A stretch of DNA of 64,000 nucleotides from Celeribacter marinus. Lineage in GTDB: Bacteria > Pseudomonadota > Alphaproteobacteria > Rhodobacterales > Rhodobacteraceae. The position numbers and the translations under genes were made by a program. Location: contig NZ_CP012023.1 in the NCBI RefSeq assembly GCF_001308265.1, positions 1,130,932 to 1,194,931 of the forward strand, given 5' to 3'. The notes beneath the pieces were generated by a model, which saw only the letters and a program-made list of their open reading frames with translations, made no database searches and had not been told where the DNA came from. Below are positions 1 through 64,000 of this stretch, one piece after another (the first letter of the stretch is position 1; every line of letters starts with the position of its first letter).

Positions 1-944
1 GCGGATCTTACTTCCTCGGTTTGTAGCGCCTCTTGGGCGGTCGCTAAAAGAGCGGCTTGTTTTTGCGCATCGCTCAACTCAACACTCAGATCCGCTTGCA
101 AGTTTTTACGCGCAGCCTCTGCTGCCGCCAAAAGCGTCAACGTGTCTTCGGCATCTTTGCGGGCCTCTTCGAGGGCAAGCGTCATTGCCGTCAGTTCATC
201 ATTTGAGCTAGCCAATTTGTCACGCAACGCCTCAAGAGCCGCGGCGTCGACCAATCGCGCCTCCTCAGCTGCTGACAGCTCCGCTAGCTTTTCCGAAAAC
301 GCCAACTCGCGCGCCTGTGATTGCGTCTGTTCATCCGCAAGCATCGCGGCGATGGCATCGCGCCGCGCCGCAGCCAAGCGGGCTTGTTCGGTGGCGACAT
401 CAATCTCGTCTCGGGCCTTGGCCAACGCCAATTGCATGGCCTCTTGCTCAGATATCACCAACGCATTGGCGGCGTTTAGCTCGTCCACTGTTGCTTGTAA
501 CGTGGCGCTTTGCGTGCGCGCGGCGTCTCGGTCAGCCAAAAGACTGGCGACCTGTGCCTCAAATGAAGCGATTTGATTGGCTTGGTTTTCCGCTTCTTGC
601 GACAAAGCCGCATTTTGGCTTTGCAGTGAGGCGATTAGCGCAGTTTGCGCCTGCGCAACGGATCGCACCTCACCAAGCGTGGCGCGCATAGAGCCAAGCT
701 GCGCATCCAAATCCGTTGAACGATCTTGCTCGAGGCCCAAAGCCAACGCGAGCGCACTCACTTCGGCAGTTAATGCATCCAACTCAGTTTCTTGTCCCGT
801 AATCGTGTCGCGTAACATCGATTGCATGATCATAAAGATCGTCAATACAAACATCAAAACTAGCAAAAGCGCAGTCATTGCATCAACGAACCCCGGCCAT
901 ATTGATCCGGACATGCGTTGCGAGGAACGGCGCAAAACGGCCAT
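1..944 (-). CDS. MotB/ExbD-like stator protein with long coiled coil (partial)
   Basis: Only the first ~314 residues lie in the window; the gene runs off the left edge. It has a short basic N-terminus, one membrane helix at about residues 17-40 beginning WPGFVDAMTALLL, then a long Ala/Glu/Gln-rich region that reads as continuous coiled coil. An Asp (about residue 21) at the mouth of the single helix is the proton-carrying hallmark of the MotB/ExbD/TolR/ZorB group. Family relatives often end in an OmpA-like peptidoglycan-binding domain, which would lie outside the window. The ATG follows the stop of the MotA-like gene by 3 nt, with AGG between, so the pair is surely co-translated. I infer an ion-driven envelope motor; what it drives is unknown. 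Confidence 0.75.
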   Translation of the reverse strand, partial: MAVLRRSSQRMSGSIWPGFVDAMTALLLVLMFVLTIFMIMQSMLRDTITGQETELDALTAEVSALALALGLEQDRSTDLDAQLGSMRATLGEVRSVAQAQTALIASLQSQNAALSQEAENQANQIASFEAQVASLLADRDAARTQSATLQATVDELNAANALVISEQEAMQLALAKARDEIDVATEQARLAAARRDAIAAMLADEQTQSQARELAFSEKLAELSAAEEARLVDAAALEALRDKLASSNDELTAMTLALEEARKDAEDTLTLLAAAEAARKNLQADLSVELSDAQKQAALLATAQEALQTEEVRS

Positions 945-947
945 CCT

Positions 948-2138
948 CTAAGCCTTTGGCCCGATGATATCGCGCAACGTTCGAGACACACCTGCAATCT
1001 CGCGGCGTATTTCATTCAGGCTCTCTTGGCGACCCGCAGATATCTCTTCGAGAATGCGCAGGAGTTGGACATCAATCGACCGCAACCGCATGCGCGCCTC
1101 GGCGTCTGTTGTCGCCCCGCCCTCTTGCTCGCGTTTCGTCAGCACCGCAATCAACTGTTCTTGGCCCGCAATAAGACGCTCTTGCCCCGCCACCATACGC
1201 TCATCGCCTGCGATATCGACGCGCTCCGCATCAAGTCGGCTCACAAGCGCCTCAACCGACGCGGCCAAATGGCCAAGACGATCATCAACCGCCGCTCGTG
1301 ACATATCCGACTGCATGTAAATGGTTTGTAGCGTGTCCATCTGCTGGCTCATATGATCAAGAACGGCCGCCGCCCCCGACATCTCGCCGCCATCGCCCTC
1401 GGCCGCAGAGAACCCAATGCGCGTGAATGACGAGAGCCATTCCTCTAGTTCACGAAAAAACCGGTTTTGGCCATGAGACGCAAACAGTTCCAACATGCCC
1501 ACAACCAAGGAGCCCGCAAGACCCAAAAGTGACGAGGCAAAGGCCGTGCCCATCCCCCCAAGCTGTTGTTCCAGCCCGCCCATCAGGCGCCCAAAGATAT
1601 CGGTCGAGCTTTCACCGTCTTGCGGGGCGAGAGATCGAATGGTGTCGACAACAGCAGGAACAGTCGTCGCAAGGCCGTAGAATGTCCCCAAAAGTCCAAG
1701 AAATATCAGAAGGTTAGTGATGTAACGCGTGATATCACGCGCCTCGTCGATACGTGTTGCTACAGAATCAAGAATGGAGCGCGCAGAGGATGACGAAATT
1801 TGACGCCGTGCATCGCGCCCGCGCATCAACGCAGCGAGCGGCGCCAACAAACGCGGCGCGTGTTTGGCACCATCGTCAGGGCGTACACCGGCAAATCGCT
1901 CGATCCAATTGACCGAGGCGACCAACTGGAGGACCTGCCAGAAACATGCGAGGATACCCAGCACGAACACAACGGCAATAAACCCGTTGAGATACGGGCT
2001 CGCGAGAAATACCGGCGCGACACGTGGAAGCGCCAGATAAAACCCCGCCCCCGCAAGTCCCAGAACAATCACCATTAAGGTAAATTGCCGCACGGGTTGC
2101 GAAAAATGTAGTTCTGCCTCGCGATCGGGTTGGTCCAT
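948..2138 (-). CDS. MotA/TolQ/ExbB-family proton channel protein
   Basis: A 396-residue inner-membrane protein. Hydrophobic segments lie at about residues 18-40, 49-73, 137-160 and 190-216. The last two carry the MotA/ExbB core (LLIFLGLLGTFYGLATTV and MGTAFASSLLGLAGSLVVG). Roughly 150 residues follow as a cytoplasmic helical tail with short repeats (RMVAGQERLIAGQEQLIAVL) and heptad-like spacing. It pairs with the MotB-like gene 3 nt downstream, forming a predicted proton-driven stator. The long tail is more than classical MotA, TolQ or ExbB carry and resembles in outline the tailed ZorA proteins, but no Zorya nuclease or helicase is visible here. The pair is best read as a Rhodobacterales envelope motor of unknown job. 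Confidence 0.85.
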   Translation of the reverse strand: MDQPDREAELHFSQPVRQFTLMVIVLGLAGAGFYLALPRVAPVFLASPYLNGFIAVVFVLGILACFWQVLQLVASVNWIERFAGVRPDDGAKHAPRLLAPLAALMRGRDARRQISSSSARSILDSVATRIDEARDITRYITNLLIFLGLLGTFYGLATTVPAVVDTIRSLAPQDGESSTDIFGRLMGGLEQQLGGMGTAFASSLLGLAGSLVVGMLELFASHGQNRFFRELEEWLSSFTRIGFSAAEGDGGEMSGAAAVLDHMSQQMDTLQTIYMQSDMSRAAVDDRLGHLAASVEALVSRLDAERVDIAGDERMVAGQERLIAGQEQLIAVLTKREQEGGATTDAEARMRLRSIDVQLLRILEEISAGRQESLNEIRREIAGVSRTLRDIIGPKA

Positions 2139-2223
2139 GTGGGCCCTATCCTGACCTGTCGTTTCTGTTAACGCTCACGATAGGCGAGGATTGGAAAACT
2201 GCCAATACGCGATTTCATCTTTC

Positions 2224-2799
2224 CTATGATCTTACGCTGGGATCACACGAGTGTAACGACATACGGCGGCGCACCAGAGCGACCAATTGGTTGAGATCAG
2301 TATCTTCCATACCAAGCTCGGCCAAATGCAGCGCGGTGTTGAAAAGATACTCATAGTTAGGACCGCGCCCACCAGTCGCCCTTGCAATCACATCGGCTTG
2401 CGCGTCATGGGACATGGCACCCGTATATTGCACGTGGGTTCGGTCCACGATGTACGCGAGGCTCTGCACCGTCCGCCCATCATCTAGTATCAACGGCACG
2501 GTGTTTTCCAAATACGCCGAGCTGACCAATTCACGCTCGCGCAAGCGCTCAAGCGTCTCTTGTGCTCCACCCCCCGAAACACGGTAGGCAAGTCCGCGAC
2601 AGGTAGAACCGGCTTCACGGTCTAGGGCCAAAACCAAACCCGGAACCTCGAGTGATCCGCGATGATGAATTGACCACATGCAAAACGACCGCGCGTAATC
2701 CACGAGTGTCGCTGGCACCCGCTCGGCAAACTCGAACTCGGGGTTCCACATCAATGACCCATAGCCGAACACCCAAAAACTCTTGTCATCACAATCCAT
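2224..2799 (-). CDS. ChaC-like gamma-glutamylcyclotransferase
   Basis: A ~191-residue cytosolic protein of the ChaC family, which cleaves glutathione to 5-oxoproline and Cys-Gly. The N-terminal VFGYGSLMWNPEFEF is the family signature for the gamma-glutamyl-binding loop. RSFCMWSIHHRG and GLVLALDREAGSTCRGLAYRV match the following strands, and an acidic RERE segment supplies the likely catalytic Glu. I start at the ATG that places the YGSLMWNP motif about 10 residues in; a GTG 42 nt upstream is possible but adds a basic leader not typical of the family. It is divergent from the DUF2125 gene, with about 80 nt between starts. Confidence 0.85.
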   Translation of the reverse strand: MDCDDKSFWVFGYGSLMWNPEFEFAERVPATLVDYARSFCMWSIHHRGSLEVPGLVLALDREAGSTCRGLAYRVSGGGAQETLERLRERELVSSAYLENTVPLILDDGRTVQSLAYIVDRTHVQYTGAMSHDAQADVIARATGGRGPNYEYLFNTALHLAELGMEDTDLNQLVALVRRRMSLHSCDPSVRS

Positions 2800-2879
2800 T
2801 TTGCCCGCTTTCTTATTGGTGCCCCGACCGTTAAACACCACTCATCAACGAATGTAAAAGAGCACAAAGAATACACTCC

Positions 2880-3881
2880 ATGCGCAAAATATTATGGCTG
2901 ATCCTTATCGCGGCTGCTGTGTATAGCGGCTATTGGTTTGTCGGGGCACGTGGAACTGAACGCGCGATAACGGGCTGGATTTCGCAACGTCAGTCGGCCG
3001 GATGGCAAGCGGACTATACGAGCGTGCAAACCGACGGATTTCCCCTCAGGTTCGACACTCTAATTTCGGATCTTTCGTTGGCTGACCCCAAAAGTGGCGT
3101 TGCGTATGAAACCCCACGCCTTGAGATAAGAAGCGCAAGCTACGCGCCAACGGCCTTGAGCGCGGTGTTCGCATCAGGATCAACCTTTGCGACCCCCTAT
3201 CAACGTGTCGATATTACGCATGACCGTGCGGATGCGGACCTATTCGTCGATGCGGGGCCGAACCTGACGCTGAACGTCACGGCCTTTACACTCGATAACG
3301 CCGCGATCACATCGACACTGGGCTGGGGGATGACACTTTCACATGGCGCGTTCTCGACCATCCGCAGCGCGCAAAATCCGCTCAGCCATACGATCGACTT
3401 TTCGGCGCACTACCTTGTGCCGAGTGAGGGCCTGATGAGTACGTTGAACACAGACGGGCTATTGTCGGACCGCTTTGAAAACCTTGAAATTGCACTCACA
3501 GCAACCTTTGACGCCCCATGGGACATTCACGCCCTCGAAGAGCGCCGCCCACAACCGACACGGATCGATATCGATACAATCGCGGCGCAGTGGGGCAAGT
3601 TAGATTTGCAAATCGCCGGAGCCGTCGACATCGACGCACGCGGCGTAGCCTCTGGCAAAATCGCGCTCAAAGCGCGCAACTGGCGCGACATGATCGACAT
3701 GGCCACAGCCGCGGGATTGATCCCTGCGGACATGCAATCGCTTGCCATACGCGCGGGTCAGGTTCTCGCAGGATTGAAGGGCAACGCGGATACGATTGAT
3801 GCAGAGCTGACCTTGACCGAGGGTATGATCGTTTTGGGGTTTATCCCAATCGGTCCGGCACCTAACTTTTCGATCCGCTAA
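2880..3881 (+). CDS. DUF2125 domain protein, membrane-anchored
   Basis: A 333-residue protein with an N-terminal membrane anchor or signal (KILWLILIAAAVYSGYWFVGA). A long beta-rich region follows, matching DUF2125, a family common in Rhodobacterales and other alphaproteobacteria with no established function. After the anchor come GWISQRQSAGWQADYTSV and GFPLRFDTLISD, typical of the family start. The remainder alternates short strands and has no catalytic motif I recognise; it is presumably periplasmic. It is convergent with tyrA, with a 31-nt gap and no clear hairpin between them. Confidence 0.8.
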   Translation: MRKILWLILIAAAVYSGYWFVGARGTERAITGWISQRQSAGWQADYTSVQTDGFPLRFDTLISDLSLADPKSGVAYETPRLEIRSASYAPTALSAVFASGSTFATPYQRVDITHDRADADLFVDAGPNLTLNVTAFTLDNAAITSTLGWGMTLSHGAFSTIRSAQNPLSHTIDFSAHYLVPSEGLMSTLNTDGLLSDRFENLEIALTATFDAPWDIHALEERRPQPTRIDIDTIAAQWGKLDLQIAGAVDIDARGVASGKIALKARNWRDMIDMATAAGLIPADMQSLAIRAGQVLAGLKGNADTIDAELTLTEGMIVLGFIPIGPAPNFSIR

Positions 3882-3912
3882 CTCACACGCTCTTGGCGCA
3901 TCAATGCAGTGA

Positions 3913-4836
3913 CTACTCGGTCTTTTTTGCGCGTCCGAAGTCAGGTGCATCGGTGTCTTGTCCCGCTTCGATAATCCCACGGCGAATAGTCCGGGTGCGG
4001 GTAAAATAGTCATACAAATGCTCACCGTCACCCTGACGAATGGCGCGCTGAAGCGCGAACAGCTCTTCGGTAAAGCGCCCTAAAATCTCCAATGTCGCGT
4101 CCTTGTTTTCCAAAAAAACATCGCGCCACATCGTCGGGTCTGACGCCGCGATCCGTGTGAAATCGCGAAAACCGGCGGCAGAGAATTTGATTACTTCTTG
4201 ATCCGTGACTCGGCTCAAATCGTCGGCGACACCAACCATCGTATAGGCAATGAGGTGCGGGGTATGAGAGACCACGGCACAAACCAGATCATGATGATCC
4301 ATATCCATCCGCTCTGTTGTGGCCCCCAGTGCGCGCCAAAACCGCTCCAACGCGACAACATCGGCCTCATTAGCAGAGTCAGGCGGAACGATCAGACACC
4401 AACGCCCATCGAACAGTTCGGCAAAGCCCGCGCGCGGGCCCGAATGCTCGGTCCCTGCCATCGGGTGTGTCCCAACGAACGACACATCATGCGGCAACAG
4501 CGGCGTAACCGCCTCAAAAATCGACTTTTTAACCGAACCTACGTCAGTGACCAAAGCACCTGCCTTGAGGGCAGGAGCGATTTCGGCCATCACCGCGCCC
4601 ATTGCACCCACAGGCACCGCAAGCACGATCAGGTCCGCGTCCTTGACGGCATCGGCGGCCGTGTCGCAAACGCGGTCTACAAGATTAATTTCTCGCGCGG
4701 TATCACGCGTCTCGGGGGAGCGCGCATATCCCGTAATTTCCCCAACTACACCCGCACGGCGCATCGCCAACGACATAGACCCCGCAATGAGGCCCAGCCC
4801 AATCAATGCCACACGGTTGTAGAGAATTTCACTCAT
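3913..4836 (-). CDS. tyrA: Prephenate/arogenate dehydrogenase
   Basis: A ~307-residue NAD(P)-dependent dehydrogenase of the TyrA family, catalysing oxidative decarboxylation of prephenate (or arogenate) in tyrosine synthesis. The Rossmann motif [18 protein letters not shown] is at the N-terminus. [17 protein letters not shown] is the conserved substrate/active-site loop, and [14 protein letters not shown] the helix following it. I start at the ATG whose first base overlaps the hisC stop (ATGA), giving MSEILYN; a further-upstream GTG/ATG would lie deep in hisC. Overlap with hisC implies translational coupling. HisC-family aminotransferases also act on aromatic keto acids, so pairing with tyrA is functionally sensible. 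Confidence 0.93.
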
Positions 4837-5933
4837 CGGGTTTTCTCTAAAAACTGCCCGATGGTATGGGCCACACGGCGGCATGACGATTCATCGCCAA
4901 CGGTGATCCGCAAACAATTGGGCAGGCCGTACCCCGCCACACGCCGCACGATCAACCCGTTGGATTTCAAGAAATCATCACAGGCCTCTGCCTCGGATTG
5001 GCTGTGAAACCGTGCCAGAATGAAATTGGTGCACGATGTATCTGACGGCACGCCGTGCTCCATCAACGCCTCGGCCATCCATGCCCGCAACCGCGCGTTA
5101 TCAAGGCGGCATTTTTCGACCCATGCCGTATCGCGCACGGCGGCTTCGGCGGCGGCCAATTGTGGCTCTGACAAATTGAACGGCCCGCGCACGCGGTTCA
5201 GCACATCGATGATCGCCGCAGGACCGTAACCCCAGCCGATCCGCACACCACCCAAACCATATATTTTGGAGAACGTCCGCGTCATCACAACGTTGTCACG
5301 CGCTTCGACAAACGCCGCGCCGCCATCAAAGCCCTCAACGTACTCCGCATACGCGCCATCCAAAACCAGCAAAACATGTGCGGGCAAACCGTCAGCCAAA
5401 CGCGCAACATCGGACGTGCCGATCATTGTGCCTGTGGGATTGGCGGGGTTTGCTATGAACACCAATTTGGTTTGCTCTGTGCACGCCGCTAAAATTGCGT
5501 CCACGTCCACCACGCGCTCACGCTCGGGCACACATACCGGTGTCGCCCCTGCCGCAAGTGCGGAAATTTTGTACATGGAAAAGCCGTGCTCGGTGTAGAT
5601 GACTTCATCGCCCACGCCCGCGTAGCACTGGCACAAAAATGTGATGATCTCATCGGATCCAACGCCGCAGATAATCCGGTCCGCATCAAGATTGTAGATC
5701 TCTGCGATTGCGCCACGCAATGCCCCATGGTCGGTATTGGGGTAGCGGTGCATGTTATGTGCCGCTCGTGAAAACGCTTCTTTCGCGCCTTCCGGACTGC
5801 CAAACGGATTCTCGTTTGACGACAATTTCACACTATTTTCGACACCCGCGATTTTGCTCGCTCCGCCTTGATACAGGGCGATATCGAGTATTCCGCGTTG
5901 AGGTTTGATATGGGCCGTCATGTTTGCACTCAT
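4833..5933 (-). CDS. hisC: Histidinol-phosphate (or aromatic) aminotransferase
   Basis: A 366-residue fold-type I PLP aminotransferase. [10 protein letters not shown] is the HisC N-terminal signature, [10 protein letters not shown] and LDGAYAEYV line the cofactor site, and [18 protein letters not shown] holds the Schiff-base lysine (about K223). It transfers the amino group between glutamate and imidazole acetol phosphate, and many homologues also use phenylpyruvate or prephenate. Coupling to tyrA by a 4-nt overlap suggests an aromatic role in addition to, or instead of, histidine synthesis. The sequence alone does not settle substrate. Confidence 0.92.
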
Positions 5934-6041
5934 CTTAGGTCAAAAAACACATAGCGCTGCAATCGCAACAAGGCCAGATGGCACGATGCTCCAATAAAAA
6001 ATGTTGCACCGAAGCCTCTCGTACACGACTAAAATTCCACG

Positions 6042-6069
6042 AAAAAGGCCGCCCCCTAAGGAGCGGCCC
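6042..6069 (-). terminator. Rho-independent terminator of rpsD
   Basis: Read on the minus strand, GGCCGC (6068-6063) pairs with GCGGCC (6052-6047), with further GC pairing inward, and is followed by TTTTT at 6046-6042. It sits 25 nt after the rpsD stop. Confidence 0.85.
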
Positions 6070-6094
6070 AAAATCGTCGAATAATTGGCTCAGA

Positions 6095-6715
6095 TTAGTT
6101 CTGAGCGTAGAATTCGATCACGAGGTTTGGTTCCATAACAACAGCGTATGGCACGTCGGACAGGCCCGGACGGCGCACAAACGTTGCGGTCATTTTGGAG
6201 TGGTCTGCCTCAATGTACTCAGGCACGTCACGTTCGGTGAGCTGAACAGCTTCCAGAACGGTTACGTTTTGCTTGGACTGTGTACGGACCTCAACAACGT
6301 CACCCTCTTTTACGCGGTAGGAGGGGATGTTGACGCGAACGCCGTTCACGGTGACGTGGCCGTGGTTCACGAACTGGCGAGCCGCAAATACGGTTGCCAC
6401 AAATTTCGCGCGGTACACAACAGCGTCAAGACGCGATTCGAGCAAGCCGATGAGGTTCTCACCGGTATCGCCTTTGAGACGCTCAGCGTCGGCAAAGATA
6501 CGGCGGAATTGTTTCTCGGTCAGATCACCGTAGTAACCTTTTAGTTTTTGCTTCGCACGCAACTGGAGACCGAAGTCGGACAATTTGCCCTTGCGGCGCT
6601 GACCGTGCTGGCCGGGGCCGTATTCACGACGGTTTACCGGGGATTTTGGACGGCCCCAGATGTTTTCGCCCATGCGGCGGTCTAGTTTGTATTTGGCAGA
6701 TGTGCGTTTGGTCAC
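6095..6715 (-). CDS. rpsD: 30S ribosomal protein S4
   Basis: A 206-residue primary-assembly protein of the small subunit that nucleates 16S rRNA folding. The start [20 protein letters not shown], the [17 protein letters not shown] block and the S4 RNA-binding domain ([20 protein letters not shown], then [18 protein letters not shown]) are all in place, and the length is normal. The start is a GTG at 6715 with GAAAGGAT upstream; longer in-frame readings lie in the untranslated leader. It is monocistronic, as usual in alphaproteobacteria, with its own promoter, a structured leader and a terminator. Confidence 0.97.
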
Positions 6716-6848
6716 GATCTGGATCCTTTCAACGGATATGAAAGGTGCTGTCCTTTCCCGCGGGAGTATTCCCTTGGGCGACAGGCGTCCCCTTGCGGGG
6801 GCCACCAACACCAAAATAATAAACGGCGCGCATTTCTGCACACCGGAT
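6716..6848 (-). promoter_or_regulatory. Structured 5' leader of rpsD (candidate S4 autoregulatory element)
   Basis: From the predicted transcription start to the GTG, the minus strand holds three perfect or nested hairpins. First is CCCC-GCAA-GGGG (6800-6789), with a GNRA-type loop. Second is a nested stem: CTGTC (6784-6780) with GACAG (6752-6748), and inside it CCC/GGG and GGG/CCC pairs between 6778 and 6757. Third is CCTTTC (6745-6740) pairing with GAAAGG (6730-6725); this arm is the Shine-Dalgarno sequence of rpsD. S4 autoregulates translation in other bacteria; that this leader does so is inference. Confidence 0.6.
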
Positions 6849-6854
6849 GGCGGG

Positions 6855-6882
6855 CTTATACAAGGCACGCAAACAGAGTCAA
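6855..6882 (-). promoter_or_regulatory. Sigma-70-type promoter of rpsD
   Basis: On the minus strand TTGACT (6882-6877) is followed after 16 nt by TATAAG (6860-6855), close to the vegetative consensus. It would start a ~130-nt leader ahead of the rpsD GTG. Confidence 0.6.
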
Positions 6883-6918
6883 GCGCCCCACCCCACTATA
6901 ATGGAGCGGCCGATTTTA

Positions 6919-7977
6919 CTACGCGGCAGCGTGCAGTAAAATCGCGGCCTCAGCCGATGACAATGTGCGCCGCGCGGCAGGCCCGTATGCCTCACTGTGA
7001 CTGGCCAGATCGGGAAATACCTCTATCAAGCGGTGGCGCTGTGCGGGTGCGATATCGTCCAGATCGGTGAACGCAGGATGAAAGCTTTCCGTCTCGATCC
7101 CGTTGGCAAACACCACCTGATGACGTTCGAACATAAGGTGGATATAGTTGAGTTCCTTGAGTGTGCGATCCACGATGATAGACGTATCATTGACGAGGTC
7201 TATCGCAGTCACCAAAACCTCGTCCGCGCCGAACAACTCACGGGCAGGCGCACCCCCAATCAAAAAGCGGTGTTGCGGCGATACAATGAGGTCGCGCTCC
7301 GGATACCCCATGCCGAACGCTTTCGCGCGCACACGCACGGGCCGCAGCTCTGGCATTGCGTACAGGCGTGCACCAGTAATCCGGCGCCCGCCGATCCATG
7401 CCAATTGCTGCGCCCCATCATCTTTGGTTTGCACCCAATCGCCTTCGCGCAACTCTTCTACAGCACGCGCGCCGTCTGGCGTTTCTATTTGAGTGCCGGG
7501 CGTAAAACAGATAACGCCACCCGTTTTCACTTCGCACGCATCTGTGGCCACCGCGACATGGGACGACATCACCCATAGATCCGTATCCGCCGGCGGCATA
7601 GCGCCCAAGCACATGACAAGCGGCACACCCAAAGTCGGGGTATCGATGACGGTCATTTCATATTTGCGTAGCCCATCCGTGACATCAAAGCCACCATCGA
7701 ACAACCTGTCCTTATGCTCCGCGGTAGGACCAAAATCCTGGCCTGCCACATATCCGATGAGGCGGCGCACTTTGCCTGCCGCACGATGATGAAGTTCGTC
7801 TTGCCCAATCGCATGATCCAGCAAAAGCACGTTGCGCGGTCCATCCACGCACACTGCTTCACCCGACCAACGCCATGTTGCGCCGATCGTTAATGCCGAA
7901 AGTGGCGCAGAACCAAGGCCATCGACCTCTATCTGCGACCATGCGATGACAAACGTGCGAAGATTGCCCGTTTCCAT
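6919..7977 (-). CDS. Hint (hedgehog/intein) domain protein
   Basis: A 352-residue protein. Residues ~1-150 form an unrecognised N-terminal region. A Hint_2 module follows, beginning ICFTPGTQIETPDGARAVEEL, with GDWVQTKDDGAQQLAWIGGR, the block SPQHRFLIGG and FERHQVVFANGIETESFHP. The Cys that opens intein/hedgehog modules is present (FTPGT preceded by C), so self-cleavage is chemically possible. Such proteins are abundant in Rhodobacterales, often at the end of secreted or repeat-bearing proteins; their role is not established. Here the N-terminal part has no secretion signal that I can see. It is monocistronic, facing the same way as rpsD. Confidence 0.85.
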   Translation of the reverse strand: METGNLRTFVIAWSQIEVDGLGSAPLSALTIGATWRWSGEAVCVDGPRNVLLLDHAIGQDELHHRAAGKVRRLIGYVAGQDFGPTAEHKDRLFDGGFDVTDGLRKYEMTVIDTPTLGVPLVMCLGAMPPADTDLWVMSSHVAVATDACEVKTGGVICFTPGTQIETPDGARAVEELREGDWVQTKDDGAQQLAWIGGRRITGARLYAMPELRPVRVRAKAFGMGYPERDLIVSPQHRFLIGGAPARELFGADEVLVTAIDLVNDTSIIVDRTLKELNYIHLMFERHQVVFANGIETESFHPAFTDLDDIAPAQRHRLIEVFPDLASHSEAYGPAARRTLSSAEAAILLHAAA

Positions 7978-8104
7978 GCCTGTATGACTGCCTTTAGTTT
8001 TTTATTATTATCGAAAGAATAGCACAGGGTGTGCGTTCTGTGAATCCCCTATTCGAACCAACGGCATAACGATGGTTCGGCAGCTGATGAGCGCTCGGCA
8101 AACC

Positions 8105-9028
8105 TTAGAACTTAAGGCTCACATTGAGAGCTCCGACGACCTGACCCTCTGGCTGGGCCGCGAATTCAGGGGAAAGCCATGCTGCGCCATAAAAGATTTT
8201 TGCACGCCCAACCGTTGTGTAGAGACCTGCCCGAAGGCGCGTACGTGCATCGCGCACTTTGTAGCCATCGCGCTCAGGTAAAAACTGTGAGTTGGAAACC
8301 GCGGCAATATCAGCACCGAGAATGAAGGATGTGCTATCATCGCGCTCGGCGGCCTCGATCCCCGTGTACAAAAGCCCCGTGGTGGGATCCCGCAGCATCA
8401 AACCCGAGTGCCCGACATCTCCGAACAGATAATCAACGCCAAGACGCGCGAGCGCCTCTGGACCCACTTGCGCCTCCACAAACGGCCGAATGGAGCCCGA
8501 TCCCACATCAAACGTCTGTACCGCCTCGAACGAGATTGACGCATAGGCGGCGTTACCCAACTCGCTCGTGAGATCAGGTGCAGGAATGTTCAATAGATCA
8601 TGAAGCGACTCTTGAAGAGATCCCAAACCCGTTTGCGGCCCCACGAGAACGGCATCAAGGCCAAGCCTCATCTGCGTATTTTCGCGCGCAACATAGGAAT
8701 GCATCCCCACGGACACCGCGCCGATATATGGGCGATCGCCCTCTATGGGCCGCCCGGGCGCATCGGGCGTAATGACATCCGAGCGAAACCGGAATTCAAG
8801 CAGATCACCAAAGTTTGATGGCGCACGTCCGAGCCATTCTGGGCCGTACAATCGCGAGTACGTAAAGCTACCAGACCGCCAACGGTCATCGCCGTCACCA
8901 ATAGCATCATTCAGAAACAAGCGACCTGTTCCCAGAACATTGAAATCTTGCGCACGCGCAGAAGGGGGCAGACAGATTAACACACCAACAAGCCCGACCA
9001 ACGAGACAATTGAACTCACAAAACGCAT
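8105..9028 (-). CDS. LpxR-like outer-membrane lipid A deacylase family protein
   Basis: A ~307-residue exported beta-barrel protein. The signal peptide ends in a PPSARAQD site. The mature start has FLNDAIGDGDDRWRSGSFTYS, which carries the ND...DDRW...GS pattern of the LpxR/DUF2219 family. That family is known for removing the 3'-acyloxyacyl group from lipid A in Salmonella. DRPYIGAVSVGMHSYV matches the second conserved block, and the C-terminus ends in Phe as barrel proteins do. Substrate specificity in Rhodobacterales is unproven. The ATG chosen gives a good signal peptide; upstream ATG or GTG codons add ten residues at most. Confidence 0.75.
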   Translation of the reverse strand: MRFVSSIVSLVGLVGVLICLPPSARAQDFNVLGTGRLFLNDAIGDGDDRWRSGSFTYSRLYGPEWLGRAPSNFGDLLEFRFRSDVITPDAPGRPIEGDRPYIGAVSVGMHSYVARENTQMRLGLDAVLVGPQTGLGSLQESLHDLLNIPAPDLTSELGNAAYASISFEAVQTFDVGSGSIRPFVEAQVGPEALARLGVDYLFGDVGHSGLMLRDPTTGLLYTGIEAAERDDSTSFILGADIAAVSNSQFLPERDGYKVRDARTRLRAGLYTTVGRAKIFYGAAWLSPEFAAQPEGQVVGALNVSLKF

Positions 9029-9170
9029 CGCAACACCCATACAGAATCTAAGGAACACTCGCCCTCACCATAGTGATCCAAATATGAGGATATTCTAAAC
9101 AGATGTTGCAATTGTGGCGCGACCTACTGGAAATTGCGCCACCGTAACGGAGGCTTGTCCATGGTGAGCC

Positions 9171-10082
9171 TCACCGCTTCAAATTTGCCGTGGCCTCTTT
9201 GAGCGCGCGGCGAAACACTGGGCCAGGTGCGCGCGCGATTATCGCAGTACAGTAGTGTGCCACCCACGCGGCCCGCCCCCGCTTTTGCAGTCGTGCAAGC
9301 ATCTCTTTTTGATAGCGCCTCTCGTCACGTCGACGGCGCAACAAATGATAGAACTCTTTATCAGTCAGGGTGCCTGAGATAGCCCCCTCCACAATCGGCG
9401 TCAAAATACCAAGCTTGACCCAGAGCGATGCAATACGGTGGCCAAAATAACGACATCGCATTTTACGAAGATTCCCACCGCGAAACAGGGCGGCATGCAT
9501 TGCGTCGAGTGGCGAAAGCGGGTCGTAGAACAGATAGACATATTCGGCAGCTTTCACCATATCGGGGGCAAATCCATAGCGCGATGTAAAATCACGCGAC
9601 CATCCTTTACGGTAGCGCGTTTCCCATGACGCGTCCTCGCGTGATAACGTGGCTTGAGGCGAGATCAACACAACCCCTGCGCCTGGATGTGCCGCCGAAA
9701 ATGCAGCCGCAGCATAGCCCCCCATTGATGCACCATAAAAAATCACGCGCCTATAGCCGTCAAAAAAACCCTCTGCCTTGAGGCGGTCAAAAAAGTCAAA
9801 TACGGCCTCTTCGCGGTACCATGTCCAATCGTGAGCCATCATGCCAAGCATCGACCACCCCCGCCGCTCAACAAACCCGTAGCCCCACGGCATTTTGTCC
9901 TTGCCATCTGCATAAACGTCATCAAGATTTTCAAACGTTACAATCAGCGTATCGCCACGGTTCACCAAAAGCGCTGTATGATCGGGGCCTAGCTCCTCAT
10001 AGAACCCTTCGCGCGCGCCCATCTCACGCAATGATGCACGCCATTCTTGCTTGCTTGGCTCAACCCTTTCATTGTCGGTCAT
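9171..10082 (-). CDS. Alpha/beta-hydrolase-fold protein of a glycan-associated family
   Basis: A 303-residue soluble protein. VIFYGASMGGYAAAAFSAAHPGAGVVLISP contains a nucleophile elbow (GASMGG), with the Ser at about residue 118 in alpha/beta-hydrolase topology. Conserved acidic residues and a His (YFGHRIAS) could complete a triad. The N-terminal half (LLVNRGDTLIVTFENLDDV) is typical of a Rhodobacterales family found beside glycosyltransferases. I cannot name a substrate; deacylation or deacetylation of a glycan is inference from context. It lies 65 nt downstream of the glycosyltransferase gene on the same strand, so the two probably form an operon. Confidence 0.6.
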   Translation of the reverse strand: MTDNERVEPSKQEWRASLREMGAREGFYEELGPDHTALLVNRGDTLIVTFENLDDVYADGKDKMPWGYGFVERRGWSMLGMMAHDWTWYREEAVFDFFDRLKAEGFFDGYRRVIFYGASMGGYAAAAFSAAHPGAGVVLISPQATLSREDASWETRYRKGWSRDFTSRYGFAPDMVKAAEYVYLFYDPLSPLDAMHAALFRGGNLRKMRCRYFGHRIASLWVKLGILTPIVEGAISGTLTDKEFYHLLRRRRDERRYQKEMLARLQKRGRAAWVAHYCTAIIARAPGPVFRRALKEATANLKR

Positions 10083-10147
10083 TCTGCTCGGTTCCTATTT
10101 CGACGCCACCACTCAGAGCCTACAGCGCTTTACGCGATAACTTTGAT

Positions 10148-11161
10148 TTACTTACGCTCATCAAAAAGCTGCGCTGCATTTGAGAGGATGATATCGCGGC
10201 AGTCTTTGATAAATTGTTTATCAACAAGAAAATCGCGCGACAGTTTATCCATAGAAGCGTCTGATCTAAGTGCCGCCAACCCGACCGTGGCGCGAAAATT
10301 GGCATCGGTGAGCGCGGGTTGCTCAATCGATTTCACGGCTTTGGGCAGGATGAGCGCGGCCTCGGGATCGATCTCGTGCTTGTCCAACAACCGATCCATG
10401 AAGGATCCGCGACGCGGGCGATTGTTTTCCTTCTCCTCAAGCCGCGGTTTCATACGGCGCGCCCAAAAGTGCACCCCCCGCGTTTCATCAGTAAAGCGCT
10501 CTTCAACATCAAAGCGGCTGATAATCATGTGGTTCCTGTCTGGATAGCTGACCGGATAAAAGGCCGCTTCGGAGCGGGCGTATTTAATCTCGCCTGTCTG
10601 CTGCAAGAAATACGTCACAGATGCAGGCCCAGTAAATCCCCAATTCTGGGCGGTCATGTGAACGGGGCGCCCCGCGTCACGCTCTGCCTCTAGCTCGCGT
10701 TGCTGCCACGGCTTCAACCATGGGGCGATCGCATATTCATCTTTGAAAAAACCAATCAAAGCCGCAAGCGTGGCACTGTCGCGCGGCAATCCCAAAACCG
10801 CGTTGCACACAAGCCCCCGCTTTTCCCAGCCAAAGACAAAACCAGACGGATCATCGAATGGCCGATAGCAATACATGTCTGCGTCGACCCAGATCTTATC
10901 TGTCTTCTTGAGCAAGTTCAGACGCCACATATCCGCATGGATCGCGGGACTGCCTGTGCGGGCATGACGCAGCATCGGCGTTGAGGGATATATGTCCTCG
11001 GCATTGCCAACATGAACGCCCGTTGGCACATTTGGGATCGGCTCGTAAGAATACAGGGTGATGTGATGGCCCATGTCCGCAAAGCTTTTCAGACACAGTT
11101 GTTCCAGCCAACTTAGTCTCCCGCCAATCCATAGGGATGCGATTTCTGGACGCTCCGTCAT
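10148..11161 (-). CDS. DXD-type glycosyltransferase
   Basis: A ~337-residue protein. The start IASLWIGGRLSWLEQLCLKSFADMGHHITLYSYEP, then HADMWRLNLLKKTDKIWVDADMYCYRP, match the GT32-like/capsular sugar transferase pattern: a DXD motif (DAD) binding nucleotide-sugar metal, preceded by a DxxR helix. The C-terminus is basic and helical with no membrane span. I use the ATG giving MTERPEIASLWIGG; an upstream ATG adds 18 residues of unlikely sequence. It is divergent from the GT2-like gene at 11398, the pair defining a glycan locus centred on that intergenic region. Confidence 0.72.
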   Translation of the reverse strand: MTERPEIASLWIGGRLSWLEQLCLKSFADMGHHITLYSYEPIPNVPTGVHVGNAEDIYPSTPMLRHARTGSPAIHADMWRLNLLKKTDKIWVDADMYCYRPFDDPSGFVFGWEKRGLVCNAVLGLPRDSATLAALIGFFKDEYAIAPWLKPWQQRELEAERDAGRPVHMTAQNWGFTGPASVTYFLQQTGEIKYARSEAAFYPVSYPDRNHMIISRFDVEERFTDETRGVHFWARRMKPRLEEKENNRPRRGSFMDRLLDKHEIDPEAALILPKAVKSIEQPALTDANFRATVGLAALRSDASMDKLSRDFLVDKQFIKDCRDIILSNAAQLFDERK

Positions 11162-11397
11162 AACACTGCCCCTCGCGCCGTCGGCGCCCTCGTTAAACGT
11201 GACCAACTCGGACACTTTATCGCGCCCGCCACACGGCCTATGCGCACAGCCGCCTACACGCTTTGATCACGCTACCGCGCCACGCCGTGCAGGTAAAGTG
11301 TCCCAGATGCCGACCTTGCAAAAAGTGAGGTTCCTTGACTTCCACACGTCCGTATGAGACCAAAATTACCAAGAAAACACACAGTTAGAGTACACAG

Positions 11398-12420
11398 GTG
11401 GATGCGGTTTTGAATACAGTTGGGATTACATGTGTCCGCGACGAGGGGCCGTGGCTTCTTGATTGGATTGCTCACCACCGCGCCCACGGCTTTTCGCACT
11501 TTCTCATTGCCTCACACGACTGTCTTGACGGATCAGACCGGCTACTGGACGCGCTAGATGCGGCAGGGATCATCACCCACCTCCCGTTCACACCGAAAGC
11601 GGGAAAGGCCGTGCAATGGCAAGCGTTGCGCCTGCTTCAGGACCATCATGTCTACCGCGACGCCGATATGGCAATGTTTTTTGACGCCGACGAATACCTC
11701 GTTCTAACGGAGGGGGCGACCCTTGCCTCGCTCTTGCCCGAAGGGGTCGAAGCTGTGCCACTGCGGTGGCATCTGTTTGGAAATGGCGGGCACGCGGAAT
11801 GGATTGATCGCCCTGTGACCGAGCGGTTTACACGGTCCGGCCCGAACGGGATGCCCGTCCCGTTGGGGCATCTGTTCAAATCCCTGCACCGCCCCAACGC
11901 CTTTGACGGCCTTGGCGTGCACCGGCCCAAAGGAGACGCCATTTGGGCGTTCGCGTCAGGTGCAAAAGCGCCTGAGAAGTTTAACACGATGGCGGGTTTG
12001 ATCCATCTTTTGGGTGTGCCGCAAAATGAGGAGCGCGCATGGTTGAACCATTATTCCGTGCGCTCCGTCGAGGAATTCATTCTCAAATCCGACCGCGGCC
12101 TGCCAAATCACGTTCGAAAATCGGTTGATGCGGGATATTGGGCCATGCGCAATTTTAATACGGTTGAGGACAAACGGATCGCACCGATGCTTGACGCAAG
12201 CCGCAGTGCGCGCACGGCGTTGGCGGCGTTCGACACGTTGCACGATATCTGCGTTTCCTATCATCGTGATCGCCTGTCTCGCCTCAAAAAGGACAAAGAG
12301 ATCGTCGATTTGTTCTGGCAATGTGAACTCATGCCAACCGCAGTGCCGCCGTCAGGCGCGCGGTTCATGGCACATATCGAGATGCTAAAGCAGGCGGAAA
12401 GCAAAAACACCGATGGCTGA
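11398..12420 (+). CDS. Glycosyltransferase family 2-like (Glyco_tranf_2_4 type)
   Basis: A 340-residue protein. It opens with TVGITCVRDEGPWLLDWIAHHRAHGFSHFLI, then DGSDRLLDALDAAGII and ADMAMFFDADEYLVL, where DAD is the metal/nucleotide-sugar site. WHLFGNGGHAEW and NHYSVRSVEEFILKSDRG are blocks shared with the next gene, so the two are paralogues. The start is a GTG; no strong Shine-Dalgarno precedes it. It overlaps the following gene by 8 nt, implying translational coupling. It probably adds a sugar to a surface polysaccharide; acceptor unknown. Confidence 0.8.
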   Translation: MDAVLNTVGITCVRDEGPWLLDWIAHHRAHGFSHFLIASHDCLDGSDRLLDALDAAGIITHLPFTPKAGKAVQWQALRLLQDHHVYRDADMAMFFDADEYLVLTEGATLASLLPEGVEAVPLRWHLFGNGGHAEWIDRPVTERFTRSGPNGMPVPLGHLFKSLHRPNAFDGLGVHRPKGDAIWAFASGAKAPEKFNTMAGLIHLLGVPQNEERAWLNHYSVRSVEEFILKSDRGLPNHVRKSVDAGYWAMRNFNTVEDKRIAPMLDASRSARTALAAFDTLHDICVSYHRDRLSRLKKDKEIVDLFWQCELMPTAVPPSGARFMAHIEMLKQAESKNTDG

Positions 12421-14635
12421 CTACGTTGCACATACTCTAAACGCTCAGGTTTTTGGGGATATCATTTTGCTTGATGCGATTGTGTCGGGCGACACCACGG
12501 ACTTGTTTTTCCACCACACTGCAACGCTATCCGGCAAGGTCGCAAAGAGGGTGCTGAACAAAGCAGAGGTAAGAACTGTCGGGAATGCGCCTTGGATTAC
12601 AGGCCAAACGCCAACGCACACGATAACGCTAGACGTTGACGGCACCCCAAAAGAGATCACCCTATCGCACCCGAATACCGACCTGATGCGCGGCCGCAAC
12701 GTGGCTCTTGCAACGCGCAACGGCGAGAGCGCCAAAATAGTTCTGGACTGGTTGCGGTTTCACGTCACTCATCAGGGTCTAACAGGCGCACTCATTATCG
12801 ACCGCGCGGACCAATCGCAAAACGCGACCTTTACCCAAGAGCTACAAGACGGATTGGCCGAAATTGACGCAGACCTAGCGGTCATGCACATTCACACGAC
12901 CGCCCCTCTTGGCAACGCGGCCCTCCCGTCCGAAACACATCCATTCTCAACGCCAGGTGCACCAGGCAAAGACCGAATGAGCGAGCCAAAGCCAGACGCA
13001 TGGGCGGCGCCGTTAGCCGATGTCCTGATCTACGAATTACTGCGCCGGAAGTATCTAAATGAGGCGCGCGGTATCGCCAATATCGAAGTCTACGACCTTG
13101 TGCCTAAAACTGGCACCTTAACGATGTTTGACCTCGCTCAAACGGCACCTAACGGCGTGGTGCAACTGTTGGGGCGGCAGGCCTACCCATGGCGGATCAA
13201 GGGCGACGAGCCTGCATTTGCGGACCACATCTGTATTCAGTTCGACGAAACAAGGCGGCGCGCGCGGTGGTGCGCGGCACCCAAACGCCTACCTTCTGGC
13301 GCGGTCTTTCGTTTGGTCCGCGTAGGCGGGGCCGATCCCAAAGCAGGGTATGAGTTTTATCGCTGTATGGGCCTGCGCCACCGCGCGCCGTCAGTCGCGA
13401 AAATTGTCCCAAAATCGTCTCTCATCGAGCACGCCCCACTGGTTGATCTGTCGACGCGCGCATGGGGGTATCAACCCGTTTTGATGCCCGAAGAAACCGT
13501 GGCCGCGCCCCCGCGTGGCGACAACTCCGTAGCAATTGTGACCTGCATGAAGAACGAGGGACCATTTATTCTTGAATGGCTCGCCTATCATCGCGCAATC
13601 GGGGTTGAGGGCTTTTTGGTCTATACCAACGATTGTACCGATGGCACTGATGTGTTCCTCGATTTACTACAGGAAAAAGGCTACGTTCAGCACCGCGACA
13701 ATCCGTTTAAAGGCACAGACCTCAAACCTCAGCACGCCGCCTTGCAAGCCGCAGAACACGAAGATGTCGTGACGGGGGTCGACTGGGCCATTTCGATGGA
13801 TGTCGACGAATTTATAAACGTCAAAGTTGGTGACGGGACAATGAGCGCTCTGTTCACAGCGCTGCCCGATGCAAATCTAATCTCGTGCACGTGGAGACTA
13901 TTTGGCAACGCCGATGTGCACGGCTATCAAGATCAGTTTTTACTGGAGCAATTTGACCGCGCAGCCCCTGAGCATGCCAATAAACCGCACCAAGCGTGGG
14001 GATTCAAAACCCTGTTCAAAAACATCGGTCTGTTCAAGAAGTTTGGCGTTCACCGCCCCAAAGGGTTAAAATCGCAAATCTGGGACAAGATTCGGTGGTA
14101 CAACGGCTCAGGTAAGCCGATGCCCCGCACAGAGTTTCGCAACGCGTGGCGTTCGACCTCCGACACCTACGGCTATGATCTGGTTCAACTCAATCACTAT
14201 GCCGTGCGCTCTGCCGAGAGCTTTTTGGTGAAACGTGACAGAGGGCGGGTCAACCACGTGGACCGTGACCAAGGTCTGGCCTACTGGTTTCGGATGAACA
14301 ACAACTTTGAACATGAAACATCGATTCAACGCATGATCCCAAAGCTGCGTGCAGAATATGATCGCCTCCTCGGAGATCCCGAAATTGCCGCCCAACACCA
14401 CGCCTGCGTTGAGGCGCACACGAGCAAGATTGCCCAACTGCGAGCCACCGAAACCTATACTAAATTCTATGATGAATTGTCTGGCCCGCGCCTCGAAAAA
14501 CTCAGCCGCTTGCACTCGCATTTTGGCGCAAATGTCTTTTTAAAGGGTCCGCAATGCGTGCCTGACAATTTGATCGACCAAGACCTAGACGCAGCGTTTT
14601 TCTTTACTGTTGAACGCGGCGAGACGGCGCATTGA
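12413..14635 (+). CDS. Large glycosyltransferase with extra N-terminal region
   Basis: A 740-residue protein. The C-terminal part (about 375-690) is a second copy of the upstream glycosyltransferase: SVAIVTCMKNEGPFILEWLAYH, YTNDCTDGTDVFLDLL, DWAISMDVDEFINVKVG (DVD site), TWRLFGNADVHGY and LNHYAVRSAESFLVKRDRG. The first ~370 residues have no catalytic motif I recognise; they contain beta-rich stretches and two possible subdomains (FDLAQTAPNGVVQLLGRQAY; FRLVRVGGADPKAGYEFY), and might bind acceptor glycan or a partner. Starting inside the preceding gene, it is translated with it. Confidence 0.75.
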   Translation: MADYVAHTLNAQVFGDIILLDAIVSGDTTDLFFHHTATLSGKVAKRVLNKAEVRTVGNAPWITGQTPTHTITLDVDGTPKEITLSHPNTDLMRGRNVALATRNGESAKIVLDWLRFHVTHQGLTGALIIDRADQSQNATFTQELQDGLAEIDADLAVMHIHTTAPLGNAALPSETHPFSTPGAPGKDRMSEPKPDAWAAPLADVLIYELLRRKYLNEARGIANIEVYDLVPKTGTLTMFDLAQTAPNGVVQLLGRQAYPWRIKGDEPAFADHICIQFDETRRRARWCAAPKRLPSGAVFRLVRVGGADPKAGYEFYRCMGLRHRAPSVAKIVPKSSLIEHAPLVDLSTRAWGYQPVLMPEETVAAPPRGDNSVAIVTCMKNEGPFILEWLAYHRAIGVEGFLVYTNDCTDGTDVFLDLLQEKGYVQHRDNPFKGTDLKPQHAALQAAEHEDVVTGVDWAISMDVDEFINVKVGDGTMSALFTALPDANLISCTWRLFGNADVHGYQDQFLLEQFDRAAPEHANKPHQAWGFKTLFKNIGLFKKFGVHRPKGLKSQIWDKIRWYNGSGKPMPRTEFRNAWRSTSDTYGYDLVQLNHYAVRSAESFLVKRDRGRVNHVDRDQGLAYWFRMNNNFEHETSIQRMIPKLRAEYDRLLGDPEIAAQHHACVEAHTSKIAQLRATETYTKFYDELSGPRLEKLSRLHSHFGANVFLKGPQCVPDNLIDQDLDAAFFFTVERGETAH

Positions 14636-14660
14636 GGCGCACGAAAAAGGAGACTGACAG

Positions 14661-15572
14661 ATGAGAGTCCATCTGCACATCGGCGTACATTTTACAAACA
14701 CGCCACGCTTGGCACAGGCAGTGCGCATCAATCAGCGCGTGTACAAGCGCCAAAACGTGGTTGCGCCGAACGTTGACGACTATCGCGCTCAAATTGATGA
14801 TCTTCTGCACCGCGTGGATGGACAGGCCGCTACCCTCGACGAAAGTCGCGCTCTACTGACTCGTTTGGCGGGAGATGAAAGCACAACCGGCCTCGTCATG
14901 GTCGATGAGCAATGGTGTGGACCGTTAGAGAGCGCCTTTGAAGATCGCATGCTATATGCGGGCTTGGCCGATCGTGTGCGCCAGATTTCAAATGTGTTTA
15001 ACGCTGCGGACCTTCACGTTTCTATGTCGATCATAAACCCCGCCACCCTGATTGGAAGCGTCCTAGACAACGGTCATGCAGCAGGTCATGCAAACTGGTT
15101 TGCCACCAACATCCCCGCGCCCGACGTATCATGGATGCCGTGCATAGACCGCATTCAAGAGGCCGCACCACATGTCCCGTTAACCATCTGGACCGAGGAG
15201 GACGCGCCGCTTATTTGGGAGCGGATTTTGCGCCACCTTGGCGATTTAAACGATGACGTGGCCGTGCGCGGCCCCCTCACAGCTGTCCGTGACATGCTGT
15301 CCAAAGAAGGCGGAGAACGTCTTACTGCTTATGCCAAAAAATTCACGCCAGCGTCTCAGGCCGCGCTGGAACGCGTGTCGCTCGCCTTTCTCGACAAATA
15401 CGAACAGGTCAAGACTGTCGGTCCAGCAGGTGGTATTCCTGGGTGGACGCACGACGATCTTGCCGAAATTACAGCCGGCTACGACGACGATATCGCCGCG
15501 CTGTCAAAGCGGTCAGGCGTCACTGTGCTACAGCCTGTTCATGCAACGGATACACTTGGTGCAGATCAATAA
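14661..15572 (+). CDS. Sulfotransferase-like protein with degenerate P-loop
   Basis: A 303-residue protein of unknown function, 25 nt after the large glycosyltransferase, with a good AAGGAG ahead of its ATG. The N-terminus MRVHLHIGVHFTNTPRLAQAV has the beta-strand-plus-loop outline of Rhodobacterales sulfotransferases (compare [16 protein letters not shown] in the gene at 59509), but the PAPS-binding KTGTT residues are replaced by FTNTP. The region around residue 75 (STTGLVMVDEQWCGP) resembles the second strand of that fold. I infer a sulfotransferase fold that has lost or changed nucleotide binding, acting with the glycosyltransferases; this is not proven. Confidence 0.5.
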   Translation: MRVHLHIGVHFTNTPRLAQAVRINQRVYKRQNVVAPNVDDYRAQIDDLLHRVDGQAATLDESRALLTRLAGDESTTGLVMVDEQWCGPLESAFEDRMLYAGLADRVRQISNVFNAADLHVSMSIINPATLIGSVLDNGHAAGHANWFATNIPAPDVSWMPCIDRIQEAAPHVPLTIWTEEDAPLIWERILRHLGDLNDDVAVRGPLTAVRDMLSKEGGERLTAYAKKFTPASQAALERVSLAFLDKYEQVKTVGPAGGIPGWTHDDLAEITAGYDDDIAALSKRSGVTVLQPVHATDTLGADQ

Positions 15573-15616
15573 AGGGCACAAATAGCGCTGATAATAAAAC
15601 TAAATGCTAGTTTGAG

Positions 15617-15643
15617 ATGCAAAGCATGCTAATCACTTTGCAT
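15617..15643. promoter_or_regulatory. 8-bp inverted repeat overlapping the AraC start codon
   Basis: ATGCAAAG (15617-15624) and CTTTGCAT (15636-15643) are perfect inverted copies with 11 nt between. The second arm contains the first two bases of the AraC-gene ATG (15642). No Shine-Dalgarno is visible upstream. It may be an autoregulatory operator, an mRNA stem covering the start codon, or both. Confidence 0.5.
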
Positions 15644-16484
15644 GACTGATATAACCCTTCGTCACGCAGAAATCTTAGAACAGGGGGCCGCATGCCACAT
15701 CTCCCGCGTGGTGCTAGGCCGCGCGCGCCCCAAAACGCTGCACACCCAAGATTACCACGAAATCTGTTGGCTCGTGAATGGTAAGGCGCGTCTAATTTTG
15801 AATGGACGCAAATGCACGTTGATCGAGGGCGATTTGACGTTCATCCCTCCCGATACGCCCCATGGGCTGCAAGGGGTCGGTGACGACTGCCATTTGGTCA
15901 ATATCATCATCCCCGCAACTGAAATCGGTGCCCTCCTCGCACGCTATTCCCGAGCGGGCCAGTTTTTTGCGGCACCAAGCGCTGCGCCTGTTCGTATTCA
16001 TCGTGGCATCCGTGCTCTCTCGCGCATATCGACAGCGGCAATATCCCTTGAGGCTGCACCACGCACCACCTTGCACCTTGAGGCATTTTTACTGCCTCTC
16101 ATCGCTGAGCTATTGAACGAAACAAAGGCGGCCGCGGACGGCCTTCCTGCGTGGCTTCAATCCGCGCTGGTGGTTGCAGATGATTTTGAGGTTTTGCGCG
16201 ATGGTGCTGCGGGGCTTGTTGCTATGACAGGGAAATCGCATGCCCATGTGTCGCGTTCCATGCAAAAGCACTTTGGCATGACACCCTCCGACTATATGAA
16301 CGCGCGCAGAATGCATCATGCTTCACGTCTTTTGACGGGCACGCCCGATACGTTAGCAGACATCGCGCAGACCCTTGGCATTTCGAATATGAGCCACTTT
16401 CACCGCCTGTTTCTGGCGCGGTTTTCCATGACGCCACGTCGATACCGCGAGAAAAACCAAAAAGGTGTCGTGCAACCCGTTTGA
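15642..16484 (+). CDS. AraC-family regulator with cupin sensor domain
   Basis: A 280-residue regulator. The N-terminal cupin (HTQDYHEICWLVNGKARLIL, then GDLTFIPPDTPHGLQGV) resembles ChbR-type AraC proteins that sense a small carbohydrate-like ligand. The C-terminal double helix-turn-helix is complete: VAMTGKSHAHVSRSMQKHFGMTPSDYMNARR and LADIAQTLGISNMSHFHRLF...MTPRRYR. It lies 69 nt upstream of deoC on the same strand and probably controls deoC-aldehyde dehydrogenase. Its start codon is embedded in an inverted repeat, suggesting autoregulation. Confidence 0.88.
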   Translation: MTDITLRHAEILEQGAACHISRVVLGRARPKTLHTQDYHEICWLVNGKARLILNGRKCTLIEGDLTFIPPDTPHGLQGVGDDCHLVNIIIPATEIGALLARYSRAGQFFAAPSAAPVRIHRGIRALSRISTAAISLEAAPRTTLHLEAFLLPLIAELLNETKAAADGLPAWLQSALVVADDFEVLRDGAAGLVAMTGKSHAHVSRSMQKHFGMTPSDYMNARRMHHASRLLTGTPDTLADIAQTLGISNMSHFHRLFLARFSMTPRRYREKNQKGVVQPV

Positions 16485-16553
16485 CCAAGAGGTCAAATTC
16501 TTGCCTTTGCCACAAAGACCTGTCAGATTTAACGCGGAAAGAAGGATCACCCG

Positions 16554-17567
16554 ATGACCGCTACACAGACCTCTCCCTCGCTCAATGAGGCGCAGCCCAC
16601 GACTGCGCATCTGCCGCAGATCCATGAACCGCGCAATGCGGGGATGGATTTGGATCTGGATTGGGTGCGCGCCGTTCAGGCCAATACATCCGCCATTGAG
16701 CGGCGATGCGCCACGTTGCCTGGGCGCAGGAGCGTCAAGAAAGACCATCAGGCGGCATGGCTTTTAAAAGCCATCACCATGATCGACCTAACAACGCTAT
16801 CGGGTGACGACACCGCAGGCCGCGTAAAGCGGCTATGCGCCAAGGCCGCGCATCCGGTGCGCGCGGACATCATGGAAGCCTTGGGCATGACCCCCATTAC
16901 AACAGGCGCGATCTGTGTGTACCACGATATGGTTGAGACTGCCGTTGAGGCGTTGAGTGGGACGGGCATTCCAGTAGCCGCAGTCTCAACGGGCTTTCCA
17001 GCGGGGTTATCGCCGTTTCACCTACGGGTCAAAGAAATCGAAGAAAGTGTAAAAGCAGGGGCTAAAGAGATCGACATCGTGATCTCGCGCCGACACGTCC
17101 TTACCGGCAACTGGCAAGCCCTGTATGATGAAATGCGCGCCTTTCGCGCCGCGTGCGGCGAGGCCCACGTCAAAGCGATTTTGGCTACGGGTGAACTTGG
17201 CTCGCTGCGCAATGTCGCCCGTGCCTCCTATGTGTGCATGATGGCAGGGGCCGATTTCATCAAGACGTCGACAGGCAAAGAAAGCGTGAACGCCACCCTC
17301 CCCGTCTCGCTCACCATGATCCGCACCATCCGCGACTATCACGCGCGCACGGGCTTTCGCGTTGGCTACAAACCCGCAGGCGGCATTTCCAAGGCCAAGG
17401 ACGCACTCGTCTACCTGTCCTTGATCAAAGAAGAGTTGGGCAATCACTGGCTCTCGCCCCACCTGTTCCGCTTTGGCGCGTCCTCGCTTTTGGGCGATAT
17501 CGAACGTCAACTTGAGCACCACGTGACAGGCCACTATTCCGCCGCTTGGCGTCACCCAATCGGGTAA
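16554..17567 (+). CDS. deoC: Deoxyribose-phosphate aldolase
   Basis: A 337-residue class I aldolase that splits 2-deoxyribose 5-phosphate into acetaldehyde and glyceraldehyde 3-phosphate during deoxynucleoside use. The Schiff-base lysine is in GADFIKTSTGK (about K237), the proton-relay lysine in VKAILATGELG (about K207), and the phosphate site in YKPAGGISKAKDA. It is longer than the ~250-residue E. coli enzyme because of an N-terminal extension of ~70 residues, as in eukaryote-like DeoC. A strong AAGGATC ribosome site precedes the ATG. The dehydrogenase 22 nt downstream would oxidise the acetaldehyde made here. Confidence 0.93.
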   Translation: MTATQTSPSLNEAQPTTAHLPQIHEPRNAGMDLDLDWVRAVQANTSAIERRCATLPGRRSVKKDHQAAWLLKAITMIDLTTLSGDDTAGRVKRLCAKAAHPVRADIMEALGMTPITTGAICVYHDMVETAVEALSGTGIPVAAVSTGFPAGLSPFHLRVKEIEESVKAGAKEIDIVISRRHVLTGNWQALYDEMRAFRAACGEAHVKAILATGELGSLRNVARASYVCMMAGADFIKTSTGKESVNATLPVSLTMIRTIRDYHARTGFRVGYKPAGGISKAKDALVYLSLIKEELGNHWLSPHLFRFGASSLLGDIERQLEHHVTGHYSAAWRHPIG

Positions 17568-17589
17568 GCCCGCCAGAAGGATAAACGAA

Positions 17590-19923
17590 ATGACCGTTAA
17601 AGATATCTTCGAGACGATGGACTATGGTACTGCTCCTGAAAGTGCGGGCGAAGCGCTTGCGTGGCTAGAGGCGCGCGGCGGGATCGCGGGCAACTATGTG
17701 GACGGCACATGGGGGCCATTGCGCGCCGATATTGACGTGATGAACCCCGCTACGGGCGAACGCCTCGCGGGTCTGACCAAATCCACCCCCGACGAGGTTG
17801 CCACCGCCGTGGCCGCCGCACGCAAGGCCCAACCCAAATGGGCGAAACTGGGCGGGCATAAACGCGCAAAGTTCCTCTATGCCATCGCGCGGCTTGTGCA
17901 AAAACATGCGCGCCTGTTGTCGGTCATGGAGACACTGGATAACGGCAAGCCGATCCGCGAGGCCCGCGATGTCGACATCCCGCTGGTCGCGCGACATTTC
18001 TACTATCACGCAGGTATCGCCCAACTGATGGATGACGAAATGCGTGACCGCGAAGCGCTTGGCGTGTGTGGTCAGATCATCCCGTGGAATTTCCCGCTGT
18101 TGATGCTCGCATGGAAAATCGCCCCCGCGATTGCGGCGGGCAACACCGTTGTGCTCAAACCCGCTGAATTTACATCGCTCACCGCAATGGTTTTCGCCGA
18201 GATCTGCACCGAAGCGGGCCTGCCAAAGGGCGTGGTCAACATCGTTACGGGCGATGGCGATACGGGGGCGGCTTTGGTCACCTCTGACGTGGACAAAATC
18301 GCGTTTACCGGATCAACCGGTGTCGGGCGGGCAATCCGTGCCGCCACTGCGGGAACGGGAAAATCGCTCACGTTGGAATTGGGCGGGAAATCCCCGTATA
18401 TCGTGTTCGAAGACGCCGACATGGACAGCGCCATCGAGGGCTTGGTCGACGCGATCTTTTTCAACCAAGGACAGGTGTGCTGCGCCGGATCGCGCCTTTT
18501 GGTGCAAGAGGGCATCGCGGATGACTTCCACCGCCGCCTGATCGAACGCATGTCCAAACTGCGCATCGGCAACCCGCTTGATAAATGCATCGATGTGGGA
18601 GCTATCGTCGATCCGGTACAGCTTGACCGCATCAAAACGCTGATGGAAACGGGCGGCGCGGAGGGCACGGTGCATCAACCCTGCCCTGCCCCTGAGGGCT
18701 GTTATTATCCACCCACATTGGTAACGGGATTGCACGGGTCGTCCATGCTGATGCAGGAAGAAATATTCGGACCGGTTTTGGTCTCGACCACCTTCCGCAC
18801 CCCCGCTGAGGCCGTGCAAGTCGCTAATGATACGCGCTACGGCTTGGCCGCGTCCGTGTGGTCCGAAAACATCAACCTCGCGCTCGACATTGCGCCCAAA
18901 CTGGTCGCAGGGGTGGTCTGGATCAACGGCGCTAATATGTTCGATGCAGCGGCCGGATTTGGCGGCGTACGCGAAAGCGGATTTGGCCGCGAGGGCGGAT
19001 GGGAAGGCATGTTGGCCTATACCAAACCCACCGGAAAAGCCGTGACGATCAAACCCGCGACCAAGCATCTTAAACCCGATGCCGTGGCCGTGCTCGACCT
19101 TGACCGCACCTCCAAACTCTACATCGGCGGCAAACAATCACGCCCCGATAGCGGCTACTCCGAGGCGGTATTCTCGCCCAAAGGCAAATTGCTTGGCCAC
19201 GCCTCATTGGCGAGCCGCAAGGATGTGCGCAACGCCGTTGAGGCCGCGCACGCCGCAAAAGGATGGAGCAAAGCCACCGCTCACCTGCGCGCGCAAATCC
19301 TGTATTACATCGGTGAAAACCTATCTGCCCGCAGTGACGAATTTTCTGCACGGATTTCGGCCCTCACAGGTACGCCAAGTGGCAAAGCACAGGCCGAAGT
19401 CGACGACGCCATTTCGACGCTGTTCACCTACGCGGCATGGTGTGACAAATACGACAGTGCGGCCAAACCCGTGCCGATGCGCGGCGTGGCGCTCGCCATG
19501 AAAGACCCCGTGGGGGTGATTGGCGCGTTTTGTGATGATCGCCCGCTTGGCGGCCTGATCGACGTGATGGCCCCCGCCATTGCTATGGGCAACCGCGTGG
19601 TGGCCGTGGCGTCCGAGGCCTATCCCCTTGCCGCAACGGATTTCTATCAGGTGCTCGACACCTCCGATGTCCCTGCGGGTGTGGTGAATATCCTTACGGG
19701 CAGCCATTCCGAATTGGCCAAACCAATGGCGGGGCACATGGATGTAGACGCTGTTTGGTCGTTCTCATCTGCCGATCTGTCAGCCACGATCGAGAGCGAA
19801 AGCGCGGGCAATCTCAAACGCACATGGGTAAACAACGGCAAAAACCGCAGCTACCCTGCGCGTGACTGGCTTGCGCACTCAACCGAGATCAAAACCATCT
19901 GGGTGCCTTACGGCGAGGGCTAA
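17590..19923 (+). CDS. ALDH16-type two-domain aldehyde dehydrogenase
   Basis: A 777-residue protein. Residues ~20-490 form a complete NAD-dependent aldehyde dehydrogenase: IIPWNFPLLM, TLELGGKSPYIVFEDAD (base Glu about 263) and FNQGQVCCAG (catalytic Cys about 297). Residues ~500-777 are a second ALDH-fold domain without a catalytic Cys. This two-domain build with a pseudo-domain is that of ALDH16; bacterial members keep the N-terminal Cys that human ALDH16A1 lacks, and a Loktanella enzyme of this type has been structurally studied. Behind deoC it most likely turns acetaldehyde into acetate. It ends 9 nt from the convergent SH3-like gene. Confidence 0.9.
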   Translation: MTVKDIFETMDYGTAPESAGEALAWLEARGGIAGNYVDGTWGPLRADIDVMNPATGERLAGLTKSTPDEVATAVAAARKAQPKWAKLGGHKRAKFLYAIARLVQKHARLLSVMETLDNGKPIREARDVDIPLVARHFYYHAGIAQLMDDEMRDREALGVCGQIIPWNFPLLMLAWKIAPAIAAGNTVVLKPAEFTSLTAMVFAEICTEAGLPKGVVNIVTGDGDTGAALVTSDVDKIAFTGSTGVGRAIRAATAGTGKSLTLELGGKSPYIVFEDADMDSAIEGLVDAIFFNQGQVCCAGSRLLVQEGIADDFHRRLIERMSKLRIGNPLDKCIDVGAIVDPVQLDRIKTLMETGGAEGTVHQPCPAPEGCYYPPTLVTGLHGSSMLMQEEIFGPVLVSTTFRTPAEAVQVANDTRYGLAASVWSENINLALDIAPKLVAGVVWINGANMFDAAAGFGGVRESGFGREGGWEGMLAYTKPTGKAVTIKPATKHLKPDAVAVLDLDRTSKLYIGGKQSRPDSGYSEAVFSPKGKLLGHASLASRKDVRNAVEAAHAAKGWSKATAHLRAQILYYIGENLSARSDEFSARISALTGTPSGKAQAEVDDAISTLFTYAAWCDKYDSAAKPVPMRGVALAMKDPVGVIGAFCDDRPLGGLIDVMAPAIAMGNRVVAVASEAYPLAATDFYQVLDTSDVPAGVVNILTGSHSELAKPMAGHMDVDAVWSFSSADLSATIESESAGNLKRTWVNNGKNRSYPARDWLAHSTEIKTIWVPYGEG

Positions 19924-19932
19924 CCCAGACGA

Positions 19933-20268
19933 TCAGCGGTAGTTCACAGCGCAAATGTATTTGTCGTAGACCCATCCAGATGGTCCTGCGTAGCTGTCGT
20001 CTTGTAGCCCGTCGAGCACGATCACCTCGCGCCACCGCGACCCGTCAGCGGGGTTCATCGACTCCAGAAATGTGTCGGGCGGCAAGCGCATGATCATGTC
20101 GCATTTCGACGACCCGCATTCACGCAAGGCGAGAAAATTGTCGCCATCGGGATTGAGGTTACAGGTCACAAACGTCTCCCCCGAATAGGGGACCGCAGGG
20201 GCCGCGATGAGTGCGCCCACAGTGACAAGGGCCGTAACGGACAGGGTGTGAATTGAATGGGTCATCAA
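19933..20268 (-). CDS. Secreted SH3-like domain protein
   Basis: A 111-residue exported protein. The signal peptide (about residues 1-27) is followed by a small beta domain: FLALRECGSSKCDMIMRLPPDTFLE and SGWVYDKYICAVNYR. The RxxPSxxSxxIxxLPxG...GWVxxxYI layout is that of bacterial SH3-like domains. Four Cys residues suggest disulfides in the periplasm. Such domains often bind peptidoglycan or peptides; no enzyme part is present. Confidence 0.7.
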   Translation of the reverse strand: MMTHSIHTLSVTALVTVGALIAAPAVPYSGETFVTCNLNPDGDNFLALRECGSSKCDMIMRLPPDTFLESMNPADGSRWREVIVLDGLQDDSYAGPSGWVYDKYICAVNYR

Positions 20269-20354
20269 ATGCTCCTTTTTCGCGTGCGCTTAAGCTTAAC
20301 ACAGGCGGTCAAAGGCGGCTTTGATCTGAAGCCCTTTAGGGTTAGGTCGGCGGC

Positions 20355-20993
20355 TCAGCGTTTTTTGCTGAACCACCCTTTTATGCCACGCGCCGTGTTG
20401 CGTGTGCGCGCGCTGGCCTCATCCCATGCCTCATCCACATCCTCGACAAGCGGGTCAATCGTGCGTTCGCGAAACTGCAACCACATACGGCGAATGAGCA
20501 AAAGCACGGCTGCAAAGAAGGTCAGGAACACGATGTTAAACCACGGCGTCATACGGGCATCGGGTCCCTCGACCGCTTTGAACGCAATCGCGTTTGGAAA
20601 GATCGACAGGATTTCGTTGCGCCATCCGTAATGCGTCACCGAATACCATTCGGGGGCCGCCTTGGTCGAGATCGCGTCATTCGCTTCGGTGTAGAGGTTC
20701 GCCGTGTCGAATTTGAAATACGGCGGCCATCCCCATCCCGTGTCCTCATTGCGGTACACCATGGTGTCACCATCGGGGTAAACCGCTTGGATAAACTGGA
20801 CATCGCGAGCTTGGGTGGTGGTGGAGCCATTGTCGGGCGCTTGCCAGAACATCGTCGTCCACCCCGTCAGATCCTGACGTTCCTCATAGGTGTTTACGAT
20901 CCGTACGATGTCATGCTGTGGTAAAATATAATGAAAAAAGCCGCCCACAAAGAGCACCAAAAGAGTAACAAAAGTCCATTTAACGTAGCGCAT
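20355..20993 (-). CDS. DUF1523 family membrane protein
   Basis: A ~212-residue protein with an N-terminal membrane helix (FVTLLVLFVGGFFHYIL), a periplasmic domain (DIVRIVNTYEERQD; TGWGWPPYFKFDTANLYTEA), and a second helix at about residues 155-175 (IVFLTFFAAVLLLIRRMW) before a basic tail. This is DUF1523, a Rhodobacterales family of unknown function. The ATG at 20993 has GAGG upstream; the TTG 9 nt earlier is less likely. It lies 12 nt behind the small two-helix membrane gene and is co-transcribed with it. Confidence 0.78.
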   Translation of the reverse strand: MRYVKWTFVTLLVLFVGGFFHYILPQHDIVRIVNTYEERQDLTGWTTMFWQAPDNGSTTTQARDVQFIQAVYPDGDTMVYRNEDTGWGWPPYFKFDTANLYTEANDAISTKAAPEWYSVTHYGWRNEILSIFPNAIAFKAVEGPDARMTPWFNIVFLTFFAAVLLLIRRMWLQFRERTIDPLVEDVDEAWDEASARTRNTARGIKGWFSKKR

Positions 20994-21005
20994 TGGCGGC
21001 AAGCC

Positions 21006-21272
21006 TCACATAAAGTTCGTAATAAAGAAGATCGCACAAAACGCGATCAACGGCAGAATGTAGACCAAGAGCAAAAGCTTTGGCCGAAAGGAGGTTTTAT
21101 AGGCCTCTAACCCAGCCTCGACATAAGCATCTCGGTCGCCGATTTCACCCTCTTCGGCCCATTCATCCTCTAACCGTTCACGTGTCAGCGAACGATTGTA
21201 GATTGTGAGCAACAGGTACAACACGGTTAGTCCCGCAAACCCGAACAAGAACAAACGAAAGAAACCAAGCAT
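21006..21272 (-). CDS. Small two-helix membrane protein
   Basis: An 88-residue protein with helices at about residues 4-23 (FFRLFLFGFAGLTVLYLLLT) and 65-86 (LLLLVYILPLIAFCAIFFI). An acidic loop lies between them (RLEDEWAEEGEIGDRDAYVE). I do not recognise a named family. It is conserved in position with the DUF1523 gene that follows it and may form a complex with that protein. Confidence 0.7.
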   Translation of the reverse strand: MLGFFRLFLFGFAGLTVLYLLLTIYNRSLTRERLEDEWAEEGEIGDRDAYVEAGLEAYKTSFRPKLLLLVYILPLIAFCAIFFITNFM

Positions 21273-21350
21273 GTCACATACCCCTTAACGACCTCTCGGG
21301 CATTCTACGCCGCATGTGCAAAAAGTGCGAGGCCAATACCGACGACAGCA

Positions 21351-22580
21351 CTATGCGCGTGGAGAAACCTCTCCCATCGCTGTGCAAATCACCGCGCCAA
21401 GACGCGCAATTCCCTCAATGATCTTGGCCTCCGACGACATTGAGAAATTGAGGCGTAGCGTATTGGCATTGGACCCGTCCGCATAAAACGCGCCCCCCGG
21501 TACAAACGCGACATTTGCCGCCAATGCGTCTTGCAACAATGCCTTGGCATCCATCCCGTTTGGCAACGTCACCCATACAAACATCCCGCCCTCAGGCTCG
21601 ATCCATGTCACGCCCGTAGGCATATTGGCGGACAATGCGTCCAACATTGCGTGCATGCGCTTGCCATACACCGCGCGCAAGGTCTCTACATGCGTGTCAA
21701 ATACGGCTTCGGCAACATGCGCCACCGCCATTTGGTTGATCGTCGCGGTTTGCAGATCGGCCGCCTGTTTGGTCAAAACAAGCTGTGAGATCACGGGCTT
21801 TGCCGCGACAACCCAACCCACACGCAATCCGGGTGCCAGCGTCTTGGAAAACGAACCCAAATAAATTGTGCGGCACGCTTCGATATCGCCCGTTTGTTCA
21901 ATTTCCATGGCCAATATGGAGGGCAGAGCCTCACCATCGTACCGCAAAGACTGATAAGCCGCATCTTCGATCACGGCGCAATCCAAAGCGTCTGCACGGG
22001 CTAAAACGGTACGGCGCTCTTGTTGTGTAAGTGTGATCCCTGTCGGGTTGGCAAAGTCTGGTGACAGATAGGCGAATTTCACGCGCCCCCCCGCCTCAGC
22101 CGCCTCAAGAGCGATTTGTTCGGGCGCTCGATTGTCGGATGGATCAAGGCGGTCATAACGTGGCTCATACGCATTGAATGCGCCCAGCGCTCCAAGGTAT
22201 GTGGGCCACCCGACCAAAGCGGTGTCCCCCTTATCAATCAGGAGTTTCCCCAGATAGTCGAGCGCCTGCTGCGAACCTGCGGTGATCAAGATGTTGTCGC
22301 GCGAGCATGGCACCCCGAGGGTCGCCATATGCGCCGCAATCCAATCGCGCAGGGGCGTGTAGCCCTCAGATGTCGAGTATTGCAGGGCGACCCCCGCCGA
22401 CTGTTCCGAGAGTGCCACCGTCATCGCATCCGCAAAGGCCGCGCGCGGAAAATATGCAGGGTCGGGGATGCCACCGGCAAAAGAAATGATGTCAGGCTGA
22501 TCGAGCAGCTTGAGCAATTCGCGAATTTCGGACGCGGACATGCGAGACGTCCGATTGGCGAATAGATGATCTAACGACAT
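21351..22580 (-). CDS. PLP-dependent class I/II aminotransferase
   Basis: A 409-residue fold-type I aminotransferase of the group that includes 2-aminoadipate and valine-pyruvate transaminases. ISFAGGIPDPAYFP is the group's N-terminal signature, then LITAGSQQALDYLGKLL, PDFANPTGITL and the lysine segment GSFSKTLAPGLRVGWV (K about 245). There is no helix-turn-helix, so it is not a MocR regulator. It transaminates an amino acid that I cannot determine. An operator-like GTCA-N7-TGAC element lies about 50 nt upstream of the start. Confidence 0.88.
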   Translation of the reverse strand: MSLDHLFANRTSRMSASEIRELLKLLDQPDIISFAGGIPDPAYFPRAAFADAMTVALSEQSAGVALQYSTSEGYTPLRDWIAAHMATLGVPCSRDNILITAGSQQALDYLGKLLIDKGDTALVGWPTYLGALGAFNAYEPRYDRLDPSDNRAPEQIALEAAEAGGRVKFAYLSPDFANPTGITLTQQERRTVLARADALDCAVIEDAAYQSLRYDGEALPSILAMEIEQTGDIEACRTIYLGSFSKTLAPGLRVGWVVAAKPVISQLVLTKQAADLQTATINQMAVAHVAEAVFDTHVETLRAVYGKRMHAMLDALSANMPTGVTWIEPEGGMFVWVTLPNGMDAKALLQDALAANVAFVPGGAFYADGSNANTLRLNFSMSSEAKIIEGIARLGAVICTAMGEVSPRA

Positions 22581-22628
22581 AACGCACCTCCCTGTTTGGC
22601 AAGATATGTCGCGCAGTTCGGCATTTAA

Positions 22629-22643
22629 GTCAATATAGCTGAC
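22629..22643. promoter_or_regulatory. GTCA-N7-TGAC palindrome upstream of the aminotransferase
   Basis: GTCA (22629-22632) and TGAC (22640-22643) flank an AT-rich 7-nt spacer in an otherwise unannotated promoter region, 49 nt before the aminotransferase ATG. The same spacing recurs before the PdhR-like gene (48893-48909). Plausible regulator site; protein unknown. Confidence 0.35.
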
Positions 22644-22709
22644 ATAAAAATCAAGGGCGCAGTATTGGCGTCATGAGGCGTAACGTTCGGGGGCGAAATG
22701 GGATATGCT

Positions 22710-23519
22710 CTAATCTAGCGTGCCAACGACATATGTCGTGTCCGTCAAACCATCCAAACTGTCGGCGGGAATGTCGGCCTCTACCTTTTTAAAGAACCGT
22801 TTGTCACTCTGTGCCAGTGCCATCAACCGGTCCAATTGCCCCTCAAGCTCGGTGCCCACCGACACTTTGCGCCCCTGAAACTGCGCCTTGGCAGAAACCA
22901 CTGATACAATCTTTGGGCGGCCTTGGGTCATTGAAAAAATCGGCGCCCCTGAGGAGCCGAAATCAACATCACATGATGTGACGAGAACGCCGCCCTGTTT
23001 AGCCAGAACACTACATGTTTCTTGCAGAGATGCGGCTTGGGATCGGTAGCGCGCATAAGAGACCACACCAACCTGCTGACCATTTTGGGCAGACGAGGCA
23101 ATGTCAAACGGAATGACAGTTCCGTCACGCACAGGGCGGTCTAATTCGATAAGTGCGATATCGCGGGTCAAACGCCCCTTTTTATTGGCCGCATTGATCG
23201 AAAATTCTGGATGGACAATGGCGCGGCGCACATTGCGGTAGGCTTGCGCATGTCCATTCCGAAACCCTGCACGAAACGTCATAACGGATGGATCGTGTCG
23301 CTGCTGGGTCTTGATATCAAACAGGCAATGCGCCGCCGTGAGAACCAAAGACGGCGTAATCAGTGCGCCCGTGCAAAAACTCTCGCCCGCAAAATCAAGA
23401 CGTCCAACAGCTTCCCAGCCCCGACTGTCATCGACAGTCTTGAATCTCTTTAGCTGGCTATCCGCATGTGCCTGGCCGGCAAGCAAAGCCAAGGCAAGGA
23501 TTGTCAGAAATCTCAACAT
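22710..23519 (-). CDS. Secreted trypsin-like serine protease
   Basis: A 269-residue exported protein with signal peptide cleaved near GQAHADS. The chymotrypsin-fold triad is visible: His in LTAAHCLFD (about residue 64), Asp in RDIALIELDRPV (about 125), Ser in DFGSSGAPIFS (about 190, GSSG where trypsin has GDSG). Several Cys pairs fit periplasmic disulfides. The C-terminal ~45 residues are extra. No inhibitor or partner gene is adjacent. Its substrate is unknown. Confidence 0.85.
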   Translation of the reverse strand: MLRFLTILALALLAGQAHADSQLKRFKTVDDSRGWEAVGRLDFAGESFCTGALITPSLVLTAAHCLFDIKTQQRHDPSVMTFRAGFRNGHAQAYRNVRRAIVHPEFSINAANKKGRLTRDIALIELDRPVRDGTVIPFDIASSAQNGQQVGVVSYARYRSQAASLQETCSVLAKQGGVLVTSCDVDFGSSGAPIFSMTQGRPKIVSVVSAKAQFQGRKVSVGTELEGQLDRLMALAQSDKRFFKKVEADIPADSLDGLTDTTYVVGTLD

Positions 23520-23574
23520 TCGGTCGTCCCCATGTCCTACTTGGACTTAGCTCTACTGAGCCATTTTGGCGCGA

Positions 23575-24876
23575 TTATGTCAGATCCGAGAACATTTTGG
23601 GCGGTTTTGGTCCACCTGTTGCCCAATCCAGTAGCTCAACAGTATGCACAACAGGCACATTCATGCCCCCACCCAACTGCATCATGCAGCCGATATTGCC
23701 AGTCGCCACAACATCTGGGGTCTTCTCCGAGAGCGTATTTATTTTCCGTTCCTTCAGATTTTGCGAAATTTCGGGCTGCAAAAGGTTGTAGGTACCCGCA
23801 GATCCGCAACAAAGATGCGAATCACGAGGCTCGGTGACGGCGAATCCTGCTTGTTTAAGAAGGTCTTTTGGATAGGTCTTGATCTGTTGTCCGTGCTGGA
23901 GCGAACAGGCCGCATGATATGCGACCTTCATGTCCTTAGGCGTGTCACAATGCGCGGCAAGATCAAGGGTCATCAAAACCTCTGATACGTCCTTTGCGAG
24001 TCCTGCAATCGTCGCCGCATCCGCTGCGAGCGGATCGTTGCGAAACATATGGCCATAGTCCTTAACGGTGGTGCCACATCCCGAAGCGTTGATCACTACA
24101 GCGTCCAAACCTTCGCCGTAGACTTCTGTCATCCATGCGGTGATGTTCTTGGCCGCTGAGGCATGCGACATGCTTTCTTTGCCCATGTGGTGGGTCAGCG
24201 CGCCACAACATCCCGCCCCCTTAGCGACAACAACATCGCAGCCCAACCGCGTCAAAAGCCTGATCGTTGCATCATTGATATCGGTATCAAGCGCCTTTTG
24301 CGCACAGCCCGTCATGAGCGCCACTCGTTTTTTGCGCTCCCCCACAGCGGGAAATACCTGCGCATCGTCATTTCGAGACACGGGCGGAATGACTTTAGGG
24401 GCCATTGCGAGCATTGCCTTTAGGCGCGGGTCGGGGATCAAATGGCGAAACGGCTTACCAATTTTGGCGCCTAAAAGTGCGAGCCGGAACCGCGAGGGAT
24501 AGGGGATAATCCGCGCCAAAGTCCAACGCAGCAAGCGGTCCATCATCGGACGTTTGTAGGTCTTTTCGACATGTACCCGCGCATGATCAATCAGGTGCAT
24601 GTAATGCACGCCAGACGGACAGGTGGTCATACATGCCAGACACGACAGGCATCTATCGAGATGTTTCACCGTCTTTTCATCCGCCGGACGGTCATTTTCC
24701 AACATATCCTTGATAAGGTAGATCCGCCCGCGCGGACTGTCTAGCTCGTCGCCCAAAACCGCGTAGGTTGGACATGTGGCGGTGCAAAATCCACAATGCA
24801 CGCAAGACCGCAAGATTTCATTGGCCCGCTCGATCGCTGGATCGGTCAGTTGCTCTGGCGTAAAGTTGGTTTGCAT
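23575..24876 (-). CDS. glcF: Glycolate oxidase iron-sulfur subunit
   Basis: A 433-residue [4Fe-4S] subunit. Two ferredoxin-type clusters at the N-terminus are CVHCGFCTATCPTY and CLSCLACMTTCPSG. The two CCG domains of the HdrD/GlcF family follow (GAGCCGALTHHMGKE and HLCCGSAGTYNLLQPE). It passes electrons from the GlcD/GlcE flavin to the respiratory chain. The ATG overlaps the glcE stop by one base (TGATG). It is the last gene of glcDEF. Confidence 0.95.
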   Translation of the reverse strand: MQTNFTPEQLTDPAIERANEILRSCVHCGFCTATCPTYAVLGDELDSPRGRIYLIKDMLENDRPADEKTVKHLDRCLSCLACMTTCPSGVHYMHLIDHARVHVEKTYKRPMMDRLLRWTLARIIPYPSRFRLALLGAKIGKPFRHLIPDPRLKAMLAMAPKVIPPVSRNDDAQVFPAVGERKKRVALMTGCAQKALDTDINDATIRLLTRLGCDVVVAKGAGCCGALTHHMGKESMSHASAAKNITAWMTEVYGEGLDAVVINASGCGTTVKDYGHMFRNDPLAADAATIAGLAKDVSEVLMTLDLAAHCDTPKDMKVAYHAACSLQHGQQIKTYPKDLLKQAGFAVTEPRDSHLCCGSAGTYNLLQPEISQNLKERKINTLSEKTPDVVATGNIGCMMQLGGGMNVPVVHTVELLDWATGGPKPPKMFSDLT

Positions 24877-26015
24877 CAGCGCATCATCCCGCGATTGAAT
24901 TTTTGGTCTGGGTCGAACTTTTGGCGCAACCCGTCAGATAGCTTGGCCACGATCGTATGTTCGGGATGGAAAACACCAAGGGCTCGCTTGGTTTCATCAC
25001 TTGCCCGCACAAGTGTCGCGTGGCCCGCACCGATGTGAGGGCGTGGGTCCGTTCCCTCGTCGGTCAGCATCCAAACACGTCCGCCGCCCCAATCATAGAT
25101 TGCGTCCAACGGCTGGACTGCCTCGACCAACGCAGGCGCATCAGACGGTTTGACCGCGACCCGCCAGACATCACCCGCAACCGAATGAAAGCGCGCTACG
25201 TCTTTGATATTGGCCCAAATGTCGCGGTTCGCGGTCTCATCCCATTCGACACCACTATCACCGAACCCCGCAAGCGCGGCTTGCAGCGCGCTCATCCGAT
25301 ACGCGACCGAGCTTTCGAACCCCTCAAGACGCACAAGCGTGCGCGCAGGCGTCCCGTCTTGCGCCTCCCTTAGATGTGCCGCTCCCGTGACATCGAACGG
25401 CGTGCCAAGCGCCCTCGACAGGGCAGCTACGGCCTGAGGGTCGGTGAGACCCTCGACGACCAGTGTCGCACTTACCTCTGGGATTGGCTGTACCTTTAGG
25501 CTCACGTCTGTGATCAGGCCAAGCGCGCCATGACTGCCCGCCATCAGCTTGACCAGATCAAGCCCTGTGACGTTCTTCATCACGCGCCCGCCATTTTTAA
25601 TGATGCGACCACGCCCGTCGATGATCCCCACGCCAAGGCAAAAATCACGGCACGCGCCAACACCCACGCGGCGCGGGCCAGAAAGATTGCCCGCAATAAC
25701 CCCGCCAATGGTCGGCACGCCGGTGCGGCCCAAAAGCGCGCCAAACGCAGGCGGCTCGAACGCGAGGCGTTGTTTTTCTTGCCGAAGCATCTCATCGACC
25801 TGCGCCACGGGGACACCCGCAGCGACCGTAAGCGTGAGCGCCGCCGGATCATAATCCCACGCCTCGCCGTGCGCCGGTAGCGCCGTGCCCTGTGCCAAGC
25901 CCAACATACTTGTCGCACCACCACGCGGAACAAACGGCCCGCTGTCGCAAATGGTCTGCGCCGTTTCTGTTTGCCACGCCGCGAAGTTTGGATTGCGCCT
26001 TGCTAAAATACTCAT
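24876..26015 (-). CDS. glcE: Glycolate oxidase FAD-binding subunit
   Basis: A ~379-residue FAD-binding subunit. PRGGATSMLG is the flavin pyrophosphate loop; then GGVIAGNLSGPRRVGVGACRDFCLGVGIIDG and VMKNVTGLDLVKLMAGSHGALGLITDVSLKV are the PCMH-type FAD fold; the C-terminus HPEHTIVAKLSDGLRQKFDP closes it. The ATG at 26015 overlaps the glcD stop (ATGA), so translation is coupled; any longer reading runs into glcD. Confidence 0.94.
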   Translation of the reverse strand: MSILARRNPNFAAWQTETAQTICDSGPFVPRGGATSMLGLAQGTALPAHGEAWDYDPAALTLTVAAGVPVAQVDEMLRQEKQRLAFEPPAFGALLGRTGVPTIGGVIAGNLSGPRRVGVGACRDFCLGVGIIDGRGRIIKNGGRVMKNVTGLDLVKLMAGSHGALGLITDVSLKVQPIPEVSATLVVEGLTDPQAVAALSRALGTPFDVTGAAHLREAQDGTPARTLVRLEGFESSVAYRMSALQAALAGFGDSGVEWDETANRDIWANIKDVARFHSVAGDVWRVAVKPSDAPALVEAVQPLDAIYDWGGGRVWMLTDEGTDPRPHIGAGHATLVRASDETKRALGVFHPEHTIVAKLSDGLRQKFDPDQKFNRGMMR

Positions 26016-27448
26016 GCGCCCGTCCTGCGATCTTGTGACACCGCGAGCGGAAAGACCTTGGCCGGGTTCAAAATCCATGCGGGATCGAACACGTCCTTTA
26101 CGTCCATTTGCGCCGCGAGATCAGCGGGGGCGAATTGGTGTGTCATAAGATCACGTTTTTCAACTCCGACCCCGTGCTCACCGGTCAAGCACCCGCCCAC
26201 ATCCACACAGAGTTTGAGAATTTCCGCGCCGAGCGCCTCGGCACTTTCCAGTTGCCCCGCTTCGTTCGCATTGAACACGATCAGCGGATGCATGTTCCCA
26301 TCTCCGGCGTGAAAGACGTTTCCAACCAGATGCCCGTACTCGTCGGATAATTCCGCGATGCGCCGCAAAACAGTCGGCAATTCACCCACCGGAATTGTAC
26401 CATCAAGACAAAGGTAATCGCCCATCTGCCCCATCGCACCAAATGCGGATTTACGCCCAAGCCAAATGCGCGCCGCCTCCTCCGCACTTTGACTTTCGCG
26501 GATTTCAACGGGGTTGTGGCGCTTGGCAATCTCGATAATACGCGCCAGCTGATCCGTCATTTCCTGATCCGATCCCTCGACCTCAATGATCAACAATGCT
26601 TCACAATCAGGGTAGCCCGCTTTTGCAAAGGCCTCGGTTGCAACAATAATAGGGCGATCCATAAACTCGATAGCCACGGGGTTGAGGCCCGCGCGGATGA
26701 TATCGGCCACACAAGCCCCCGCCACTTCGTTGCTGTCAAATCCCATCAAGACAGGGCGCGCCCCTTCGGGTTTGGGCAGAATGCGCAACGTAGCCTCGGT
26801 CACAACACCAAGTTGTCCCTCAGACCCACAAATCAAGCCGAGGAGATCAAACCCCGCCGGATCGCTATATGCGCCGCCGATCTCGACAATCTCGCCATCA
26901 GCCAAAACCATTGTGACGCCCAACAGATTGTTTGTTGTCACGCCATATTTCAAACAATGCGCACCACCAGAGTTCATTGCAATGTTACCGGCAATGGCAC
27001 AGGCCAACTGGCTGGACGGGTCGGGAGCGTAAAAGAACCCCTCGCCTTCAACTGCGCCTGTGACGCTTAGGTTGGTCATGCCCGTTTGAACGCGAATGAA
27101 CCTGTTGGAATAGTCGATTTCCATGACCTCGCGCAGTCTCGCCACACCTAAAATCACTGCGTCCGCCGTTGGCAGCGACCCTCCCGCCAAAGACGTCCCC
27201 GCCCCACGCGGAACCACAGGCACCCCCATGTCATGGCAAATCCGCATGATGTCGGACACCTCTTGCGTGGTACGCGGCAAAACCGCGACCAAGGGCGCGC
27301 ATTTATAGGCCGTCAGCGCATCACATTCATAGGCGAGGACTTCTTCGGGAGCGTCAATCACTGCGCTATCGGGCAATACGGCGCGAAGGCGCGTGACCAG
27401 TTCAGGCTTGCGTGCAAGCACGTCTGCATTGGGGATCGGCATATCCAT
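26012..27448 (-). CDS. glcD: Glycolate oxidase FAD-linked catalytic subunit
   Basis: A ~478-residue flavoprotein that oxidises glycolate (or D-lactate) to glyoxylate (or pyruvate). VVPRGAGTSLAGGSLPTADAVI is the FAD-binding loop. DPSSQLACAIAGNIAMNSGG, CGSEGQLGVVTEATLRILP and GNVFHAGDGNMHPLIVFN (metal/active-site His) are family blocks; TGEHGVGVEKRD is the C-terminal signature. The start chosen has GGAG seven bases upstream. It is the first gene of glcDEF; glycolate use fits a marine bacterium exposed to phytoplankton exudate. Confidence 0.96.
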   Translation of the reverse strand: MDMPIPNADVLARKPELVTRLRAVLPDSAVIDAPEEVLAYECDALTAYKCAPLVAVLPRTTQEVSDIMRICHDMGVPVVPRGAGTSLAGGSLPTADAVILGVARLREVMEIDYSNRFIRVQTGMTNLSVTGAVEGEGFFYAPDPSSQLACAIAGNIAMNSGGAHCLKYGVTTNNLLGVTMVLADGEIVEIGGAYSDPAGFDLLGLICGSEGQLGVVTEATLRILPKPEGARPVLMGFDSNEVAGACVADIIRAGLNPVAIEFMDRPIIVATEAFAKAGYPDCEALLIIEVEGSDQEMTDQLARIIEIAKRHNPVEIRESQSAEEAARIWLGRKSAFGAMGQMGDYLCLDGTIPVGELPTVLRRIAELSDEYGHLVGNVFHAGDGNMHPLIVFNANEAGQLESAEALGAEILKLCVDVGGCLTGEHGVGVEKRDLMTHQFAPADLAAQMDVKDVFDPAWILNPAKVFPLAVSQDRRTGA

Positions 27449-27470
27449 GGATCGGCTCCGCACATGTTTA

Positions 27471-27502
27471 GGTCAATTGATTGGTAAGTTTTTATAACCA
27501 AT
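27471..27502. promoter_or_regulatory. Operator-like cluster in the glcD promoter
   Basis: GGTCAATT (27471-27478) lies beside an inverted pair ATTGGT (27480-27485) and ACCAAT (27497-27502), 11 nt apart. ATTGGT/ACCAAT are the half-sites of E. coli PdhR, though there the spacing is 3. The octamer AATTGACC/GGTCAATT also occurs before the PdhR-like gene at 48930. It sits between glcD and the divergent DUF599 gene. Confidence 0.4.
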
Positions 27503-27547
27503 TTTTTCCTATGGCAACATTTCATCCTTCACGTTAAATCAGAATGC

Positions 27548-28243
27548 ATGGAACTTATTGATCAACTTCAGTTTTTCTCTGCCCTTGATGCTGTCGCTGT
27601 CAGCTTTTTGTTGACCGCCTGGCTCGGTATTGGGCGTATCATAGAGAATCCACCCGCCAAACACCGCTCGACTTCGTATCTCATGGCAGACTACCGGCGC
27701 AAATGGATGATCCAGATGATCACGCGACAACCGCGCATCTTTGACGCCGCTATTCTCGACAGTCTTCGCCAAGGCACGGCCTTTTTCGGATCGGCTTGCC
27801 TGATTGCAATTGGTGGCGGGTTGGCCGCGATGTCGAATGCGGAACGCTTGCGCGGTGTGGCGCAGGATTTGACGCTCGACGCCCCCGCGATCATTTGGGA
27901 AGTCAAAATTTTGCTCGCCTTGGTCCTGATCACAAATGCCTTTTTGAAGTTCATCTGGTCCAACCGCCTGTTCGGGTATTGCGGCGTGATTATGGCGTCA
28001 GTCCCCAACGAGATCGACGCGCCCGCGACACTGCCACGCGCCCGCAAAGCAGGCGAGTTGAACATCGCCGCCGCCCGCGCGTTTAACCGTGGCCTGCGTG
28101 GCGTCTATTTTGCATTAGGTGCATTGGGCTGGCTGCTTGGCCCAATCGGGTTGATCGTCACTACGGCCGTGACCGTCTTCATCTTGCTGCGCCGCGAATT
28201 CGCATCCGCCTCCCGCCTCGTGATTATGCAAAGCGAGGAATAG
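27548..28243 (+). CDS. DUF599 membrane protein
   Basis: A 231-residue membrane protein of the DUF599 family. Helices lie at about residues 13-30, 78-98, 118-140 and 188-215. The loop YRRKWMIQMITRQPRIFDAAIL, followed by the helix LRQGTAFFGSACLIAIGGGLAAM, is characteristic. Function is unestablished. It is divergent from glcD across the short operator-like region and convergent (2-nt gap) with the GATase-like gene. Confidence 0.82.
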   Translation: MELIDQLQFFSALDAVAVSFLLTAWLGIGRIIENPPAKHRSTSYLMADYRRKWMIQMITRQPRIFDAAILDSLRQGTAFFGSACLIAIGGGLAAMSNAERLRGVAQDLTLDAPAIIWEVKILLALVLITNAFLKFIWSNRLFGYCGVIMASVPNEIDAPATLPRARKAGELNIAAARAFNRGLRGVYFALGALGWLLGPIGLIVTTAVTVFILLRREFASASRLVIMQSEE

Positions 28244-28245
28244 CT

Positions 28246-30309
28246 CTAGCGGCGCCCTTCGCGTAGCCACGCGAACACACTCAGCGCGGCAAGGATCACG
28301 AGCCACATCAACGGCGACACAAGCGGCTTGAGCGAGGTCGATTGCGTCACATAGGCTTCGCGGGGTGTTATCCCGATCCAACCGCGCCCCGCCGCAGGAC
28401 GACCCTGTGCCACACGTCGAATGTCCGGTACGCCATCTGCCAACGCCAGAACACCACCGCGCGTGGCGGCAACCACGGGCGCAAGCCTGTCACGCGTTGC
28501 AATTGTTTCCTCAAACTCGCGCGGAGCAGCTGGACCCAGAACCGTGACCGCCTGTTCGTCACCGTCGACAATGCGGTAAAGCCCCATTTGTGACCCCTCA
28601 AAGGTTGCTGTGAACCGTCCGGGGCTGGCCTCGTCCAACGTCAACGCCGTGATGCGTCCATCGGGGGCTTCGACCTCGACGGAGCGCGCGCCATTGGACA
28701 GCGTGCGGCGGGTGATGGTCATCGCGTTGCCCTCAACTGTGGCGGTCAACGCCTCTTCTTCAAGCTCGGGTTCTTTCATCATCCAATGCGCCAACCGCCG
28801 CAACAACTCCAGTTGCGGCCCACCGCCCTCAATGCCACGCGTCCACAACCACGCGTGATCAGAGCCAAGCACTGCGACACGGCCCTCACCCACCCGATCA
28901 AGGATCAAAAGCGGTTGACCATCAGCCCCGGACATGACGACCTCGCCCGATTGCGGTTCAAGCTCGATCTGACGAAACCACCGCCCCCACTCAGGCTCGT
29001 CGGTTGCAGCACTCAGCCCACCTAGGCCCTCGGTCACCGGATGGCGCGCCCCCGTCTCGGTTAGGCGCGGCTTGTACCCTTTCTCGATCACGATGCCTGT
29101 TGGTGCCGCAGGAATTACGCGCGACAATGCCGAGCGGTAAATACTATCTGCAGTCGCGAAATCCGGACCTGCCGCAAATAGAACCGCACCACCGTCCTCG
29201 ACGTAGCGCGCGATGTTATCAAGGTAGTCACCGGGCAAAATACCGCGCAGCTTATAACGATCAAAAATGATCAGATCAAAATCATCGACCTTTTCCATAA
29301 ACAATTCACGTGTCGGAAAGGCGATGAGGGACAATTCGTTGACAGGCACACCGTCTTGTTTGGTCGGCGGGCGCAAAATGGTGAAGTGGACAAGATCTAC
29401 GGAAGCGTCCGATTTCAAAAGGTTTCGCCACGTCCGCTCGCCATTGTGCGGCTCGCCAGAAACAAGCAACACCCGCAAACGGTCGCGCACGCCGTTAATC
29501 TGGACCATAGCCGAATTGTTCCGGTTCGTCAGCTCGCCCTCCATGTCGGGCAACGTGAACTGGATAACGTTCATTCCGCCGTGTGGCAGCACAACAGGCA
29601 CCTCGATCGGGCGACCCACCGGAATGGTATAGCTTTGCGCGGGACCACCGTCGATTGCGACGATAATCTGCGACGTGTCCCCAATGTTAGTGGGCACGGC
29701 CCCTTGGTCCTCGACCAATAGCGTGAGTATGACCTCTTCGTCCAAAATGGCAAACGAGGGCGCATTTTGGACAAGCAACCGACGATCCCAATCCGTGGAA
29801 CGCCCCGTCACCAACAGGTGCAGCGGTGCAGGAAAATCGACCGCGATATCCGCATCATGTAATTGCCCATCCGACAATAAAATGGCCCCCGCAAGCCGAC
29901 CACGCGGCTCATTTGCCATCGCCTCGGCCAGGCGTGACATCAAAAGCGTCCCGCGATTGTCGGCCCCATCGCGCACATGCACCACACGCAATTCTGTATC
30001 CGCAAGCCGTGCAATACGTGCCTCAATCTGCGCACGTGCAAAAGCGACCTGTTGCGCACGATCTGACAGGGATTGCGAGTCACTGTCATCGACCACAAGG
30101 ATCACAATATCGGTGAGAGGGTCACGCAGCTCTTGGTGCAACGCGGGATTTGCCAAGGCCGTTACAACCCCGATTGCCGCCACCGCGCGCCACGGCCATC
30201 CGCGCAAACCGCGCCATGCCGCAAACGCCATGAGCACAGCGGCAAACCCCGCAATCACGAGCAGAGCCGCCAACGGCACAAACGGATCAAAGGCAATATT
30301 GCGGATCAT
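28246..30309 (-). CDS. Membrane protein with glutamine-amidotransferase-like domain
   Basis: A 687-residue membrane protein and last gene of the MoxR-DUF58-DUF4159 operon. Two N-terminal helices (VPLAALLVIAGFAAVLMAFA; AAIGVVTALANPAL) precede a periplasmic part with a vWA-like start (DIVILVVDDSDSQSLSDRAQQ), a GATase-like fold (DFDLIIFDRYKLRG, GGAVLFAAGPDFA, VGEGRVAVLGSDHAWLW) and a C-terminal helix (PLMWLVILAALSVFAWL). The class I GATase Cys is absent, so it is probably not an amidotransferase. It overlaps the DUF4159 gene by 4 nt. Confidence 0.82.
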   Translation of the reverse strand: MIRNIAFDPFVPLAALLVIAGFAAVLMAFAAWRGLRGWPWRAVAAIGVVTALANPALHQELRDPLTDIVILVVDDSDSQSLSDRAQQVAFARAQIEARIARLADTELRVVHVRDGADNRGTLLMSRLAEAMANEPRGRLAGAILLSDGQLHDADIAVDFPAPLHLLVTGRSTDWDRRLLVQNAPSFAILDEEVILTLLVEDQGAVPTNIGDTSQIIVAIDGGPAQSYTIPVGRPIEVPVVLPHGGMNVIQFTLPDMEGELTNRNNSAMVQINGVRDRLRVLLVSGEPHNGERTWRNLLKSDASVDLVHFTILRPPTKQDGVPVNELSLIAFPTRELFMEKVDDFDLIIFDRYKLRGILPGDYLDNIARYVEDGGAVLFAAGPDFATADSIYRSALSRVIPAAPTGIVIEKGYKPRLTETGARHPVTEGLGGLSAATDEPEWGRWFRQIELEPQSGEVVMSGADGQPLLILDRVGEGRVAVLGSDHAWLWTRGIEGGGPQLELLRRLAHWMMKEPELEEEALTATVEGNAMTITRRTLSNGARSVEVEAPDGRITALTLDEASPGRFTATFEGSQMGLYRIVDGDEQAVTVLGPAAPREFEETIATRDRLAPVVAATRGGVLALADGVPDIRRVAQGRPAAGRGWIGITPREAYVTQSTSLKPLVSPLMWLVILAALSVFAWLREGRR

Positions 30310-33068
30310 TGGCCCAACCTGTCTAGCAATGCAGGCACATGCACCTGATCGGATTTGTAATTTCCGGTGAGGACGTACATCACAAGGTTCACACCAAACC
30401 GATAGGCAATTTCGCGTTGACGCTCCCCATCAAAGCCGCGCGCGACAGGCCGTAACGGCCGCCCCGTCTCATCCATGGCCCAAGCCGCAGCCCAATCGTT
30501 GCCGCCAATAATTACGGGCGTCACATTGTCGTTGAGATTACGAAATGGCATGCCCTCGACGCCTTCGGCGTCCACTGGTGCGGCCTCGACCCAAAGATCG
30601 CGGCCCGTATGACGCCCCGGAAAATCCTGCAACAAGTAAAACGTACGGGTCAAAACATGATCTGCGGGAATCTGCTCTAACGGCGGAATATCAAGTGACG
30701 CGGCAAGTCTTTGCAATTTCAGCCCCGTTGGTGTGGACGCACCAAAACCCGCAACATCCCCATCGCGGGTATCAAACAAAATCGTCCCACCAGTCCGCAA
30801 ATAAGCGTTCAAACGTGTGTATGCCTCGGCGGACGGCAATGGCTGATCCACAGAAATCGGCCAGTATATCAGCGGGAAAAACCCCAAATCATCCAATTCA
30901 AGGTTCACCCCCACAGGATCTACAGGCTCCACAGAGGTTCGTTGTGTGAGCATTTGCGAGACACCAAACAGACCCGCGCGCGATATGGCATCCAATTCAC
31001 TGTCACCCGTCATAACATAGGCCAATGCCACCTCGTCGGTCGCAGCCAAGGCGAACACCTCATTTCCGTCTTGGGCGTGCGCGCGCGGCGTAGGAAGCGC
31101 TCCAAGAACCAAAAGCCCGATTGCCACAGCGCGCGGGCCTAACAAACGCCCCGACATCCACAGCGATGCAAACACATCAATCAGCAACATCATAAGCGTC
31201 CCGACCAAAAAGAATGGTTTGAGCACAACATCGCGCGCCGTCTCCGCCTGCGTCATTACGGTCCCTGCCGGCCATGTTTGTGGGGCTAATGATGTATCGC
31301 TTGCAAAGATGTTTAGTGCCAACGTAGCTTGCGCAGTCTCGTACAGCCCCGGCGTAATGAGCGCAGAAGGAATCGCGGAAACGAAGACTTCCCCAGCCAC
31401 GGGCGCGCGGTTGCGCGCATCAGACAGACCTCCAAAGCCATCCAAGACGCGCACCGCACGAAGCACTTGCCCCACAACATCGCGCGTCTGCAAACTTGCC
31501 CCGCCCGACGATGCCGTCAGCCGGTCCAGCATATCTACAAACAGACCCGAGAGCGGCAAATTTGACCACTCGGCATTGGCCGTAACATGGAACAAAACCA
31601 CCTGCCCAGCCCCCACGGGTTTGCGGGTGACAAGGGGCGTGCCATCCACCAATGTGGCAATCACGCGCGCGGCCAATTCGGGATCAGGCTGCGCCATCAC
31701 TTGTGCGGACACGCTCACATCGTCAGGGATGCTCAATCCATAAAAGGGCGATGTCTCAGCAAAGGGTCGTAGCGATTTGGGTTCGCCCCACGACATTGCA
31801 CCCCCGATGTTGCGCCCTCCTGCGCGCAACCGCACAGGCATCAATGGATCCTCATCGTCACGCGACACATCAGACGCGGCAAGTCGCGCCCCCGCGAACC
31901 GTAAAAGCACACCACCCTGTGCCATCCAATCCAAAAGATCCGCCGTCTCCCCGCCTGACAGGCGCGCAATGTCAGCCAACACAATGACGTCCGGATTTGC
32001 GACAATCAAATCTGCAAGTTCGCCGGAAATCACATCGGCACGGTCGTTAAGCGCAGCGCGAATGTAATGCAGATGAGAGAGAAGCTCCAACCCCTCGCGA
32101 CTTTCGCGCGCGCTCACAAGAGCGACTTTACGCCGCTTTAAACTGTCATCTGCAAGGCGCACAGCGGCAGCCGATCGATGCCCCTCGACCTCGAAACGCG
32201 TTACACGATTACGCACCTCGGGTGGCAACTCGAACTGGGCCACGGCTTGCGTCTCCCCCTCCGCGAAGCTTACATAGCGCCGCGATAAAATCCGCTCCAC
32301 GCCCGACGGGTCGGGGCCGCGCGCAATAACCGTGACCGTCTGTCCGTCTGCGCCCAAGCGGCGCATGACGGGAATGCTTACACCTTCGGCTTCGGCATCT
32401 GCGGGGCCAAGCGCGATCACGGGGCGTTCATGTTCAAACACAGTGACACTGCCCTTGCTTTGCAATGCGCGCAAAACGTCCACGCGCCCCTCGCGCGCAA
32501 CACCATCCGACAACCACAACGTCTCAAAATCCACATCTGAGGCTGATACCGCATCTAACAGAAGGTCCATGTCAGGCGCGAACGGTTGCGGCGCAAATCC
32601 CGCAAGGCGCGCCCGCCAGTCGTTCGGAGCCAAAAACTCAAACCCGCCGACCGGCACATCAGTAGCCGCAACAATCGCCACGGTCCTATCCGCCGCGGCG
32701 GCACCATCCAGCGCCTCGGACACTCGCGACAATCGCACCGCCCAATCGTGCGCGGACGCCCAACTGGCATCCAAAAGAACCAGCATTGGACCCGATCCCT
32801 CTCGCGTATCGCGCGGGTTCAAAACAGGTCCAGCGAAGGCTATAATAAGTGCTGCAATTGCGAGACTACGCAACACCAGCAACCACCACGGCGTCCGATC
32901 TGTTTCAATCTCCTCGTCGGCCAATCCAAGCAAGAGCGCAACACCCGGAAACCGGCGGCGTACCGGCGCTGGCGGTACCGCACGGAGCACGAGCCATAAG
33001 ATTGGCAAACCTGCCAAGCCGAGTAAAATCCACGGAGCGGCAAAGCCGAGAGGGCCAAGAACAAGCAT
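30306..33068 (-). CDS. DUF4159 domain membrane protein (BatA-like N-terminus)
   Basis: A 920-residue protein. The N-terminus (LGPLGFAAPWILLGLAGLPILWLVLRAVPP) is the BatA/aerotolerance membrane region. A vWA-like periplasmic segment follows (LVLLDASWASAHDWAVRL). Helices near residue 640-680 include FFLVGTLMMLLIDVFASLW. The C-terminal ~210 residues are DUF4159 (GDSELDAISRAGLFGVSQML; YLRTGGTILFDTRDGD). It works with MoxR and DUF58 proteins in an uncharacterised envelope system. It overlaps DUF58 by one base. Confidence 0.88.
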   Translation of the reverse strand: MLVLGPLGFAAPWILLGLAGLPILWLVLRAVPPAPVRRRFPGVALLLGLADEEIETDRTPWWLLVLRSLAIAALIIAFAGPVLNPRDTREGSGPMLVLLDASWASAHDWAVRLSRVSEALDGAAAADRTVAIVAATDVPVGGFEFLAPNDWRARLAGFAPQPFAPDMDLLLDAVSASDVDFETLWLSDGVAREGRVDVLRALQSKGSVTVFEHERPVIALGPADAEAEGVSIPVMRRLGADGQTVTVIARGPDPSGVERILSRRYVSFAEGETQAVAQFELPPEVRNRVTRFEVEGHRSAAAVRLADDSLKRRKVALVSARESREGLELLSHLHYIRAALNDRADVISGELADLIVANPDVIVLADIARLSGGETADLLDWMAQGGVLLRFAGARLAASDVSRDDEDPLMPVRLRAGGRNIGGAMSWGEPKSLRPFAETSPFYGLSIPDDVSVSAQVMAQPDPELAARVIATLVDGTPLVTRKPVGAGQVVLFHVTANAEWSNLPLSGLFVDMLDRLTASSGGASLQTRDVVGQVLRAVRVLDGFGGLSDARNRAPVAGEVFVSAIPSALITPGLYETAQATLALNIFASDTSLAPQTWPAGTVMTQAETARDVVLKPFFLVGTLMMLLIDVFASLWMSGRLLGPRAVAIGLLVLGALPTPRAHAQDGNEVFALAATDEVALAYVMTGDSELDAISRAGLFGVSQMLTQRTSVEPVDPVGVNLELDDLGFFPLIYWPISVDQPLPSAEAYTRLNAYLRTGGTILFDTRDGDVAGFGASTPTGLKLQRLAASLDIPPLEQIPADHVLTRTFYLLQDFPGRHTGRDLWVEAAPVDAEGVEGMPFRNLNDNVTPVIIGGNDWAAAWAMDETGRPLRPVARGFDGERQREIAYRFGVNLVMYVLTGNYKSDQVHVPALLDRLGQ

Positions 33069-33946
33069 TAGCGCCGCCCCTCAAGTGCCGCATAAAGCCA
33101 CAAGAGCGCGGATTGCGCAGAAGCATCCGTGTGATGGGTTTCGAACTGCCAGCCTGCGTGTTTGGCCAAATCAGACAGGTGGTGTTTGCGCTCATTCAGA
33201 CGGTCGCGGTAGCGGTCCCGCAAATCGCCCGCACGCAAAGTTTCATGCGACACTGCCCCTCCCATTGAGGTGAAAATTGTGCGGCCCTGATAGGGAAACA
33301 CCTCCTCGGCAGGATCGAGTATTTGAAACAAAACGCCCTTAATCCCGAGATCAACTGATATTGCAATCGCCGCTTCAACGGGGGCAAGTGGACCCAAGAA
33401 ATCGGACATGAAAACCGCCGCCGAGTGGGGCAAAAAACCTGTCGCATCTGGCGCGCCGTAATCCGCATCATCACCCGCGATCAACCCGTCAGCGATCCGC
33501 GACAGTTGGAGCGCACCGATGCGCGGCGGCGTGCCCAATGCGGCAAGTGCCACGCGTTCGCCACCTTTCATCAACAAAATCGATAGCGCCATAGCAAGTA
33601 CACCCGCGCGGTCCGCTTTGGGTTTTAAGTCTGTGGTTGAGGCAAATTGCATTGCCGCCGAACCGTCGATCCAAAGATGGACCGATTGCGCCGCTTGCCA
33701 TTCCTTTTCGCGCACAAACTGTGCATCAGATTGCCCCGAGCGCCGCCAATCAATCGAGGCCGCGCTATCACCCACTTGAGCGGGGCGATATTGCCAAAAT
33801 TCGTCCCCCGTTCCCGCCTGTCTACGCCCATGACCGCCCAACAAGAGCGTCCGTGCAAGCCGCTCTGCGCGGGCTTGCAAGTCGGGCAGCGGCGCTGCGA
33901 GCGCTTCGGACCGCGTACGCAGATTGGAGGGTGCGGGATCACTCAT
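33068..33946 (-). CDS. DUF58 domain protein
   Basis: A ~292-residue protein. GDEFWQYRPAQVGDSAASIDWRRSGQSDAQFVREKEWQ is the DUF58 signature (WRxSA..g.l.vre.e). After it comes a vWA-like segment beginning VHLWIDGSAAMQFAS, a MIDAS-like DxSxS remnant as DGSAA. Such proteins are partners of MoxR ATPases. The ATG overlaps the moxR stop (ATGA). Other in-frame starts upstream would lie inside moxR and are rejected. Confidence 0.92.
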   Translation of the reverse strand: MSDPAPSNLRTRSEALAAPLPDLQARAERLARTLLLGGHGRRQAGTGDEFWQYRPAQVGDSAASIDWRRSGQSDAQFVREKEWQAAQSVHLWIDGSAAMQFASTTDLKPKADRAGVLAMALSILLMKGGERVALAALGTPPRIGALQLSRIADGLIAGDDADYGAPDATGFLPHSAAVFMSDFLGPLAPVEAAIAISVDLGIKGVLFQILDPAEEVFPYQGRTIFTSMGGAVSHETLRAGDLRDRYRDRLNERKHHLSDLAKHAGWQFETHHTDASAQSALLWLYAALEGRR

Positions 33947-34962
33947 GCAGCAGATCGCGCTCGTGAGGTCATATCCGCCACTTGGGCGATGATCTGTACA
34001 AGACTTTCCCCGCGTGCCCGCGCAGCAAACGTGAGGGCCATACGGTGAATCAAAACCGGCTGTGCCATAGCCAGAACATCGGCCGGAGACGGTGCAAGAC
34101 GACCATCGAGCAACGCCCGCGCCCGCGTCATCAACATCAAGGCTTGCGCCGCACGCGGACCCGGACCCCACGCGACACTGGCATTTACGATATCCGGCGC
34201 ATCGGGCGTATCGGGTCGGCACGCGCGCACCAAATCGAGGATCAATTCCACGACTTGCTCGCCAACAGGCATTTTTCGCAAGAGCGTTTGCGCCGCAATC
34301 AGTTCGGCCGCTGTAAACACCGCATGCGCCTCGTCGTCACCTGCACCGGTTGTTGCAATCAAAATGTCGCGCTCGGTGTCGCGGTCGGGATACCCAACAT
34401 CAACTTGTACCAAAAACCGATCCAATTGCGCCTCGGGGAGCGGATATGTCCCCTCCTGCTCCAACGGGTTTTGCGTGGCCAGAACATGAAACGGAGCCAC
34501 AAGGGCGTGTGGCTGTCCGGCAATTGTCACTGACTTTTCCTGCATCGCCTGCAAGAGCGCGGACTGCGTGCGCGGCGAGGCGCGGTTAATCTCGTCGGCC
34601 AGCAAAAGCTGACAAAAAATCGGGCCTTCAATAAAGCGAAACGAGCGTGTTCCGTCAGCGGCAGTTTCCAAAACCTCGGACCCCAAAATGTCGGCAGGCA
34701 TCAAATCGGGCGTAAATTGCACCCGCGCGCCATTTAACCCCATCACGGTCGAGATTGTATCAACGAGACGCGTTTTGCCCAAACCAGGTAGGCCGAGTAA
34801 GAGCGCATGCCCCCCACAAAGCATAGATGACAGCACAAGATCAACCACGGCGTCCTGCCCAATAAAACGGCGCGTGATCGACGCTTTGGCCGCGTTTAGT
34901 TTCTCGCCGAGCGCTTCGATCTGTGGCACAAGATCTTGGACGGGAAAGTCTGTGTCGGGCAT
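33943..34962 (-). CDS. MoxR-family AAA+ ATPase
   Basis: A ~339-residue AAA+ protein. Walker A is LLLGLPGLGKTRLVDTIS (about residue 56), Walker B QLLLADEINRASPRTQSALL, sensor 1 HVLATQNPLEQEGTYPLPEAQLDRF, and the C-terminal lid ends at RARSAA. MoxR ATPases act as chaperones that load or activate vWA-domain partners; the next three genes supply such partners. The ATG at 34962 is preceded by AAAAGGTGAAGCC. It is first in its operon and divergent from the DUF1285 gene, with starts about 100 nt apart. Confidence 0.95.
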   Translation of the reverse strand: MPDTDFPVQDLVPQIEALGEKLNAAKASITRRFIGQDAVVDLVLSSMLCGGHALLLGLPGLGKTRLVDTISTVMGLNGARVQFTPDLMPADILGSEVLETAADGTRSFRFIEGPIFCQLLLADEINRASPRTQSALLQAMQEKSVTIAGQPHALVAPFHVLATQNPLEQEGTYPLPEAQLDRFLVQVDVGYPDRDTERDILIATTGAGDDEAHAVFTAAELIAAQTLLRKMPVGEQVVELILDLVRACRPDTPDAPDIVNASVAWGPGPRAAQALMLMTRARALLDGRLAPSPADVLAMAQPVLIHRMALTFAARARGESLVQIIAQVADMTSRARSAA

Positions 34963-35065
34963 GGCTTCACCTTTTCTGCGCATTCGTGTCACTATAGTTG
35001 CGACTAGTAGTGACATGTATAGCGCCAGACACAATTGGCAAAACCTCAAGAAAGGTGAAATTCCC

Positions 35066-35626
35066 GTGAGCACCTCAGCCGAAAGTATCGCCGCCGCCGT
35101 ACGAGCCGCCAAAGGACGCGGATTGCCGCCCGTTCACAAATGGAACCCACCGTTTTGCGGAGATCTGGACATGCGCATTGCCCGTGATGGCACGTGGTTC
35201 TACCTTGGCACACCGATCGGGCGGCCCGCGTTGGTACGGTTGTTTTCTACCGTCCTAAAGCGTGAGGGTGCATCCTATTTCCTTGTCACCCCTGTCGAAA
35301 AAGTAGGCATTACCGTCGACGATGTGCCTTTTTTGGCTGTGGATTTTGATGTCAAAGGCACAGGCGCTCATCAAACCCTTACATTTCACACGTCCTTGGG
35401 CGATCAGGCCATCGCCGGACCAGACCACCCTTTGCGATTTGACACGCACGACGACGCGCCCGCCCCCTATGTCGATATCCGCGCGGGACTAGAGGCGCTT
35501 ATTGATCGCAAAAGCTTTTTCCGCCTTGTTGATCTCGGGGCCGAACAAGAAGTGCGCGGCACAAAGATGTTCGGCGTCTGGTCAGGCGGGCAGTTTTTTC
35601 CGATTGCGCCCGTCAGCGCGTTGTAA
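35066..35626 (+). CDS. DUF1285 domain protein
   Basis: A 186-residue cytosolic protein of the DUF1285 family, common in proteobacteria with no assigned enzyme activity. PPVHKWNPPFCGDLDMRIARDGTWFYLGTPIGRPALVRLFSTVLKRE is the characteristic N-terminal region, and EVRGTKMFGVWSGGQFFPI the C-terminal block. The start is a GTG with AAAGGTGAAA upstream; longer in-frame starts would overlap the moxR gene on the other strand and are unlikely. Confidence 0.85.
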   Translation: MSTSAESIAAAVRAAKGRGLPPVHKWNPPFCGDLDMRIARDGTWFYLGTPIGRPALVRLFSTVLKREGASYFLVTPVEKVGITVDDVPFLAVDFDVKGTGAHQTLTFHTSLGDQAIAGPDHPLRFDTHDDAPAPYVDIRAGLEALIDRKSFFRLVDLGAEQEVRGTKMFGVWSGGQFFPIAPVSAL

Positions 35627-35661
35627 GCTGGGTCGACCGAAAAAATGGGAACGTGTCGTAT

Positions 35662-36603
35662 CTAACCCGCATGCCCTGACGCGCATCCCTCTCCAATCCG
35701 CTCAATCTCAAATGTCGAATGCGCGATCCCGAAGTCTGTCGCCAATAGGGTCTTGATCGCATTTAAGATGGCGCCGTGATCGCGCTCGCTCACCACATGC
35801 GCCTCCACCGAGGTACGATGTTCGTCGATTTGCCACACATGGACATGATGCGCGCCCTCAACGCCCTCCACCGATTCAATTGCCCGTTGGATATCATCGC
35901 GCGAAACACCGTCTGGTGCTCCGAGCATCAAGATGCGCACAACGGGGCGGATTTCGAGTAGCGCATGCCAAAGAATATAGAGTGCGATTGCAACGGTGAT
36001 CAGGGGATCGGCCAAGCGCCAATCGTAGAGCAAGATCAAACCTCCCGCGACAATCACGGCCACAGACGATCCGGCATCGGCAAGGTTGTGCAAAAACGCG
36101 GCGCGTATGTTGAGGCTGTCTTTTGACATCGCATAAGTGAGAGCCGCCGTAATCAGATCAATGACCAAGGCCACCGCAGCAATCCAAACAACAATCCACC
36201 CCTCGACCTCTGGCGGATTGAAAAAACGCGCGACCCCCTCGGCCAACAGATACACAGCAATCACGATGAGGGTCGTATAGTTGACCATCGCGGCCACAAT
36301 CTCGGCCCGCCCGTAGCCAAATGTCATTGCGCCATCATATGGCTTTCGTGCAATTTTGCGGGCCGCAAAGGCAATGACAAGTGACACGGCATCGGACAGG
36401 TTGTGAATGGCATCGGCAATCAACGCCATCGAGCCAGAAACAACGCCACCTATGATTTGGGCCACCGTGAGCAACAGGTTAACCGCAACCGCCGCCGCCA
36501 CCCGCGCATCTCCCGCATCGGGGGAGATATGGTGATGGCCGCGACCCTGTGCATGGTTGTGCGAATGGTTGTGCGAATGGTCATGGGGCGTGTGATGGGA
36601 CAT
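35662..36603 (-). CDS. Cation diffusion facilitator (Zn2+-type exporter)
   Basis: A ~313-residue CDF transporter. It opens with a His-rich metal-binding tail (HHTPHDHSHNHSHNH) of the kind typical of Zn exporters. Helices follow with the metal-site motifs SMALIADAIHNLSDAVSL (HxxxD in TM2) and NIRAAFLHNLADAGSSV (HxxxD in TM5). A cytoplasmic domain follows (GVEGAHHVHVWQIDEHRTSVEAHVV). It uses the proton gradient to expel Zn2+ and similar ions. It is divergent from the TetR gene, and its ATG is preceded by GAGGATCG. Confidence 0.92.
   Translation of the reverse strand: MSHHTPHDHSHNHSHNHAQGRGHHHISPDAGDARVAAAVAVNLLLTVAQIIGGVVSGSMALIADAIHNLSDAVSLVIAFAARKIARKPYDGAMTFGYGRAEIVAAMVNYTTLIVIAVYLLAEGVARFFNPPEVEGWIVVWIAAVALVIDLITAALTYAMSKDSLNIRAAFLHNLADAGSSVAVIVAGGLILLYDWRLADPLITVAIALYILWHALLEIRPVVRILMLGAPDGVSRDDIQRAIESVEGVEGAHHVHVWQIDEHRTSVEAHVVSERDHGAILNAIKTLLATDFGIAHSTFEIERIGEGCASGHAG
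36553..36585. repeat. 12-nt tandem repeat in the His-rich tail of the CDF gene
   Basis: ATGGTTGTGCGA occurs twice in a row (36553-36564, 36565-36576) and then as a partial copy. It encodes the repeated Ser-His-Asn-His units on the minus strand. A 12-nt unit keeps frame, so copy-number change would lengthen or shorten the metal-binding tail. Confidence 0.7.
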
Positions 36604-36643
36604 CATCGATCCTCGGTCTCGGAGTTGCGTTTGCCCTACCAAT

Positions 36644-36676
36644 ATGCGAGCCTTTACTCACATTATAAACTCGCAT
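36644..36676. promoter_or_regulatory. 7-bp inverted repeat between CDF and TetR genes
   Basis: ATGCGAG (36644-36650) and CTCGCAT (36670-36676) are perfect inverted copies 19 nt apart, in the divergent promoter region of the TetR regulator and the cation exporter. A TetR dimer pair or a single long site could bind here and control both genes. Confidence 0.45.
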
Positions 36677-36688
36677 TTGAATGGCCAA

Positions 36689-37288
36689 ATGGAACAGCTC
36701 TCACACCCCAGAAAACAACCACGCCAAGCCCGTGCACAAGCAACCTTTGACGCAATATTGGAAGCGAGCGCTCGCATTTTAACGCATGGTGGCCCTGACG
36801 CTTTAACCACCAATTTTGTGGCTAAAACGGCGGGTGTCTCGGTTGGTTCGCTCTATCAGTACTTTCCATCCAAGGACGCGATCATTGCCGAACTTATCCG
36901 CGCGATGCGGCAATCCATGCGCGACGACATTATCTCGACGGTTGCGTTTTGCGCTGATCGCCCTCTGAGGTTTTCCATTGCGCGAATGGTGCGGGCCGTG
37001 ATTCACCACCACACACACGCGAACCGCCGTATTGATGTGTTGGAGCATCTGGAGCGTCACCTGCCACCCGATCCACAAGCGCGCCAAATGCTGGACGAGA
37101 TGCGCAGCGCGATTGCCCAAATGCTGGCACGCCACCACATACCCCAACCGGCTCAAGCCGCATCAGACCTCTTGAATCTGATATTCGGAATGGCCCACCC
37201 CGCGCTTCATAATGGCGAGACGAATTTCGACGCCCTTGCAAACAGAATAGAACCTGCGGCCCTTGGATACCTCGGTATTACGCCATAA
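36689..37288 (+). CDS. TetR/AcrR-family regulator
   Basis: A ~199-residue regulator. The TetR helix-turn-helix is clear: RAQATFDAILEASARILTHGG, then LTTNFVAKTAGVSVGSLYQYFPSKDAIIAELI. The ligand domain has no recognised sensor. I start at the ATG giving MEQLSHPRK; an ATG 45 nt upstream lies inside the inverted repeat that is the probable operator. The divergent layout suggests it represses the neighbouring cation exporter and itself; its effector is unknown. Confidence 0.85.
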   Translation: MEQLSHPRKQPRQARAQATFDAILEASARILTHGGPDALTTNFVAKTAGVSVGSLYQYFPSKDAIIAELIRAMRQSMRDDIISTVAFCADRPLRFSIARMVRAVIHHHTHANRRIDVLEHLERHLPPDPQARQMLDEMRSAIAQMLARHHIPQPAQAASDLLNLIFGMAHPALHNGETNFDALANRIEPAALGYLGITP

Positions 37289-37290
37289 AA

Positions 37291-37317
37291 AACGCGCCGC
37301 TCATATAACGGCTCGTT
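37291..37317. terminator. Bidirectional terminator between TetR and sulfotransferase genes
   Basis: AACG-GCCG (37291-37299, one mismatch) pairs with CGGC-CGTT (37309-37317) around a 9-nt loop. TTTT follows on the plus strand and TTTTT on the minus. It lies between convergent genes. Confidence 0.55.
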
Positions 37318-37332
37318 TTGATAATCACTCGA

Positions 37333-38151
37333 TCAATCGCCAAGTTTGGCGTGCACCTCGGCCAAATCGACATCGCTAAGTGGCATCTTATTGCCCGGAT
37401 TTTCAAAGTCGTATTTGAACAACTGAAAATCACGGTGGAATATTTCCCACATCAAGTGCATCGAAAGGTCGTCGAAGTAATCCTCAACGGGATGTAGACG
37501 CTTTGGTCCGTGCCCCTCGCTCTCATTAAAGCGCGGGATCGCGGAGAGGTCTACCCAATGTGGCGTCTCAATGTGATCAAGAACGTCCTGCATCCCCTCG
37601 TTGAATTTCTCGGTAAAGAAAATCTTGTCGTAGGTGCCGCCATTGGCGATGAACGTGGCCACATGGCCGGACATGCCAGACCAGTGGATATCGGGATCCA
37701 TCGGGCGGCGCCACCGGATGGTATCGCGCACAAACAACAAGAACCGGCGGAACGATGCGATCTGATCAAATTCGCCGGTGCCGTCATCCCCGCCAACCTC
37801 AACGCCGTATTGTTGGATCAGCTTTGGTACCAGATTCCCACGGTAACGGCGTCCATTGCGCTGGATACCGCATATTTTGTCAAAGAACGACGAAAGCACG
37901 CGGGTGTACGGGTTACGAACGCAGGTGAACGCGTAGGATGCGTGCGCCTTTACGTTGGCTTCTATGAGGGGCTGACTGTTTTCTTGCGCCCATTTGTGTA
38001 GCTTTTCGGTACTATCGTGAATGTCGCCATCAAAAAACGTCCCATGGTCCGAATAGTACATGATCTGACCAATGGTCGAGCACGCACATTTTGGAATAAC
38101 GCGGTAAACCACGCTTTCACTTTCAGTCATCCAGGTTCCCGGAAAGCCCAT
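37333..38151 (-). CDS. Sulfotransferase family protein
   Basis: A ~272-residue soluble protein of the Sulfotransfer_2 type. VVYRVIPKCACSTIGQIMYY is the PAPS 5'-phosphosulfate loop (PKCACST), and YAFTCVRNPYTRVLSSFFDK the 3'-phosphate-binding segment (RNPYTR). It transfers sulfate to a glycan or lipid acceptor. It is divergent from the GT14 glycosyltransferase, so the two may act on one surface glycan. The start is ambiguous: ATG at 38151 is used; a TTG 30 nt upstream and a later Met are alternatives. Confidence 0.85.
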   Translation of the reverse strand: MGFPGTWMTESESVVYRVIPKCACSTIGQIMYYSDHGTFFDGDIHDSTEKLHKWAQENSQPLIEANVKAHASYAFTCVRNPYTRVLSSFFDKICGIQRNGRRYRGNLVPKLIQQYGVEVGGDDGTGEFDQIASFRRFLLFVRDTIRWRRPMDPDIHWSGMSGHVATFIANGGTYDKIFFTEKFNEGMQDVLDHIETPHWVDLSAIPRFNESEGHGPKRLHPVEDYFDDLSMHLMWEIFHRDFQLFKYDFENPGNKMPLSDVDLAEVHAKLGD

Positions 38152-38282
38152 TTCACACACACTCCACTCAACTGCCCCCAAGGCAGAGTTTTTTCTTTAA
38201 AAGCAAATTTGCATTGTTTATTCAATATTTGGTTACGCCTATAGAGACACAATAGGGCAAAAATGAGGTTTATGGTTCCAAT

Positions 38283-39860
38283 ATGGCACGAATTGCATTC
38301 ATTCTTTTGTGCCACAAGGATCCTGAAGCCATCGTGCAGCAGGCCGAACGGCTGACTGCCGCGGGCGACTATATCTCGATCCACTTTGACGCACGCGGCG
38401 GCAAAGAGGCATTTAATGCGATCAAAGCGGCCCTTTCCCAAAATTCAAATGTCACATTCGCCACAAAGCGGATCAAATGCGGTTGGGGGGCATGGAGCCT
38501 TGTCCAAGCGACCCTCTATGCCGTCGAGGCCGCCGAAAAGGCCTTCTCGGACGCGACCCACTTCTACATGGTGTCCGGCGATTGCATGTCCGTCAAAACC
38601 GCCGAGTTCATGCATGATTTTCTGGACCGTGACGATGCTGATTACATAGAAAGCTATGACTTTTTTGAAAGCGACTGGATCAAAACAGGCATAAAAGAAG
38701 AGCGCCTCGTGTATCGTCACCTCTTTAACGAGCGCACCCACAAATGGCTGTTCTACAAAAGCATGGCCATTCAAGACAAACTTGGCCTCAAACGTGAGGT
38801 TCCGCCAGATTTGCGCATGATGATCGGGTCGCAATGGTGGTGTTTGCGTCGCCGCACAATTGAGTGGATTCTCGAATTCACACGCAAGCGCCGCGATATC
38901 ATGGCCTTTTTTCGGACGACATGGATTCCCGATGAGACGTTTTTTCAAACGCTTGTGCGCCACCTAGTAGCGGACACGGAAATCAGAAACCGTACTCTGA
39001 CGTTCTTGATGTTCACGGACTACGGTATGCCTGTCGTGTTTTATAACGACCACTATGATATGCTTGTTTCGCAAGACTACCTGTTTGCCCGCAAAATATC
39101 GCCCGATGCTAGAACGCTGAAAAAGCGGCTCGGCGAGTTGTTTGTCGCCCAAAACGTGACATTCAAAATCTCCAACGAAGGGCGTTCGCTCTTTCAATTC
39201 CTCACTGGACGTGGCCGCATTGGTCGCCGGTTCGGCCAAAGATTTTGGGAATCCGAAAGTACATTGGGGCGCGACCGCGAGCTATTGATCGTGACTTGCA
39301 AAAAGTGGCATGTGGCCAAACGGCTTGTCGCTGAATTTCGCAAAAAGACTGACCTGCCCTGCCTCGAATATCTCTTTAACGAAGAGGACACACCACTGCC
39401 TGATCTGGGTGGGATCGAGAAAAGCTTATGGAAACGCTCACGGCACCGGCGGGCATGGGTGCGAATGTTGTTCGACTATTATGACACTGACCGCATGCTG
39501 ATTTGCATCGATCCCGGCGGGTTCGATTTGATCAACGATTTTTACGCGGATCGGTCTGGCACACGGATGTTAGACGTCGAATGCGACTACACGCCTGACT
39601 ATTTAGCGGGACACGCAAAGCGAGTCGGATTAGCGGGCGAGGCCACACCAAAAGAGGCGCTAGAACGCCTGTTGCCGACAATCCGCAGCGACATTAACCA
39701 CGAGGCGGACCAAATTCGCGACCAAGACTATGAGAACTTTTACCTCATGCGCGAAAACAACTCTGATGACGAAAACGCGGCCTGCATTGCGCGTTTCCTC
39801 GACATCTCGATGGAAGATGCACGCGATATACTTGCAACTCAGCACCTGTTCGCAGACTAA
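38283..39860 (+). CDS. GT14/Branch glycosyltransferase with DUF5928-type C-terminus
   Basis: A 525-residue protein. The N-terminal ~270 residues match core-2/I-branching beta-1,6-N-acetylglucosaminyltransferases (GT14): ARIAFILLCHKDPEAIVQQ, YISIHFDARGGKEAF, GWGAWSLVQATLYAVEAA, HFYMVSGDCMSVKTAEF and GSQWWCLRRRTIEWILEF. The C-terminal ~230 residues (LLIVTCKKWHVAKRLVAEFRKKTDLPCLEYLF; RMLICIDPGGFDLINDFYADRSG) correspond to the Rhodobacterales-specific DUF5928 region, whose role is unknown. An AT-rich promoter region separates it from the divergent sulfotransferase. Confidence 0.8.
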   Translation: MARIAFILLCHKDPEAIVQQAERLTAAGDYISIHFDARGGKEAFNAIKAALSQNSNVTFATKRIKCGWGAWSLVQATLYAVEAAEKAFSDATHFYMVSGDCMSVKTAEFMHDFLDRDDADYIESYDFFESDWIKTGIKEERLVYRHLFNERTHKWLFYKSMAIQDKLGLKREVPPDLRMMIGSQWWCLRRRTIEWILEFTRKRRDIMAFFRTTWIPDETFFQTLVRHLVADTEIRNRTLTFLMFTDYGMPVVFYNDHYDMLVSQDYLFARKISPDARTLKKRLGELFVAQNVTFKISNEGRSLFQFLTGRGRIGRRFGQRFWESESTLGRDRELLIVTCKKWHVAKRLVAEFRKKTDLPCLEYLFNEEDTPLPDLGGIEKSLWKRSRHRRAWVRMLFDYYDTDRMLICIDPGGFDLINDFYADRSGTRMLDVECDYTPDYLAGHAKRVGLAGEATPKEALERLLPTIRSDINHEADQIRDQDYENFYLMRENNSDDENAACIARFLDISMEDARDILATQHLFAD

Positions 39861-39916
39861 ACACATCACGCGGGTCGCCGTGTTATTGCCCGCGATCCTT
39901 AAGGAAAGGCCCACAC

Positions 39917-40294
39917 ATGCCCTATGCCTACGACGACCAAAACATTTTCGCCAAAATTTTGCGGGGGGATATTCCGTCAACGCCTGTCTATGAGAGCGCG
40001 CATACCATCGCCTTTCCCGATATCAGCCCGCAAAAAAAGCACCATCTTCTAGTAATCCCAAAAGGTCCGTATCGGTGTTATGATCACTTTGTTCAGGCAG
40101 CCAGTGACGCAGAGCAATTGGATTTCTTTCGGGCTGTGGGTGCGGTCGCAAAACAGCTGGGTGTCTCAGAGGTACATGGCGGCAATGGCTACCGTTTGAT
40201 CACCAATTCAGGGCCTGACAGCCTCCAAGAGGTGCCGCATTTCCATGTCCATCTATTGGGCGGCGAGCCTTGCGGCCCACTGACCGCAGGCTAA
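39917..40294 (+). CDS. HIT-family nucleotide-binding protein
   Basis: A 125-residue histidine-triad protein. NIFAKILRGDIPSTPVYES is the family start; the triad is in EVPHFHVHLLGGEPCGPL (HxHxH). HIT/HINT proteins hydrolyse nucleoside phosphoramidates or related adenylates; the natural substrate here is not known. It follows the GT14 gene by 56 nt and ends before a clear terminator. Confidence 0.92.
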   Translation: MPYAYDDQNIFAKILRGDIPSTPVYESAHTIAFPDISPQKKHHLLVIPKGPYRCYDHFVQAASDAEQLDFFRAVGAVAKQLGVSEVHGGNGYRLITNSGPDSLQEVPHFHVHLLGGEPCGPLTAG

Positions 40295-40307
40295 GCACAA
40301 ACAATAT

Positions 40308-40341
40308 AGGCGGCCCCAAGCATAAAGGAGCCGCCTTTATA
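40308..40341 (+). terminator. Terminator of the HIT gene
   Basis: AGGCGGC (40308-40314) pairs with GCCGCCT (40330-40336), followed by TTTATAT. Confidence 0.65.
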
Positions 40342-40371
40342 TATGATCACGGTGTCAGGCGGCGAGCGCCA

Positions 40372-41307
40372 TTAGCGCCCAGATGTCAAGTCTACAAACA
40401 CATCCTCAAGGTCCGGCTCTTGTGTGCGCACATCGCCAATGACAACGCCTTGGGCCTTTACCGCGTCCAATACATCATTGGCGGAGGCCTGTGCACGCGA
40501 ATAGGTAAACGACAAAACACCATCCTTTTTGCGCTCAAAACTGACGCCATTGGGCAGGTCAAACGTTTCGGGGGCTGCCCCCTCAGGTTCGATCAACAAT
40601 GTTTTTGCATCCATGCGCCCAAGCAGGTTTTTCGTCGTATCACGGACAACCATTTCGCCGTGATTGATGATCGCAATTTCATCACACATCTCTTGCGCCT
40701 CTTCGAGATAGTGCGTGGTGAGGATAATGGTCATCCCGCGCTCCTCGTTGAGGCGGCGCACGTTTTGCCAAAGCATTTGACGCAGCTCGATATCCACACC
40801 CGCGGTCGGCTCATCGAGCACCAGAATCTGCGGATTGTGGACGAGTGCCTTACCAAGCAATAACCGCCGCCGCATCCCGCCAGACAATGTGCGCGCATAG
40901 GCGTTCGCCTTATCCGTCAGACCCACAAGTTCTAGGATTTCATCCGACCAGCGGTCTTTCTTGGGCACGCCGTAAAGACCGGCCTGTACTTCCAAGGCCT
41001 CGCGTGGGGGGAAAAACGGATCAAGGTTCAACTCTTGTGGCATGACGCCAATCGCGGCACGGCTTTGGCGCGGATTGATATCTTGATCAAAGCCCCAAAT
41101 TCTCACCCGACCCTCGGATTTGATCGTCAAACCGGCAAGGATATTGATCAGCGTTGATTTGCCTGCGCCATTGGGACCGAGCAAGCCAAAGATCGACCCT
41201 TTGGGAATTGTGAGATCAATTCCCTTGAGCGCCTCTTTGGGGCCAGCGCCGCCCTGACCACGGTAAACTTTGCGCAGGCCTTCAATTTCGATTGCATTGC
41301 CGCTCAT
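40372..41307 (-). CDS. ABC-2-type transporter ATP-binding protein (no permease nearby)
   Basis: A 311-residue ATPase subunit. Walker A is FGLLGPNGAGKSTLINILAG, the signature TLSGGMRRRLLLGKALVH, Walker B ILVLDEPTAGVD, and the switch His is in LTTHYLEEAQEMCDEI. The ~80-residue C-terminal domain is the ABC-2/CcmA-type tail. The ATG is preceded by GGAAGGAG. No membrane partner gene lies on either side, so the permease must be elsewhere. It is divergent from the CHCC zinc-finger gene. Confidence 0.92.
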   Translation of the reverse strand: MSGNAIEIEGLRKVYRGQGGAGPKEALKGIDLTIPKGSIFGLLGPNGAGKSTLINILAGLTIKSEGRVRIWGFDQDINPRQSRAAIGVMPQELNLDPFFPPREALEVQAGLYGVPKKDRWSDEILELVGLTDKANAYARTLSGGMRRRLLLGKALVHNPQILVLDEPTAGVDIELRQMLWQNVRRLNEERGMTIILTTHYLEEAQEMCDEIAIINHGEMVVRDTTKNLLGRMDAKTLLIEPEGAAPETFDLPNGVSFERKKDGVLSFTYSRAQASANDVLDAVKAQGVVIGDVRTQEPDLEDVFVDLTSGR

Positions 41308-41485
41308 GGCCACTCCTTCCCTGCGCGATCCGCACAAACTTCGCTTGTCGCGCCCGCACGGATCGTTATCATAAGACCCTGACTTAGGCCCTTCGTTCGC
41401 GTAGGGCAACTCCCACCACCCGCGCAAGGCCCACGCGAATTTGCAAACCGCCTGCGTCGTGACGAAAGAAGAGAGCGACACAACC

Positions 41486-41671
41486 ATGACGATCCAAGCC
41501 CCTGAAACCGAAGTTGTCTCCCAGTGGAAAGTGGCCTGTGATGGCGGCGAAGGCGCGCTTGGCCATCCGCGCGTCTGGCTGTCGATCTCAAAAGAGCGCG
41601 GCTATGTCGAATGCGGTTACTGCGACAAGAAATTCATTCACGAAAGCAGCAAGCTGTCTGACGTTGAGTAA
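41486..41671 (+). CDS. CHCC-type zinc-finger protein
   Basis: A 61-residue protein of the zf-CHCC family, related to the NDUFS6 accessory subunit of complex I. The zinc ligands are in VACDGGEGALGHPRVWL (Cys, His) and VECGYCDKKFIH (two Cys). Such proteins are widespread in alphaproteobacteria as small stand-alone genes; their exact function in bacteria is not settled. The ATG giving MTIQAPETEV is chosen; a CTG/ATG upstream would add a poorly conserved stretch. Confidence 0.88.
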   Translation: MTIQAPETEVVSQWKVACDGGEGALGHPRVWLSISKERGYVECGYCDKKFIHESSKLSDVE

Positions 41672-41710
41672 GACACATCCTGTCCGCTGGGACGGGATGT
41701 CGACATCAAT

Positions 41711-41745
41711 GGCGCGGAGTGGTTAGGGCCAGTCCGCGCCTCTTT
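41711..41745 (+). terminator. Terminator after the zinc-finger gene
   Basis: GGCGCGGA (41711-41718) pairs with TCCGCGCC (41733-41740), followed by TCTTT. Confidence 0.7.
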
Positions 41746-41786
41746 AATATCTGCGCAAAACATGCGTGCACAAAGGGATTTTGGCA

Positions 41787-44585
41787 ATGGCTTTCGGCAA
41801 GGGACATCACCTGCATCTGATCGACGGATCGGCCTTTATCTTTCGCGCCTATCACGCGCTGCCGCCGCTCACGCGCAAATCTGACGGCTTGCCCGTTGGG
41901 GCCGTGGCGGGGTTTTGTAATATGCTCTACCGCTACATCGAGGCCAACACAGGTTCAGATGCACCCACCCACGCGGCGGTAATTTTCGACCACTCGGGCA
42001 AAACGTTTCGCAACGATCTTTATCCCGCCTACAAGGCAAATCGCCCTCCAGCGCCAGAGGACTTGCGACCACAATTCCCGCTGACACGCGATGCCACCCG
42101 AGCGTTCAATGTCTCGTGTATCGAGATCGAAGGTTTCGAGGCTGACGATATTATCGCCACTCTCGCCCATCAGGCTCGTGACGCGGGCGGCAACGCCACG
42201 ATCATTTCCTCAGACAAGGATTTGATGCAGCTTATTGGGGGCGGCGTCGAAATGCTCGACCCGATGAAGAACAAGCGGATTGACCGCGAAGGCGTTGAGG
42301 AAAAATTCGGCGTTGGCCCCGAGCGGGTCGTAGATGTGCAAGCCCTTGCGGGCGATAGCGTGGACAATGTTCCGGGCGCTCCGGGCATCGGGATCAAAAC
42401 GGCAGCGTTGTTGATCAACGAATACGGCGATTTAGACACGCTTTTAGCGCGCGCTAATGAGATCAAACAGCCCAAGCGCCGCGAGTCGCTGGTCAACAAT
42501 GCCGACTTGATCCGCGTTTCGCGCGACTTGGTGCAACTCGACTGCAACATGACGCTCGATTTCTCGCTCGATAGCCTCGAGGTGCAAGAGCCTGACACTG
42601 ATGCTCTTCTCGCCTTTCTCTCTGAGATGGAATTTCGCACGATCGTCAAACGGGTGGCAGAGCGTTTCAAAGTAACGCCCCCCATTGTCGAAGACGCCCC
42701 AACCGCCACGCCGAGCAAAGCCGCAGAACCCGACATGCCGCCTTTTGATGTCGACAAATACGAACGCGTTTCGACCATGGCAGCCCTTGAGCGCTGGATC
42801 GCGGCCATCTATGAGCGCGGTTATGTCGCCGTCGATACCGAAACGACCGGATTGGACGCGATGCAGGTCGATCTGGTTGGCATTTCGCTTTGTGTCGAGG
42901 CAGGCACAGCGTGCTATATCCCCGTGGCACATACCATGGGCGAAGATGACCTGTTTGGTGGGTCGAACCTTGTGGACGGGCAATTGTCACTCAATATGGT
43001 TCTGGGTGCACTGCGCCCCGTACTTGAGGATGAGACCATCCTCAAAATCGGCCAGAACATGAAATACGATGCAAAGATATTTGCGCGCAACGGCATCCGT
43101 GTCGCACCCTATGACGATACAATGCTGTTGTCCTACGCGCTAAACGCAGGGCTGCACAATCACGGCATGGACGCACTATCGGAGCGCTATCTGGACCATA
43201 CTCCAATTCCAACCAAAGACCTTTTGGGGACGGGAAAATCCGCAATCACCTTTGACAAAGTGGATCTCGACAAGGCCGTAAAATACGCCGCCGAGGACGC
43301 CGATGTCACCCTACGCCTGTGGCAAATATTCAAACCGAAGCTCCATACTGAGCAGGTTACAACGGTTTACGAGACGCTAGAACGCCCGTTGTCACCCGTG
43401 CTAGTGGACATGGAGATGGCCGGAATCAAAGTCGACCGTGATGTTCTGTCACGGATGTCCAACGCATTTGCCCAAAAGATGGCCGGCCTAGAGGCCGAAA
43501 TTCACGAGCTTGCTGGTGGCGCGTTCAACGTCGGGTCGCCCAAACAACTTGGTGAAATCCTATTCGATCAAATGGGTCTAGAGGGCGGCAAAAAAGGCAA
43601 AACAGGCGCTTATGCTACAGGGGCCGACATTCTCGAAGACCTCGCATCCGAGGGCCACGATCTACCTGCGCGCGTCCTTGACTGGCGGCAACTGTCGAAA
43701 CTTAAATCGACCTATACCGATGCCCTGCAAACATTCATTCACCCCGATACAGGGCGCGTGCATACCTCCTATATTCAAACGGGTGCCGTGACAGGTCGCC
43801 TTGCCTCGTCTGATCCGAACCTCCAAAACATTCCCATTCGCTCGGACGAAGGGCGCCGCATTCGCGAGGCCTTTGTAGCGGATCGTGGCAAAAAACTTGT
43901 CTCGCTCGATTATTCCCAGATCGAGCTGCGCATCCTCGCCCATGTCGCCCGCATCGATAGCCTCAAACAGGCGTTCCGCGATGGTCTCGACATTCACGCC
44001 ATGACCGCATCCGAAATGTTTGGCGTCCCGATTGAGGGCATGGACCCGATGGTGCGCCGTCAGGCAAAGGCCATCAACTTTGGTGTGATCTACGGCATAT
44101 CGGGGTTCGGTCTGGCCCGCAATTTGCGTATCCCCCGCAAAGAGGCCCAAGGCTTTATTGACCGCTACTTTGAGCGGTTCCCCGGCATAAAGGAATACAT
44201 GGACGAAACCGTGGCCTTTGCCAAAGATCACAAATACGTGGCCACCTTGTTTGGTCGCAAAATCCATACGCCCGAAATTGCCGCCAAAGGCCCACAAGCG
44301 GGGTTTGCCAAACGCGCCGCGATCAACGCGCCCATTCAAGGCACTGCCGCAGATATCATTCGCCGTGCCATGATCCGGATGCCAAACGCAATCCGCGACC
44401 TGCCCGCAACAATGCTATTGCAGGTCCACGATGAATTAATTTTTGAGGTGGACGAAGACGCCTGTGATCACGTGATCGAAGTGGTCAAGGATGTGATGGA
44501 AAATGCGTCTGATCCGGCCGTCAAACTTGACGTGCCGATTGAAGTCGACGCAGGTGTTGGCGACAATTGGGCCGAGGCGCACTAG
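41787..44585 (+). CDS. polA: DNA polymerase I
   Basis: A 932-residue enzyme for Okazaki-fragment processing and repair, with all three domains. The 5'-3' exonuclease runs from LHLIDGSAFIFRAYHALPP through SSDKDLMQLIGGGVEMLDP. The 3'-5' exonuclease keeps VAVDTETTGLDAMQ (DxE) and YAAEDADVTLRLW, so proofreading looks active. The polymerase has motif A LVSLDYSQIELRILAH, motif B RRQAKAINFGVIYG and motif C LLQVHDELIFEV. The ATG at 41787 has AAGGGA upstream; a GTG 21 nt earlier is less likely. Confidence 0.97.
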   Translation: MAFGKGHHLHLIDGSAFIFRAYHALPPLTRKSDGLPVGAVAGFCNMLYRYIEANTGSDAPTHAAVIFDHSGKTFRNDLYPAYKANRPPAPEDLRPQFPLTRDATRAFNVSCIEIEGFEADDIIATLAHQARDAGGNATIISSDKDLMQLIGGGVEMLDPMKNKRIDREGVEEKFGVGPERVVDVQALAGDSVDNVPGAPGIGIKTAALLINEYGDLDTLLARANEIKQPKRRESLVNNADLIRVSRDLVQLDCNMTLDFSLDSLEVQEPDTDALLAFLSEMEFRTIVKRVAERFKVTPPIVEDAPTATPSKAAEPDMPPFDVDKYERVSTMAALERWIAAIYERGYVAVDTETTGLDAMQVDLVGISLCVEAGTACYIPVAHTMGEDDLFGGSNLVDGQLSLNMVLGALRPVLEDETILKIGQNMKYDAKIFARNGIRVAPYDDTMLLSYALNAGLHNHGMDALSERYLDHTPIPTKDLLGTGKSAITFDKVDLDKAVKYAAEDADVTLRLWQIFKPKLHTEQVTTVYETLERPLSPVLVDMEMAGIKVDRDVLSRMSNAFAQKMAGLEAEIHELAGGAFNVGSPKQLGEILFDQMGLEGGKKGKTGAYATGADILEDLASEGHDLPARVLDWRQLSKLKSTYTDALQTFIHPDTGRVHTSYIQTGAVTGRLASSDPNLQNIPIRSDEGRRIREAFVADRGKKLVSLDYSQIELRILAHVARIDSLKQAFRDGLDIHAMTASEMFGVPIEGMDPMVRRQAKAINFGVIYGISGFGLARNLRIPRKEAQGFIDRYFERFPGIKEYMDETVAFAKDHKYVATLFGRKIHTPEIAAKGPQAGFAKRAAINAPIQGTAADIIRRAMIRMPNAIRDLPATMLLQVHDELIFEVDEDACDHVIEVVKDVMENASDPAVKLDVPIEVDAGVGDNWAEAH

Positions 44586-44607
44586 GCGGCAGCGGTTGGT
44601 ATAAAAA

Positions 44608-44637
44608 ATGGCGCGTGAGGGAAACCCTACGCGCCAT
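44608..44637. terminator. Bidirectional terminator between polA and the adenosine kinase gene
   Basis: ATGGCGCG (44608-44615) pairs with CGCGCCAT (44630-44637), with an inner AGGG/CCCT pairing and AAA loop. Six A's precede it on the plus strand, giving a T-tract for the minus-strand gene. Confidence 0.8.
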
Positions 44638-44670
44638 TCTACATGATAGGATCAGGTGCAGCCTAATGGA

Positions 44671-45657
44671 TCAGACCAAGCCATTTTGAACAAACAACTC
44701 TTTGAGGTCGGCCTCGGGACGTGGCCCGATGTGGGAGATCACTTCGGCCGCAGCCACACAGCCCATGCGCCCGCAGGTTTCAAGGCTCTCACCTGTCGCA
44801 TAGCCGTACAAGAACCCCGTGGCGAACTGGTCACCCGCCCCTGTGGTATCGACAGGCTGCACGCGAGTCACAGGCACAACGACCTCTTCGTCGCCGCGCA
44901 CAAGAATCACACCGCCACCGCCACGCGTACATACAACAAGGCCACATTCGGACGCCGCAATTTCAAGCGCCGAAGATAGGTCAGTCTCGTAAAGGCTTTC
45001 CCATTCATGCTCATTGCCAATCACGAAATCCATTGCTTTGACGAATTCACGGAAATCGGCGCGGTGGCGATCAACACAAAACGGGTCAGATAGCGAAATA
45101 CCAACCTTGCCGCCTGCGGATTTGGTCAGTTTGGCCGCTTGGTCAAAGGCATGCTTGCCCTTGTCCTTGTCGTAGAGATAGCCCTCCAGAAACATGATGT
45201 CAGTATCGGCGGCCACATCGGCGCGAACATCCGCTTCGGAAATTTCCGACGAAATCCCGAGGTATGTGTTCATCGACCGCTCACCGTCTGGGGAGACAAA
45301 AATCATCGAACGTGACGTGGGCAACTCACCACCCGCCACAGGCGCATTCACAAACGCACAGCCATCATTGGCCATTTCGTCGGCATAAAACCGGCCCAGA
45401 GCATCGTCGTGGACACGCCCGATGAATCCCGTTTTCAGACCGAGATTGCCCAGCCCAGCAAGCGTATTGGCAACCGACCCGCCAGGCGTTTGTACGCGGC
45501 TGGTCATCGCTCCATAAAGCATCTCACCACGGCCCTGCTCAACCAGTTGCATAATGCCTTTTTCGATCCCCAAAAGGTCGAGCGTGCTGTCGGATGCATG
45601 GGTGATGACATCCACGATGGCGTTGCCGATGCCGACAATCTGATAGGCTTTAGTCAA
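44671..45657 (-). CDS. Adenosine kinase (PfkB family)
   Basis: A 328-residue PfkB-family kinase of the alphaproteobacterial adenosine-kinase group, phosphorylating adenosine to AMP. VGIGNAIVDVITHA is the substrate-binding start, TPGGSVANTLAGLGNLGLKTGFIGRVHDD the PfkB signature 1, and VQPVDTTGAGDQFATGFLYG signature 2 with the catalytic Asp (TTGAGD). The ATG lies inside the last codons of nth (8-nt overlap), so the two are co-translated. Confidence 0.9.
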   Translation of the reverse strand: MTKAYQIVGIGNAIVDVITHASDSTLDLLGIEKGIMQLVEQGRGEMLYGAMTSRVQTPGGSVANTLAGLGNLGLKTGFIGRVHDDALGRFYADEMANDGCAFVNAPVAGGELPTSRSMIFVSPDGERSMNTYLGISSEISEADVRADVAADTDIMFLEGYLYDKDKGKHAFDQAAKLTKSAGGKVGISLSDPFCVDRHRADFREFVKAMDFVIGNEHEWESLYETDLSSALEIAASECGLVVCTRGGGGVILVRGDEEVVVPVTRVQPVDTTGAGDQFATGFLYGYATGESLETCGRMGCVAAAEVISHIGPRPEADLKELFVQNGLV

Positions 45658-46297
45658 TGGTCTTCTCCTCGAAGTCGCACAGATCCCGTATCAAACAGGT
45701 GCTACACAAAGGTTTACGCGCTTTGCATACGTAGCGACCGTGCAGGATCATCCAGTGATGCGCGTGTTGTTGAAATTCGGCGGGAATATGATCTTCGATA
45801 GCGCGCTCAACTGCGACTACATCTTTGCCCACGGCCACGCCGGAGCGATTACCAAAGCGAAAGATATGCGTGTCCACGGCCTGCGTCGGGACGTGCCACC
45901 ACATATTGAGCACCACATTCGCGGTCTTGCGCCCCACGCCCGGCAGGCTCTCAAGTGCTGCACGTGATGAGGGGACATCGCCATCAAACGCGTCGACGAG
46001 GCGCTGCGACAGCTTGATGACGTTCTTGGCCTTGGTGCGATACAGCCCGATGGTTTTGATGTGCTCGATCAACGCGTCCTCGCCCAGATCCAGCATCTTT
46101 TGGGGTGTATCCGCGACTTTAAACAACTCTGCCGTCGCTTTGTTCACACCCTTGTCCGTTGCCTGCGCAGACAGGGCAACCGCGACGACAAGCGTATAGG
46201 CGTTCACGTGATCCAACTCACCTTTCGGCTCTGCTTCCGCCTCGCGAAAACGCGCAAAAATCTCGTAAATCGGTTTGTAATCGAGTTGCTTTATCAT
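45650..46297 (-). CDS. nth: Endonuclease III
   Basis: A 215-residue base-excision-repair glycosylase/AP lyase for oxidised pyrimidines. The helix-hairpin-helix is LESLPGVGRKTANVVLNMWW with the catalytic Lys (GRKTA); the catalytic Asp is in AVDTHIFRFGNRSG. The [4Fe-4S] loop is CKARKPLCSTCLIRDLC. The ATG giving MIKQLDYKPIYEIF is used; upstream starts add nothing conserved. It overlaps the kinase gene downstream. Confidence 0.95.
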   Translation of the reverse strand: MIKQLDYKPIYEIFARFREAEAEPKGELDHVNAYTLVVAVALSAQATDKGVNKATAELFKVADTPQKMLDLGEDALIEHIKTIGLYRTKAKNVIKLSQRLVDAFDGDVPSSRAALESLPGVGRKTANVVLNMWWHVPTQAVDTHIFRFGNRSGVAVGKDVVAVERAIEDHIPAEFQQHAHHWMILHGRYVCKARKPLCSTCLIRDLCDFEEKTID

Positions 46298-46430
46298 GGG
46301 GCACCCTATGCCCCGATGCGGGCCGTAGAGCAAGCATAGGATTGAAGCACACCATTTTCATCAAATTTTCTGAAAAGATCTATAGGGATTTCACCCGCTG
46401 TTTAGAAAGATTGAGAAAGGTAGGCTACGA

Positions 46431-47105
46431 ATGCAGGACACAGCTAAGGTGTACGATCAGATGGCCGACATGCAAATGCGCGATGACCACGACATGATAG
46501 GACAAAACCCCCGCGCAGGTCTTTCGGGGTTTGGAATGGGCGTGATCCTTGAGACAAACGAGGGGCCACAACCCGTGGAGTGGATGCGCGCGGGTGATCT
46601 CGTACTCACGCGCGACCATGGATATCAACGCGTGCGATGGGTCGGGCGCAGCGAGACCGCCCAGACGCCCCCGATCCGTGTTTTCGCACATGCATTTGGC
46701 TACGGCTGTCCGGAACACGATCTGGTTTTATCGCCTCACCACCACCTTTTGATGTCGTCCCCGTTGATGCCCCTGTATTTCGCTGAGGACGAAGTGCTGG
46801 CACCTATCGGCGCGATGTCGGCACAAATTGATGATATGTTTGACACACCAAACTCAAACCCTACGCTGTGTCATATGCTCTTTGATCAACACGAAGTGAT
46901 CTTTGCAGAAGGTGTTTGGTTGGAAAGCCTGTTTCCAGACGCGCAATGCCTCGAGCTCTTGGGGGCCACTGCGGAACACGAAATGCGGGACGCAATTGGC
47001 AACACTGTCGACACCATGGTGACGGCTCGTATGGTCTTGAACACGCGCGAGGTGGCACTGCTTCAGCCCCGCACTGATGTTGCGGCGCGCCGTATGGTCG
47101 CCTAA
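46431..47105 (+). CDS. Hint_2 domain protein lacking the N-terminal catalytic Cys
   Basis: A 224-residue protein. The Hint_2 module starts near residue 30 with GFGMGVILETNEGPQPVEWMRAGDLVLTRDHGYQRVRWVGR. Next comes GYGCPEHDLVLSPHHHLLMSS and FDQHEVIFAEGVWLESLFPD. Compared with the gene at 6919, the residue opening the module is Gly instead of Cys, so normal Hint self-cleavage should not occur. There is no signal peptide. The ribosome site (AAAGGTAGG) is good. This Cys-less form is frequent in Rhodobacterales; function unknown. Confidence 0.8.
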   Translation: MQDTAKVYDQMADMQMRDDHDMIGQNPRAGLSGFGMGVILETNEGPQPVEWMRAGDLVLTRDHGYQRVRWVGRSETAQTPPIRVFAHAFGYGCPEHDLVLSPHHHLLMSSPLMPLYFAEDEVLAPIGAMSAQIDDMFDTPNSNPTLCHMLFDQHEVIFAEGVWLESLFPDAQCLELLGATAEHEMRDAIGNTVDTMVTARMVLNTREVALLQPRTDVAARRMVA

Positions 47106-47181
47106 CTGCCTTTGCTCAAGATTCGGGTCGGTGTTTCGATTTTTTCACAGTATGGTCCTCGTACGCTTAGAGGGACTGACC

Positions 47182-48093
47182 GTGACACATACTGCACACC
47201 GAAACACCACTTTAGACGCACACCCGTCCGATTTATCAGACCGCTATCATTACAATGTCATACGGCGCGCTATCGACCTCATTGACGCCTCGGATGTTCC
47301 GCTTTCCCTCGACGCACTCGCGCACGATTTGGGCATGAGCTCGCACCATTTCCAAAAAACGTTCTCGAAATGGGCAGGTGTATCGCCAAAGCGATATCAA
47401 CAATACCTGACTCTGGACACGGCAAAATCGCTCATCAAAACCCAACGCACACTGGTCGAGGCCGCTGATGCATCGGGGTTGTCCAGTGCGGGACGCTTGC
47501 ATGATTTGTTCTTGAGGTGGGAGGCGATGACGCCCGGTGAATTCGCGCGCTCCGGTGCGGATCTAACGATCTCATACGGTTGGTTCGACACGCCTTTTGG
47601 GGAGGCACTCGCTATGGCGACACCGCGTGGATTGTGCGGATTGGCGTTCTCATCGGAAACCTCGCGCGATGAGGCGATGGCAGATCTGACCAACCGCTGG
47701 CCCTCGGCGATGTTCATAGAGGCGCATGACACCGTGGCTCCCTATGTCGACGCCGCTTTGGGCGGAGGATCGGCCAACCTGCATCTCATCGGCGCACCGT
47801 TCCAGATCAAAGTATGGGAAGCCTTGCTATCCATTCCATCAGGCAAAGTCACCACCTATTCTGACATCGCTCATGCGGTCGGCAACCCAAAGGCGGTGCG
47901 CGCCGTTGGCACCGCTGTCGGACGCAATCCGGTGTCTTGGTTGATCCCCTGTCACCGCGTATTGCGCAAATCAGGTGAGCTTGGAGGCTATCACTGGGGA
48001 CTGCCTGTCAAGCGCGCCTTGTTGGCATACGAGGCCACGCAAGCGGACGCACGCGATGACGCGCATAAGCAGGAACCCGCCACAATCGCGTGA
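47182..48093 (+). CDS. ogt: AraC-HTH/O6-methylguanine-DNA methyltransferase fusion
   Basis: A ~303-residue protein. An AraC-type helix-turn-helix pair (DALAHDLGMSSHHFQKTFSKWAGVSPKRYQQYL) is fused to a full methylguanine-methyltransferase. The latter has FQIKVWEALLSIPSGKVTTYSDIA and the suicide cysteine in SWLIPCHRVLRKSGELGGYHWG. It lacks the zinc-binding N-terminal methylphosphotriester domain of Ada, so it is an Ada-like repair protein without the phosphotriester sensor. The GTG at 47182 has AGAGGGACT upstream and is preferred to in-frame Met codons inside the preceding gene. Confidence 0.88.
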   Translation: MTHTAHRNTTLDAHPSDLSDRYHYNVIRRAIDLIDASDVPLSLDALAHDLGMSSHHFQKTFSKWAGVSPKRYQQYLTLDTAKSLIKTQRTLVEAADASGLSSAGRLHDLFLRWEAMTPGEFARSGADLTISYGWFDTPFGEALAMATPRGLCGLAFSSETSRDEAMADLTNRWPSAMFIEAHDTVAPYVDAALGGGSANLHLIGAPFQIKVWEALLSIPSGKVTTYSDIAHAVGNPKAVRAVGTAVGRNPVSWLIPCHRVLRKSGELGGYHWGLPVKRALLAYEATQADARDDAHKQEPATIA

Positions 48094-48174
48094 TCATCGG
48101 CATTCGCAGGTGCAGGGCGCGCCCCTCATCGATAGAAGCGTGGTAAATCAGCAGTACTTTAAAGAGGCCGTCCC

Positions 48175-48822
48175 ATGAAGTTTCGTAATCTAATCGCCGC
48201 ACCGCTCGCTGCCACACTCGTTTTAAGTGGCTGTACTCCGATGATGTCCGACAACCCGAACGCCAACGCCAAACAGGGCGCTATCGCGGGCGCGCTTATC
48301 GGCGGCTTGGCGGGCCTGTCGTCCGGTGATGACAAGCTTGTCAAAACTGCCGTTGGCGCAGCGATCGGTGGCGCCATCGGCGGGGCGATCGGCCAACAGC
48401 TGGACCGTCAAGCGGATGATCTGCGCAATGATCTTGGCAATGACCAGGTGCAAATCGTCAACACCGGCTCGGAACTGATCGTCACACTCCCCCAAGACAT
48501 CTTGTTCGCGGTTGACAGCGCCGTGGTTGTACCAAGCCTACAGGCGGATCTACGCACCCTAGCCTATAACCTGCGCGACTATCCCAACACGACCGTCCAA
48601 GTGGTCGGACATACGGATAACACAGGGTCGGCTACCTACAACCAAGAGCTATCAACGCGCCGGGCGACATCAGTGGCCACAATTTTGACCGCAAATGGTG
48701 TAGCATCAGGGCGCATTCAGGCCTATGGCCGTGGCGAAGATGCGCCCGTCAGTACAAACCTGAACCCCGAAGGACGCGCACAAAACCGCCGCGTCGAGAT
48801 CATCATCACGCCGATGAGCTAA
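48175..48822 (+). CDS. OmpA-family lipoprotein
   Basis: A 215-residue outer-membrane lipoprotein. The lipobox is LVLSGCTPM (Cys about residue 21). A glycine-zipper region (AGALIGGLAGLSSG; VGAAIGGAIGGAIGQQL) comes next, then the OmpA peptidoglycan-binding domain: FAVDSAVVVPSLQADLRTLA, VQVVGHTDNTGSATYNQELSTRRA and PEGRAQNRRVEI. It anchors the outer membrane to the wall, like Pal or YiaD. It ends at its own terminator. Confidence 0.93.
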   Translation: MKFRNLIAAPLAATLVLSGCTPMMSDNPNANAKQGAIAGALIGGLAGLSSGDDKLVKTAVGAAIGGAIGGAIGQQLDRQADDLRNDLGNDQVQIVNTGSELIVTLPQDILFAVDSAVVVPSLQADLRTLAYNLRDYPNTTVQVVGHTDNTGSATYNQELSTRRATSVATILTANGVASGRIQAYGRGEDAPVSTNLNPEGRAQNRRVEIIITPMS

Positions 48823-48846
48823 AAGACATAGATTTGAAATCTGAAG

Positions 48847-48873
48847 GGGTCGGCGCATTGCCGGCCCTTTTTT
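48847..48873 (+). terminator. Terminator of the OmpA lipoprotein gene
   Basis: GGGTCGGC (48847-48854) pairs with GCCGGCCC (48860-48867), one bulge allowed, followed by TTTTTT. Confidence 0.8.
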
Positions 48874-48892
48874 ATGGCACTTGCAACGCTCC

Positions 48893-48909
48893 GGTCATAT
48901 AAATTGACC
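48893..48909. promoter_or_regulatory. GGTCA-N7-TGACC operator candidate before the PdhR-like gene
   Basis: GGTCA (48893-48897) and TGACC (48905-48909) are inverted copies around an AT-rich 7-nt spacer, 20 nt ahead of the ATG. The right arm continues into AATTGACCAATT, which contains the half-site ACCAAT. Probably the regulator's own site. Confidence 0.45.
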
Positions 48910-48929
48910 AATTCAAACACGAGGGTGCC

Positions 48930-49700
48930 ATGCCATTCCAGAAAATTGATGCCGCAAAACTCAGCGCGTCCGTTGTTCAGCAGGTCGAACTTTTGATCTT
49001 GCGCGGCATCCTGCGTCCGGGTGAACGCCTCCCCTCCGAGCGTGATCTCTCGGAACGCATGGGGGTCTCTCGCCCATCCGTTCGCGAAGCAGTGGCAACC
49101 CTATCGGACAAGGGGCTACTGGAGACACGCGCGGGCGCGGGCATCTACGTCGCTGATGTTCTGGGGTCCGCCTTTTCACCTGCCTTGGTCCAATTGTTTG
49201 GAGCGCATGATGAGGCCGTGTTCGACTATATTGCGTTTCGCCGCGATATGGAGGGCTTGGCCGCTGAGCGCGCAGCTAAATACGCGTCTGACACCGATCT
49301 GCGCGTAATTCAGACAATATTCGATAAAATGGAAGCGGCGCACCCGAAACGGAACCCAGCCGACGAAGCACGTCTGGACGCCGAATTTCACCTATCGATT
49401 ATTGAGGCTAGTCATAACGTTGTAATGCTGCACATGATGCGCTCGATGTTTGATCTCTTGCGTGAAGGGGTGTTTTACAATCGTTCCGTGATGTTCAAGC
49501 AACGCACAAACCGCGCACAGCTTTTGGACCAGCACCGCGAGATCAACGTGTCCCTACAAGCCCGTGACCCGAATGCCGCCCGCGCCGCCGTCACGCATCA
49601 CCTCGACTACGTCGAAGAAGCGCTCAACGACCAGCAACGCTTTGAACGTAACGAAGAGATAGCTAAGTTGCGATTTGATCACGAGCAAGAGCGGCACTAA
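48930..49700 (+). CDS. PdhR-like FadR/GntR-family regulator
   Basis: A 256-residue regulator. The GntR winged helix is at the N-terminus (ILRGILRPGERLPSERDLSERMGVSRPSVREAVATLSDKGLLETRAGAGIYV). The FCD ligand domain has the metal-type residues Asp, His and His spread over ARLDAEFHLSIIEASHN to VTHHLDYVEE. Residue pattern through the start (KIDAAKLSASVVQQVELLILRG) and SFSPALVQLF resembles E. coli PdhR, which senses pyruvate, and GlcC/LldR. It stands alone, convergent with the ATP synthase genes. A small 2-oxo or 2-hydroxy acid ligand is inferred. Confidence 0.85.
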   Translation: MPFQKIDAAKLSASVVQQVELLILRGILRPGERLPSERDLSERMGVSRPSVREAVATLSDKGLLETRAGAGIYVADVLGSAFSPALVQLFGAHDEAVFDYIAFRRDMEGLAAERAAKYASDTDLRVIQTIFDKMEAAHPKRNPADEARLDAEFHLSIIEASHNVVMLHMMRSMFDLLREGVFYNRSVMFKQRTNRAQLLDQHREINVSLQARDPNAARAAVTHHLDYVEEALNDQQRFERNEEIAKLRFDHEQERH

Positions 49701-49731
49701 GCCATTCGATCCAAAACGTGCCACGCAAACG

Positions 49732-49760
49732 AAAAAGCCCCACCATTCTCTGGCGGGGCT
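49732..49760 (-). terminator. Terminator of the F0 ATP synthase operon
   Basis: On the minus strand AGCCCCGCC-type stem (49760 down) pairs with GGGGCT ending at 49737, followed by TTTTT. It lies between convergent atpF and the PdhR-like gene. Confidence 0.75.
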
Positions 49761-49803
49761 GTCTCAATTCATGATCTGATGCAAATCGCTGTTGGGCGTC
49801 CGA

Positions 49804-50361
49804 TCAGTGGAGCTTTGTGCTTACTTCGGAAATGGCATCATCAATAAGCGTGTTGGCCTCAGCAGCAGTCATGCTTTTGGCGATCACATCCTGCGCAGCA
49901 CCGATTGCAACGGCAACAGCGGTGTTGCGTACTTCGCGTACGGCGGAAGCTTCAGCGGAAGCAATTTGCTCCTGAGCAGAGGCCAAGCGGCGCGCGATGG
50001 ACGTTTTGAGGTCGTCTTTGGCTTTTTCGGCAGCCGCATCAGCGTCGAGCTTCGCCTGCTTAACAATAGCGTCCGCCTGCTCTTGTACTTCGCGCTGTTT
50101 GCGCTCGTACGAGGCAAGAACTGACTGGGCCTCTTCGCGCAATGCGCGGGCTTCGTCGAGCTCGGAACGAATGTCCGTTGCACGCTTGTCGAGCATTCCA
50201 GTCAACATGCTTGGCACGCCAAACTTCACCAGAACACCGATGAACAGGATGAAACCGAGCAGCACAACAAAGTCGGTGTTGCGCAACGAGAAGAAGGGGC
50301 CAGATGCCGCAAATGCGGGCGTGGCTGCGGTCGTGACGATAAGAGCTACAAGCTTTTTCAT
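49804..50361 (-). CDS. atpF: ATP synthase F0 subunit b
   Basis: A 185-residue peripheral-stalk subunit. The N-terminus [18 protein letters not shown] looks like a cleavable signal, then [21 protein letters not shown] is the membrane helix. A long charged coiled coil begins [18 protein letters not shown] and holds F1. This signal-like start is usual for Rhodobacterales subunit b. It is last in the F0 operon, 4 nt after atpF'. Confidence 0.95.
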
Positions 50362-50365
50362 AATC

Positions 50366-50902
50366 TTATCCTTTCAACCGTGCTGTGACAGCCGCAGTGA
50401 TCGTTTTTGCGTCGGCTTTGGCGCCGAATGCAGCCACAATTTCTTTGGCAGTATCTTTGGCGACGTCTTTTACGGCGTCCATTGCACCCTCGCGGATGTC
50501 CGCGATGGCTTTTTCCGACTCTGCTACTTTGGCAGCAATTTCGGCGTCCGCTTTTGCAATTGCGACATCAAGATCACCCTGGATCGCATCACGTGCGTCC
50601 TGAACAATCCGCTGCGCTTCGGCTTTCGCCTCAGCGAGTGCCTGATTGTAGGCATCTTCCGCATCAACTGCCTTGAGTTTGAACTCTTCGGCTGCGGCAA
50701 TGTCATTCATGATCGTGCCAGAACGTTCTGCAAGCACGCTCGAAATGCGTGGCAAAGCGATCTTGGATAGCACGAAATAGATCACGACAAGCGTGACCAA
50801 AAGCCAGAAAATCTGGTTCGGGAACGTCGATAGGTCGAGTTGCGGCATGCCTGCTTCAGCAGCGCCGTGAGCGGCCTCAGCCCCGTGTGTCTCAGTTGCC
50901 AT
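50366..50902 (-). CDS. atpF': ATP synthase F0 subunit b'
   Basis: A ~178-residue second peripheral-stalk subunit. An Ala/Glu-rich start precedes the helix [21 protein letters not shown], then a coiled coil ([38 protein letters not shown]). Having both b and b' is the photosynthetic/alphaproteobacterial arrangement. The ATG giving MATETHG is best spaced from AGGAG. Confidence 0.95.
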
Positions 50903-51013
50903 CATAGTCTCCTGACTCTGTCCAATTCCTTTGTGTGACCAAAGGAACTTCAAAAATTACGCGAGGGTGAGCCGAATGAACAGCCCACCCTGCCGTAAGG
51001 ATGAAGCGTCAGA

Positions 51014-51250
51014 TCAGACAGCGAACATCAGCAAGAGAGCGACGAGGAACGAGAAGATCCCGAGCGCTTCTGCGAAGGCCATGCCGATGAAGAGCGTAGC
51101 AGTCTGCGAAGCAGCTGCGGATGGGTTGCGCAATGCGCCTGCGAGGTAGTTGCCTGCAACGGTACCAACACCGATGGCTGCGCCACCCATGCCGAATGCC
51201 GTGAGACCGACGCCGATGTATTTGCCGAGTTCTGCGATATTGCCTTCCAT
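51014..51250 (-). CDS. atpE: ATP synthase F0 subunit c
   Basis: A 78-residue two-helix proteolipid forming the rotor ring. Helix 1 is [23 protein letters not shown], the polar loop ALRNPSAA, and helix 2 [21 protein letters not shown] with the proton-binding Glu (about E61). Sequence and length are standard for Rhodobacterales. Confidence 0.97.
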
Positions 51251-51308
51251 GGGGGTATCTCCTTACGTTGGAATTGGCTTTAGTAGTCGTTCGAACCTGA
51301 CCCGCCCG

Positions 51309-52064
51309 TTAGTGGGATGGGTGCAGCGCGTCTTTTAGGTACACGCAGGTAAGAATGGTGAACACGTATGCTTGGATAAACGATACGAGTAATTCGAGGC
51401 CGTACATGGCGGTGATCGCCACAACGGAAACAGGTGAAATCAGGGTAATCGCAGCAAAGCCTGCGAATACTTTCATAACCGCGTGACCCGCCATCATGTT
51501 ACCCGCAAGACGGATAGAATGGCTCACAGGGCGCACAAAGTACGAGATCAATTCGATCACGGCGAGGACCGGACGCATCGCAAGTGGCGCCGACTTGATC
51601 CAGAACAATCCGAGGAATTTGGTGCCATGCAACACAAAGCCGAGCACAGTCACGAACGTGAACACGAGCATCGCAAGCACGGCTGTAACCGCAATGTGTG
51701 TGGTCGTGGTGAAGGCTGTTGGAATAAGGCCCAGTGTGTTTGCGAACACGATGAACGAGAACAGTGTCATAATGTAAGGGAAGTAGCGAATGGCGTCTTT
51801 GCCTGCCACATCTTCAACCATCTTGTGAACAAATCCGTACATCAATTCAGCAACGGACTGGATGCGCGACGGCACGACGGCGCGACCGCGCGACCCCAAA
51901 ACCATCAGGCCAACAACGCACAAGACGGTCAAAGCCATCCAAAGCGTTACGTTGGTCGGCGTATACCAATGAATGGGACCATCCCCGAACAACGGAGAGA
52001 TCTTAAACTGGTCCATCGGGTGAAAAACCAAGCTGCTTTCGGAGCCGTGTGCTTCTTCAGCCAT
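51309..52064 (-). CDS. atpB: ATP synthase F0 subunit a
   Basis: A ~251-residue membrane stator with proton half-channels. The key helix has [20 protein letters not shown] with the essential Arg (IRLAGN). Other segments include [22 protein letters not shown] and [21 protein letters not shown]. The ATG at 52064 has GAGAGGG upstream and lies 1 nt after the atpI stop; a start 15 nt earlier is less likely. Confidence 0.96.
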
Positions 52065-52065
52065 T

Positions 52066-52422
52066 TTAATCCCTCTCATCGCCTGCGGGGGTGCCCGCGT
52101 TGTTCTCTACGTCGACATCAGCCAACTGTTGCTTTTGTATCTCTGCCGCTGTGCGCATCATCGTTTTGACACCAGCGACGAGACCCAATCCTACAAACAG
52201 CACGAGGAAAATCGGGAGTGTCCCGAACACCCCATCAAGGGCGTACCCAATGCCGAAACCGATCAATAGACCGGCAATCAATTCAATCACCATTCGCCAT
52301 GCCATGTTGGCCTGAGAAAAGTGCTCTTCACCTTTGGAAGTACGTGGCGCTTGCGCCCCTTTCGCCTGTGCGATCCGCTCTTCCAGTGCGCGTAGGCGCT
52401 CAGGCTCATGCGGGTCGGTCAT
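52066..52422 (-). CDS. atpI: AtpI/AtpZ F0 assembly protein
   Basis: A ~118-residue membrane protein with two helices ([43 protein letters not shown]). It matches AtpI-family proteins (DUF/AtpZ) that help build the c-ring or deliver Mg2+. It is first in the F0 operon. ATG at 52422 is used; a TTG six bases earlier is also in frame. Confidence 0.88.
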
Positions 52423-52454
52423 AGACAATTAGCCCCCTAAAGTCGTTATCGCGG

Positions 52455-52483
52455 AAACTAGGCGGCACGAGGATCAGAGTCAA
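52455..52483 (-). promoter_or_regulatory. Candidate promoter of the F0 operon
   Basis: On the minus strand TTGACT (52483-52478), then 17 nt, then TAGTTT (52460-52455). The -35 is good, the -10 weak; the spacing and distance to the atpI ATG fit. Confidence 0.4.
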
Positions 52484-52584
52484 TAAGGCACGCGCCGACA
52501 TAACACACTGAAACTAAATGATTTTGCTTTATTTACAGCGCGCTCATTTGGTCACGCCGCCCCAAAACCACCCAAATGCGTTAT

Positions 52585-52600
52585 TCAACCAAATGGTTGA
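52585..52600. promoter_or_regulatory. Palindromic operator before the ArsR gene
   Basis: TCAACCA (52585-52591) and TGGTTGA (52594-52600) form a 16-bp near-perfect palindrome 33 nt before the ArsR ATG. This is the size and place expected of a self-repressing ArsR/SmtB-type site. Confidence 0.5.
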
Positions 52601-52633
52601 CCAATAGCCGCGCTCTCCCTATCGCTTTAGGAT

Positions 52634-52975
52634 ATGACACCTGACCTTGATCACATCTTTGCTGCTCTGGCCGATCCAACCCGCAGGACGATCCTCGTTA
52701 TGTTGCTTGAGGACGATATGGCCGTGACCGATGTTGCAGAGCCTTTTCAGATGTCGCTGGCCGCCGTATCCAAACACCTTACCATTTTGACGCGTTCCGG
52801 CCTCATCACCCAAGAGAAGCGCGGGCGGGTCAAATGGTGCAAGCTTGACCCTGACGCGATGAAAGCCGCAAGCATATGGATGCAGGGATTTGGCCAGTTC
52901 GAGGAATTGGATCTCGACGGGTTAGAGCGGTTTTTAGAGCATGAGCTGCGCGACGAGCCGCCACACGCGGATTAA
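52634..52975 (+). CDS. ArsR-family HTH regulator
   Basis: A 113-residue winged-helix regulator: HIFAALADPTRRTILVMLL then VTDVAEPFQMSLAAVSKHLTILTRSGLITQEKRGRVKWCKLD. There is no CxC metal site in the recognition helix, so it is more like SdpR-type self-repressors than metal sensors. A palindrome lies just upstream. It is convergent with the DMT transporter, with a 2-nt gap. Confidence 0.9.
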   Translation: MTPDLDHIFAALADPTRRTILVMLLEDDMAVTDVAEPFQMSLAAVSKHLTILTRSGLITQEKRGRVKWCKLDPDAMKAASIWMQGFGQFEELDLDGLERFLEHELRDEPPHAD

Positions 52976-52977
52976 AC

Positions 52978-53877
52978 CTACGCCTCGTGCTTGAGCAACA
53001 AATAGAGCGCCAATATGGTGAGCCCGATCCCGCCAAATACGTAGACAGATGGCACCCCGTGGCCCAACGCGATCTCCCACACAATCACCCAAGACGGCGT
53101 GAGATAAGTGTAGGCCATGACCTTTGCCGAGGCGAGGCGCACAGAGGCAAAAGCCAAAAGAGATGCCGTTGTCGTCGTGGCAATGATCGAGACATAGCCA
53201 AGCGTAATCCACACAATCGGCGGCAACGCGCCCCAGTCGGTCGCTACGATATCGCGCCATCCGAATGCCAAAAGCACGATGGTCGCGGCGATCAGGATGA
53301 AAAAGGTAAAGACAAACGTGCGTTCCCCGCGTGAAAACTTAGGCACCAGCGGCGTATAGATCGCATGTGCAATCACACCGATGAAATAGACCGCCTCACC
53401 CCGTCCGACCTCAAATGCCAGCAAGGCCGACAGATCCGCGCGAAAAATCACCCAAAGCGCCCCTGTGGCCCCCACCGCAAGCGCGAGCGCAATCCGTTTT
53501 GTAGTGATCTGGCGCGCGATGAGATAGCCAAATCCCGCAGCTAGAACAGGTGTCAGCGTAAACACCGCAGCCGTCGACACCGGCGTTGCGGTTTTAAGTC
53601 CCTCGAACATCATAACAAAGTAAAGTGCGAACAGACCGCCCAAAATACCATAGCGCCACGGCGCACGCATTGCCTCACGCGGAATTCCCCCTGTGAATAC
53701 CGCCAACATCCCGACCACCATAGAGGCGATGATAAAACGGACACTGTTCAGGGCAAAGGGCGATATTTCATTTGCCGCCATTGAGCCGAGGGAAAAAGAC
53801 CCCGCAACCAAGGCCGAAAACGCCAGCATGGCAAGATGTCCGCGGCGACGATCATCGTGTGAGGCTCTATGCGGCAC
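52978..53877 (-). CDS. DMT-family (EamA) transporter
   Basis: A 299-residue inner-membrane transporter with ten predicted helices in two EamA repeats (start LAMLAFSALVAGSFSLGSMAANEISPFALNSVRFI; second repeat EVGRGEAVYFIGVIAHAIYTPLVPKF). Substrates of the drug/metabolite superfamily include amino acids and drugs; none is implied here. The start overlaps the LysR gene by 11 nt, so the two are expressed together. Confidence 0.88.
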   Translation of the reverse strand: MPHRASHDDRRRGHLAMLAFSALVAGSFSLGSMAANEISPFALNSVRFIIASMVVGMLAVFTGGIPREAMRAPWRYGILGGLFALYFVMMFEGLKTATPVSTAAVFTLTPVLAAGFGYLIARQITTKRIALALAVGATGALWVIFRADLSALLAFEVGRGEAVYFIGVIAHAIYTPLVPKFSRGERTFVFTFFILIAATIVLLAFGWRDIVATDWGALPPIVWITLGYVSIIATTTTASLLAFASVRLASAKVMAYTYLTPSWVIVWEIALGHGVPSVYVFGGIGLTILALYLLLKHEA

Positions 53878-54757
53878 AGGTCCAATCCTTTGCGTGATCT
53901 TTGAGCATGGTTAAAAAGGCCTGAACCTTTGGCGTGCGGTGCAAATCGACATGGGTCACAAGCCAATTTGCGCTTTCCCATTCCGGACGAGCGCCCATCA
54001 GCTCGATCACATCGGCATGCCCTGCGGCAAGATGCGTAGGCAAAAAGCCCGCTCCAATACCAGACAATACCGCGTGCGTCATTGCCTCAACCTCTGAGGC
54101 ACGAAAAGTAATGCTATCAGGACCGACACGCTCATGCAGCCACGTCATAAATGGCGCCCGATTTGTAGGATCGTCGTGGCCGACAAATCGCAACTCATTG
54201 AGCATTTCATCTGGCTCGGGATGCCCAAAGCGCTCAAGGTAGCTTTTGTGCGCGTAAAGCGCGTGCGACTGACTGTAAAAGGGCTGCGCGACATTATCAG
54301 GCTCTTGTGGTGGTTTGCCCGCACGAATAGCAACATGCGCCTCGCCGTATTCAAGGCGGAACACCCGCTCTCCGGTGAGATACCGTACAATAACATCGGG
54401 ATACGTGCGTTGGAATTCCGCCAAAACAGGCGCCACGACCGACGCCATTCCCGGCAGCGACGTGACAACCAATTCGCCTGACACATCTTCCCCACGCCCC
54501 TTTATGCGGCTCACCAGCTGGGAAAACTGGTCGTCTGTGGTTTGCGCTACGCTCAACAGATCGGAGCCTGCTTCGGTTGGGGTGTAGCCGCGGGCGTGGC
54601 GTTGAAACAGCTTGACACCCAACTGCCCTTCGAGCGCATCAATATGTCGGATCACGGTAGCATGATGCACGCCCAAGACCTGTGCCGCGCCTGAAACAGT
54701 ACCAAGCTTGGCCACCTGAAACGCCGTACGAATTTCATCCCAATTTTCAGACATCAT
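53867..54757 (-). CDS. LysR-family regulator
   Basis: A 296-residue regulator. The N-terminal helix-turn-helix is AFQVAKLGTVSGAAQVLGVHHATVIRHIDALEGQLGVKLFQRHARGYTPT, followed by a periplasmic-binding-like effector domain (GELVVTSLPGMASVVAPVLAEFQRTYPDVIV). Co-translated with the DMT transporter by an 11-nt overlap, in the same orientation, which is less usual than the divergent LysR layout. The effector is unknown. Confidence 0.9.
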   Translation of the reverse strand: MMSENWDEIRTAFQVAKLGTVSGAAQVLGVHHATVIRHIDALEGQLGVKLFQRHARGYTPTEAGSDLLSVAQTTDDQFSQLVSRIKGRGEDVSGELVVTSLPGMASVVAPVLAEFQRTYPDVIVRYLTGERVFRLEYGEAHVAIRAGKPPQEPDNVAQPFYSQSHALYAHKSYLERFGHPEPDEMLNELRFVGHDDPTNRAPFMTWLHERVGPDSITFRASEVEAMTHAVLSGIGAGFLPTHLAAGHADVIELMGARPEWESANWLVTHVDLHRTPKVQAFLTMLKDHAKDWTCAA

Positions 54758-54874
54758 GGCGCGTCACCTGTGCGAAGTTGCTGCATTGAGGTGCAAAATC
54801 GCCCTCGCTCTGCAAAAATGCAAGGAGAAACACGCATGCGGTCTAAATACCTCAATCAAACTCAGTCGCGATTG

Positions 54875-55585
54875 CTACGCTGGATCAAACGCCCGCAGCC
54901 ATGCCGCATCAATATCGTCCAACACATCTTGAGAAAAACGCGCCAGTTCTGTCCAATACATGCCAGAGGGAACATAATAACCCGCATCCTCTTCCATCTT
55001 CCGCGCCACTTTCACGCGCTCGATAGCAAACATAACAGGATCAACGGGAGCCGATATGGCCCTCACGTCAGCACGGGGATAGGGTAATACACTTTCTGAT
55101 CCGCTTAAATTAAGCATCTCGCAGGCTTGGTGCGCCGCAAAATACTGTAGACGGCGCGCCTTAGCGGGCAACGATTTGAGCGTTGGGTCATCACGCAACG
55201 GATCGGCCGTTCCTGTCCCGTAAAAATGCGTTTGCTCCGCTTTGGGGTACACCATATCGCATCCGTAAAAGCACATCTGAGATGGGCGTAGCGCGTGCAG
55301 CGCCCAATAAGCCGCCGTGAACGCCATCGTCCCGCCCGCATAGACGAACCCGCCATAGGCATTTTGTGCCGGAACATAATCCGCACTGGTAATCACGTGT
55401 TGATCTGGCTGCACGTCTTGCGGCCGCCGCTCGGGTGGAAAATCATCCGGATGAATGTGGTGCGTCCAGTTCGGTAAAGCGCGCCACGCATTATTAATAG
55501 CGACCACGGCATCAAAGCACGATAAGTCCCAATTTGCCGCCTGCGGTGCATCGGGGCCACTCCCAAGTATCAAGACACGGTTCAT
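54875..55585 (-). CDS. Protein of unknown function, Rossmann-like
   Basis: A 236-residue protein. It begins RVLILGSGPDAPQAANWDLS with a nucleotide-type glycine loop; then FDAVVAINNAWRAL, TSADYVPAQNAYGGFVYAGGTMAFTAAYWALHAL and MCFYGCDMVYPKAEQTHFYGTG. The last strand and loop resemble MptE/DUF115- or GT42-type glycosyltransferase sites, but this is a weak resemblance. No signal peptide. It is in the same orientation as LysR and lies 118 nt upstream of it in transcription order. A nucleotide-sugar-linked role is a guess. Confidence 0.6.
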   Translation of the reverse strand: MNRVLILGSGPDAPQAANWDLSCFDAVVAINNAWRALPNWTHHIHPDDFPPERRPQDVQPDQHVITSADYVPAQNAYGGFVYAGGTMAFTAAYWALHALRPSQMCFYGCDMVYPKAEQTHFYGTGTADPLRDDPTLKSLPAKARRLQYFAAHQACEMLNLSGSESVLPYPRADVRAISAPVDPVMFAIERVKVARKMEEDAGYYVPSGMYWTELARFSQDVLDDIDAAWLRAFDPA

Positions 55586-55898
55586 TGATCATTTTTCCTG
55601 TTCACACTTTATTAAGTGAGTAGTACGCGGCAGGCGCATGTTTGGGTCAAAATAGCCTGTCACCGCCAACAGGTATGTGTAACGAACGTTAGCGCCACTT
55701 GACTCACCCGCCCCCCGCGCGTAAACGCAGCCCAACATCTTCCGGAAGCGCAAATTCTTCCGGTCCTCAGGCCCACGCGCCAGGATCGCCCCCCGTCAGC
55801 GAGTTTCGCCCACGGGGGCCAAAATCCATTTGGCGTTTGAATTTCACCGCTTCGTCCCCAGATGAGGCACATCGTCAACAGGTAGGGAGACCGCCATA
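55586..55898. other. 313-nt non-coding region before ffh
   Basis: No credible gene. It holds two perfect hairpins on the plus strand: CCGGAAG (55742-55748) with CTTCCGG (55757-55763), and CCCCCGT (55790-55796) with ACGGGGG (55812-55818). I see no SRP-RNA consensus loop (GGTCAGGTCC...GGAAGCAGC) on either strand, so this is not ffs. It may be the structured ffh leader. Confidence 0.5.
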
Positions 55899-57416
55899 AT
55901 GTTTGAAAATCTGTCAGATCGCCTCTCAGGCGTCTTCGACAAGCTCACCAAACAAGGGGCGCTGTCCGAAGATGATGTGAAAACGGCTCTGCGCGAAGTA
56001 CGCGTAGCTCTTCTTGAGGCTGACGTGTCGCTGCCCGTTGCACGTGATTTCGTCAAAGCAGTTGAAGCCAAGGCCACCGGTCAATCCGTCACCAAGTCTG
56101 TGACACCCGGTCAACAGGTCGTCAAAATCGTCCACGACGAGTTGGTGCATTTCCTCGCCGGTGACGAGGCCGACATTGGCGCGCTGAAAGTCGACAATCC
56201 CCCTGCACCGATTCTTATGGTCGGTCTGCAAGGTGGCGGTAAAACTACCACGACCGCCAAATTGGCAAAGCGTCTCAAAGAGAAGCAAGGCAAGCGCGTT
56301 TTGATGGCCTCGCTCGACGTCTACCGTCCTGCAGCGATGGAACAATTGCGCGTGTTGGGCGAGCAAATCGGCGTTGATACTCTACCGATCGTGGCGGGTG
56401 AAAGCCCCGCACAGATCACCAAACGCGCCAAGCAGATGGCGACCATGGGCGGCTATGACGTCTACATGCTCGACACCGCGGGTCGCTTGTCGATCGACGA
56501 CACCCTCATGGCCGAGGTCGAAGCGGTGCGCGACATCGCCACCCCGCGCGAAACCATTTTGGTTGTCGACGGTCTGACGGGTCAGGATGCCGTACATACG
56601 GCTGAGAATTTCGACGGGCGCATCGGGATCACGGGCGTGATCCTAACCCGCATGGACGGCGATGGTCGCGGTGGTGCTGCTTTGTCCATGCGTGCCGTTA
56701 CGGGCAAGCCGATTAAGTTTGTCGGCCTTGGCGAAAAGATGGACGCGCTTGAGGAATTCCATCCCGAGCGGATCGCGGGCCGTATCCTTGGCATGGGCGA
56801 CATCGTGTCCCTCGTCGAGAAAGCCCAAGAGACCATTGAGGCCGAACACGCCGAACGCATGATGAAGCGCTTTCAAAAGGGTCGGTTCAATATGAACGAC
56901 CTTAAGATGCAGCTTGAGCAAATGCAAAAAATGGGCGGCATGGAAAGCATCATGGGTATGATGCCCGGCATGAAAAAAGCCGCATCACAGATCAAGGAAA
57001 GTGGGTTTGACGAAAGCGTTTTCAAGCGCCAGATCGCTCTGATCCAATCCATGACCAAACTCGAACGCGCCAACCCACAGCTGTTGCAGGCCAGCCGTAA
57101 AAAGCGCATCGCCAAGGGCGCAGGCCTCGAAGTGCCCGAACTCAACCAGCTTCTCAAAATGCAGCGCCAGATGGCCGACATGATGAAGAAGATGGGCAAA
57201 ATGGGCAAAGGCGGAATGCTCAAACAAGCCGTCAAAGGCATGTTTGGCAAAGGCGGGCCGCAAAGCCTCGAAGATATGGACCCCGCGAAAATGGCAGAGG
57301 CCACCCGTGCCATTCAATCCGGCCTCCCAGGCAATATGCCCGCTATGGGCAACCTGCCTGGCCTTGGCGGTAGCGCCCTGCCACCTGGTCTATCCGGCTT
57401 TGGGAAAAAGAAATAA
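55899..57416 (+). CDS. ffh: Signal recognition particle protein Ffh
   Basis: A 505-residue SRP GTPase that delivers membrane proteins co-translationally to FtsY/Sec. The N domain is SDRLSGVFDKLTKQGAL; the G domain has LMVGLQGGGKTTTTAKLAK (G1), YMLDTAGR (G3) and TRMDGDGRGGAALSM (G4/G5). The M domain is Met-rich (MQKMGGMESIMGMMPGMKK). The tail is Gly/Met-rich. It heads an operon with the acetyltransferase, chorismate mutase and rpsP. Confidence 0.97.
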   Translation: MFENLSDRLSGVFDKLTKQGALSEDDVKTALREVRVALLEADVSLPVARDFVKAVEAKATGQSVTKSVTPGQQVVKIVHDELVHFLAGDEADIGALKVDNPPAPILMVGLQGGGKTTTTAKLAKRLKEKQGKRVLMASLDVYRPAAMEQLRVLGEQIGVDTLPIVAGESPAQITKRAKQMATMGGYDVYMLDTAGRLSIDDTLMAEVEAVRDIATPRETILVVDGLTGQDAVHTAENFDGRIGITGVILTRMDGDGRGGAALSMRAVTGKPIKFVGLGEKMDALEEFHPERIAGRILGMGDIVSLVEKAQETIEAEHAERMMKRFQKGRFNMNDLKMQLEQMQKMGGMESIMGMMPGMKKAASQIKESGFDESVFKRQIALIQSMTKLERANPQLLQASRKKRIAKGAGLEVPELNQLLKMQRQMADMMKKMGKMGKGGMLKQAVKGMFGKGGPQSLEDMDPAKMAEATRAIQSGLPGNMPAMGNLPGLGGSALPPGLSGFGKKK

Positions 57417-57417
57417 C

Positions 57418-57960
57418 GTGACCCATGCGCCCACCATAACCACGCAACGTCTGACACTGCGCGCTCACCGCGCCAGCGATTTCGACGCCTATGCTACAGC
57501 GTTTGCCTCGGAGCGTGCGCGGTTTATGGGCGGCCCCATGGAGCGGCGTAAAGCATGGTTCGCCTTTTGTGGCGATATCGCACAATGGTCACTGTTCGGT
57601 CACGGCGCATGGGGCGTTGAGCGCACTGACGATGGTGCGTTTATTGGTCAGGTTGCCATCGGCAAGCCCCCGCATTTTCCTGAGGTCGAATTGGGGTGGA
57701 TGCTGTGTGAGGGCGCAGAAGGTCACGGATACGCCTTTGAGGCGGCCACCGCCGCACGCGATTGGGCCTACGGCGAGATGGGGCGCGAGACACTCGTGTC
57801 ATACATCGATGCGGAAAACACCCGTTCTATCGCCCTCGCCGAACGCCTTGGCGCGGTCATCGATCCGACAGCGGCCACACCCGACGACGAGGGCTGCCTT
57901 GTCTACCGTCACCCCGATCCCGCCGTGTTGCAAGACGGTGGAATGGAGGCCTACGCATGA
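57418..57960 (+). CDS. GNAT-family N-acetyltransferase
   Basis: A 180-residue acetyltransferase of the RimJ/RimL group: TITTQRLTLRAHRASDFDAYATAF, IGQVAIGKPPHFPEVELGWML and EGHGYAFEAATAARDWAYGEMG (acetyl-CoA loop region). The GTG start is 1 nt past the ffh stop, so translation is coupled. Acceptor unknown; ribosomal protein or small amine are options. Confidence 0.88.
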   Translation: MTHAPTITTQRLTLRAHRASDFDAYATAFASERARFMGGPMERRKAWFAFCGDIAQWSLFGHGAWGVERTDDGAFIGQVAIGKPPHFPEVELGWMLCEGAEGHGYAFEAATAARDWAYGEMGRETLVSYIDAENTRSIALAERLGAVIDPTAATPDDEGCLVYRHPDPAVLQDGGMEAYA

Positions 57961-58256
57961 GTGATCCTATCATCCGCGCCCAAGAGATTTTGGCCGAGCA
58001 CCGCGATAGCATCGACCGTCTCGACGCCATCCTTGTGTATACTCTCGGCGAGCGCTTTGCGCAGACTCAAGCGGTCGGCAAGCTCAAAGCAGAATACAAC
58101 CTTCCGCCGTCTGATCCGGCGCGCGAAGCCACTCAAATTGCACGGCTTGAGGATTTGGCCAAACGCGCCAACCTCGATCCGGAATTCGCAACGAAATTCC
58201 TGAAATTCGTTATTCAGGAAGTTATTCAACACCACAAACAACACCAAGATTGCTGA
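57957..58256 (+). CDS. Chorismate mutase (AroQ type)
   Basis: A 99-residue all-helical enzyme converting chorismate to prephenate. IDRLDAILVYTLGERFAQTQAVGKLKAEYNLPPSDPARE is the AroQ active-site run (Arg, Lys, Asp), and FLKFVIQEVIQHHKQHQ closes helix 3. The ATG overlaps the acetyltransferase stop (ATGA). Its product feeds the TyrA encoded at 3913. Confidence 0.92.
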   Translation: MSDPIIRAQEILAEHRDSIDRLDAILVYTLGERFAQTQAVGKLKAEYNLPPSDPAREATQIARLEDLAKRANLDPEFATKFLKFVIQEVIQHHKQHQDC

Positions 58257-58309
58257 ACGTTCTCAAAACGAGAACATCAGCTTAATAGCTACACATAGGA
58301 GACTTTATC

Positions 58310-58699
58310 ATGGCTATGAAAATCCGGCTCGCCCGCGGCGGTTCCAAAAAGCGCCCTTTCTACCGTATCGTTGCTGCTGACGCACGCATGCCACGCGATG
58401 GCCGTTACATCGAGAAACTCGGCACATACAACCCGTTGCTCGCAAAAGACAACGAAGAGCGCGTACAGATGAACGTTGAGCGCGTACAATACTGGTTGGG
58501 CGAAGGCGCACAGCCTACCGACCGTATCTCCCGCATGCTCGAAGCGGCTGGTGTTGTTGCGAAAAAAGAACGCGCCAACCCAACCAAAGGCACACCAGGC
58601 AAAAAAGCTGTTGCGCGTGCTGAAGAAAAAGCTGCGAAAATTGCAGATGCCGCTGAAGCTGCTGCCGCCCCTGCTGAAGAAGCCGCAGCTGAAGAGTAA
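58310..58699 (+). CDS. rpsP: 30S ribosomal protein S16
   Basis: A 129-residue protein. [42 protein letters not shown] is the S16 start. After about residue 85 comes an Ala/Glu/Lys extension ([20 protein letters not shown]) usual in Rhodobacterales and probably disordered. AGGAGAC precedes the ATG. It ends in its own terminator, apart from rimM. Confidence 0.96.
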
Positions 58700-59002
58700 A
58701 TCTTCTGAGCGTATTTTTCTATGACGACGAACCCCGAACGCGATAGTCTCGTGTTCGGGGTTTTATTTGGCGAGGACATCACGGCTCACCACCTCGCCCG
58801 TGCAGCACATAGATATGACCGCGAAAAGTCCTAAGTACAGCATATCCGAGCGGCGATCATGGCTCTACAGGGCGACCACGGTGCGCGCCACCCTCGCCAA
58901 TTTCATACACGCGACACGCAATTGGGGTATGGCGTTTCACCGTAGTATGTTCGAAGTTAGCACAATAGATTTTGCGACCATCTCAACGGCCATGAGGGCA
59001 CA
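58700..59002. other. 303-nt rpsP-rimM intergenic region
   Basis: Contains the rpsP terminator at 58730-58768. The remainder has an ORF ending in an ATGA overlap with rimM, but its composition is arginine/threonine-rich with no conserved look, and I regard it as non-coding. The rimM promoter must lie here. Confidence 0.5.
58730..58768 (+). terminator. Rho-independent terminator of rpsP
   Basis: AACCCCGAAC (58730-58739) pairs with GTTCGGGGTT (58753-58762), followed by TTTTATTT. Confidence 0.9.
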
Positions 59003-59512
59003 ATGACAGATAGTATGATAATTGTGGGTGCTATTGCAGGCTCCTTTGGCGTCCACGGAGACGTGCGCATTAAATCGTTTTGCGCAGTGCCCGAGGACAT
59101 CGCAACTTACGGCACACTCATGTCCGATGATGGCAAACGCAGCTTTGAAATCGACATCACGCGGTCAATCAAAAACGGCTTTTCGGCGCGCATCGACGGC
59201 GTGATCACAAAGGAAGATGCCGATGCCCTAAAAGGGGTCACGTTGCACGTCAGCCGCGATGCCCTACCGTCCTTGCCTGACGACGAGTTTTACCACGCAG
59301 ACCTTATTGGACTGGAAGTGTGCGATACGGGCGGAACCGTATTGGGGAGAGTTGCGGACGTGCTCAATCACGGGGCGGGCGACTTATTGGAAGTCAACGG
59401 ACCAACCCTAAAAGCTTCGGTTTTACTGCCGTTTACCCGCGCACATGTGCCAACCGTTGACCTCTCTGCGCGGCGCATAATCGCTGATCCGCCAGAAGGA
59501 TTGTTCGAGTGA
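59003..59512 (+). CDS. rimM: 16S rRNA processing/ribosome maturation factor RimM
   Basis: A 169-residue factor binding S19 during 30S head maturation. [21 protein letters not shown] is the N-terminal domain start, and [39 protein letters not shown] the PRC-barrel start. The stop overlaps the next gene by GTGA. Confidence 0.95.
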
Positions 59513-60333
59513 AACGCCGTGTTGTGATCCATGCCGGCTTTCACAAAACAGGGACGACCACACTTCAACACACATTGGCTCAAAACGCCGATCTAATCGC
59601 GCCACATATCGAGATGCGCCTCCCCAAAGATCCGCTTCTTGATCTTCTTGCGCTCTCGTCAAAAAATTTCTCCCAGATGCGCAATCGCCCGACACGACAA
59701 GCGTTGCGCAATGAGGCCGAGGCCTTTTTCGAAACCTTTGACGCGCATGATCCCCGTCCACTTTTGATCTCGCATGAAAACCTGTGCGGCCACTATCCGG
59801 GATATAAAAACATCCGTAACTTCTCTGCGGCGGGCCCCGCGATGAAACTGATCTCAGAAGGGTTTGAGGCCGCGTGGGGATCGTTGGACACGCTATCTTT
59901 CTACTTCTCAACCCGTCGAAACGGATGGCTCGCGTCTTGTCATTGGCAGCGGCTAAAGCAAAAGCGGTATAAGCTATCGCTCGACGAATTCGAAGCGCGG
60001 TATCGCGGAGCGGATGACTTTGGCACGGTGCTCGCGGACATGCGCGCGCGGTTGGGCGTTGTTACGGTGAGCTCATGCGCGCTTGAGGACATGGATCACC
60101 CTATCTCGCCCGTTTTAACCCTGTTCGGACTATCGCACCTGCAATCGGCTCTGACCATCCCGCCCAACACCAATGCATCAGCATCGTTAGATGCCCGCGC
60201 GGCGTTGGTTGATGCGCATAAAAACGATCTGCGTGGGCCTGACTATTGGGCACTGAGACGGTCCATCTTTGGTGAGGACAACACGGAAATGGGCACGGCC
60301 CCCAGCGATGCATTTGCGTCCTCGTCGCGATAG
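59509..60333 (+). CDS. Sulfotransferase-like protein inside the rimM-trmD operon
   Basis: A 274-residue protein. [20 protein letters not shown] is a complete PAPS-type P-loop, and [21 protein letters not shown] a plausible second PAPS-contact segment. The GTG start overlaps rimM's stop by 4 nt (GTGA), and trmD begins 14 nt after its end, so it is expressed with translation genes. Relatives in Rhodobacterales belong to surface-glycan modification; why one sits here is unclear. No signal or membrane segment. Confidence 0.72.
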
Positions 60334-60347
60334 GCTATAGCAACGCA

Positions 60348-61172
60348 ATGACAGATCAACCGGCACCCGCACCCGATACCCCGAAATCTCACGGCCGCCT
60401 CGCCGTGCGGCCAACGTTGCGCCCACGCGAGTTGATGACCAACACACCCGACCTTGCGGGGGCGTGGACAGCTAAAATCATTACCCTGTTCCCCGAAGCT
60501 TTTCCCGGCGTTCTTGGTGAGAGCCTCACGGGTAAAGCACTCCAAGAGGGCAAATGGCGGTTAGAGAAGATCCATCTGCGCGAATTTGGAATTGGCAAGC
60601 ACCGCAACGTCGATGACACCCCAGCAGGGGGCGGCGCGGGCATGGTATTGCGACCAGACGTGATGGGTAATGCGATTGATTTCGCGATGGACGGCACCCC
60701 ACCAAACCGCGACGACTGGCCTTTGGTCTATCTCTCCCCGCGCGGTAAGCGGTTTGATCAAGCAACAGCGCGGCGATGGTCAAACGCTCAAGGTGTGACC
60801 ATGATTTGCGGGCGGTTTGAGGGCTTGGACGACCGCGTGCTTTACCACTATGGGATTGAGGAAGTATCCCTTGGTGATTTTGTCCTTACCGGCGGCGAAA
60901 TCGCAGCCCAAGCGATGATCGACGCCACGGTACGCCTGTTGCCGGACGTTCTTGGAAACGCGCAGAGCATTGAGGAAGAAAGCCACTCGCATGGTTTATT
61001 GGAGCACCCCCAATTCACCAAACCGGCCGAATGGCGCGGGCTACCAATCCCTGAGGTCCTCATGTCCGGTCACCACGGCAAGATCGCGGAGTGGCGTCAA
61101 AAGATGGCTGAAAAAATCACCCGCGAGCGCCGCCCCGATATGCTCAAACCGTCATCAGACGATCAGCGCTAA
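60348..61172 (+). CDS. trmD: tRNA (guanine-N1-)-methyltransferase
   Basis: A 274-residue SPOUT enzyme making m1G37. The core starts at GAWTAKIITLFPEAFPGVLG, with the knot residues IHLREFGIGKHRNVDDTPAGGGAGMVLR and CGRFEGLDDRVLYHYGIEEVSLGDFVLTGGE. A ~38-residue Pro-rich extension precedes it; this extension is usual in Rhodobacterales TrmD, so the ATG at 60348 is kept. Confidence 0.95.
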   Translation: MTDQPAPAPDTPKSHGRLAVRPTLRPRELMTNTPDLAGAWTAKIITLFPEAFPGVLGESLTGKALQEGKWRLEKIHLREFGIGKHRNVDDTPAGGGAGMVLRPDVMGNAIDFAMDGTPPNRDDWPLVYLSPRGKRFDQATARRWSNAQGVTMICGRFEGLDDRVLYHYGIEEVSLGDFVLTGGEIAAQAMIDATVRLLPDVLGNAQSIEEESHSHGLLEHPQFTKPAEWRGLPIPEVLMSGHHGKIAEWRQKMAEKITRERRPDMLKPSSDDQR

Positions 61173-61447
61173 ACACCGCAAGCGGGACAATTACACGCGC
61201 AAACGTCTTGCCACGTTGAGTCAATCCACCTATACACCGCTCGTCTGGCATCAGAATCGGTGTGCGGACTGTTTTGGTGTTTGCTCGGGCGCTTTCTTCG
61301 GCTCCGCTATGAGTTTCGACAAGACATGAACAATTAAAGTCGACCGAATTCTCCGGCGGGCACATGATGACCCGAAAGAAGACACGGAGCTCTGGGACGC
61401 GTGAAACATTCGTGGATATAAACCGCGAAAATATTTTGGAGAAAGCG
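61173..61447 (+). promoter_or_regulatory. 275-nt leader region between trmD and rplS
   Basis: No gene. Near the 3' half it has CTCCG and CGGAG framing CGGG-N10-CCCG (about 61350-61392), i.e. a possible nested hairpin, and a spaced-out GGAGAAAG site before rplS. It could be the rplS promoter and leader; no protein-binding consensus is recognised. Confidence 0.35.
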
Positions 61448-61828
61448 ATGAACCTTATCGCACAACTGGAAGCTGAGCAAATTGCTGCGCTCGGCAAATC
61501 CATTCCCGATTTCAAAGCAGGCGACACCATTCGCGTCGGCTTTAAAGTGACCGAGGGCACCCGCTCCCGCGTCCAGATGTACGAAGGCGTGTGCATTTCC
61601 CGTAAAAACGGCGCTGGCATTTCCGGCTCCTTTACGGTTCGCAAAATTTCCTTTGGTGAAGGTGTGGAACGTATGTTCCCATTGCACTCCACCAACATCG
61701 ACAGCATCGAAGTTGTGCGTCGTGGCCGCGTTCGTCGCGCCAAGCTTTACTACTTGCGTGAGCGTCGTGGTAAATCCGCACGTATTGCAGAAGTCACCAA
61801 CTACAAACCGCTTACCGCCAAAGCCTAA
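61448..61828 (+). CDS. rplS: 50S ribosomal protein L19
   Basis: A 126-residue protein at the 30S-50S interface: [97 protein letters not shown]. The ATG with GGAGAAAG upstream is chosen; longer readings lie in the leader. Confidence 0.97.
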
Positions 61829-61839
61829 GGAGACCTTCG

Positions 61840-62061
61840 ATGAAATCCGATACACACCCCGAATACCACGTCATCGGCGTCAAAATGACCGATGGCACAG
61901 TTGTCCAGATGAAATCCACTTGGGGTTCCGAAGGCGATCAGTTGTCCCTCGACATTGATCCGTCTGTGCACCCAGCATGGAATGGCGGCTCAACCCGCCT
62001 CATGGACCAAGGCGGCCGCGTCTCCAAGTTCAAGAGCAAATACTCTGGCCTCGGCTTCTAA
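61840..62061 (+). CDS. rpmE: 50S ribosomal protein L31
   Basis: A 73-residue L31 protein. It begins [19 protein letters not shown] and contains VDPS-type [31 protein letters not shown]. The zinc-binding Cys pairs are absent, so it is the Cys-minus form. AAGGAG precedes the ATG, 11 nt after rplS. Confidence 0.95.
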
Positions 62062-62240
62062 GCCAAGCCTGCATACTGTTTACGAAAGGTCCGCAGATCA
62101 TTCTGCGGGCCTTTTTTCATGCCGAAACACACCATTTCGGCGTGATCCCAATTGTGTTGACCACACCAACCTTCGACGTGTTCTGATACCCAGTTTTCGC
62201 GAAACGCACTTGCGCATGGGGTCATATCAACGGCATACAT
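62058..62240 (-). CDS. Possible small protein antisense to the rpmE terminator
   Basis: A ~60-residue reading from an ATG at 62240: [18 protein letters not shown], then [21 protein letters not shown]. The Cys/Trp/His content and balanced composition look protein-like rather than random, but it runs through the rpmE terminator and overlaps the end of rpmE by 4 nt. I recognise no family. Doubtful. Confidence 0.3.
62088..62117 (+). terminator. Rho-independent terminator of rplS-rpmE
   Basis: GGTCCGCAGA (62088-62097) pairs with TCTGCGGGCC (62102-62111) around a TCAT loop, followed by TTTTTT. Confidence 0.9.
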
Positions 62241-62302
62241 GACGGGATAATTTAGAGGCGTGAGCGGCAATTATTACCGCGCGGCAAAGACGGGATATAC
62301 AG

Positions 62303-63115
62303 TTGGCACATATTATTGTCGTAGGAAATGAGAAGGGCGGAGCGGGTAAATCAACCGTCTCCATGCATGTCGCAACAGCTCTCTCGCGCATGGGCTACCG
62401 CGTAGGTGCGCTTGATCTGGACCTGCGCCAAAAAACCTTTGCACGCTATCTGGAAAACCGTCTTTCGTTTTGTGTGCGTGAGGGGCATGGTCTTCCGACC
62501 CCCGATTATCGCGACCTACCGTCCGTCAACGCCGACGAACTTGAGGACGGCGAAAACCTGTATGATCGACGGCTATCACTGGCCGTGGCCGGCCTTGAGG
62601 ACACGTGTGACTTCATCCTCATTGATTGCCCAGGCTCTCACACCCGTTTGAGCCAAGTGGCGCACTCTCTCGCAGATACCTTGGTTACGCCGCTGAATGA
62701 TAGTTTTATCGACTTTGATCTGTTGGCCCGTGTAGACCCAGATACAAATAAGATCATTGGTCCATCGGTCTATTCCGAAATGGTCTGGAATGCGCGTCAG
62801 TTGCGGGCACAAGCAGGGCTAAAACCTATTGACTGGGTGGTCTTGCGCAACCGTGTCGGCGCTCAAAACATGCATAACAAAAAGAAAATCGGAAGCGCGA
62901 TGGAAGATCTGTCCAAACGGATCGGGTTTCGTGTCGCTCCCGGGTTTTCCGAGCGCGTCATTTTCCGCGAACTCTTCCCGCGCGGCCTAACACTGCTCGA
63001 TCTCAAAGACATCGGCGTGAAAAACGCATTGAACATCTCTAACGTTGCTGCCCGTCAAGAGGTGCGCGACCTGCTCAAAGAAATCAAACTTCCAAACATC
63101 GAGATCAATTTCTAG
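62303..63115 (+). CDS. mipZ: Division-plane positioning ATPase MipZ
   Basis: A 270-residue ParA-type ATPase that forms a gradient from ParB-bound origins and blocks FtsZ assembly near the poles. The deviant Walker A is VVGNEKGGAGKSTVSMHVA, with DLDLRQKTFARYLENR next; DFILIDCPGSHTRLSQVAHSLAD is the Walker B region; NRVGAQNMHNKKKIGSAMEDLSKRIGFR and GFSERVIFRELFPRGLTLLD are MipZ-specific. The start appears to be TTG, with GGGATA upstream; no ATG fits. Confidence 0.93.
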   Translation: MAHIIVVGNEKGGAGKSTVSMHVATALSRMGYRVGALDLDLRQKTFARYLENRLSFCVREGHGLPTPDYRDLPSVNADELEDGENLYDRRLSLAVAGLEDTCDFILIDCPGSHTRLSQVAHSLADTLVTPLNDSFIDFDLLARVDPDTNKIIGPSVYSEMVWNARQLRAQAGLKPIDWVVLRNRVGAQNMHNKKKIGSAMEDLSKRIGFRVAPGFSERVIFRELFPRGLTLLDLKDIGVKNALNISNVAARQEVRDLLKEIKLPNIEINF

Positions 63116-63132
63116 GCGCCAGTCCCGCAAAC

Positions 63133-63489
63133 CTACTTTAGCTTGATCACCGTGACTTTTGACGGATCGATCCCCTGTGCAAGCAACGCTGCCGTGGCAT
63201 CCCCGCCAACTTGACCCGATGCAACATGAATCGACTTGGGGGCAAGGGTGATCGTTTTTGGTCGCTCACGCCACAGAGCGCGCGGGTCATATTTCTTGTA
63301 AAACGGTTCGGCATAAACCGGATCGGCACCGGACATATCAATGTCTGCATACTTCGACTGGACGACGAGAGACGTGAGCGCGCTCACATCGCCTGTCTGC
63401 GCGGCATGGCGCAAATTATCCGACTTAAAAAAGATGAAAGTAACGGCAGCGACGGTCAACATGACCGCCTGAATAACCATTTTGTACAT
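63133..63489 (-). CDS. One-TM protein of unknown function
   Basis: A ~118-residue protein. A helix at about residues 5-22 (VIQAVMLTVAAVTFIFFK) anchors a periplasmic part: LRHAAQTGDVSALTSLVVQS, then PFYKKYDPRALWRE. AAGGGGTTCACC precedes the ATG at 63489. Family not recognised. It lies 31 nt downstream of another one-TM gene, forming an apparent two-gene unit. Confidence 0.65.
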   Translation of the reverse strand: MYKMVIQAVMLTVAAVTFIFFKSDNLRHAAQTGDVSALTSLVVQSKYADIDMSGADPVYAEPFYKKYDPRALWRERPKTITLAPKSIHVASGQVGGDATAALLAQGIDPSKVTVIKLK

Positions 63490-63520
63490 TGGTGAACCCC
63501 TTAAAACTAACGACGACGCC

Positions 63521-63778
63521 TTACGCCTTGGATGTGGAAATTTGGTCGAAACGCGCGAGGATTTGTCCATTGCGGGCAGATCGGCTTTTCTTGTGCTTGC
63601 CGCTCACGTCAAAGGTGGCAGGATCGCGGTGTACGCCACGTTGTCCTTGGAAAACAATAGCGACCAACGAAAGCACGATGAGGGCCAGCCCAATGCCAAG
63701 CATCAGGTAAATCTGACCCTTCGAAAGCGTTGCCGCCAAGGTTTCAAAACGGGTAACGAGCGCGCTAAGATCAATCAT
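63521..63778 (-). CDS. Small one-TM protein of unknown function
   Basis: An ~85-residue protein with a helix at about residues 22-43 (YLMLGIGLALIVLSLVAIVFQ) between an N-terminal amphipathic stretch (DLSALVTRFETLAATLSKG) and a basic tail. A textbook AAAGGAGG ribosome site precedes the ATG at 63778, supporting a real gene. Not recognised. Confidence 0.65.
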   Translation of the reverse strand: MIDLSALVTRFETLAATLSKGQIYLMLGIGLALIVLSLVAIVFQGQRGVHRDPATFDVSGKHKKSRSARNGQILARFDQISTSKA

Positions 63779-63878
63779 GTCGGACCTCCTTTTGGTCATG
63801 TCCCAAATTGAAACTGACCCAGGATCGGGGCAAAAATCGGGCGTGGTCGTGAAAACTACGCGCCAAGTTTAGGGCTGA

Positions 63879-64000
63879 TTAAGGCGCAATCTGCATGCTG
63901 ATCCAGTCGAGCACCGCACCAACATTAGCCTCCAACGGCACTGCGAGACCCTCACAATACACATCAAACGCGCGGCGTTTGGTGGGATTCACACCAACAA
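63879..64000 (-). CDS. C-terminus of a gene cut by the right edge
   Basis: About 40 residues ending AVPLEANVGAVLDWISMQIAP in an open frame that runs off the window. The balanced composition looks coding. Nothing can be said of its function. Confidence 0.5.
   Translation of the reverse strand, partial: VGVNPTKRRAFDVYCEGLAVPLEANVGAVLDWISMQIAP

Follow-up and report, generated by a model that had tools for sequence, protein, structure and literature searches.

A conserved three-way-junction RNA preceding rpsD in Rhodobacterales, a putative autogenous leader for ribosomal protein S4

The rpsD gene of Rhodobacterales, which encodes the 30S ribosomal protein S4, is preceded by a conserved RNA, here called the class A leader, that forms a three-way junction of the helices P1, P2 and P3 followed by a hairpin, P4, which holds the Shine-Dalgarno sequence. 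This RNA has the traits of a ribosomal-protein leader (r-leader), i.e. it is a conserved and structured element of the 5' untranslated region, it is restricted to rpsD, and its P4 lies over the Shine-Dalgarno sequence. Judged from its sequence and setting, it is probably an autogenous leader that binds S4. The leader was found in a stretch of 64,000 nt (the window), which sits in a 3.10-Mb single-contig Rhodobacterales genome.

According to a 2024 review (PMC10931766), S4 represses its own synthesis in both E. coli and Bacillus; the alpha-operon leader of E. coli is a pseudoknot located before rpsM, the Bacillus leader stands before a separate rpsD gene, and the alphaproteobacterial rpsD is located apart from the alpha operon. 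The Bacillus leader contains a conserved GUAA imitating 16S rRNA, as stated by Eckert & Weinberg 2020 (PMC7247131), who describe candidate S4 leaders from Bacteroidia, Flavobacteria, Clostridia and Fusobacteriales but give none for S4 in Alphaproteobacteria. An earlier note on this DNA had proposed that alphaproteobacteria may have evolved a third, separate S4-binding leader. A separate alphaproteobacterial rpsD leader is well supported by its conservation, its covariation, its exclusive association with rpsD and its monocistronic setting, but "third" fails as a count, since PMC7247131 already holds further S4 leader candidates from other lineages.

The identity of the rpsD product in the window, assigned by two protein-family models (Table 1), is further supported by PDB S4 chains. 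The earlier note had read a GTG start, a TTGACT-N16-TATAAG promoter and a leader of about 130 nt from the sequence, and all three are borne out; the transcript would be expected, from the promoter spacing alone, to start near 6848. The gene does not lie inside an rpsM-rpsK-rpsD-rpoA-rplQ operon; its neighbours are the terminator and, downstream of it on the minus strand, a hisC-like gene followed by a prephenate dehydrogenase gene. Hence the window rpsD is monocistronic with its own terminator, as the earlier note had held for alphaproteobacteria, and terminator-like sites were found 3' of rpsD in 65 of 77 Rhodobacterales loci, versus 3 of 76 shuffled sequences. The gene on the 5' side of rpsD (6919-7977, minus strand) has a product of 352 aa that matches no NCBIfam model and, by eye, seems to include a Hint-like stretch, CFTPGTQIETPDG.

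Table 1. Features of the rpsD locus and its leader, in coordinates of the window
Feature	Position	Strand	Basis or remark
rpsD, 30S ribosomal protein S4, 206 aa	6095..6715	-	GTG start codon 6715-6713, stop 6095; matches above cut-off: NCBIfam TIGR01017, PRK05327
-35 box TTGACT	6877..6882	-	direct reading
-10 box TATAAG, 16-nt spacer	6855..6860	-	direct reading
Extra 5' hairpin, then a T-rich stretch, in the gap separating promoter and conserved RNA	6824..6845	-	terminator-like score
P1 5' strand GGUGUUG	6806..6812	-	pairs with 6744-6750; compensatory changes, strand-swap test
P2 hairpin GGC-CCCC-GCAA-GGGG-AC-GCC, GNRA loop, outer GG/CC	6784..6803	-	covariation
Invariant junction UGUC, then a purine (R) at 6779	6780..6783	-	
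Variable hairpin P3, with CCC/GGG as outer and GGGA/UCCC as inner stem	6757..6778	-	four outer pairs covary
Junction AAAGGA (consensus ARAGGA; AGGA invariant)	6751..6756	-	
P1 3' strand CAGCACC	6744..6750	-	compensatory changes, strand-swap test
P4 5' strand CCUUUC; two C's able to pair in P1 or P4	6740..6745	-	
P4 3' strand GAAAGG, overlaps Shine-Dalgarno	6725..6730	-	
Shine-Dalgarno AAAGGA, 8 nt 5' of GTG	6724..6729	-	direct reading
Intrinsic terminator just 3' of rpsD, 10-pair stem and T tract	6046..6069	-	

The structure was derived from a MAFFT alignment made without structural fitting (A1) and from RNAalifold, followed by comparison with relatives; the leader region of the window also folds better than its dinucleotide shuffles (z = -3.5, reached by 0 of 200). 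In the Rhodobacterales consensus, P1 reads GGUGUUG/CAACGCC, with GGUGUUG/CAGCACC in the window and GGUGUUU/AAGCACC in two loci (L056 and L073), and it is joined by GU to P2, whose consensus is GG(C)-CCCC-GNRA-GGGG-NN-(G)CC. The junction UGUC-R follows P2, and A-R-AGGA follows P3. The consensus P4, CCUUC/GAAGG (CCUUUC/GAAAGG in the window), lies over the Shine-Dalgarno sequence and abuts P1 with no base between them, and on direct reading the bases where P1 meets P4 are able to pair as part of either one. An alternative CCU/AGG pairing, suggested by RNAalifold in place of the outer pairs of P2, was rejected because these outer pairs covary in a wider set of sequences while the AGG letters never change.

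Of the 80 named rpsD loci obtained by a protein search, 76 share with the window the same core, in the form of TTGGTGTTGGTGGCCCCCGCAAGGGGATGCCTGTC - variable hairpin - ARAGGACAACGCCCTTC - variable loop - GAAGGAGATCA - start, whose surrounding letters vary; the remaining four are L066 and three Rhizobium loci. Every one of the 77 rpsD loci compared from Rhodobacterales thus has the conserved leader. A covariance model (R1) built from 68 of the core-bearing loci gave exactly one match per genome in 121 of 121 Rhodobacterales genomes from 59 genera, its E-values being rough. In seven loci (L020, L022, L047, L062, L068, L069 and L307) from several genera a palindromic repeat of the GTGGGAACCGGTTTTCGG type is inserted in the loop of P4, and the P4 strands are still complementary wherever the sequence extends to the start codon. 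One locus of the Rhodobacterales order, L311 (genome G347), carries a Rhizobium-like P1, TGGCGTCC/GGCCGCCT, and is possibly an intermediate.

The helices leave clear traces in the alignments. In A1, 97.8% of the cells are paired, compared with 87.3% after shuffling, a level that none of 500 shuffles reaches and no slid version comes close to; double-sided changes occur in 12 of the 21 pairs, the inner stem of P2 covaries, and P4 shows double-sided changes in three of its five pairs with 99.7% of its cells paired. In A2, a MAFFT alignment of 50 diverse sequences, 91.2% of the cells pair versus 70.2% in shuffles, and 14 of 15 pairs have double-sided changes. We also used a tree-based null, in which every column was simulated along the tree of the data with its count of changes kept (our own script, not R-scape; five doubtful loci and L086 excluded by hand). 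By this test the four outer pairs of P3 are significant in Rhodobacterales (E<=0.01), as are, in the non-Rhodobacterales sequences, all four P3 pairs tested and both of the variable pairs at the outer end of P2 (E<0.05); no non-pair is significant, and single P1 pairs fail at E<0.05. Within Rhodobacterales most P1 pairs are invariant or changed on one side only. However, when the P1 strands were swapped among sequences, in a test that allows for the freedom of the parser in placing the 5' strand, the 3' strand of a sequence's own leader paired better than foreign strands (p = 1.9e-10). The same comparison for P4 in non-Rhodobacterales gave a small gap, 5.44 versus 4.91 pairs. Taken together, these data support pair-by-pair covariation in P2 and P3, and support P1 through its compensatory changes and the strand-swap test.

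These results bear on the fold drawn in the earlier note, which proposed to align rpsD upstream regions of relatives and look for covariation in three stems. Two of the stems covary, namely the CCCC-GCAA-GGGG hairpin (P2) and the CCTTTC/GAAAGG pairing over the ribosome site (P4), the latter being CCTTC/GAAGG in most relatives. The nested stem survives in part: its enclosed CCC/GGG helix (GCCC..GGG) covaries strongly and is P3, whereas the enclosing CTGTC/GACAG shows no covariation. P1, which shares bases with GACAG, had been missed, together with the invariant UGUC and AGGA. Since the 3' strands of CTGTC/GACAG and P1 overlap, the two helices are mutually exclusive, and CTGTC/GACAG could be at most an alternative conformer within Rhodobacterales. 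That it is nevertheless functional, either as the true fold or as a conformer alternating with P1, appears very unlikely to us. The minimum-energy fold of the window does contain it in place of P1, a point against the S4 model proposed below, and UGUC..GGACA is present in most Rhodobacterales; on the other hand, it has not a single double-sided change in the 50 sequences of A2, one of its pairs fails to form in 47 of them, it is broken in L056 and L073, and it is impossible in the Rhizobium-like type, which has GAGG instead of GACA. The stem was therefore replaced by P1 in our structure.

The class A architecture extends beyond Rhodobacterales. The three Rhizobium loci (L079-L081) have it with different helix sequences, and so do most rpsD leaders in the order to which genome G058 belongs, an order that probably includes the relatives of Rhizobium because leader and S4 sequences are shared. 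In this order rpsD was found in 61 of 61 genomes, 52 of the 61 leaders pass the score of our anatomy parser, and about 46 are evident on visual inspection; the variants of P1 include ACGCACCC/GGGCGCGU, ACAUGUCC/GGGCGUGU, GCAUGCCU/GGGCAUGC, GCCUGUUC/GGACGGGC and others. Two further alphaproteobacterial families (L105, L106 and L127; L089) share the architecture as well. The parser let through two chance passes in the class-wide survey (L121 and L177), which were removed by hand. All 139 distinct sequences that were parsed carry the same UGUC and AGGA; these letters served as anchors of the parser, yet neither of the alignments made with MAFFT, A1 and A2, shows any change in them. At the fifth pair of P1, an A-C mismatch alternates with G-C in non-Rhodobacterales (A-C in 26 of 56), as might be expected if an A-C wobble is accepted or even favoured at this position.

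Conservation of this stretch might also arise at the level of DNA, from a promoter-proximal binding site, or from an N-terminal extension of S4, since the element lies just 3' of the promoter and the rpsD frame of the window is open through the leader. We regard both as extremely improbable: compensatory base-pair changes and loops of variable length speak against conservation at the DNA level, and an in-frame stop in the leader of 34 of 77 relatives speaks against a coding extension, which was rejected.

Another account would make the leader a constitutive 5' structure that stabilizes the mRNA or tunes basal rpsD translation with no ligand at all. The RNA does come at, or close to, the start of the transcript. 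A TTGAC box was found upstream of it in 77 of 77 Rhodobacterales rpsD loci, its distance to P1 being 37-40 nt in 47 of them and 57-74 nt in the other 30, and from this spacing the transcript probably starts at the conserved RNA or one hairpin before it. A hairpin-sized insert between promoter and conserved RNA occurs in 30 of the 77 loci, with a T run at its end in 18, and resembles a stabilizing cap; the inserted hairpin itself could be a stabilizing 5' structure or an early attenuator. A passive hairpin, however, has no need for unpaired UGUC and AGGA kept invariant over two orders whose helix sequences differ, and a ligand-free role of the whole leader therefore seems unlikely.

S4 is suggested as the ligand by where the RNA occurs. 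A model without any coding sequence (R2) has matches in 9 of 241 class-wide genomes, from four families, and in 33 of 199 phylum-wide genomes, where all the matches listed are alphaproteobacterial; the filters used with many genomes were stricter, and some members were lost, e.g. G131, which R1 detects. In 39 of 39 matched loci checked, R2 matches included, S4 is encoded directly downstream, mostly with a terminator after its gene, which makes S4 the likeliest ligand; moreover, with a terminator-like site after rpsD in most of the Rhodobacterales loci, there is no obvious product other than S4 to keep in balance. The leader may instead control rpsD while sensing another protein or a small molecule, as invariant, unpaired junction letters could serve for many kinds of ligand and mimicry of 16S rRNA by the window leader was not found: the leader and the 16S rRNA of its own genome have one 8-mer in common, against 2.5 in shuffles, i.e. 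no resemblance beyond chance, so that any S4 site in it does not visibly imitate rRNA. Such a ligand is improbable, given that the class A RNA occurs only at rpsD, once per genome and in a monocistronic setting, and that r-protein leaders usually bind the product of their own transcript, a principle applied in PMC7247131.

For the preferred reading, binding of S4, the sequence data lead us to infer which ligand is bound, in which direction control runs and that it acts on translation. Counting against this reading are, besides the minimum-energy fold of the window, the small gap for P4 in non-Rhodobacterales, the P1 pairs that are invariant or changed on one side within Rhodobacterales or fall short in the tree-based test, and the lack of resemblance to 16S rRNA. 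Free S4, when in excess over unassembled 16S rRNA, would bind the three-way junction and lock P1 with P4 stacked on top, and the ribosome would thereby be kept off the Shine-Dalgarno sequence and rpsD translation would halt; when S4 is drawn into ribosomes, the weak P1/P4 boundary would open and translation could restart. Control would be translational because no terminator-like site was found between the conserved RNA and rpsD, i.e. 3' of P1 in the window leader.

In its separate rpsD gene the class A leader is like that of Bacillus subtilis and other Firmicutes, whose S4 represses its own translation (reported in PMC10931766), but it is without the conserved GUAA and has instead a three-way junction with a GNRA hairpin and UGUC/AGGA. 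With the E. coli alpha-operon leader it would share S4 as the presumed ligand and a presumed translational control; unlike that pseudoknot, which serves rpsM-rpsK-rpsD-rpoA-rplQ, class A stands before rpsD alone and needs no pseudoknot. Like the candidates of Eckert & Weinberg, it is a bioinformatic, lineage-restricted leader assigned to S4; those candidates, compared by their description in the paper, belong to other lineages and to operons with further genes. A cmscan of the window against Rfam 15 at gathering scores gave no match to an rpsD leader, the alpha-operon model included, its sole match being the ffh sRNA family (RF01793, 55775-55826, plus strand, 58.7 bits), and in 19 relatives scanned at E up to 1 neither the class A leader nor a second one, class B, was matched. 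The class A leader is thus outside every S4 leader family testable here, although on the reading given above it would act in the manner of an S4 r-leader.

Class B is an rpsD leader of the form UUCCCGRGAANGYGG ... CUAYCGGGACA that occurs in many other alphaproteobacterial families. The model for it (R3) has matches in 52 of the 241 class-wide genomes, a set that includes none of the nine with an R2 match, and wherever the locus of a match was read, the leader stood immediately 5' of rpsD; examples are L124 69-164 (minus strand), L171 323-396 (plus strand), L206 294-372 (plus strand) and about 45 more loci. Nine class B loci scanned against Rfam gave no match. Like class A, class B stands before rpsD in a single copy close to the promoter, and a three-branched fold is possible; unlike class A, it has a conserved GAANG and CUA and a P1 of UCCCGR/YCGGGA, in which three of six pairs show double-sided changes. 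No description of either class was found in the main text of the searchable open-licence papers. It is about an even call whether alphaproteobacteria, with rpsD gone from the alpha operon, control S4 through these two leaders (class A, and class B with UCCCGR..YCGGGACA), one taking the place of the other between lineages, with neither visibly copying the S4 site of 16S rRNA, a resemblance compared for class A only, and with S4 having acquired a new RNA partner on at least two occasions in one class of bacteria.

The reason for the alphaproteobacterial rpsD arrangement is called an open question in the 2024 review (PMC10931766), and to how S4 is controlled in these bacteria no answer was found in the searchable open-licence literature. 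The class A leader offers a defined RNA with mutable junction letters, present in every sampled Rhodobacterales genome and in a large second order. Both leader classes together amount to a natural experiment, in which one highly conserved RNA-binding protein would face different RNA targets.
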